Below are positions 1 through 39,520 of a stretch of DNA of 39,520 nt, one piece after another (the first letter of the stretch is position 1; each line of letters starts with the position of its first letter). Made by a program: the position numbers and the translations under genes. The notes beneath the pieces are model-generated. The model was not told where the DNA came from and made no database searches. It was given only the letters and a program-made list of their open reading frames with translations. This DNA comes from Actinomycetes bacterium (GTDB lineage Bacteria; Actinomycetota; Acidimicrobiia; Acidimicrobiales; RAAP-2): the NCBI GenBank assembly GCA_021782915.1, contig JAJXUK010000019.1, forward strand, positions 1 to 39,520. Direction: 5' to 3'.

Positions 1-555
1 GGTGCGAAACCAGGGGGCTCCCGAGGGCGCCAAGGATCAGGCGAAGGCGCAGTACATCTGCGCGGGTCGGGCGGGAAAGCTCCAGTGTGCGCTGTGCCCC
101 TACGCGGCGGACTACCCGGAAGGGTTGCCCGTCATCGCTAATCCGCCGAGCGGTCCCTACCTTCCGGCTTCATGCTCACAGGCGACGAGAGTCGTCGACG
201 GCGCCGCGCTCATCAAGCTCGCCCAGCGCGACTACGGGGCAGCCCCGAGTGGCAGGCCTCGTACGGCCGACGGGCCCACGTCGAGAGCATCTTCGGGAAC
301 TTGCCCGACCCGAGCACCCAGAACATCCGGCGCGGCCTCTGTCGCGTCATGGGTCTGATCAAGACGACCCTGATGCTTGCTTTCGAGGTGATGGCCGCCA
401 ACCTGCGCCTGGTGCGCGAGTGGGCCAGGGCCACGGGCGAGAACTCCGATCCGCTCCACGAGCCCTTCCCCGAGGACGTCGGCGTCGAGGAGATCGACGC
501 CGAGGGTAACGTCCGCGTCGCGTCGCCGGACGACCTCAGCCCACCGGGCAGCTAG
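1..555 (+). pseudogene. C-terminal remnant of a DDE-type transposase, frameshifted
   Basis: The reading frame enters from outside the window and carries a cysteine cluster (CALCPYAADYPEG) like the knuckle in the DDE region of some actinobacterial transposases. Near position 240 it must shift by one missing base to continue as SPEWQASYGRRAHVESIF followed by an RRG and a helical stretch ending near WARATGE. That RRAHVE...G.L...RRG...A.NLRL pattern is typical of the C-terminal third of IS1182-like or related transposases. Joining the two frames gives one continuous protein, so the gene is broken rather than two small genes. The N-terminal catalytic part lies upstream of the window or is gone. 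The family is tentative; the remnant nature is well supported. Confidence 0.65.
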
Positions 556-718
556 CCCGTCCTTACCGCCGATCTGAGCCTCGCGGGACCTGACACGTCC
601 GACGAGGCTCTCGCGGGTCTCGTGCGACTCTCCTGACGCCGCCGCGCACCGCTGAACTCGCCGGCACCGCCCGCCGACGTCTCCAGAGCCCTCGGCAGGT
701 CGCCGGGCCGTCCCGCCA

Positions 719-753
719 CGACTTTCGTCACCGTGTGGGTCCGACTTTCGTCA
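719..753. repeat. Pair of 12-bp direct repeats next to tRNA-Ser
   Basis: CGACTTTCGTCA occurs at 719-730 and again at 742-753, 23 bases start to start, in the otherwise featureless gap 556-761. The pair lies between the transposase remnant and the 3' end of tRNA-Ser. It could be an end or target repeat of a mobile element, or an operator-like site. No inverted copy was seen on the other side of the transposase fragment, so its role is open. Confidence 0.5.
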
Positions 754-761
754 AGACCCCA

Positions 762-849
762 TGGCGGAGGAGGTGGGATTTGAACCCACGGTGGGTTGCC
801 CCACACACGATTTCCAATCGTGCCGATTCGGCCGCTCTCGCACTCCTCC
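762..849 (-). tRNA. tRNA-Ser (GGA)
   Basis: Read on the minus strand, acceptor arms GGAGGAG and CTCCTCC enclose a class II tRNA with a long variable arm. The anticodon stem-loop is CACGA-TTGGAAA-TCGTG, giving anticodon GGA. The TTCAAAT T-loop is present, and the terminal CCA is encoded (762-764). At 88 nt it fits tRNA-Ser. It is transcribed divergently from the SRP RNA gene. Its 3' end faces the transposase remnant. Confidence 0.96.
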
Positions 850-874
850 ACGGGCTGCAACGGCCCGGGTGGCA

Positions 875-880
875 AGGCTA
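875..880 (-). promoter_or_regulatory. -10 box of the tRNA-Ser promoter
   Basis: On the minus strand TAGCCT lies 25 bases before the mature tRNA-Ser 5' end, matching the TAGNNT boxes seen before many genes here. It stands back to back with the SRP RNA promoter at 907-912. No convincing -35 box was seen. Confidence 0.45.
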
Positions 881-906
881 CCCGAGCCGGGAGATTCGTG
901 GCGCGC

Positions 907-912
907 TAGCCT
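907..912 (+). promoter_or_regulatory. -10 box of the SRP RNA promoter
   Basis: TAGCCT ends six bases before position 919, where the terminal helix of the SRP RNA begins. That is the normal distance from a -10 box to a transcription start, so this RNA anchors the TAGNNT consensus used elsewhere in the window. No clear -35 element is visible. Confidence 0.6.
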
Positions 913-917
913 GAATG

Positions 918-1051
918 GGCTGAGGTCCAGAGCGGCAGCCGGGTCCCGTGCGACGGTCGTTCGTGAACCGAGTCAGGGGTGGAAGCCAGCAGCTCTCAGC
1001 GGGTCGTGCCGGGTGCCACGGATCGCCTGGCTACCGCTCTGGGCCTCGGCG
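918..1051 (+). ncRNA. ffs: Signal recognition particle RNA (4.5S type)
   Basis: The conserved domain IV core is visible at about 970-994: GTCAGG, a GGAA tetraloop, then AGCAGC, followed by GTGCCGGG as in bacterial 4.5S RNA. The ends form a long helix: 919-935 pairs with 1034-1050, with only G-U wobbles as deviations. The RNA binds Ffh to target nascent membrane and secreted proteins. Its place just before dnaX is the usual actinobacterial one. Ends are inferred from the terminal helix and the upstream -10 box, so they may be off by a few bases. Confidence 0.9.
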
Positions 1052-1067
1052 TCTCACAGGGCGCCGT

Positions 1068-1073
1068 TAGCAT
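1068..1073 (+). promoter_or_regulatory. -10 box of dnaX, leaderless spacing
   Basis: TAGCAT ends six bases before the dnaX ATG at 1080, so transcription should begin at or next to the start codon. There is no Shine-Dalgarno sequence before this ATG, which agrees with a leaderless mRNA. Confidence 0.5.
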
Positions 1074-1079
1074 TCGGGC

Positions 1080-2795
1080 ATGGCCGAGCAGCCCCTGCCC
1101 ACCTCCCTCGAGGGAGTCACCGCCCTCTACCGGCGATTCCGACCCGGTCGCTTCGCCGAGCTGCGCGGTCAGGACCACGTGGTGCGGGCCCTGCAGGGCG
1201 CCGTGGCCAGTGGCCGTGTCGTGCACGCGTACCTCTTCTCCGGCCCGCGCGGCACGGGCAAGACGACCGCCGCGCGCATCCTGGCCAAGGCGCTTAACTG
1301 CGAGAGTCCGCGCGACGGTGACGCCTGCAACGAGTGCGCCAGCTGTGTGGCCATCACGCGGGGCGCGTCTCTAGACGTGACCGAGCTCGACGCGGCGTCC
1401 AACAACGGAGTCGATGACGTGCGCGAGATCATCGCGAGCGCCTGGCACGGCACGCCGGGGCGATGGAAGGTCTACATCTTCGACGAAGTCCATCAGTTGT
1501 CCAAGCCGGCGTCCGCCGCGCTGCTCAAGACGCTGGAGGAGCCACCGCCGCACGTCATCTTCGTGCTGGCGACGACCGACCCACACAAGGTCCTGCCGAC
1601 GATTCGCTCACGTACGCAGCACCTCGAGTTCCGACTCTTCGGCGCCGACGTGCTGGGCGGGCTGCTGCGCGACGTGAGCGGTGCGGCGGCCCTCGGGGCT
1701 GACGAGGCCACCATCGAGGCGGCGGTGCGCCAGGGACGTGGCTCCGCGCGCGATGCCTTGAGCGCGCTCGACCAGCTGCTCGCGACCGGGCCCGTGTCTG
1801 AGACGCGTCCGCAGTTCGACGTGCTCTTTGACGCCCTGGTCGAGTCCGACGCGTCGGCGGCGCTGCGCGGACTCGCCGAGCTGGCGAATCAGGGTTGGGA
1901 TCCCGAGCAGCTCGCCGAGTCCTTCATCGCCGAGTTGCGTCAGGCGTTCCTGTTGCAGGTCGCGCCCGAGGTGTCGGGTGCGTTGGACGTGGACCGGGAG
2001 CGTCTCGCACGCTGGGGTGAGCGGCTGGGTCTCGCGCGCACCGTGAGGTCCCTCGAGACCCTGGGCCGCACGCTGCGCGAGATGCGCGGCGCGCCGGAGA
2101 AGACCGTTGCGCTCGAGGTGGCCCTCGTGCGTTTGACGCGGCCGGACTTGGACAGCACGGTTGAGGCCCTCGCGGAGCGGGTTACGCGCCTCGAGCGCCA
2201 CGGGCCGCGTCCCGAGCCGGAGACGGCACCGGCGCCCGTCACTCCGCGACGTCCCATCGGCTCGGCTCGTGAGACGCCGACGCCGACGGGGCCCCCGAGC
2301 GCTGCGTCGGTGCTGGAGTCAACGCCACCCACGACATCCGAGATCGCGGAGGCGGGCCCGTCGCTGGACCCGGGGGCTCCGGTGTCGCTCGAGGAGTTCC
2401 GCGAGCGATTCGCCGCCCGCGTCGTGCCACGCACGGCTCGCTCCGCCCAGCTCGTGCTGCGCGGGGCCCAGGTGCGCGAGGTGAGTGCGGGTCGCGTGGT
2501 TCTGGCCGTGTCCAGCGAGGGCGCGCGCAACAGCTCGGAGCTCATCACACCGGGTCTGCGCTCGGCCATCGAGCACGAGTTCCGCTCCGTGTACGCGCTC
2601 GAGTGGGTCGTGGACCCGGGCCTCGGTGCGCCCGCGACGCCATCGGCCCCGGCGAGGCGCAGGAGCGCCCCGGCGGGCGACGTGGAGGACGTCGTGACGA
2701 CATCGGAGCCGGGTGAGGAGACCGTCGTCATCGTGGATTCGGTGGCCGAGCATCTCATCACCGAGATGTTTCCCGGCGCGCAGGAGATACCGTGA
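1080..2795 (+). CDS. dnaX: DNA polymerase III subunit gamma/tau
   Basis: This is the clamp-loader ATPase that loads the beta sliding clamp and tethers the replicase. It is 571 residues, with the AAA+ module at the N-terminus: Walker A GPRGTGKT at 55-62, a zinc knuckle with Cys74, Cys83, Cys86 and Cys89, Walker B IFDEVH at 133-138, sensor 1 (LATTDP), and an SRTQHLEF arginine-finger segment. The middle holds the oligomerization domain. After about residue 375 comes a Pro/Ala/Thr-rich linker, then a tau-like C-terminal domain. No A-rich slippery heptamer was seen, so a frameshift-made gamma form is not expected. The ATG at 1080 is supported by the -10 box just before it. The stop overlaps the recR start by four bases. 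Confidence 0.97.
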   Translation: MAEQPLPTSLEGVTALYRRFRPGRFAELRGQDHVVRALQGAVASGRVVHAYLFSGPRGTGKTTAARILAKALNCESPRDGDACNECASCVAITRGASLDVTELDAASNNGVDDVREIIASAWHGTPGRWKVYIFDEVHQLSKPASAALLKTLEEPPPHVIFVLATTDPHKVLPTIRSRTQHLEFRLFGADVLGGLLRDVSGAAALGADEATIEAAVRQGRGSARDALSALDQLLATGPVSETRPQFDVLFDALVESDASAALRGLAELANQGWDPEQLAESFIAELRQAFLLQVAPEVSGALDVDRERLARWGERLGLARTVRSLETLGRTLREMRGAPEKTVALEVALVRLTRPDLDSTVEALAERVTRLERHGPRPEPETAPAPVTPRRPIGSARETPTPTGPPSAASVLESTPPTTSEIAEAGPSLDPGAPVSLEEFRERFAARVVPRTARSAQLVLRGAQVREVSAGRVVLAVSSEGARNSSELITPGLRSAIEHEFRSVYALEWVVDPGLGAPATPSAPARRRSAPAGDVEDVVTTSEPGEETVVIVDSVAEHLITEMFPGAQEIP

Positions 2796-3391
2796 GCTAC
2801 CCGCCGGCCCTGCAGGCCGTCGTCGACGAGTTGGGCCGCTTCCCCGGCGTGGGGCCCAAGTCCGCCCAGCGCATCGCCTTCTGGCTGATGCGCCAGCCCC
2901 GCGAGGACGTGGGTCGACTGGCGGCGGCGCTCGAGGACATGGCCAGCAAGCTGACGTTCTGTGAGCGCTGCTGCAACATCGCTGAGGCGGGCGACCTCTG
3001 TCCGATCTGCGCCGACGCGCGTCGGGACTCGTCCATCATCTGCGTGGTGGAGAGCCCACCGGACGTCGCGGCGGTGGAGCGCTCGGGCGCCTTCCGTGGC
3101 ACGTACCACGTGCTGCACGGCGTGCTCAATCCCCTCGAGGGCGTCACGCCGGACCGGCTGCGCATCCAGGAGCTCGTGCGGCGCCTGGACGCGAGCGTGC
3201 ACGAGGTGATCCTGTGCTTTAACTCCAACGTCGAGGGCGACGCGACCGCGATGTACCTGAGCCGCCTGCTGGGCGCGCCGGGCCTGGTCGTCTCCCAGCC
3301 CGCGAGCGGCCTGCCGGTCGGGGGCGACCTGGAGTTCGCCGACGACCTGACGCTCGGGCGGGCCCTGGACGGGCGCCGGGTCCTGAGCTAG
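2792..3391 (+). CDS. recR: Recombination mediator protein RecR
   Basis: RecR acts with RecO and RecF to load RecA on gapped single-stranded DNA. At 199 residues it has the family length. A helix-hairpin-helix region (LGRFPGVGPKSAQRIAF, about 14-30) is followed by a zinc finger CERC...CPIC (Cys57, Cys60, Cys70, Cys73) and a Toprim domain with the VVESPPD acidic motif. Its GTG start lies inside the dnaX stop (GTGA, 2792-2795), implying translational coupling; dnaX-recR is a widely conserved pair. The stop codon shares CTAG at 3388-3391 with the convergent uppP gene. Confidence 0.97.
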   Translation: MSYPPALQAVVDELGRFPGVGPKSAQRIAFWLMRQPREDVGRLAAALEDMASKLTFCERCCNIAEAGDLCPICADARRDSSIICVVESPPDVAAVERSGAFRGTYHVLHGVLNPLEGVTPDRLRIQELVRRLDASVHEVILCFNSNVEGDATAMYLSRLLGAPGLVVSQPASGLPVGGDLEFADDLTLGRALDGRRVLS

Positions 3392-4287
3392 GCGAAGTAG
3401 ATGACGCCGAAGAGCCCCAGGGCCGCGCTGTAGAGCGCGAAGGGCGCCAGCGTGCGCGTGGAGAACCAGCGCACGAGGAAGCGAACTGAGGCGTACGCGG
3501 TCAGCGCGGCGCAGGCCGCGCCGATCAGCGCCGGCGTGCGCACGCCGGCACCCGTGGTGCCGAGCAGCTCGGGCAGCTTGTAGATCCCGGCGAGCAGGAT
3601 GACCGGGGTCGCGAGCAGGAACGAGAACTGCGCGGCGTCCTCGTGGTCCAGCCCGCCGAGCAGGCCCGTCACCATCGAGACGCCCGATCGCGAGATGCCG
3701 GCAAACAGAGCCAGGCTCTGACTGGCGCCGATGGCCAGGGCCTGGGACACCGAGAGGGTCTCGAGACGGGGCCGGCGGTGGTGTCGCCCGCCCGGGCGGC
3801 GCAGCGCCTCGCCCAGGCTGAGGAGCAGGCCGTTGAGGATCAAGAAGATCGAGGCCGCCAGCGGCTTGGCGAACAGGACGCGCAGCGTCGCGTCGAAGGC
3901 CACGCCGGCCAGGCCCACCGGGATGGTGGCCACCACCAGCAGCGCGAGCAGGCGGTAGTCCGGGTCCACGTCGGGCGCGTTGAGGCGCCACAGCGAGGAC
4001 AGCCCGCGACGTGGCACGCCGCCCAGCCGTCGTCCGAGGGCGCGCGCGAAGGACGCCCAGGTGCGCCAGTAGTAGGCGAGCAGGCCAACCGCGGTGCCCA
4101 CGTGCAGTCCGACGAGGAAGCTGAGGAAGAACGAGTGATGCTCGCTCTGGGCCCTGACCAGGTCGTGCCAGCCCAGCAGCGCGGGCGCGATCACTCCATG
4201 GCCGAGGCTCGAGACCGGAAAGAGCTCGGAGATGCCCTGGAGCAGGCCGAGGATGATGGCCTGCAGGTCGGTGATCGGCGCGGGCAC
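3388..4287 (-). CDS. uppP: Undecaprenyl-diphosphatase
   Basis: This integral membrane enzyme dephosphorylates undecaprenyl diphosphate to recycle the lipid carrier for peptidoglycan and other wall polymers. The protein has 299 residues and about eight hydrophobic segments. Signature one is QGISELFPVSSLGH at 17-30, a variant of the usual QGxxEFLPISSxxH. Signature two is AGISRSGVSM at 196-205. The family (BacA/UppP) is clear; the ELFPVSS variant is a mild departure. On the minus strand TAACGT (4294-4299) ends six bases before the GTG start, suggesting a leaderless mRNA. The stop overlaps the recR stop in CTAG. Confidence 0.93.
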   Translation of the reverse strand: MPAPITDLQAIILGLLQGISELFPVSSLGHGVIAPALLGWHDLVRAQSEHHSFFLSFLVGLHVGTAVGLLAYYWRTWASFARALGRRLGGVPRRGLSSLWRLNAPDVDPDYRLLALLVVATIPVGLAGVAFDATLRVLFAKPLAASIFLILNGLLLSLGEALRRPGGRHHRRPRLETLSVSQALAIGASQSLALFAGISRSGVSMVTGLLGGLDHEDAAQFSFLLATPVILLAGIYKLPELLGTTGAGVRTPALIGAACAALTAYASVRFLVRWFSTRTLAPFALYSAALGLFGVIYFA

Positions 4288-4332
4288 GCTGGCACGTTAG
4301 ACGATGGCACTCGTGGCGTGCGAGACTGCGCT

Positions 4333-4848
4333 GTGCGCTACCTGAGCATCGTGCGACACGCCGAAGCCGAGGATGCGGCCCGCTCGGGACGCGACTACGA
4401 CCGGGCCCTCACGGCGCGCGGGCGACGTCAGTGCGCGAGCCTGCGCGCCCTGGCCGCGGATCCGCACGCCCTCGGCGCGTACGGGCCGGTCACGGCCCTG
4501 GTCAGTGGCGCGGCGCGCACGCGCCAGACCTTCTCCGAGTCCTTCGAGGGGCTCGACTTCGTCCAGCGCGTCGAGTACAGCGATCTGATCTACAACGGGC
4601 GCCGCGACGTCAGCGCCGAGGACGTGCTCCTCGAGCTGGCGGCCATCGATCCGGTGACGAGCTCGCTGCTCGTCGTGGGCCACAACCCGACGCTGCGCGA
4701 GCTGGTGGACGCGCTGGCCATCGAGGTGCCCGAGCCGCTCTCGCGCGGGCACCTGCCCAAGGCCGGCACCCTCGTGCTGGGCCTGGCCGAGGACGAGCCG
4801 GTGGGCCTCAAGCGCTACCGCGCCGTGGCGGCCTACCGGCCCGACTGA
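4333..4848 (+). CDS. SixA-like histidine phosphatase family protein
   Basis: This is a small histidine phosphatase of the phosphoglycerate mutase/SixA superfamily, about 171 residues. The catalytic RHG-type motif reads IVRHAEAE (His9), the second arginine is in GAARTRQT, and the second histidine is in VVGHNPTL. SixA proteins remove phosphate from phosphohistidine in HPt domains, but many homologues have other or unknown substrates, so the substrate is not assigned. GTG at 4333 is chosen because the protein then starts MRYLSIVRHAE as in relatives; GTG at 4318 is an in-frame alternative. It converges with the thiolase gene with a 13-base gap. Confidence 0.82.
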   Translation: MRYLSIVRHAEAEDAARSGRDYDRALTARGRRQCASLRALAADPHALGAYGPVTALVSGAARTRQTFSESFEGLDFVQRVEYSDLIYNGRRDVSAEDVLLELAAIDPVTSSLLVVGHNPTLRELVDALAIEVPEPLSRGHLPKAGTLVLGLAEDEPVGLKRYRAVAAYRPD

Positions 4849-4861
4849 GGGGACGTCGCGA

Positions 4862-6040
4862 CTAGAGGGTGCGCAGGATCGCCGCGTCGCCCTGGCCGCC
4901 GCCGCCGCACAGGGCCACGGCCGCCGTGCCGCCGCCGCGTCGGGCCAGCTCGTAGAGCGCCGTGAGGGCCAGGCGCGCGCCGGACATGCCGATCGGGTGC
5001 CCGAGGGCTACGGCCCCGCCGTTGACGTTGACGCGGTCCTCGTCGATGCCCAGGTCGTCCATCGAGGCCAGGCTGACGGCCGCGAAGGCCTCGTTGATCT
5101 CGTAGAGATCGAAGGAGGACGGGTCGAGGCCGAGCTTGGCCGCGGCCGTGGCGATGGCGTGCGAGGGCTGGTGCAGCAGCGAGGTGTCGGGCCCGGCCAC
5201 CTCGCCGTAGCTGAGGATCGTGCCGAGCGGGCTGAGCCCGAGGGCCTCGCAGCGCTCCTCGCTCATCACCAGCAACGCGGCCGCGCCGTCTGAGATCTGC
5301 GAGGCGTTGCCGGCGGTGATGGTGCCGTCACGCTCGAAGGCCGGACGCAGCGCGCCCAGCGAGTCGGCGGTGGTGTCCGCGCGCACGCCCTCGTCCGTGT
5401 CCACGACGAGCGGATCGCCCCGGCGCTGGGGGACCGAGACCGGCGCGATCTCCTCGGCCAGACGACCGGCCGCGATGGCCGCCGCGGCGCGCTGGTGCGA
5501 CTGGGCCGAGAAGGCGTCCTGTCGCTCGCGGCTGAGCGAGCCGGCGTTGTAGCGCTCCGTGGACAGGCCCATCGCGCAGTGGTCGAAGGCGCAGGTGAGC
5601 CCGTCGAACATCATCGAGTCCACGACGTTGGCGTCGCCGAGGCGGTAGCCCGCGCGCGCCCCGGGAAGCAGGTAGGGCGCGTTGGTCATCGACTCCATTC
5701 CCCCGGCCACGACGATCTCGGCCTCCCCGGCGCGGATCATCAGGTCGGCCAGGTGCAGGCTCTGCAGCCCGGACAGGCAGACCTTGTTGATGGTGGTCGC
5801 GTGCACGCTCATCGGGATGCCGGCGCGCTGGGCCGCCTGGCGGGCCGTGATCTGGCCCTGGCCGGCCTGGAGAACCTGGCCCATGAGGACCGCGTCGATG
5901 CTCGCCGGGTCGATCCCGGTCTGCTCGAGCACGGCCTTGATGGCCACGCCTCCCAGGTCCTGGGCGCTCAGGGCGCTGAGGGCACCCGACAACTTGCCGA
6001 TGGGGGTGCGCTGTCCGGCGACGATGACGCTGCGTGGCAT
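4862..6040 (-). CDS. Acetyl-CoA C-acetyltransferase (thiolase)
   Basis: It condenses two acetyl-CoA to acetoacetyl-CoA, or cleaves beta-ketoacyl-CoA. The 392-residue length is typical. The acyl-carrying cysteine is Cys88 in NKVCLSG, and the catalytic pair is His348 in [12 protein letters not shown] and Cys378 in CGGGGQGDA. The start [15 protein letters not shown] is preceded by AGGAG at good spacing; a start 14 codons upstream is also open but adds a non-conserved tail. The gene is divergent from crotonyl-CoA carboxylase/reductase across 87 bases, which suggests it supplies acetoacetyl-CoA to the ethylmalonyl-CoA route. A biosynthetic PhaA/AtoB-type role is inferred from context; a beta-oxidation role cannot be excluded. 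Confidence 0.92.
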
Positions 6041-6114
6041 GACTCTCCTGACGTCGAGGCGACTCCGCCACGATAGACCCACTTGCTCCGGGCGAGCTTC
6101 GGAGGGTCAGACGG

Positions 6115-6120
6115 TAGTGT
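6115..6120 (+). promoter_or_regulatory. -10 box of ccr, leaderless spacing
   Basis: TAGTGT ends seven bases before the ATG at 6128. No Shine-Dalgarno sequence precedes that ATG. The site fixes the start within a frame that stays open further upstream (to 6083). Confidence 0.5.
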
Positions 6121-6127
6121 CTCGAAG

Positions 6128-7474
6128 ATGAGCGAGCTCCTCGACGCGGTGCGCGCGGGCGCATCGGCCGACGTCCTGTCCGCGACCCCCCTGCCCGCCA
6201 CGGTGCGCGGTGTGGTGGTGCGTCGCGAGGACATGGACATGTTCGCGGGGATGCCATCGCGAGAGAAGGACCCCCGACGCAGCCTGCACCTGCAGGAGTT
6301 CGAGCTGCCCGAGATGGCCCCCGACGAGGTCCTGGTCGCCGTCATGGCCTCCTCCATCAACTTCAACACCGTGTGGACGAGCATCTTCGAGCCGGTGTCG
6401 ACCTTCGGCTTCCTCGACCGCCTGGGCCGTGAGTCGATCTGGGGAGCGCGCCACGCGCGCGACTACCACGTCGTGGGCTCGGACGCCTCCGGGGTCATCG
6501 TGCGCGTGGGCTCCGCCGTGCGCGGCTGGAAGGTCGCCGACGAGGTCACCATCCACTGCAACCACGTCGACGACCAGGACCCCTCCAGCCACGACGACTC
6601 GATGCTGGCCAACAACCAGCGGATCTGGGGCTTCGAGACGAACTTCGGCGGCCTGGCCGACGTGACCCTGGTCAAGGCCAATCAGCTCATGCCCAAGCCG
6701 GCCCACCTGAGCTGGGAGGAGGCGGCGGTCAACGCCCTGTGCAACTCGACCTCGTATCGCATGCTCGTCTCGCGCAACGGTGCGCCGGTGACCCAGGGTG
6801 ACAAGGTGCTCATCTGGGGCGCCTCGGGCGGCATCGGCTCCTTCGCCGTGCAGCACGTGCTCAACTCCGGGGGCGTGCCCATCGGCGTCGTCTCGAGCCC
6901 GGAGAAGGCCGCGATCCTGCGCGAGCTCGGCTGCGAGCACGTCATCGATCGAGCCGACAAGGGCTACCGGTTCTGGAAGGACGAGCACACCCAGGACGAG
7001 TCCGAGTGGCGGCGCCTGGGACGCGACATCCGGTCCCTGGTCGGTGAGGACCCCGACATCGTCTTCGAGCACCCGGGCCGCTCCACCATGGGCGCGAGCG
7101 TCTTCGTGGCCAAGCGCGGAGGCACCATCGTGACCTGCGCGGCCACCAGCGGCTACATGATCGAGTACGACAACCGCCACCTGTGGATGAAGCTCAAGAC
7201 GATCAAGGGCTCGCACTTCTCGAACTACCGCGAGGCGTGGGCGGCGAACCAGACCCTGATCGACGGCAAGGTCGTGCCCCCCCTGTCGGCGGTCTTCGCG
7301 CTCGAGCAGGCGGGCGAGGCCACCTACGAGATGCACCACAACCGCCACGAGGGCAAGATCGGCATCCTGTGCGTGGCCGAGGCCGAGGGCCTCGGCATCA
7401 CGGATCACGAGACTCGCGCGCGGGTCGGCGAGGCGCGTCTGAGTGTCTTCCGGCGTCACGGAGCTGGCTCGTGA
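6128..7474 (+). CDS. ccr: Crotonyl-CoA carboxylase/reductase
   Basis: The enzyme reductively carboxylates crotonyl-CoA with NADPH and CO2 to (2S)-ethylmalonyl-CoA, the defining step of the ethylmalonyl-CoA pathway. It is an MDR-family protein of 448 residues. The nucleotide-binding motif is GASGGIGSFA at 231-240, and the family hallmark MHHNRHEGKIGIL lies near the C-terminus. The four residues known to hold CO2 in the Kitasatospora enzyme (Asn81, Phe170, Glu171, His365) have matches at Asn80 (SINFN), Phe169-Glu170 (GFETNFG) and His363 (GSHFSNY). This supports true carboxylase activity rather than simple enoyl reduction. The stop overlaps the epimerase start by four bases, so the two are translationally coupled. 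Confidence 0.96.
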   Translation: MSELLDAVRAGASADVLSATPLPATVRGVVVRREDMDMFAGMPSREKDPRRSLHLQEFELPEMAPDEVLVAVMASSINFNTVWTSIFEPVSTFGFLDRLGRESIWGARHARDYHVVGSDASGVIVRVGSAVRGWKVADEVTIHCNHVDDQDPSSHDDSMLANNQRIWGFETNFGGLADVTLVKANQLMPKPAHLSWEEAAVNALCNSTSYRMLVSRNGAPVTQGDKVLIWGASGGIGSFAVQHVLNSGGVPIGVVSSPEKAAILRELGCEHVIDRADKGYRFWKDEHTQDESEWRRLGRDIRSLVGEDPDIVFEHPGRSTMGASVFVAKRGGTIVTCAATSGYMIEYDNRHLWMKLKTIKGSHFSNYREAWAANQTLIDGKVVPPLSAVFALEQAGEATYEMHHNRHEGKIGILCVAEAEGLGITDHETRARVGEARLSVFRRHGAGS

Positions 7475-7887
7475 GCCAGCTCACGGAGATCGACCACGTG
7501 GCCATCGCCGTCAACGACCTGGCGGCCACGATCGCCTGGTACGAGTCAGTGCTGGGCGCGCGGGTCGTGCACCGCGAGGTCGTGGCCAGCGACGGGGTTG
7601 AAGAGGCCCTCATCGCGGTGGCCGAGTCCTACGTGCAGCTGCTCACGCCGACGACGCCGGACTCGCCGGTGGCCAAGTTCCTCGCCACGCGCGGCGAGGG
7701 CCTGCACCACGTCGGCTTTCGCGTGGCTGACTGCGCGGCCGCCCTCGAGGCGGTGCGCGCCGCCGGTGGGCGCTTGATCGACCAGGTGCCGCGGGCGGGC
7801 TCGCGGGGCACCACCGTGGCCTTCGTGCACCCCAAGACCATCGGGGGCACGCTGATCGAGCTGGTTGAGGAGGGTCCGGCACACTAG
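7471..7887 (+). CDS. mce: Methylmalonyl-CoA/ethylmalonyl-CoA epimerase
   Basis: This is a vicinal-oxygen-chelate fold enzyme that interconverts the 2R and 2S epimers of methylmalonyl-CoA and, in this pathway, ethylmalonyl-CoA. It is 138 residues, of family length. The metal ligands are recognizable: His9 in IDHVAIAV, Gln in YVQLLTP, His in LHHVGFRV and Glu in LIELVEE. The GTG start lies in the ccr stop (GTGA), so it is made with Ccr. That coupling suggests the epimerase serves the Ccr product as well as the propionyl-CoA carboxylase product, which must be epimerized before the B12 mutase. Confidence 0.93.
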   Translation: MSQLTEIDHVAIAVNDLAATIAWYESVLGARVVHREVVASDGVEEALIAVAESYVQLLTPTTPDSPVAKFLATRGEGLHHVGFRVADCAAALEAVRAAGGRLIDQVPRAGSRGTTVAFVHPKTIGGTLIELVEEGPAH

Positions 7888-7909
7888 GGCCCGTCTCGAT
7901 GGGGACTTG

Positions 7910-7915
7910 TAGGCT
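7910..7915 (+). promoter_or_regulatory. -10 box of pccB, leaderless spacing
   Basis: TAGGCT ends six bases before ATG 7922. A GTG at 7916 in the same frame abuts the box and would lie upstream of the predicted transcript, so ATG 7922 is preferred. No Shine-Dalgarno sequence is present. Confidence 0.5.
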
Positions 7916-7921
7916 GTGGCC

Positions 7922-9474
<1,553 letters not shown>

Positions 9475-9478
<4 letters not shown>

Positions 9479-9648
9479 GCCACGCCCTGCCCGCACGCCC
9501 GGTGCATCCCGAGGACGTCGCGCTGGTCGTGGTGCTGCTGGGCCAGCTCGAGCGCCCCGCGAGGCTCGAGGAGTCGACGCCGCCCTGGCGCTTCTCGGGT
9601 CGCTGGTTCCACCACGGGCCCTTCGAGATGCGACGCCCGCGTCGCTAG
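9475..9648 (+). CDS. Small acyl-CoA carboxylase epsilon-like subunit
   Basis: A 57-residue protein starts at a GTG within the pccB stop (GTGA) and ends in CTAG shared with the convergent mutase gene. Its sequence has an N-terminal helix following a Pro-Glu-Asp (VHPEDVALVVVLLGQL), then PPWRFSGRW and a basic tail. This matches the short actinobacterial epsilon subunits that sit directly after carboxylase beta genes and bind the beta hexamer to raise activity. The identification rests on size, helix-Trp layout and position rather than on strong similarity. No other role is apparent. Confidence 0.6.
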
Positions 9649-11603
9649 GCGCCCAGCAGCTCCAGCAGGTCGGCCATGATCTCAGCGAGCGAGAAGTCCT
9701 TGGGCGTGTAGATCGCGGCCACGCCGCGCTCGCGCAGCGCCACGGCGTCGGCCTCGGGCACGATGCCGCCGACGACGACGGGCGCGTCCAGGCCCGCGGC
9801 GCGCAGACCCTCGAGCACCCGGGGCACCAGCTCCAGGTGCGAACCGGAGAGGATCGACAGGCCCACCACGTCCACGTCCTCGTCGCGCGCGGCCGCCACG
9901 ATCTGCTCGGGACTCAGGCGGATCCCCTGGTAGATGACCTCGAAGCCGGCGTCGCGCGCCGCGACGGCAATCTGCTCGGCGCCGTTGGAGTGCCCGTCCA
10001 GGCCGGGCTTGGCCACGAGTAGCCGGGGTGGCGCGCCGCGGGTCTGAGCGAAGGCGCGACTGCGCGTGACGAGCTCGTCGAAGGCGTGGCTGCGTGCGGC
10101 GTGCGCGCCGGCGACGCCGGTGGGCGCGCGGTACTCGCCGAAGACCTCGCGCAGGGTGCGCGCCCACTCACCGGTCGTGCCGCCGGCCTTGGCCAGGGCG
10201 ATCGTGGGCTCCATGATGTTGTCGGCCGGCGCCGCGCTGGCGGCCACGCGCGCCAGCTCGGCGAGCGCGGCCGCCACGGCACCCTCGTCGCGCGCCTGTC
10301 GCCAGGCGCGCACGCCCTCGGCGATGGCTCGCTCCAGGCGCGCGTCGACGCGCAGCACCGCACCCACCGCGTCGTCGCCGGTCAGCGGGGACGACGCGCT
10401 CTCGGTGAAGCGGTTCACGCCCACGACCACCTGCTCGCCGGACTCGATGCGCGCCACGCGCGCGGCCTGGCTGGCAACCAGGCGAGCCTTGAGCTCGTCG
10501 ATGGCCGCGAAGGCGCCCCCACGTTCGAGCACGTCATCGAGCTCGGCGCGCGCCGCGCTGACGAGCTCGTGCACCTTCTGCTCCATGACCTTGGAGCCGG
10601 CGAAGACGTCGGGGTACTCCAGCAGGTCGCTCTCGAAGGCCAGCACCTGCTGGGCGCGCAGACTCCACTGCTGGTCCCACGGGCGCGGCAGGCCGAGGGC
10701 CTCGTTCCAGGCCGGCAGCTGCAGCGCGCGCGCTCGCGCGTCGGCCGACAGGGTCACGCCCAGCATCTCGAGCACGATGCGGATCACGTTGTTCTCGGGC
10801 TGCTGTTCGGTCAGGCCCAGGGAGTTGACCTGCACGCCGTAGCGGAAGCGTCGCAGCGACGGGTCGTCGACGTGGTAGCGGGTGCGACAGATCTCGTCCC
10901 ACATGGCCGTGAAGGCGCGCATCTTGGCGACCTCCTCGATGAAGCGCACGCCGGCGTTGACGAAGAAGGAGATGCGTCCGACGACCTGGGCCATGGCCGT
11001 GGGGGCCACCTTGCCCGAGGCCGCCACGGCGTCCAGGACGTCGATCGCCGTGGCCAGCGCGTAGGCGATCTCCTGGACCGGGGTGGCGCCGGCCTCCTGC
11101 AGGTGATAGCTGCAGACGTTGATGGGGTTCCACTTGGGCGTCTGGACCAGCGCGTAGGCGATCAGGTCCACGGTGAGTCGGCGTGAGGGCTCGGGGCCGA
11201 AGATGTAGGTGCCCCGCGAGAGGTACTCCTTGACGATGTCGTTCTGGGTCGTTCCCGTGAGGCGCTCGCGCGCGACGCCCTGCTCGTCGGCCAGGGCCAG
11301 GTACAGCCCCCAGATCCAGGCGGCCGTCGCGTTGATGGTCATCGAGGTGTTCATCTCACCCAGGGGTATTCCCTCGAGCAGCTCGCGCATGTGGCCCAGG
11401 TGCGCGACCGGCACTCCGACCTTGCCCACCTCGCCGGACGCCGCCGCCTCGTCGGGGTCGTAGCCGGTCTGGGTCGGCAGGTCGAAGGCGATCGAGAGCC
11501 CCGTCTGGCCGCGCGTCAGGTTCTCACGGTACAGGGCGTTGGAGGCCGCGGCGCTGGAGTGGCCCGAATAGGTTCGCATCACCCACGGTGTGGCTCGCGC
11601 CAT
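9645..11603 (-). CDS. ecm: Coenzyme B12-dependent ethylmalonyl-CoA mutase (MeaA/Ecm type)
   Basis: This enzyme rearranges (2R)-ethylmalonyl-CoA to methylsuccinyl-CoA by a radical mechanism. The 652 residues hold a TIM-barrel acyl-CoA domain and a C-terminal B12 domain with GLDGH (His538 as the cobalt ligand), SILSGSH and VVGGIVP. The N-terminus reads RTYSGHS as in Ecm/MeaA, whereas methylmalonyl-CoA mutases have RQYAGFS. TGLSIAFDLPTQ, TTQNDIVKEYLSRGTYIF and LTEQQPENN also fit Ecm. It follows hbd by 15 bases, with GAGGGGG as its ribosome binding site, so the two form an operon. Methylmalonyl-CoA mutase activity is the main alternative, judged less likely from the motif and the neighbouring ccr. 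Confidence 0.9.
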   Translation of the reverse strand: MARATPWVMRTYSGHSSAAASNALYRENLTRGQTGLSIAFDLPTQTGYDPDEAAASGEVGKVGVPVAHLGHMRELLEGIPLGEMNTSMTINATAAWIWGLYLALADEQGVARERLTGTTQNDIVKEYLSRGTYIFGPEPSRRLTVDLIAYALVQTPKWNPINVCSYHLQEAGATPVQEIAYALATAIDVLDAVAASGKVAPTAMAQVVGRISFFVNAGVRFIEEVAKMRAFTAMWDEICRTRYHVDDPSLRRFRYGVQVNSLGLTEQQPENNVIRIVLEMLGVTLSADARARALQLPAWNEALGLPRPWDQQWSLRAQQVLAFESDLLEYPDVFAGSKVMEQKVHELVSAARAELDDVLERGGAFAAIDELKARLVASQAARVARIESGEQVVVGVNRFTESASSPLTGDDAVGAVLRVDARLERAIAEGVRAWRQARDEGAVAAALAELARVAASAAPADNIMEPTIALAKAGGTTGEWARTLREVFGEYRAPTGVAGAHAARSHAFDELVTRSRAFAQTRGAPPRLLVAKPGLDGHSNGAEQIAVAARDAGFEVIYQGIRLSPEQIVAAARDEDVDVVGLSILSGSHLELVPRVLEGLRAAGLDAPVVVGGIVPEADAVALRERGVAAIYTPKDFSLAEIMADLLELLGA

Positions 11604-11618
11604 GGCACCCCCTCGCGT

Positions 11619-12473
11619 CTAGTGACGGTAGTCGTAGAAGCCGTGGCCCGACTTGCGACCGAGGCGCCCGGCGCTCACCAGGCGCCGCAGCGCCGCCGCC
11701 GGGGCGTGGTGCGGGTCGCCCGACTCGGCGTGCAGCGCGCTCAGGATCGCCAGGCTCGTGTCCAGGCCGACCAGGTCGAGCAGGGCGAAGGGTCCCATCG
11801 GGAAGCCGCAGCCTCCCTTCATCGCGGTGTCGATGCCCTCCAGGCTGGCCACGCCGCGCTCGTAGAGACGGATCGCGTCGTTGAGGTACGGAAAGAGCAG
11901 GGCGTTGACCACGAAGCCCGCGCGGTCGGCGACCTCGACGGGGTCCTTGCCGCACTGGCGCACGAACTGCACGACCGACTCGATCGTCTCGTCACTGGCC
12001 GAGAGTGGGCGCACCACCTCCACGAGCGGCATGAGCGGCGCGGGGTTGAAGAAGTGGATGCCGCACACGCGCTCGGGCCGCGAGGTCTCCATGGCGATCT
12101 CGATGACCGACAGCGTCGAGGTGTTCGTGGCCAGCACCGCGTCGTGGCGCACGGAGCGGTCGAGCTCGTTGAAGATCGTCTTCTTGACGTCCATGTCCTC
12201 GACCACGGACTCGATCACGAGGTCGCAGTCCGCGAGGTCGGCGAGGCTGGAGGTGGCGTCGACCCTCGCGCGCAGGGCGTCGGCGTCCTCGGCCGAGCGC
12301 TTGCCGCGCTCGACCTGGCGTGCGAGGGACTTCTCGAGGCCGGCCAGCATCGCCTCGGCCGAGGCCATGGTGCGGCTGCGCACGATCACGTGGGCCCCGT
12401 TGGCCGCCACCACCTCGGCGATGCCGCTGCCCATGATGCCTGAGCCGAGCACGCCGACGCTCTGAAACTCCAT
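11619..12473 (-). CDS. hbd: 3-hydroxybutyryl-CoA dehydrogenase
   Basis: It interconverts acetoacetyl-CoA and 3-hydroxybutyryl-CoA. At 284 residues it is the short single-function form. The Rossmann motif is GSGIMG at 10-15. Catalytic residues are visible: Ser119 in ATNTSTL, His140 in GIHFFNPAPLMPLVE and Glu152. The end of the second strand reads VIVRSRT with no acidic residue, which hints at NADP(H) rather than NAD(H). It heads an operon with ecm and shares a 48-base divergent region with the S51-like gene. With the thiolase it would feed crotonyl-CoA to Ccr; the crotonase needed between them is not in the window. Confidence 0.92.
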   Translation of the reverse strand: MEFQSVGVLGSGIMGSGIAEVVAANGAHVIVRSRTMASAEAMLAGLEKSLARQVERGKRSAEDADALRARVDATSSLADLADCDLVIESVVEDMDVKKTIFNELDRSVRHDAVLATNTSTLSVIEIAMETSRPERVCGIHFFNPAPLMPLVEVVRPLSASDETIESVVQFVRQCGKDPVEVADRAGFVVNALLFPYLNDAIRLYERGVASLEGIDTAMKGGCGFPMGPFALLDLVGLDTSLAILSALHAESGDPHHAPAAALRRLVSAGRLGRKSGHGFYDYRH

Positions 12474-12479
12474 CTCCGA

Positions 12480-12485
12480 ACACTA
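12480..12485 (-). promoter_or_regulatory. -10 box of the hbd-ecm operon
   Basis: TAGTGT on the minus strand ends six bases before the hbd ATG (12473). This leaves no room for a cobalamin riboswitch or other leader before an operon that encodes a B12 enzyme. Confidence 0.5.
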
Positions 12486-12521
12486 GTGGGGGACCTGGTA
12501 TGCGAATGAGAGACTTGGCCC

Positions 12522-13142
12522 GTGCACGACGCGAGCGTCCTCGTCGGATCCCTGAGTTCACTGGGCGTGGCGCTGGCCACGCCCGGGCTGGTCGAGCTCG
12601 ACGAGGGGGCCGACGTGGTGCTGCTGCCGACCGCGGCGGCCTTCGTCGGGCCGAGGCGGGCGGGCCTCGAGCTGCTGGACGTGGTGGAGCCCTACGCGCG
12701 AGGAGAGGTCCTGATGGTCACGGACCGGACCGGGGCCCAGGCCGAGTACCCCGCGCGTCGGGTGGCCGAGGCCGACCTGGTGGTGCTCGCTGACGGCTCG
12801 GCCCTGCACGCGCGCAGCGTGTGGCGCGAGAGCCCCGTGGGCGCGGCCATCGCACGGGCCCACCAGCTGATCGCGATCGGCGAGACGGGCTCCGCGCTCT
12901 TTGACGTCATGGTGGACCCGCGAGGCGGCGCGCCCACCTCGGGCCTGGGCTATCGCCACGACCTGGTGCTCACCCGACCGGCGCCGAGGGATCAGCTCAC
13001 GCGCACGCGCGCCCTGCTCGGCGCGACACACCCGTTGGTCGTGCTGGGTGACTCGGGGATCGTCGCGGGCCACGACACGACGTGGCGCGTCGTGGCCGGT
13101 GAGGTGCAGGTGAGCCGCGGCGTGGAGCCGGCGAGTCTCTAG
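12522..13142 (+). CDS. Peptidase S51/cyanophycinase-like protein, active site altered
   Basis: The 206-residue protein resembles small actinobacterial relatives of peptidase E/cyanophycinase (class I glutamine amidotransferase-like fold): VVLLPTAAAF, then ADLVVLADGSALHARSVW where the family has a GG-x-P segment, then DPRGGAPTSGLGY. The nucleophile elbow, normally G-x-S-A-G-A, reads GETGSA at 120-125, which puts Thr122 at the serine position. It may therefore be inactive or have another function. GTG 12522 follows GAGACT (12510-12515) by six bases. It is divergent from hbd and shares CTAG stops with the cyclophilin gene. No pathway role is evident. Confidence 0.6.
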   Translation: MHDASVLVGSLSSLGVALATPGLVELDEGADVVLLPTAAAFVGPRRAGLELLDVVEPYARGEVLMVTDRTGAQAEYPARRVAEADLVVLADGSALHARSVWRESPVGAAIARAHQLIAIGETGSALFDVMVDPRGGAPTSGLGYRHDLVLTRPAPRDQLTRTRALLGATHPLVVLGDSGIVAGHDTTWRVVAGEVQVSRGVEPASL

Positions 13143-13684
13143 GACTCGTGAATCGTCACTGACTCGATGACGACGCGCTCCTTGGGCGTGCCGGAGGAGG
13201 TGCCGATGTCGTTGATGGCGCTGACGACGTCCAGGCCCTTGACGACCTTGCCGAAGAGTGCGTACAGCGGCGGCAGGCGCACGCCGTCGGAGCCGGAGAT
13301 GATGAAGAACTGCGAGCCGTTCGTGTTGGGCCCGGCGTTGGCCATGGCCAGCGATCCGAGCTCGTAGCGACCGGGCTTGGGCAGCTCGTCGTCGAAGCGG
13401 TAGCCCGGCCCGCCGGTTCCCGTGCCGGTGGGGTCCCCACCCTGGAGCACGAAGCCCGGGATCACTCGGTGAAAGACGATCCCGTCGAAGTAGTGCCAGC
13501 GCGCCAGGAAGACGAAGCTGTTCACCGTGACGGGCGCGCCGTGGTGGTCGAGGAGGATCTCGAGGGTTCCCTTGGACGTGACCATCGTGGCCGAGTAGGT
13601 CTTCTCGGCGTCGAGGATCATCGGGGGCGCCTCGCTGAAGCGCTGGCGCTGCTCGCTGGTGCCGTCGGGGTTGGGTAGGTCCAT
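13139..13684 (-). CDS. Cyclophilin-type peptidyl-prolyl cis-trans isomerase
   Basis: A 181-residue cyclophilin that isomerizes X-Pro bonds. Core motifs are FDGIVFHRVIPGFVLQGGDPTGTGTGG, abbreviated here as FHRVIPGF and QGGDP, and LAMANAGPNTNGSQFFI, seen as MANAGPNTN and SQFF. About 28 extra residues precede the domain; they are polar and have no signal sequence, so the protein is probably cytoplasmic. It starts one base after the stop of the membrane-anchored FKBP gene, so both isomerases come from one transcript. Its stop shares CTAG at 13139-13142 with the convergent S51-like gene. Confidence 0.93.
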   Translation of the reverse strand: MDLPNPDGTSEQRQRFSEAPPMILDAEKTYSATMVTSKGTLEILLDHHGAPVTVNSFVFLARWHYFDGIVFHRVIPGFVLQGGDPTGTGTGGPGYRFDDELPKPGRYELGSLAMANAGPNTNGSQFFIISGSDGVRLPPLYALFGKVVKGLDVVSAINDIGTSSGTPKERVVIESVTIHES

Positions 13685-13685
13685 C

Positions 13686-14360
13686 TCAGCTCACTTTCAG
13701 CAGGTCGACCACGAAGACGAGGGTGTCATTGGCCGCGATGCCCGCACCCGGCGAGCTCGCGCCGTAGCCGAGCGCGGGCGGGATGATGAGCTCGCGCCGC
13801 CCACCCACGTGCATGCCGACCAGACCCTCGTCCCAGCCCGGGATGACTCGGCCCGCGCCGAGCACGAAGCTGAACGGCCCGGTCGAGGAGGTCCACGAGG
13901 CCTGAATGACCTTGCGCGAGGAGTAGGTGGCCAGCACGTACTGCACCTCGAGCGTCGAGCCGATCTTGGCGACGGGTCCGGTCCCCTTGATCAGGTCCGA
14001 GACCTCCATCTGGGTCGGCGGCTTGCCCGCCGGCACGATGACCGTGGGCTGCTTGCCCCAGGTGCCGGCGGGCGAGGGCGAGGTGACCTTGGCGAAGCTC
14101 ACCGGCTTGGTCGGCACCGTCGTGCTCGCACTGCTCGGCACCGTCGTGGTGCTCGAGGCCGACGCGAGCGTGCTCGTGGTGGCACTCGGCGAGTTGGAGT
14201 GACTGGAGAAGATCCAGGCCGCCGAGACGACGACCACGACGGCCACCGTGGCCACGATGGCCACGCGGCGCACCGTCTGGCGCCGCTTGGCCGCGCGCTG
14301 CATCTGCTCGATCTTCTGGCGTCGGGCCGCCTTCTGCCGTTCACGCTTCGGAGTTGCCAT
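13686..14360 (-). CDS. Membrane-anchored FKBP-type peptidyl-prolyl isomerase
   Basis: The 224-residue protein begins with a highly basic stretch (residues 1-32), followed by one membrane helix at about 31-51, a Ser/Thr-rich linker to about 95, and a C-terminal FKBP domain with VIPGWDEGLVGM and LIIPPALGYG. The layout predicts a cytoplasmic N-terminus with the isomerase outside the membrane, where it would help fold exported proteins. ATG 14360 is chosen over an open upstream extension because TAGTGT (14368-14373, minus strand) ends seven bases before it. Gene order FKBP then cyclophilin, one base apart, indicates an operon. Confidence 0.9.
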   Translation of the reverse strand: MATPKRERQKAARRQKIEQMQRAAKRRQTVRRVAIVATVAVVVVVSAAWIFSSHSNSPSATTSTLASASSTTTVPSSASTTVPTKPVSFAKVTSPSPAGTWGKQPTVIVPAGKPPTQMEVSDLIKGTGPVAKIGSTLEVQYVLATYSSRKVIQASWTSSTGPFSFVLGAGRVIPGWDEGLVGMHVGGRRELIIPPALGYGASSPGAGIAANDTLVFVVDLLKVS

Positions 14361-14367
14361 GGGTGCG

Positions 14368-14373
14368 ACACTA
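14368..14373 (-). promoter_or_regulatory. -10 box of the FKBP-cyclophilin operon
   Basis: TAGTGT on the minus strand ends seven bases before the ATG at 14360, predicting a leaderless mRNA. It stands back to back with the lysC -10 box at 14405-14410; the two boxes are 31 bases apart. Confidence 0.45.
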
Positions 14374-14404
14374 GCGGCCCGGCTAGGCCCGTCTGGGCGT
14401 CGGG

Positions 14405-14410
14405 TAGCGT
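14405..14410 (+). promoter_or_regulatory. -10 box of lysC, leaderless spacing
   Basis: TAGCGT ends six bases before GTG 14417. The short distance rules out a lysine riboswitch or a leader-peptide attenuator before lysC. Confidence 0.5.
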
Positions 14411-14416
14411 TGTCGC

Positions 14417-16679
<2,263 letters not shown>

Positions 16680-17369
16680 TCAGTCGGCGTCGCTGCGTCC
16701 CGCCTGACGCCGCGACAGGTTGACGCAGTGATCCCCGAAGCGCTCGTAGAAGCGAGCCAGCAGGGCGACTTCGACCGCGACGGGCACGGACATCGAGCCC
16801 GAGGTGAGCTCGGCCGTGAGCGCCACGTGCAACTCGTCGAGTTCGTCGTCGATGTCCTCGATGGCTCCCGCGGTCTCCACCTTGCCGTCCAGGATCACGT
16901 CCGTGGCCTCGCGCCAGATCGTCGAGGCCACCTCTCCCATGCGCTCGACCAGTCCGCGGCTGCGCGGGGACATCTCGCGACCGAGTCCGCGCGCGGCGCG
17001 CCGGGCGATGTGCTCGGCGAGATCCCCGCTGCGCTCGACCTCGGGGAGCACGCGCAGCAGGGTGAGCAGGTTCTGGCGTGAGTTGCGATCGAGTGGGGCG
17101 TCCGAGATCAGCTCTCGCTCGGCCTCGGCCACGATCTCGCTGATGAGCTCGTCGATGACGGCGTCGCTGTCCACCACGTGCTTGGCGAGGTCGCGATCCC
17201 CGGCGAGCAGGGCGTGCGTGGCCCCGGCGATCGCCTCTCCCACGAGGGCGAACACGCGCACGGTCGGCCCGCGGACCTGACCCACGACGATCGAGTGCGT
17301 GCGCACGGGCTCGAGCGGGGAGCGGCGGGCCGACGGTGATCGGCGAGGGCGCAGGGGAGACGAGGGCAT
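16680..17369 (-). CDS. phoU: PhoU-like phosphate signalling protein
   Basis: PhoU proteins link the phosphate transporter PstSCAB to the PhoR sensor kinase and restrain phosphate uptake. The 229-residue protein has an arginine-rich N-terminal tail of about 35 residues and then two three-helix repeats with the metal-binding E-x-x-x-D motifs, ERSGD and ERFGD. Neither pst genes nor a two-component system lie nearby, so it is a stand-alone copy. ATG 17369 is chosen because TACACT (17380-17385, minus strand) ends ten bases before it; an upstream GTG at 17399 would lie before the predicted transcript start. Confidence 0.87.
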   Translation of the reverse strand: MPSSPLRPRRSPSARRSPLEPVRTHSIVVGQVRGPTVRVFALVGEAIAGATHALLAGDRDLAKHVVDSDAVIDELISEIVAEAERELISDAPLDRNSRQNLLTLLRVLPEVERSGDLAEHIARRAARGLGREMSPRSRGLVERMGEVASTIWREATDVILDGKVETAGAIEDIDDELDELHVALTAELTSGSMSVPVAVEVALLARFYERFGDHCVNLSRRQAGRSDAD

Positions 17370-17500
17370 GGTGGATCTCAGTGTAGATTCCCCGGTCACG
17401 ACGGTCGCCGGGGGCGTTTGCTAGCGTTCCGCTGGAGTTCTACGACCGATGTGACGACGACGCTCTGGTGTTGTGCGCCCCGGTGGAAAGCAGACAGCAG

Positions 17501-18820
17501 ATGACACGGATGATGATGAGGGCGCGCCGAACAGCCCTCGGCCTGGTCGCGCTCGCGGCGAGCACGCTGACGGGCGTGGGGCTCGTGGGATCGAGCGCGC
17601 CGGCTGGTGCGGCGTCCACGACGTCGTGGACGTCGACGAACCTGAGCTTTCGGATGCCGGACAACGACAACAGCAACGAGTTCGCCGCCGACGCCAGCGG
17701 CAACATCTACTACGTGAACACCAGCGGCTCACACCATGCCCTGATCCGCTACACGCTTTCCACGGGCGCGATCCAGACGATCTACTCCGGGGGCCTGCTG
17801 GACTTTGGCTACGCCGGCTTCGCGGTGGACGCGGTCGGCAACGCCTACTTCTCCCTGAGCAGCGGCCTCTATGAGATATCTCGCTCGGGCGTGGTGGCAC
17901 TGCTCAACTCGTCGGTGCCGCCCGGGCCGATCACCGTGGACGGCGCGGGCAACGTCTTCGTCGCCAGCGGCAACAGCCCGACGACGATCTACGAGATCAG
18001 CGGGGGCATGCTCAGCGTGAAGGGCACCATCGCGGGCACCTGCGACGCCAACTCCATCGCGGTGGCGCCCAGCGGCACGATCTACGTCGTCGACTACTGC
18101 TCGGGTGCGGTCTGGCAGATCGTCACTGGCACCACGTCGGCCTTCGGCACGGGCTGGATTCAGCCGGAGTCGATCGCGGTGGACGGAGCGGGCAACGTGT
18201 TCGTGGCTGATGAGTCGGGCACCGGGACGATCTATCAGCTCAACGCGGCTGGCGCGCGCGTGGACGTGACGCCCACGGGATTCCTGCCGGGCACGGCCGA
18301 CGAGGTCTACGTCGCGGGCGGCAGCCTCTACACGGACCTGTCTCAGAGTGAGTACTTCACCCTGCCCGTGGACATCATGTTCACGACCGCGGTGGTGCCC
18401 GTGGGCGGCGGACTGACGAGCCTGACGGCGGCGGGTTCGCTCTACGGGCCGGGCACGGCGCCTCGCCAGATGCTCACCGCTCGCTGGAGTGCCGCCCCGG
18501 GCGCGTCGGGCTACACGTGCACGCTCCTGTACGGCTTCGCCACGACGTCGAGCTTCCAAACGAGCACGTCGGGCACGACCTGCTCGTTCCTGAACCTGGA
18601 CCCGGGAACCGCCTACGGCGTGTCCGTGGTTGCGAACTTCTCCGGCTTCTCCTCGTTGAGCCGTACGGCCTTCGCGAGCCTGCCGAGCTGGCCGGCCACG
18701 GGCACGTCCCGGGTGATGCACTCGGCGCTGTGCCGCAAGGGCTTCTCGGGAACGACGAGGTGGGTGAGCAACTACAACCCGCGCTGTCCGGCCGGCTGGA
18801 CGCGCACCCTGTACCTCTAG
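17501..18820 (+). CDS. Secreted NHL-repeat beta-propeller protein with a fibronectin-like domain
   Basis: The family is not recognized beyond its repeats. The 439-residue product begins MTRMMMRARR, then a hydrophobic core and an AGAAS cleavage region near residue 40, a Sec-type signal peptide. At least five repeats share an AVDGAGNVFVA pattern (FAADASGNIYYV, FAVDAVGNAYF, ITVDGAGNVFVA, IAVAPSGTIYVV, IAVDGAGNVFVA), as in six-bladed NHL propellers. A fibronectin type III-like stretch follows (RWSAAPGASGYTC). The tail is LCRKGFSGTTRWVSNYNPRC, with two cysteines that could form a disulfide. ATG 17501 is preferred over GTG 17468; TAGCGT at 17422-17427 is a likely -10 box. A strong hairpin follows the gene. 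Confidence 0.7.
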   Translation: MTRMMMRARRTALGLVALAASTLTGVGLVGSSAPAGAASTTSWTSTNLSFRMPDNDNSNEFAADASGNIYYVNTSGSHHALIRYTLSTGAIQTIYSGGLLDFGYAGFAVDAVGNAYFSLSSGLYEISRSGVVALLNSSVPPGPITVDGAGNVFVASGNSPTTIYEISGGMLSVKGTIAGTCDANSIAVAPSGTIYVVDYCSGAVWQIVTGTTSAFGTGWIQPESIAVDGAGNVFVADESGTGTIYQLNAAGARVDVTPTGFLPGTADEVYVAGGSLYTDLSQSEYFTLPVDIMFTTAVVPVGGGLTSLTAAGSLYGPGTAPRQMLTARWSAAPGASGYTCTLLYGFATTSSFQTSTSGTTCSFLNLDPGTAYGVSVVANFSGFSSLSRTAFASLPSWPATGTSRVMHSALCRKGFSGTTRWVSNYNPRCPAGWTRTLYL

Positions 18821-18839
18821 CAGACCTCGACGCATAGAC

Positions 18840-18868
18840 GGCGCCGCGCGGGACTCCCGCGCGGCGCC
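18840..18868 (+). terminator. Perfect 13-bp GC hairpin, likely terminator
   Basis: GGCGCCGCGCGGG at 18840-18852 pairs without mismatch with 18856-18868 around a three-base loop, 20 bases after the NHL-protein stop. There is no T-run, as is common in very GC-rich genomes. It separates the NHL gene from the rmuC promoter at 18891. Confidence 0.7.
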
Positions 18869-18890
18869 CTCGCGTGTGACGGGTCCTGGC

Positions 18891-18896
18891 TAGGGT
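18891..18896 (+). promoter_or_regulatory. -10 box of rmuC
   Basis: TAGGGT lies 25 bases before the chosen GTG 18922. The open frame extends up to a GTG at 18895 that overlaps this box, so that earlier start would not be transcribed. Confidence 0.4.
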
Positions 18897-18921
18897 GGCG
18901 CCAGGTCGACAGGGAGGGCTC

Positions 18922-20223
18922 GTGGTCGTGGTCGTGATCGTGGCGCTCGCCGGGGTGCTGGTGGGATTCCTGCTCGCCGGGGTGCTGTCCCAGCGACGCC
19001 AGCGGGTGCTGGCCGAGGCCGAGGCCGGCGCACGCGCCGCGCTCGCGGTGCGTGAGGTCGAGCTGGCCCAGGCCCGCCAAGACCTGGTGCGCGTGCAGGC
19101 CGAGCACGAGTCGGCGATCGAGAGCCTCGGCGTCACCTTCGAGAACCTGTCTAATCGCGTCCTGGCCGCCCAGATCGAGGACTTCTCACGGCGCCAGAGC
19201 GACGTGCAGCGCGAGCGCGACGAGAAGCTCGGCCTGACGCTGCAGCCCCTGACCGCGCTGCTGAGCCAGTACGAGAAGAACCTGGCCGAGTTCGGCCGGG
19301 ATCACGCCCTGGCCCTGGAGGACGTCAAGCGTCGGGCGCTAGATCTGCTGGAGGCCCAGCGGCGCACCCAGGAAGAGACGGGACGTCTGAATCAGATCCT
19401 GGGCCGATCGGACCAGCGCGGGCGCTGGGGGGAGATCCAGCTGGCCAACGTGCTGGAGCGCTCGGGACTGCGCGAGGGGATCGACTACACGACCCAGGTG
19501 ACCAGCGCCAGTGAGTCGCGCGTCGTGCGACCCGACTGCGTGGTCAACGCTCCCGGTGGCTGGCGCCTCGCCCTGGACGCCAAGTTTCCCTTCGACAGCT
19601 TCGAGCGGGCCCTGGCCGCCACGGATGGCGTCGAGCGGCGCAGCCTCTTCGCCGAGCACGCGCGGGCGCTGCGCGGCCACGTGCGAGCCCTGGGCCAGAA
19701 GGCCTACTGGGAGGGGATCGTGCCCGCACCGCAGTTCGTGGTCTGCTTCGTGCCCAGCGACTTCGCCATCAGCGCCGCCCTGGAGGCCGATCCCGATCTG
19801 GTGGAGTACGCGAGCGCGCAACGCGTTCTCATCAGCGGGCCGACCAACCTGCTCGGCCTGCTCTGGTCGGTCGCGGCGGTGGTGCGCCAACACGGCGCGG
19901 TGCTCAACCAGGAGCGGCTCCTCAAGCGCGCCGGGCAGATCTACGAGCGTCTGGCCCGGGTCTTTGAGCCGGTCGCCAAGATGGGCGAGTCGCTGAATCG
20001 CAGCGTCGAGCAGTACAACCGGATGGTGCGCTCGCTGGAGTCACGGCTGCTGCCGGCCGCCCGAGACCTGCGCGAGTACGGCGCGAGCACGGAGGAGCTG
20101 GCCGAGATTGGCGAGTTGAGCCATCAGAGCGTGCAGCCCAACGCGGCTCTGTGGGGCGCGGAGCCCGGCGCGCTCGAACCCGGCGCCGACGACGTGCTGG
20201 ACGTGGCGTCCGAGGGGGACTGA
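18922..20223 (+). CDS. rmuC: DNA recombination protein RmuC
   Basis: RmuC proteins have a restriction-endonuclease-like core and limit inversions and rearrangements at repeats; the exact activity is not settled. The 433-residue protein has an N-terminal membrane helix (about 2-24), a long coiled coil (25-160), then the RmuC core: GRWGEIQLANVLERSG, RPDCVVNAPGG, ALDAKFPFDSF and YWEGIVPAPQFVVCFVPSD. This domain order is the family norm and places the nuclease-like part in the cytoplasm. GTG 18922 follows AGGGAGGG by a few bases and begins directly with the membrane helix. Confidence 0.93.
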   Translation: MVVVVIVALAGVLVGFLLAGVLSQRRQRVLAEAEAGARAALAVREVELAQARQDLVRVQAEHESAIESLGVTFENLSNRVLAAQIEDFSRRQSDVQRERDEKLGLTLQPLTALLSQYEKNLAEFGRDHALALEDVKRRALDLLEAQRRTQEETGRLNQILGRSDQRGRWGEIQLANVLERSGLREGIDYTTQVTSASESRVVRPDCVVNAPGGWRLALDAKFPFDSFERALAATDGVERRSLFAEHARALRGHVRALGQKAYWEGIVPAPQFVVCFVPSDFAISAALEADPDLVEYASAQRVLISGPTNLLGLLWSVAAVVRQHGAVLNQERLLKRAGQIYERLARVFEPVAKMGESLNRSVEQYNRMVRSLESRLLPAARDLREYGASTEELAEIGELSHQSVQPNAALWGAEPGALEPGADDVLDVASEGD

Positions 20224-20258
20224 CGGCGCCGGCTCGGTCCTGACTACATTGGTCAGTC

Positions 20259-21248
20259 GTGCCACGCACTCGCGCTCAGCGGCGCCGGCGCTCCGCCCTG
20301 CTGGTCGTTGCCGCCCTCGTCACCCTTCTCGTCGTGATCTTCGTGCACGACGTCAGCCGAGCCGCCCACGAGTCGACCGGGCCACGGCGCAGCGAGAATC
20401 GCAGCTTCGCCCAGATGGCCGATCGTCTCATCACCCAGGAGAACCTTCTCGATCAGCGCCTCGCCTACCTCCTGGGCCACGGAGCGAGGCTCAGCCGGCC
20501 CGTCTTCGCGGCCCGGTTGGACCAGGTCGCCCAGCAACTGCCGGGACTTCTGCGCGACGCGGCCCTGCTGCACCGTCCGGTGCTGGCCCATCACGTCCAG
20601 CGCGACGCGGTGACGCTTCTCAAGACGTGGGTCGCCAGTGAGTCGGTCGTCATCGGGGTCGCGCGCTCCTCGCTGAGCCTGCCCGGTCAGACGGCGAGCC
20701 CCCCGGCGCTCGGCCCGGCCCAGTCGAGTCTGACCTCGGCGGTCGCCGCGTGGGACTACGCGAGGTACTCGCTGGTCAGAGAGCCCGGACGTGAGCTGCT
20801 CGTGTCGGCCCAGTCCGCGCTGGCGCACCTGGACCTGCGCGCGACGCTGGCCAACCTGGCCAACGCGCCGGGCCTGACGCTCGTTCGCGGCGTGGGCATC
20901 AGCGCGGTGTCGGTGTCCCCGTCGCCGCTGCCCGCACCGGTCGGCGAGATCCTGCTGCCTCCCGCGAGCACGATCCAGCTCGGCGTGTCGGTGACGAATC
21001 ACGCCTACTGCATCCAGCCGGTCACGATCTCCGTGAGCTTCACCTCGCCGGGGGGTCTCACCCAGCGACAGGTCACGCACGTCAACCTCGGCCCCGACGC
21101 GTCCTTCGCCTTCGACCCGAATCCGCTGCGCACGAGCCCGACCGAGCACGCGAGCCTCGTCGTGTCCCTCAGCGGCGCACCGGCGGCCAAGGGCGCCAGC
21201 CTGTCGCGCACGTATCGGGTCGTGCTCGCGCCCTCGGGTCAGGGATAG
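20259..21248 (+). CDS. Membrane-anchored protein of unknown function
   Basis: No family is recognized. The 329-residue product begins with a basic stretch (RTRAQRRRR), then one membrane helix at about 12-30, and the rest is predicted outside. Residues 45-200 look helical and are rich in Ala and Leu. The last 110 residues alternate hydrophobic and polar residues with SVTNHAYCIQPVTISVSF, resembling an immunoglobulin-like or CARDB-like beta fold. GTG 20259 follows TACATT (20245-20250) by eight bases. It lies between rmuC and citrate synthase without overlap, so context gives no clear role. Confidence 0.6.
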   Translation: MPRTRAQRRRRSALLVVAALVTLLVVIFVHDVSRAAHESTGPRRSENRSFAQMADRLITQENLLDQRLAYLLGHGARLSRPVFAARLDQVAQQLPGLLRDAALLHRPVLAHHVQRDAVTLLKTWVASESVVIGVARSSLSLPGQTASPPALGPAQSSLTSAVAAWDYARYSLVREPGRELLVSAQSALAHLDLRATLANLANAPGLTLVRGVGISAVSVSPSPLPAPVGEILLPPASTIQLGVSVTNHAYCIQPVTISVSFTSPGGLTQRQVTHVNLGPDASFAFDPNPLRTSPTEHASLVVSLSGAPAAKGASLSRTYRVVLAPSGQG

Positions 21249-21314
21249 TCGACGGAAGCCCCCTCGAGCCAGGCCCTACGATGGCATTGCAGCCACAAAC
21301 GAAGCGAGGACATC

Positions 21315-22586
21315 GTGACGCAGTCAATTACCGTTACCGATAACCGCTCGGGCGAGTCGCGAGAGATTCCCATCGTCAACGGGGGCGTCGCGGCCAGGGA
21401 CTTTACGCAGGCGGTGCCGGGCGTATGGTTCTTCGACCCGGGCTTCATGGCCACCGCCGCGGCCGAGTCGTCCATCACCTACCTGGACGGCGACGCGGGC
21501 ATCCTGCGCTACCGCGGCTACCCGATCGAGCAGCTCGCCGAGCACGCGAGCTACCTCGAGGTGGCCTACCTGCTCAACTACGGCGAGCTGCCCAACCAGG
21601 CTCAGTTCGACGCCTGGCAGCGTGAGATCACCTACCACACCTTCATCCACGAGAACGTGCGCAAGCGCTTCCTGGAGGGCTTCAACTACGACGCACACCC
21701 GATGGGCATGCTGGTCTCGGCGATCGCCGCCCTGTCCACCTACTACAAGGAGGCCAAGATCATCGGCGATCCGGAGATCCTGCACAAGCAGGTCGTGCGC
21801 CTGATCGCCAAGATGCCGACGCTGGCCGCCGCGGCACACCGCTTCAGCGTGGGCATGCCCTTCGTGTACCCGGACAACACGCTCAGCTACACCCAGAACT
21901 TCCTGTCGATGATGTGGAAGGTGGCCGAGCCGCGCTACGAGGCCGATCCGGTGCTCTCCCGGGCGCTCGAGATCCTCTTCATCCTGCACGCGGACCACGA
22001 GCAGAACTGCGGCACCACCGCGATGCGCACCGTGGCCTCCTCGCACGGGGACCCCTACGTGGCCACGGCCGCGGCCACGGCCGCGCTCTACGGACCCCGC
22101 CACGGCGGGGCCAACGAGGCGGTCCTGAAGATGCTCAACAAGATCGGCTCGATCGACAACGTCCCGGCCTTCATCGAGACGGTCAAGGCCGGCAAGACCC
22201 TGCTCGAGGGCTTCGGGCATCGCGTGTACAAGAACTACGACCCGCGGGCCAAGATCATCAAGCACACCGCCGACCAGGTCTTCGCCGTGACCGGCAAGAA
22301 CCCGCTGCTGGACATCGCGCTGAAGCTCGAGGAGGTCGCCCTGCAGGACGACTACTTCATCTCGCGCAAGCTCTACCCGAACGTCGACTTCTACTCGGGG
22401 CTCATCTACCAGGCGATGGGCTTTCCGACCGAGATGTTCACGGTGCTCTTCGCGATCCCGCGCACCTCGGGCTGGCTCGCGCACTTCCAGGAGCTGCTCG
22501 AGCAGAACCTGAAGATCACGCGCCCGCGCCAGCTCTACATCGGGCCCGAGTCGCGCGACTTCGTGCCGATGACCCAGCGCGCCTAG
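21315..22586 (+). CDS. gltA: Citrate synthase
   Basis: It condenses oxaloacetate and acetyl-CoA to citrate at the TCA cycle entry. The 423 residues are the length of hexameric type II enzymes. The catalytic triad is visible as His263 (GPRHGGANEAVL), His302 (GHRVYKNYDPRAK) and Asp358 (NVDFYSGLIY), at nearly the E. coli positions 264, 305 and 362. GTG 21315 follows GCGAGGA by four bases. TACGAT at 21277-21282 is a likely -10 box, giving a leader of about 26 bases. It competes with the ethylmalonyl-CoA route for acetyl-CoA, though the two are not close neighbours. Its stop shares CTAG with the DinB-like gene. Confidence 0.97.
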   Translation: MTQSITVTDNRSGESREIPIVNGGVAARDFTQAVPGVWFFDPGFMATAAAESSITYLDGDAGILRYRGYPIEQLAEHASYLEVAYLLNYGELPNQAQFDAWQREITYHTFIHENVRKRFLEGFNYDAHPMGMLVSAIAALSTYYKEAKIIGDPEILHKQVVRLIAKMPTLAAAAHRFSVGMPFVYPDNTLSYTQNFLSMMWKVAEPRYEADPVLSRALEILFILHADHEQNCGTTAMRTVASSHGDPYVATAAATAALYGPRHGGANEAVLKMLNKIGSIDNVPAFIETVKAGKTLLEGFGHRVYKNYDPRAKIIKHTADQVFAVTGKNPLLDIALKLEEVALQDDYFISRKLYPNVDFYSGLIYQAMGFPTEMFTVLFAIPRTSGWLAHFQELLEQNLKITRPRQLYIGPESRDFVPMTQRA

Positions 22587-23044
22587 CTGGCCAGGGCCTC
22601 GCGCAGCTGGCGGGCGTGATCGCGCGGGTGGCGCGTGTAGATCTCGAGCCACTGGGCGAGGCTGTAGGAGCCCGACTCGCTGTGCACGCCCTGGCGCTCA
22701 AGGTCGGCGGGCTCGATGCGCCCCAACACGTCGGCCGAGGCCGCGCGCACGGCCGCAAAGACGCCCAGGGCGTGCTCGACGCCCAGCTCGCGGTAGCCGA
22801 GCGCGTCGCACTCGGCCCAGGCCGCCTCGTCGTAGCCCTGGATCACGGTCCCGGGCTCGGCGAGCAGGCGCCGCAGGCGCGCGTAGGACTGGGCCTCGGC
22901 GTCGGCCAGGTGATGGATCACCTGTCGCGCGCTCCAGGCGTGCTCGGCGTGCCGGTCCAGGCTCGCCTCGTCGGCCAGGGCGGCGGCGTCGAGGAACTCC
23001 TGGGTGGCTCGGCGGTACTCGGCCACGGCGTCGGCTAGCTCCAT
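22583..23044 (-). CDS. DinB-like four-helix-bundle protein
   Basis: The 153-residue protein matches the DinB/YfiT superfamily: four helices with metal-binding histidines in WSARQVIHHLADAE and RHPRDHARQL. Members include damage-inducible proteins and thiol-dependent S-transferases (mycothiol or bacillithiol), so a mycothiol-linked role is possible in an actinobacterium but not shown. It starts nine bases after the tesB stop and is probably in the same transcript. Its stop overlaps that of citrate synthase in CTAG at 22583-22586. Confidence 0.7.
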   Translation of the reverse strand: MELADAVAEYRRATQEFLDAAALADEASLDRHAEHAWSARQVIHHLADAEAQSYARLRRLLAEPGTVIQGYDEAAWAECDALGYRELGVEHALGVFAAVRAASADVLGRIEPADLERQGVHSESGSYSLAQWLEIYTRHPRDHARQLREALAS

Positions 23045-23053
23045 GGGCGAAGT

Positions 23054-23929
23054 CTAGGAGGCCGTGGTGGCGCCCGAGGGGCTGATCACCCGGGTCAGGC
23101 CCTCCTGGACCATCGAGACGCAGAGCCGTCCGGACTCGTCGAAGAGGAAGCCTCGCGCCAGGCCGCGCCCGCCGTGGGCGATCGGCGAGTCGGTGTCGTA
23201 GAGCAGCCACTCGTCGGCGCGCACGTCGCGGTGGAACCACATGCAGTGGTCCAGGCTGGCGCCCATGAAGGTCCCGTCGTCCCAGCGAACGCTGTGCGGG
23301 CCGAGGATGGCGTCGAAGAGGCTCATGTCGCTGGCGTAGGTGATCACGCAGGCGTGCAGCAGCGCGTCGTCGCTCAGCTGGCCGTCGGCGCGGATCCACA
23401 GGCGCTGATAGGGCTCCTTGGCGCGCTGGGGGCTCCAGGGCAGCTCGCCGATGAAGCGCTGGTCGATCGGGTGCTGGCGCTTGAACCACTCGTCCACGTC
23501 GCCCCACTCGTCGCGCACGCGCTCGACGAGAGGGGCGATCGTCTCGGGACCGGGCACCTCGGGCATGGCGACCTGGTGCTCGAGGCTGACCTCGTCGGAG
23601 TGGAAGCTGGCCTCCAAGTTGAAGATCGCCCGTCCGTGCTGGACGGCCACCACGCGCCGGGTGGTGAAGCTGCGCCCGTCGCGTATGCGGTCCACCTCGT
23701 AGAGGATCGGGGCCTGGGGGTCACCCGGGCGCAGGAAGTACGAGTGCAGCGAGTGCGCGCGTCCGTGCTCGACGGTGCGCCCCGCGGCCATCAGGGCCTG
23801 GGCCGCGACCTGACCGCCGAAGGTGCGCTGGCGCTCCTGGGAGTCCGCGGGGTGCTGGCCGCGGTAGACGTTGACCTCGATGGGCTCGAGGTCGAGCAGC
23901 TGCACCAGCAGGTCAAGGGCTTCGGACAC
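23054..23929 (-). CDS. tesB: Acyl-CoA thioesterase II
   Basis: It hydrolyses acyl-CoA to free acid and CoA. The 291 residues form the TesB double hot-dog fold. The first half carries RTFGGQVAAQAL and HSLHSYFLRPGD, and the second half carries GASLDHCMWFHR with the catalytic aspartate and MVQEGLTR with the conserved Gln. GTG 23929 (MSEALDLLVQLLDLE) is chosen because it gives the usual family N-terminus and because CACAAT (23936-23941, minus strand) ends six bases before it. The open frame upstream adds a non-conserved tail. It precedes the DinB-like gene and is divergent from gtrA. Confidence 0.92.
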   Translation of the reverse strand: MSEALDLLVQLLDLEPIEVNVYRGQHPADSQERQRTFGGQVAAQALMAAGRTVEHGRAHSLHSYFLRPGDPQAPILYEVDRIRDGRSFTTRRVVAVQHGRAIFNLEASFHSDEVSLEHQVAMPEVPGPETIAPLVERVRDEWGDVDEWFKRQHPIDQRFIGELPWSPQRAKEPYQRLWIRADGQLSDDALLHACVITYASDMSLFDAILGPHSVRWDDGTFMGASLDHCMWFHRDVRADEWLLYDTDSPIAHGGRGLARGFLFDESGRLCVSMVQEGLTRVISPSGATTAS

Positions 23930-23970
23930 CTGTCCATTGTGGCAGCCAGCGTTCGGTGCGTGGCCCACGG

Positions 23971-23976
23971 TAGGCT
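23971..23976 (+). promoter_or_regulatory. -10 box of the GtrA-family gene
   Basis: TAGGCT ends seven bases before GTG 23984, predicting a leaderless transcript. It fixes the start in a frame that is open for 800 bases upstream. Confidence 0.5.
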
Positions 23977-23983
23977 GGCACCC

Positions 23984-24496
23984 GTGCCTGGCCGACTGAG
24001 AGCTCTCTGGGTGTGGGCCCACTCACATCAGGGGCGCAAGGTCATCCGCTTCACCTCGGTGTCGGTGATCTCGACGCTGGTGTCCTTCACGTCGATCTCG
24101 GTGCTCTACGGGTTCCACTTCATCAAGGGCATCATCTGGGCCACCGTGACCGGCAACCTCATCGCCACGTTGCCCTCGTACTACCTCAACCGGACCTGGA
24201 CGTGGGGCAAGCGCGGGCGCAGCCACTTCCGCCGCGAGATCGTGCCGTTCTGGAGCATGTCGTTCCTGGGCATCGCCGTCTCGATGCTGGGGGCCACGGG
24301 AGCCAAGGCCCTCGTCAAGAGCCACCACTGGAGCCACCTGGTGAACACGATGCTCGTGTCCTTCACCAATCTGGCCAGCTTCGGCCTCTTCTGGATCCTC
24401 AAGATGATCGTGTTCAACCGGATCTTTCGCGTGCACACCCTCGAGGAGATCGAGGATCACCTGCGCGTGGAGGAGACGCGCTCCGAGCGAATCTGA
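23984..24496 (+). CDS. GtrA family membrane protein
   Basis: The 170-residue protein has four membrane helices and the GtrA pattern: RFTSVSVISTLVSF in the first, then ATVTGNLIATLPSYYLNRTWTW, and later helices. GtrA proteins are small membrane partners of polysaccharide-modifying glycosyltransferases and are proposed to move lipid-linked sugars such as polyprenyl-phosphate-glucose. The MptB-like mannosyltransferase one kilobase downstream also uses a polyprenyl-linked sugar, but a link is only inference. The gene ends one base before the convergent yajQ stop. Confidence 0.85.
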   Translation: MPGRLRALWVWAHSHQGRKVIRFTSVSVISTLVSFTSISVLYGFHFIKGIIWATVTGNLIATLPSYYLNRTWTWGKRGRSHFRREIVPFWSMSFLGIAVSMLGATGAKALVKSHHWSHLVNTMLVSFTNLASFGLFWILKMIVFNRIFRVHTLEEIEDHLRVEETRSERI

Positions 24497-24497
24497 C

Positions 24498-24986
24498 TCA
24501 GTCTCGGAAGTTGGTGAACTGCAGGGGCACCGTGACGTCGGCCTCCTTGAGCAGGCCGATCACCCGCTGCAGGTCGTCGCGCTGCTTGCCCGTGACGCGC
24601 ACCTGGTCTCCCTGGATCGAGGAGGACACGCCCTTGAAACCGGCGTCCTTGACGAGGCGGTTGATCTGCTTGCCGACCTCCTGGGAGATGCCGGCGCGCA
24701 GCGAGACCTTCTGGCGCGCGCTGCCCCCGCTGGCCTCCTCAAGCTTGCCGGGCTCCAGGGACTTGAGCGAGACCTGGCGCTTGACCAGTTTCTCCTCCAA
24801 GAGCTGGTAGAGCGCGCGCAGGCGGTCCTCGGTGGAGGCCGTCAGCGTGAGCTCCTTCTCGGCGAACTCGACGTGGGCGTTCGTGTTCTTGAAGTCAAAG
24901 CGCGTGCCGGCCTCGCGGTTGGCCTGGTCCACGGCGTTGCGCACCTCCTGCAGGTCGATCTCCGAGACGACGTCGAATGTGGGCAT
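24498..24986 (-). CDS. yajQ: YajQ family nucleotide-binding protein
   Basis: The 162 residues match YajQ/UPF0234: start MPTFDVVSEIDLQEVRNAV, then FDFKNTNAHVEF, the KRQVSLKSL segment and the end QFTNFRD. The family has two ferredoxin-like folds and binds nucleotides; in some bacteria it acts as a cyclic-di-GMP effector or as a chaperone-like factor. Function in actinobacteria is not established. TAGCAT (24993-24998, minus strand) ends six bases before the ATG, so the mRNA is probably leaderless. Confidence 0.94.
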   Translation of the reverse strand: MPTFDVVSEIDLQEVRNAVDQANREAGTRFDFKNTNAHVEFAEKELTLTASTEDRLRALYQLLEEKLVKRQVSLKSLEPGKLEEASGGSARQKVSLRAGISQEVGKQINRLVKDAGFKGVSSSIQGDQVRVTGKQRDDLQRVIGLLKEADVTVPLQFTNFRD

Positions 24987-24992
24987 GATCCG

Positions 24993-24998
24993 ATGCTA
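24993..24998 (-). promoter_or_regulatory. -10 box of yajQ, leaderless spacing
   Basis: TAGCAT on the minus strand is separated from the yajQ ATG by CGGATC only. It is divergent from the tRNA-Tyr promoter at 25036. Confidence 0.5.
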
Positions 24999-25035
24999 CG
25001 ACGCGCTCGCCTGGCCGCGGCCCGCTGAGAGTGGC

Positions 25036-25041
25036 TAGGAT
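25036..25041 (+). promoter_or_regulatory. -10 box of tRNA-Tyr
   Basis: TAGGAT ends seven bases before the mature tRNA-Tyr 5' end at 25049. The transcript would start at or beside the mature end, so RNase P may have little or nothing to remove. Confidence 0.5.
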
Positions 25042-25048
25042 CTCACGC

Positions 25049-25133
25049 GGGTCGGTGCCCGAGCGGACAATGGGATCTGGCTGTAAACCAGACGGCTTAG
25101 CCTACGGGGGTTCAAATCCCTCCCGGCCCACCA
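25049..25133 (+). tRNA. tRNA-Tyr (GUA)
   Basis: An 85-nt class II tRNA with acceptor strands GGGTCGG and CCGGCCC, anticodon stem-loop TCTGG-CTGTAAA-CCAGA (anticodon GTA), a long variable arm and TTCAAAT in the T-loop. The CCA end is encoded at 25131-25133. It stands alone between yajQ and the mannosyltransferase gene. Confidence 0.96.
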
Positions 25134-25220
25134 CTACCCACTCCACCGTGTCGGTTGGGTGGGTCGCGTCCGTTAGGGGGCAGCACGGTTTCAGCACCTG
25201 AGGCGACGAGGAGCGGCGCG

Positions 25221-26825
25221 GTGGCGCGAGTGACGGCGTGGGGCCACGGCCTGCGACACCTCTACGAGCGCGCCATGGGCGAGCTCGAGGCGGGCGTGCA
25301 GATGCTCGAGCGGCGCTACACGCCGCTGGGGCGCTTCAGCCCGGGACCCTTCGAGAGCTGGTCGTTCCTCTGGCAGCCGGCCCTGCTGGGCCTCGTGGCC
25401 ACGGGCCTGATCCTGGCCGGGGGCTCCTTCACCAACTCGCCCTTCAAGTTCAACTCCACGGGGACGTGGTTCTTCGGCGAGCCCGCCGCCAACCCCGTCG
25501 GCTCGCCGAGTCAGACCAAGCTCCTGTTGTCGATCGTGCTGGTCTACGGCGGGCTGCTGCTGCTCATGCGCGTCTGGCTGCGCCTGGCCGAAGTCCTCAA
25601 GATCCACGCCGGTGCGCCGGTGCGGCGCCTCTGGTGGATGCTCGGGCTCTGGGCGACGCCGATGATCGTCGCACCGCCGCTGTTCAGCCGCGACGTCTTC
25701 AGCTACGCGGCCCAGGGCGAGATGACGAGCCATCACCTGAGCCCCTACATCCTGGGGCCCTACACCCTGGGCGCGAGCCCGTACCAGAACGGGGTCGACC
25801 CGCTCTGGCAGAACGCGCCGGCGCCCTACGGGCCCCTGTTCCTCTTCCTCGACGGCTCGATCGCCAAGCTGACCTTCCACAACCATCTGGCGACCGTGGC
25901 GGTGCTGCGCCTGCTCGAGGTCGTGGCCGTGGGCCTGATCGGCTGGGGCGTCGCGCGCCTGGCCGAGGGCCTGGGCCGGGACCCGGGTGAGGCCTTCGTG
26001 CTCGCGGCGATGAACCCCCTGGTGCTGCTGACCCTGATCGGCGGGGCCCACAACGACGCGATCATGACCGGCCTGCTGGTCATCGGCGTCGCCCTGGCGG
26101 TGCGTCGGCGCTTCGTGGCGAGCCTGGTGCTGTGCGCCTGCGCCGCGGCCATCAAGGCCCCGGCGGCCTACGGGCTCGCCTTCATCTCCTGGACCTGGCT
26201 CGGTCCCCAGGCGCGGTTCAGACAGCGCCTACGACCCATCGGCGTCGCCGTGCTGGTCACGCTGGGCGTGCTGGGGGTGTGGACCCTGCTGGCGGGCTTC
26301 GGCTTCGGCTGGGTCGGCAACCTGCTGTCCAACGGCACCGTGCGCAGCTGGGCCGCCCCGGCCACCGCGGTGGGCATGGTGGTCGCCCGCGTGATCCAGC
26401 TGATCGGGCTGCAGGTGAGCGTGGCCTCGGTGCTCTCGGTGACGCGCTTCTTGGGCTTCGCCACGGCCGCGGGGGCCGCGGCGTGGCTGCTGCTGCGCGC
26501 CGAGTCGCGCGGCTGGGTGCGCTCCCTCGGCCTGGCCCTGGTCTGGCTGGTGGTGCTGGGCCCGGTCGTGCAGCCCTGGTACTTCTCCTGGGGCCTGGTG
26601 CTGCTGGCGGCGAGCTATCGGGGCCGCGAGCACTTCTGGCTGCTGGCGCTGTCGATCGTGGGCCCCTTCATCGGCCTGCCCGGGGGACGCACCCTGCTGA
26701 ACGGCCTGGTGCACGCCAACCCGCTGCTGATCGCGGTGGCCGTGGCGATCCTCGGCGGGGTGCTGGTGCTGCCGATGGGGCGCTGGACCCAGTGGTCCTG
26801 GCCCGAGGATCGCGTGGCGGCCTAG
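25221..26825 (+). CDS. MptB-like polyprenol-phosphate-mannose-dependent mannosyltransferase
   Basis: A polytopic membrane protein of 534 residues with about 12 hydrophobic segments. The GT-C glycosyltransferase signature is clear: PPLFSRDVFSYAAQGEM with the acidic catalytic-loop residue, LSPYILGPYTLG, VDPLW and APYGPLF, as in the alpha-1,6-mannosyltransferases MptA/MptB of lipoglycan synthesis. These use polyprenyl-phosphate-mannose outside the membrane. The acceptor here is unknown because no other lipoglycan genes are in the window. GTG 25221 follows GAGGAG by six bases; an upstream TTG at 25155 is less likely. Its stop shares CTAG with the GNAT gene. Confidence 0.82.
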   Translation: MARVTAWGHGLRHLYERAMGELEAGVQMLERRYTPLGRFSPGPFESWSFLWQPALLGLVATGLILAGGSFTNSPFKFNSTGTWFFGEPAANPVGSPSQTKLLLSIVLVYGGLLLLMRVWLRLAEVLKIHAGAPVRRLWWMLGLWATPMIVAPPLFSRDVFSYAAQGEMTSHHLSPYILGPYTLGASPYQNGVDPLWQNAPAPYGPLFLFLDGSIAKLTFHNHLATVAVLRLLEVVAVGLIGWGVARLAEGLGRDPGEAFVLAAMNPLVLLTLIGGAHNDAIMTGLLVIGVALAVRRRFVASLVLCACAAAIKAPAAYGLAFISWTWLGPQARFRQRLRPIGVAVLVTLGVLGVWTLLAGFGFGWVGNLLSNGTVRSWAAPATAVGMVVARVIQLIGLQVSVASVLSVTRFLGFATAAGAAAWLLLRAESRGWVRSLGLALVWLVVLGPVVQPWYFSWGLVLLAASYRGREHFWLLALSIVGPFIGLPGGRTLLNGLVHANPLLIAVAVAILGGVLVLPMGRWTQWSWPEDRVAA

Positions 26826-27349
26826 CGCGCGCGCGTGACGAACTGGTACTCGACCACGTCGAGCCAGCGCCCGTGCTTGCGTCCGACCTCGATCTCCGTT
26901 CCCACCAGGCTGAACCCGCACTTCTCGTGGAGGCGGATCGAGCCCTCGTTCTCCCCGACGATGCGCGCGATCAGGGTGTGAAAGCCCGACTCGCTGGCCG
27001 TGGCGATCAGCTCGCGCAGCAGGGTCTCGCCCACGCCGCGCCCGCGCGCGGCGCGATGCACGTAGACCGAGTTCTCCACCGTCGTCGCGTAGGCCGGCCG
27101 GTCGCGAAACGGCGAGACCAGCGCGAAGCCGAGGATCCGCTCGCCGCGCGCGCCGAGCTCGCCGAGCTCGTCCTGCTCGTTCAGCGCCACCAGGCACGGG
27201 TGCGTCGATCGGTGCTGGAGGATCCAGGCCTCCTGCTCGCCCAGGCTGCGCGGCACCAGGTCGAAGGTGACCGTGGTCTCGAGGACCTCGGGGTTGTAGA
27301 TGCCCATGAGGGCCGCGGCGTCCTCGATCTCGACCAGGCGGGTCCGCAT
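26822..27349 (-). CDS. GNAT N-acetyltransferase, phosphinothricin acetyltransferase-like
   Basis: The 175-residue protein has the GNAT fold. The N-terminus (EDAAALMGIYNPEVLETTVTF, with IYN) resembles the Pat/Bar and MnaT/YncA group that acetylates amino-group substrates such as phosphinothricin or methionine analogues. The acetyl-CoA loop is VHRAARGRGVGETLL, and the C-terminal NEGSIRLHEKCGF segment follows. An insertion rich in Glu and Gly (QDELGELGARGER, about 59-71) is not typical. TAGCCT (27356-27361, minus strand) ends six bases before the ATG. The substrate cannot be read from sequence. Confidence 0.85.
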   Translation of the reverse strand: MRTRLVEIEDAAALMGIYNPEVLETTVTFDLVPRSLGEQEAWILQHRSTHPCLVALNEQDELGELGARGERILGFALVSPFRDRPAYATTVENSVYVHRAARGRGVGETLLRELIATASESGFHTLIARIVGENEGSIRLHEKCGFSLVGTEIEVGRKHGRWLDVVEYQFVTRAR

Positions 27350-27355
27350 GACGTC

Positions 27356-27361
27356 AGGCTA
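27356..27361 (-). promoter_or_regulatory. -10 box of the GNAT gene, leaderless spacing
   Basis: TAGCCT on the minus strand is followed after GACGTC by the ATG at 27349. No Shine-Dalgarno sequence fits in between. Confidence 0.5.
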
Positions 27362-27410
27362 GACGAGCCCGTACGGGGCCCCGGGGTGGCAGGCTCGCCG
27401 GGGCGCGTTG

Positions 27411-27416
27411 TACACT
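27411..27416 (+). promoter_or_regulatory. -10 box before the tRNA-Thr/tRNA-Met/rpmG cluster
   Basis: TACACT lies 22 bases before tRNA-Thr and is the only promoter-like box before this cluster. The -35 region is not clear. Confidence 0.45.
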
Positions 27417-27437
27417 TGACCCTCGCGTCATTGACGC

Positions 27438-27510
<73 letters not shown>

Positions 27511-27515
27511 CGCCA

Positions 27516-27592
27516 GGCGGCGTAGCTCAGGTGGTTAGAGCACACGGCTCATAATCGTGGTGTCGCGGGTTCGACTCCCGCCGCCGCTACCA
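27516..27592 (+). tRNA. tRNA-Met (CAU), elongator type
   Basis: Acceptor GGCGGCG pairs with CGCCGCT (ending in G-U). The anticodon stem-loop is CACGG-CTCATAA-TCGTG with anticodon CAT, and TTCGACT forms the T-loop. CCA is encoded at 27590-27592. It lacks the three G-C pairs of an initiator anticodon stem, so it is called elongator Met; a tRNA-Ile2 with modified C34 is less likely by overall sequence. Confidence 0.9.
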
Positions 27593-27625
27593 GGCAGGCC
27601 CCGGGGCCAGGAGAAGGAAGAGGAT

Positions 27626-27790
27626 ATGGCCAAGAACGAGAAGCGGGTGCAGGTCACGCTGGCCTGCGAGGTCTGCAAGCGGCGCAACTACATCACGATG
27701 AAGAACAAGGTCAACGACCGTGAGCGCATCGAGATGAAGAAGTACTGCCAGTGGGACCGGCACCACACCATGCACAAGGAGACCCGCTAG
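27626..27790 (+). CDS. rpmG: 50S ribosomal protein L33
   Basis: A 54-residue protein of the large subunit, [20 protein letters not shown] then NYITMKNK and ending HKETR. Zinc-type L33 has two CxxC pairs. Here the first is intact (Cys14, Cys17) but the second reads CQWD, leaving Cys41 and Asp44 with His46 and His47 nearby. GGAAGAGG supports ATG 27626. Its place between tRNA-Met and tRNA-Trp-secE is the usual actinobacterial one, and it is probably cotranscribed with the upstream tRNAs. Confidence 0.96.
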
Positions 27791-27812
27791 GGCCACGCGC
27801 GCGGGGGAGTGG

Positions 27813-27818
27813 TAGGCT
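27813..27818 (+). promoter_or_regulatory. -10 box before tRNA-Trp-secE-nusG
   Basis: TAGGCT lies 26 bases before tRNA-Trp, in the 54-base gap after rpmG. It would drive tRNA-Trp, secE, nusG and rplKA, in addition to read-through from upstream. No clear -35 box is visible. Confidence 0.45.
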
Positions 27819-27844
27819 TTTCACTCCATCGTGACGGTGGTCGA

Positions 27845-27917
27845 AGGGCAGTGGCTCAATTGGTAGAGCACCGGTCTCCAAAACCGGGGGTTGGGGGTTC
27901 GAGTCCCTCCTGCCCTG
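27845..27917 (+). tRNA. tRNA-Trp (CCA)
   Basis: Acceptor AGGGCAG pairs with CTGCCCT. The anticodon stem-loop is CCGGT-CTCCAAA-ACCGG with anticodon CCA, and TTCGAGT forms the T-loop. The discriminator is G, as expected for Trp. The 3' CCA end is not encoded. It directly precedes secE, a conserved arrangement. Confidence 0.96.
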
Positions 27918-27953
27918 CTCGGGGCAACGAAGTACCCAGATAGAAGACGTGAG

Positions 27954-28247
27954 ATGAACCGCGAACAGAAGCGTTTGCTGCAGCGACAGGGTCAGGTCGG
28001 CACCGACGGTGCCGCGACACGACGCACCACGTCCCAGGACCTGGCTCGGCGCCGCGGGCCGCGCACGGGCATCAAGCAGTTCTTCAAGGAGGTCCGCGAG
28101 GAGATGCGCCAGGTCGCCTGGCCCACGCGACCCGAGGTGATCAACTACACGGGCATCGTCGTGGCGGTCCTGGTGATCATGACCTCGCTGATCTTCGGCC
28201 TGGGCGCGGCCTTCTCCAAGTTCGTGACGTTCCTGTTCCAGAAGTAG
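27954..28247 (+). CDS. secE: Preprotein translocase subunit SecE
   Basis: SecE clamps the SecY channel. The 97-residue actinobacterial form has a basic N-terminal extension of about 40 residues, the conserved amphipathic segment FFKEVREEMRQVAWPTRPEV, and one membrane helix (about 63-87). ATG 27954 is chosen because the upstream part of the open frame runs through the tRNA-Trp gene. The stop is three bases before nusG, the universal neighbour. Confidence 0.95.
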   Translation: MNREQKRLLQRQGQVGTDGAATRRTTSQDLARRRGPRTGIKQFFKEVREEMRQVAWPTRPEVINYTGIVVAVLVIMTSLIFGLGAAFSKFVTFLFQK

Positions 28248-28250
28248 ATC

Positions 28251-28901
28251 ATGATGAGCGAGACCGACGACGCCCCGATGCACGACGACGACGTGACTGA
28301 CGTCACCATCCTGGACGAGCCCGAGGCGCCCGTCGCCGAGAGCGCCTTCGACCGGCCCGGGCGCTGGTACATCGTGCACACCTTCGCCGGCCACGAGCAG
28401 AAGGTCATCTCGGCGCTGAACAACATCATCAAGAGCCGCGACCTGGGCGAGCAGATCTACGAGATCTACCTGCCCGAAGAGGACGTGACCGAGTTCAAGT
28501 CCGGCAAGAAGGTCACCGTCTCCAAGCGCATGTTCCCCAGCTACCTGCTGGTGCGCTGCGAGCCGGACCCGGAGATCTTCTACGTCATCGGCTCCACGCC
28601 CGGGGTGACCGGCTTCGTGGGCGCCGAGAAGACGCGCCCGACGGCCCTGACGCGCCGTGAGGTGGACAACATCATCCGCCCGCACGTCGAGGGCGCCGAG
28701 GCCCCGGTGGCCAAGCGGCGCATGCCCACGCACGAGTTCGAGGTCAACGACACGGTCCAGATCAAGTCGGGACCCTTCGCCACCTTCTCCGGCCACGTCG
28801 CCGAGATCAACGAGGACCAGCTCAAGGTCAAGGTGCTGGTCGACATATTCGGGCGCGAGACCCCCGTGGAGCTGGACTTCACGCAGGTCACGAAGCTCTA
28901 G
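28251..28901 (+). CDS. nusG: Transcription termination/antitermination factor NusG
   Basis: NusG binds the clamp helices of RNA polymerase and couples to Rho or the ribosome. The 216-residue protein has an acidic N-terminal tail (about 1-35), the NGN domain ([15 protein letters not shown], then [12 protein letters not shown] and [10 protein letters not shown]) and a C-terminal KOW domain ([18 protein letters not shown]). ATG 28251 is followed directly by a second ATG. It sits three bases after secE and eleven before rplK. Confidence 0.97.
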
Positions 28902-28911
28902 GAGGATAGCC

Positions 28912-29337
28912 ATGGCCAAGAGAATCACCGCCGTCGTCAAGATCCAGCTGGACGCGGGCGGGGCGACACCCGCCCCGCCGGTGGGCACCGCGCTGGGGCC
29001 CCACGGCATCCAGACGATGGAGTTCTGCAAGCAGTACAACGCGGCGACCGAGGCCATGAAGGGCACGGTCATCCCCGTGGAGATCACCATCTACGAGGAC
29101 CGCACCTTCACGTTCGTGCTCAAGACCCCGCCCACCCCGGTGCTGCTGCGCCAGGCCGCGGGCATCCCCAAGGGCGCGCACACCGCGGGTCGCGAGACCG
29201 TGGCCTCGGTCAGCATGGACCAGGTCGAGGAGATCGCCAAGACCAAGCTGAAGGACCTCAACACCGACGACCTCGAGATGGCCAAGCTCCAGGTGGCGGG
29301 CACCGCCCGCTCCATGGGCATCTCCGTGGCGGGCTAG
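28912..29337 (+). CDS. rplK: 50S ribosomal protein L11
   Basis: L11 forms the stalk-base GTPase-associated region with 23S rRNA and is needed for RelA activation. It is 141 residues. The N-terminal domain carries the proline-rich [20 protein letters not shown], and the RNA-binding C-terminal domain ends [15 protein letters not shown] directly after the nusG stop is its ribosome binding site, so it belongs to the secE-nusG transcript. Confidence 0.98.
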
Positions 29338-29350
29338 GAGACAACGAACC

Positions 29351-30067
29351 ATGAAGCACGGCAAGAACTACGTCAACGCCCTGGCCCAGGTCGACCGCGA
29401 GGCGCTGCTGAGCGTCGGCGAGGCCGTCGACAAGGTCAAGGCCCTGGCCAGCGCCAAGTTCGATGAGACCGTCGAGCTGGCCCTGCGCCTCGGGGTCGAC
29501 CCGCGTCGGGCCGAGCAGATCGTGCGCGGCACCCTCTCGCTGCCCGCCGGCACGGGCAAGACCAACCGCGTGGCCGTCTTCGCGGCCGGCGAGGCCGCCG
29601 CGGCCGCGCGCGAGGCCGGCGCCGACGTCGTGGGTGCCGAGGACCTGGTGGCCAGGGTCGCCGGGGGCTTCCTCGACTTCGACGTGGCCATCGCCTCTCC
29701 GGAGCTGATGGGCCAGGTCGGTGGCCTGGGCCGCGTGCTCGGGCCGCGGGGTCTGATGCCCAACCCCAAGACCGGGACCGTGACCATGGACGTGGCCAAG
29801 GCGGTGAGCGAGTTCAAGGGCGGGCGCGTCGAGTACCGCACCGACAAGATCGGCAACGTGCAGCTGCGCGTGGGCAAGGTCAGCTTCAGCCGCGAGGACC
29901 TGATGCTGAACGTGCACGCCGTGATCGACGAGATCGTGCGCGTCAAGCCCTCGAGCGCCAAGGGCCGCTACCTGCTCAGTGTCACGCTCTCTTCGACGAT
30001 GGGCCCCGGGGTCAAGATCGACCCGGCCCACGCCCGCGAGCACGACGAGATCCTGGCCGGCGCCTGA
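29351..30067 (+). CDS. rplA: 50S ribosomal protein L1
   Basis: L1 forms the mobile L1 stalk and often represses its own operon. The 238-residue protein includes [20 protein letters not shown] and the signature [16 protein letters not shown], and ends EHDEILAGA. It starts 14 bases after rplK with AGGAGA as the ribosome binding site. The next genes have their own promoter, so rplA probably ends the secE transcript. No L1-target-like leader was noticed upstream of rplK. Confidence 0.98.
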
Positions 30068-30068
30068 G

Positions 30069-30098
30069 TTGACGGCCCGACGCGCGGCCCGCTAGCAT
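30069..30098 (+). promoter_or_regulatory. Promoter of the rplJ-rplL operon
   Basis: TTGACG (30069-30074) and TAGCAT (30093-30098) are separated by 18 bases, a near-consensus housekeeping promoter. It begins directly after the rplA stop, and transcription should start near 30105, ahead of the L10 leader. Confidence 0.75.
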
Positions 30099-30104
30099 TG
30101 GCCC

Positions 30105-30260
30105 TTCGCACGTCTCGTGCCACAGTCGTAGAACGCCGAAGACATCCGGTGCGGTTCGCCGCCTAAGGGACGAAAGTCCGCCTGACGAGGAGTTCGAGCC
30201 ACTGGCTCGTTCGCTGGGATGTCTTGGCCCGTACCGGGCGGCATCCGGTGAAGGAGAGAG
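30105..30260 (+). ncRNA. L10 leader, autoregulatory 5' region of rplJ
   Basis: About 155 untranslated bases fold well. The closing helix AAGACATCC (30139-30147) pairs perfectly with 30217-30225. Inside it are GCGG-TTCG-CCGC (30151-30162, a UUCG loop), GGAC-GAAA-GTCC (30168-30179, a GNRA loop) and CGAGCC-ACT-GGCTCG (30195-30209). GCCCG-TAC-CGGGC follows (30227-30239), just before the ribosome binding site. Position and the GAAGACA motif match L10 leaders, where L10 with L7/L12 binds and represses rplJL. CATCCGGTG occurs at both 30143 and 30242, allowing an alternative pairing. Confidence 0.8.
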
Positions 30261-30956
30261 ATGAAAGTACGCCCCGAGAAGGTGGCCGTCATCGACGAGG
30301 TCGCCGAGCGCGTCGCCACGACCTCGACCGCGGTCGTCACCGAGTACCGCGGCATGACCGTCGCACAGATCTCGACCCTGCGCCGGCGCCTGCGCGCCCT
30401 GGGCGCGGACTACAAGGTCTTCAAGAACACCCTCGTGCGCCGGGCCATCTCGGGCACCTCGGTCGAGCCGCTGAGCGAGTTCCTCGACGGGCCGACGGCC
30501 ATCGCCTTCATCGACGGGGACGTCTCGGCGGTCGCCAAGGCGCTGCGCGACTTCACCAAGGAGAGCCCGGCCCTGATCGTCAAGGGTGGGGTGCTGGACG
30601 GGCGCTCCCTCTCGAGCGCCGAGCTGAGCGCGCTGGCCGAGCTGCCCAGCCGCGACGTGCTCCTGGCCCAGCTGGCCGGTCTGCTGGCCAGCCCGCTGCG
30701 CACCATGGCCGGGCTGCTCAAGGCCGTCCCGCAGAACTTCGCCTATGGCCTGTCGGCCCTGCTTGATGCCCGGGGCGGCGCCCCGGTCGAGGGCACGACG
30801 GGCGCCGAGACTCCGGCCGGGGTCGAGGACGCCGAAGAGGCGAGCGAGGACACCGCGGCCGAGGCCGAGGGTGTCGTGGCGTCGGAGGAGGCTATCGCCG
30901 AGCCCGTCGCCGAGACCGAGGCGCCCACTGAGGCGTCCAGCGAACCGGCCGAATAG
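30261..30956 (+). CDS. rplJ: 50S ribosomal protein L10 with a long acidic tail
   Basis: L10 anchors L7/L12 dimers on the ribosomal stalk. The N-terminal domain is standard (RPEKVAVIDEVAERV, VVTEYRGMTVAQI, YKVFKNTLVRRA), and the L7/L12-binding helix region follows to about residue 175. The total of 231 residues is about 55-60 longer than usual because of a tail rich in Glu, Ala, Thr and Pro, ending EASSEPAE. GAAGGAGAGAG gives a strong ribosome binding site. rplL follows after 33 bases. Confidence 0.96.
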   Translation: MKVRPEKVAVIDEVAERVATTSTAVVTEYRGMTVAQISTLRRRLRALGADYKVFKNTLVRRAISGTSVEPLSEFLDGPTAIAFIDGDVSAVAKALRDFTKESPALIVKGGVLDGRSLSSAELSALAELPSRDVLLAQLAGLLASPLRTMAGLLKAVPQNFAYGLSALLDARGGAPVEGTTGAETPAGVEDAEEASEDTAAEAEGVVASEEAIAEPVAETEAPTEASSEPAE

Positions 30957-30989
30957 TCCCAACACAGTCAACAACAGGAAGGAATCATC

Positions 30990-31373
30990 ATGGCTGCACT
31001 GACCAAGGAGCAGATCCTCGACGGGATCGCGGCTCTCACCGTCATTGAGCTGAGCGAGCTCTTGAAGGAGTTCGAGGAGAAGTTTGGCGTCACCGCGGCG
31101 GCCCCGATGGCCGTGGCCGTCGCGCCGAGCGCCGGCGCGGCCGAGCCCGAGGCCGAGGAGAAGAGCGAGTTCGACGTCATCCTCACCGGCGGCGGCGACA
31201 AGAAGATCCAGGTCATCAAGGAGGTCCGCGCGCTGACCAACCTGGGCCTCAAGGAGGCCAAGGACCTGGTCGACGGCGCTCCCAAGCCGGTGCTGGAGCG
31301 CGTCTCCAAGGCCGACGCGGAGAAGGCCAAGGCCGCCCTCGAGGGCGCCGGCGCGACCGTCGAGGTCAAGTAG
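30990..31373 (+). CDS. rplL: 50S ribosomal protein L7/L12
   Basis: The stalk protein that recruits translation GTPases, 127 residues. The N-terminal dimerization helices ([20 protein letters not shown]) are joined by an Ala/Pro hinge (about 40-56) to the C-terminal domain with [20 protein letters not shown] and [19 protein letters not shown] precedes the ATG. A strong hairpin lies 26 bases after the stop, so rplJL can end separately from rpoBC. Confidence 0.98.
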
Positions 31374-31398
31374 TCGCCACGTGTCGGGCGTTCGGCCT

Positions 31399-31432
31399 GT
31401 TCACCCCGGCTCCACGAGGCGCCGGGGTGAAC
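31399..31432 (+). terminator. 12-bp hairpin after rplL, terminator or attenuator
   Basis: GTTCACCCCGGC (31399-31410) pairs perfectly with GCCGGGGTGAAC (31421-31432) around a ten-base loop. No T-run follows. It separates rplJL from two promoter-like sites for rpoBC, and may act as a partial terminator that sets the ratio of ribosomal protein to polymerase mRNA. Confidence 0.6.
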
Positions 31433-31447
31433 GGGTCGGCCCGGTAC

Positions 31448-31476
31448 TTGACCGCGTGGCGGGCCTGGCGTATGGT
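31448..31476 (+). promoter_or_regulatory. rpoBC promoter P1
   Basis: TTGACC (31448-31453), 17 bases, TATGGT (31471-31476): a near-consensus housekeeping promoter 16 bases after the rplL hairpin. The predicted leader to the rpoB start is about 175 bases. Confidence 0.7.
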
Positions 31477-31520
31477 GAGCCAGACCGCTCCGCGGTAGCG
31501 CATCCGTTCGGGTGCGCCAC

Positions 31521-31550
31521 TTGCGCGTCTGCTGATTCTCCCGCTAGAGT
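31521..31550 (+). promoter_or_regulatory. rpoBC promoter P2
   Basis: TTGCGC (31521-31526), 18 bases, TAGAGT (31545-31550). The -10 box matches the TAGNNT pattern of the window. It would give a leader of about 100 bases before rpoB, a second start downstream of P1. Confidence 0.55.
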
Positions 31551-31658
31551 CGAATGACCGTGCCCCTGCGTTCCGCCTCGTCGTCCCTCTGCGTCGCTGT
31601 GCCGCAACGTCGCGGATTCCGCCTGTCCTAGCCGCCCACCTACTCGGAGGTTTGACCG

Positions 31659-39364
<7,706 letters not shown>

Positions 39365-39378
39365 GGCCGGCCGCCGGG

Positions 39379-39408
39379 TTGCCCTCCCGGGCTCTTATGC
39401 CGTAGAAT
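39379..39408 (+). promoter_or_regulatory. Promoter of the rpsL (str) operon
   Basis: TTGCCC (39379-39384), 18 bases, TAGAAT (39403-39408), starting 15 bases after the rpoC stop. It would give a leader of about 60 bases before rpsL. Confidence 0.65.
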
Positions 39409-39474
39409 TGACTCTCCGCGCGCCCTGGCGGTGCGCCCGACGATCGCAGTAACGAACAGTAGAAGAGGTTCCGC

Positions 39475-39520
39475 GTGCCCACGATTGCACAGCTGGTCCG
39501 AAAGGGCCGCCAGGACAAGG
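39475..39520 (+). CDS. rpsL: 30S ribosomal protein S12, first codons only
   Basis: The last 46 bases encode MPTIAQLVRKGRQDK from a GTG start, the standard N-terminus of S12, which lies at the decoding centre. AGAGG lies about eight bases upstream. Position after rpoC is canonical. The rest of the gene is outside the window. Confidence 0.93.
   Translation, partial: MPTIAQLVRKGRQDK

Follow-up and report, generated by a model that had tools for sequence, protein, structure and literature searches.

A putative L10-responsive leader with competing pairings upstream of rplJ in the Acidimicrobiales

Described L10 leaders and the rplJL locus

Autoregulation by L10 is among the oldest feedback loops of ribosomal proteins. 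According to the available text of Yakhnin 2015 (PMC4538822), the rplJL leader of Bacillus subtilis is a chain of anti-antiterminator, antiterminator and terminator with an L10(L12)4 site. L10 represses through such a site in both Escherichia coli and B. subtilis, as described in the available parts of PMC10931766 and PMC4538822. For E. coli, the former, a 2024 review, calls the detailed translational mechanism unresolved in its available part and places the site far from the ribosome binding site (RBS).

How does the leader upstream of rplJ in an Actinomycetes bacterium of the order Acidimicrobiales compare with these systems? The window analysed here is a stretch of 39,520 nucleotides (contig JAJXUK010000019.1 of assembly GCA_021782915.1). 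As far as the B. subtilis leader is described in the available text, the two have in common a kink-turn and UAA site of the L10(L12)4 type and overlapping, mutually exclusive structures ahead of rplJ. The outputs differ: in B. subtilis the chain ends in an intrinsic terminator and its U tract, whereas here the last structure is predicted to bury the Shine-Dalgarno (SD) sequence. In the cascade proposed here, moreover, the L10 site and the middle structure would share the 5' kink-turn strand. The likeness to the E. coli rplJL leader lies in a layout with GAAGAC flanked by CCGTC/GACGG upstream of rplJ (by our own comparison) and in a translational output, which is predicted here. In the present leader, the predicted RBS-burying hairpin shares a strand with the pairing that would hide the predicted L10 site.

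Is this leader a member of the Rfam family L10_leader (RF00557)? It has the AGACA / UAA / CCUGNCGAGG core and lies directly upstream of rplJ, the position required of the family, but it falls short by score: no match at gathering level was found in the window, and none at E<=5 in 30040-30320. Across 59 genomes of the order the model gave one match, below the cut-off; among 14 well-known genomes used as controls, four matched, three of them over the cut-off. With Rfam 15, RF00557 is also below gathering at the rplJL locus of E. coli K-12, the classic L10-regulated case, so the miss here is weak evidence. The leader would work like an L10 r-leader, although its score leaves it outside RF00557. 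A literature search, made largely outside subscription journals, found no paper on an rplJ leader from Acidimicrobiia, and the available text of PMC7247131 makes no mention of L10. The Rfam scan of the window also gave a small SRP RNA and five tRNA genes (937-1035, 765-849, 25049-25130, 27439-27589, 27845-27917).

The open reading frames of the locus presumably follow the order rplK-rplA-rplJ-rplL-rpoB-rpoC, the names being assigned from sequence and gene order; the frame after rplJ we take to be rplL by its sequence and position (Table 1). A predicted promoter overlaps the end of rplA, and a pattern scan found TTGACN-16..19-TANNNT upstream of the leader in 58 of 62 relatives. Because of this promoter-like match and its recurrence, the rplJ leader probably has its own transcript from about 30105. 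The window has a small hairpin at the predicted transcript start, and in 54 of 62 leaders a GCAC..GTGC or GCGCC..GGCGC hairpin lies at most 60 nt upstream of the leader core.

Two inverted repeats were seen at the borders of the rplJL unit. The promoter stretch holds a perfect inverted repeat of at least 6 bp, with varying letters, in 24 of the 58 relatives with the promoter pattern (3.2% in mononucleotide shuffles); an example is TGACGGGGC-GCAC-GCCCCGTCA in L013, and the window's own version is weak (4 bp). This repeat may be the 3'-end hairpin of an rplKA transcript or an operator. Between rplL and rpoB lies a second, strong inverted repeat (31393-31438), the arms of which are 21 nt long, 86% complementary and 4 nt apart. 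No T run comes after it in the sequence examined, and it may serve for processing or attenuation upstream of rpoBC.

Table 1. Features of the rplJL leader and its surroundings in the window
Feature	Position	Strand	Basis or remark
Predicted rplJL promoter TTGACG-18-TAGCAT	30069..30098	+	scan: 1 found, 0.0 expected
5' hairpin GCACG-TCT-CGTGC, at predicted transcript start	30108..30120	+	sequence
Predicted L10(L12)4-binding domain	30131..30195	+	stem conservation, covariation, Rfam homology via L131
Closing stem C0, GAAC.G.CC / GG.A.GUUC	30131-30137 / 30189-30195	+	part of predicted L10 domain
Kink-turn strands GAAGACA / CGA	30138-30144 / 30186-30188	+	kink inferred from sequence
Inner stem UCCGG / CCUGA	30145-30149 / 30181-30185	+	part of predicted L10 domain
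Hairpins P2, P3; UAA	30151-30162, 30168-30179; 30164-30166	+	part of predicted L10 domain
P1, GACATCC / GGATGTC	30141-30147 / 30217-30223	+	alternative state, span 30135..30228
P1 outer GCC / GGC	30135-30137 / 30226-30228	+	kept in 62, 62 and 60 of 62 leaders
Hairpin P4, CGAGCC-ACT-GGCTCG	30195..30209	+	sequence; 3' strand also used in R
Hairpin R, predicted to bury the SD	30206..30256	+	folds, conservation, covariation, swap test
R: CTC / GAG, outermost	within 30206..30256	+	takes the SD
R: TTCGCT / GGTGAA	30210-30215 / 30247-30252	+	outside GGATGTC/GGCATCC
R: GGATGTC / GGCATCC	30217-30223 / 30240-30246	+	7 bp with a U.G
R: GCCCG / CGGGC (hairpin A)	30227-30231 / 30235-30239	+	innermost part
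Small hairpin B, UACCGGG-CGGCA-UCCGGUG	30232..30250	+	adjoins the SD; possible with R open
SD region GAAGGAG	30250..30256	+	sequence
rplJ (L10) CDS	30261..30956	+	231 aa; ORF; relatives found with rplJ; ATG at 30261
Presumed rplL (L7/L12) CDS	30990..31373	+	127 aa; ORF

The predicted L10 site and pairing P1

Of 61 genomes searched, 57 yielded RplJ, and 56 named loci were added, the nearest named relatives of this genome being Acidimicrobiaceae and other uncultured Actinobacteria. The 113 upstream sequences comprise 94 distinct ones, 62 from the genus or very near it and 32 more distant. The 62 genus leaders (61 distinct rows) form alignment A1, and A2 is A1 with seven more 5' bases. In these leaders GCCGNAGACATCCGGTG...GCCTGACGAGG is nearly constant and the hairpins P2 and P3 between the two vary with compensation, and in many of them GGCCCGTACCGGGCGGCATCCGGTGAAGGAG, directly before rplJ, is nearly constant as well. 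The pattern GCCCGN{1,4}CCGGGCGGNATCCGG, at any position, occurs in seven of nine sampled genus genomes, in none of three from other genera of the family and in two of 286 others of the order.

The predicted L10 domain is closed by the stem C0. Together with the inner stem, C0 is paired in 93.8% of 610 cells and shows 8 double-change cells against 1.7 in shuffled alignments (0/500); a C-G pair has become A-U in three rows and U-A in two, and three rows have U-A in place of A-U. Sliding C0 by -1 column gives 12 double-change cells, more than C0 itself, but only 58.8% pairing. At the level of the order, the CGCC/GG(C,U)G pairing is kept in 97 of 105 cells, compared with 93.6 after swapping (695/20,000). 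The core letters of the kink-turn, AGACA/CGA with the UAA, are invariant or nearly so in the 62 leaders. L131, the sole leader of the order that matches L10_leader (42.7 bits, cut-off 44), does so over CCG.AGA.A...CCUG.CGAGG, with ACC/GGU flanking and the AGACA strand unpaired, and in the family consensus the kink-turn strand is preceded by UACC, and CGA is immediately followed by GGua. Judged by these motifs, C0 occupies in the genus the place of UACC/GGua in the consensus.

Where does this leave P1, the pairing of GGATG with the first CATCC? It was originally predicted to close the L10-binding structure. However, P1 takes the strand that would form the kink-turn and the inner stem, and it also crosses C0, so that it cannot coexist with the L10 site. 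The homology to Rfam L10_leader and the other leaders of the order, in which GACA is the unpaired kink-turn strand and GCC/GG closes directly after CGA, argue that P1 is probably not the closing stem, and this part of the prediction is not supported. Covariation of P1 was sought in the genus alignment and none was found, since its 5' strand hardly varies. A P1-like pairing was not significant across the order (5,665/20,000 with 23 leaders, 2,357/20,000 with 21). These sets were drawn from 26 leaders; in L102, L104 and L106 no core or CGA motif was found, and the truncated leaders L088 and L092 were left out of the 21-leader test of the P1-like pairing and C0.

The main rival to our reading nevertheless retains P1 in the bound form, which would turn the switch in the opposite direction: L10 would stabilise P1 as part of its binding structure and prevent R, leaving the SD exposed, or repression would come from bulk or from hairpin B. 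P1 is indeed paired in 92.6% of 365 cells (61 distinct rows), and RNAalifold, run on the 62 leaders, selects P1 with GCC/GGC and not C0 or R. In the order of transcription, P1 and the adjacent hairpins would also fold first. We regard this layout as unlikely, since it conflicts with the unpaired GACA and the closing pairs directly after CGA in the Rfam match, as well as with the covariation of C0, which P1 crosses. Exposure of the SD by L10 would moreover amount to positive feedback, unlike the known L10 cases.

Hairpin R and the Shine-Dalgarno region

The leader came to attention through a repeat, CATCCGGTG, at 30143-30151 and 30242-30250, with GGATG at 30217-30221 between the copies; these positions, the hairpin GCCCG/CGGGC and GAAGGAG are all where the original prediction had placed them. 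For the 9-mer, 0.48 occurrences would be expected in the window and two are present; 8 of 100 shuffles reach at least that number. The repeat on its own is weak evidence, and conservation is the better guide. In the 2.1-Mb genome there is a single case of two copies spaced by 30-120 nt. The element was also considered as a repeated genomic signal and rejected: three further sites were found, all at 3 mismatches, and a reversed control pattern gave 5 matches. The first copy is nearly invariant, and in some enforced folds (L008, L020) it pairs with the SD (GAC-A-UCC/GGA-GUC).

GGATG was predicted to pair with either CATCC, one pairing excluding the other, and both pairings are well kept in the 62 relatives. 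Of the 62 leaders, 42 have an exact second CATCC and another 6 have TATCC, in which a G.U pair is retained; the second pairing is complete (5/5) in 38. Covariation of this 5-bp helix alone is thin, with two double-change cells, both at pair 30219-30244, and it is the longer helix R that carries the support. When GGATG/CATCC is enforced in single-sequence folds, one long hairpin results, R. The statement that the second pairing ends four bases before GAAGGAG was thus incomplete: the enforced helix runs outward through the SD, and the effect on access to the rplJ start is predicted to be larger than had been supposed.

R is paired in 91.4% of 1,214 cells (61 distinct rows), and in 33-53% when slid by 1-3 columns. 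Double changes occur in 15 of its cells, where shuffles give 8.0 (1/500), and at 5 of its pairs, where they give 2.7 (24/500); by pair types (211/500) or covariation score (62/500) it is not beyond shuffles. In several divergent relatives the SD is buried, as judged by eye, with other letters: CGTGACTC/GAGTCACG in L070, ATGGACTC/GAGTCCAT in L067 and CTCGCCTC/GAGGCGAG in L027.

Burial of the SD was also assessed by a swap test that needs no fixed alignment, in which the segment from SD to start was paired with the P4 3' region of its own or of other leaders. In the genus (26 distinct segments), own pairs reached -9.34 kcal/mol and swapped pairs -8.21 (sd 0.37; 39/20,000). Across 25 leaders of the order the values were -16.28 and -14.87 (9/20,000), after the start-codon rule had been revised following a first run in which many starts were wrong (3,855/20,000). 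L081 and L083-L087 were left out of this 25-leader test, of the order tests of P1 and C0 and of the coding-window controls, and L109 was dropped from the burial test, its SD not having been found. Repeats to which five of the six left-out leaders (L087 has no SD by the rule) and three sister-genus leaders were added, in sets of 27, 30 and 33, gave between 1 and 16 of 20,000 (counts of 16, 6 and 1), and the repeat of 25 gave 8. None of six coding-window controls was significant at order level. In the genus, six of seven were not significant, but the segment that directly follows the start codon reached 0/5,000, a significance on a par with that of the SD segment, so the match of the SD segment there may come partly from shared ancestry or from extension into the gene. 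The window's own outer R is poor, at rank 0.69 among swaps.

Two smaller hairpins in this stretch were considered and set aside. Hairpin B was first scored as a second structure in 62 of 62 leaders, with arms picked by a pattern that favours it; on the fixed alignment it is paired in 86.3% of 423 cells with covariation not clearly beyond shuffles (53/500 for double changes), and R was preferred. Hairpin A is complete in 47 of 62 leaders and belongs inside R.

Could the conserved stretch instead encode a leader peptide that controls rplJ by coupling? The window contains a small frame, MSWPVPGGIR, from ATG at 30219 to TGA at 30249-30251, whose stop overlaps the SD region. There is no visible SD before this ATG, and one-base insertions among relatives shift the frame while, by eye, the RNA pairing is kept. 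The frame shifts led us to reject the peptide, which we find barely credible.

Energy balance, the proposed switch and the order

Are P1 and R sufficiently balanced to compete? That the second pairing is far too weak to rival P1 was considered and dropped when folding gave near balance. Enforcing P1 or the second pairing gives a mean difference of +0.3 kcal/mol (range -6.4 to +7.1) in 57 leaders, five of the 62 being unable to take both enforced states. Over the 62 leaders the mean pair probabilities are 0.44 for P1 and 0.43 for the second pairing. For the window RNA 30105-30320 the energies are -88.9 kcal/mol free, -88.4 with P1, -87.4 with R and -84.6 with the L10 site enforced, and P1 and R in the window leader plus 60 nt of coding sequence are about 1 kcal/mol apart. 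P1 and R are predicted to be near-isoenergetic.

The SD of the window RNA is predicted to be unpaired with probability 0.49 free, 0.55 with P1, 0.37 with R and 0.38 with the L10 site. Over the 62 leaders the exposure averages 0.31 free, 0.28 with the L10 site enforced and 0.38 with P1 enforced; enforcing the L10 site brings it below the P1 value in 44 of 62 (by >0.1 in 29) and raises it by >0.1 in 8. The L10-site state lies on average 4.0 kcal/mol above P1 in the 62 leaders, before any protein binds, and these folding numbers show possibility and not direction, because the program takes account of neither kink-turns nor proteins.

R is predicted to hide the SD, and it shows covariation, while the predicted changes in exposure are modest. 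Such modest differences between states, and the many single-sequence folds that mix them, would also suit a fixed folded leader that sets the level of translation or the stability of the mRNA with no protein-driven switch. Little credence is given to this account: GGATGTC is common to two conserved pairings that exclude each other and stay near balance, and the L10 kink-turn and UAA features lie upstream.

In the alignments and folds, P1, C0 and R are conserved, C0 and R covary, the pairings are mutually exclusive, and P1 and R are near balance. We hold it moderately probable that this is an autogenous rplJL leader in which three competing elements, the L10 site, P1 and R, act as an L10-driven off-switch; for this we infer binding of L10(L12)4 to the leader, a shift towards R on binding, and reduced translation once R has formed. 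In the P1 state, seen with P4 in folds of several relatives, GACATCC and GGATGTC would pair (with the outer GCC/GGC) and the L10 site would be dismantled; P1 would keep GGATGTC off the ribosome binding site, and rplJ would be translated. With more L10(L12)4 than rRNA present, the complex would capture the kink-turn and block P1. The loss of P1 would free GGATGTC and the 3' strand of P4, which would pair with GGCATCC-GGTGAA-GGAG to form R, burying the SD and stopping translation. This direction fits the autorepression known in E. coli and B. subtilis, and it would parallel the three-step chain of B. subtilis, with burial of the SD replacing termination. Of the switch originally proposed beside the rplJ start, the competing pairings stand, and the first pairing as lid of the L10 site is not supported.

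A more general reading is possible, though we put it somewhat short of an even chance: the active fold would mask the repressor's own site. The L10 kink-turn strand would then also keep the anti-SD arm away from the RBS, L10 binding and SD burial would be one strand exchange, and the output arm (an SD hairpin in the genus, terminator-like in some families) would have been swapped in the evolution of the order.

Sister genera appear, by eye, to rebuild the leader design with other letters. L148 keeps P1 as GACATCC/GGATGTC, has the inner hairpin GTCCG/CGGAC, and its GCTC can pair with GAGC on the SD side; in L146 and L147 ATCCGG pairs with CCGGAT and the SD is buried by GTCCTCG/CGAGGAC. Folding separates the two states by at most 0.3 kcal/mol in L147, favours R by 3.1 in L146 and favours P1 by 4.6 in L148.

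Some other families of the order may use another output. A strong hairpin with a T-rich tail stands at the position of R in 4 of 26 order leaders (L091, L095, L106, L107), which suggests that the output arm has been exchanged between families; a terminator scan tool agrees for L091, L095 and L107, and not for L093. These long GC hairpins of other families, which stand just before the SD and start GGCGTTCG, GGGTGTTCG or GGCGTCCG, are candidate L10-controlled terminators.

Does transcription attenuation, as in B. subtilis, then operate in the window as well, with R, B or P4 as terminator? Besides the T-tailed hairpins of the order, P4 followed by an interrupted T tail is picked out by a loose scan in 24 of the 62 leaders of the genus. 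However, no terminator-like site of the intrinsic B. subtilis type was found in 29900-30400 of the window, nor by a looser scan between GGATG and SD in the 62 leaders, and the hairpin runs straight into the SD. Attenuation is accordingly judged quite improbable here, and translational control through R is preferred.

The arrangement is compact, the stretch that runs from the L10 site up to the start codon being about 130 nt long, and its named strands can be tested by pair swaps. If true, the strand-exchange reading would provide a worked model for translational L10 autorepression. The results also suggest the presence in Acidimicrobiales of L10 leaders that escape the current Rfam model (in 58 of the 59 genomes sampled), and output arms that vary from family to family.
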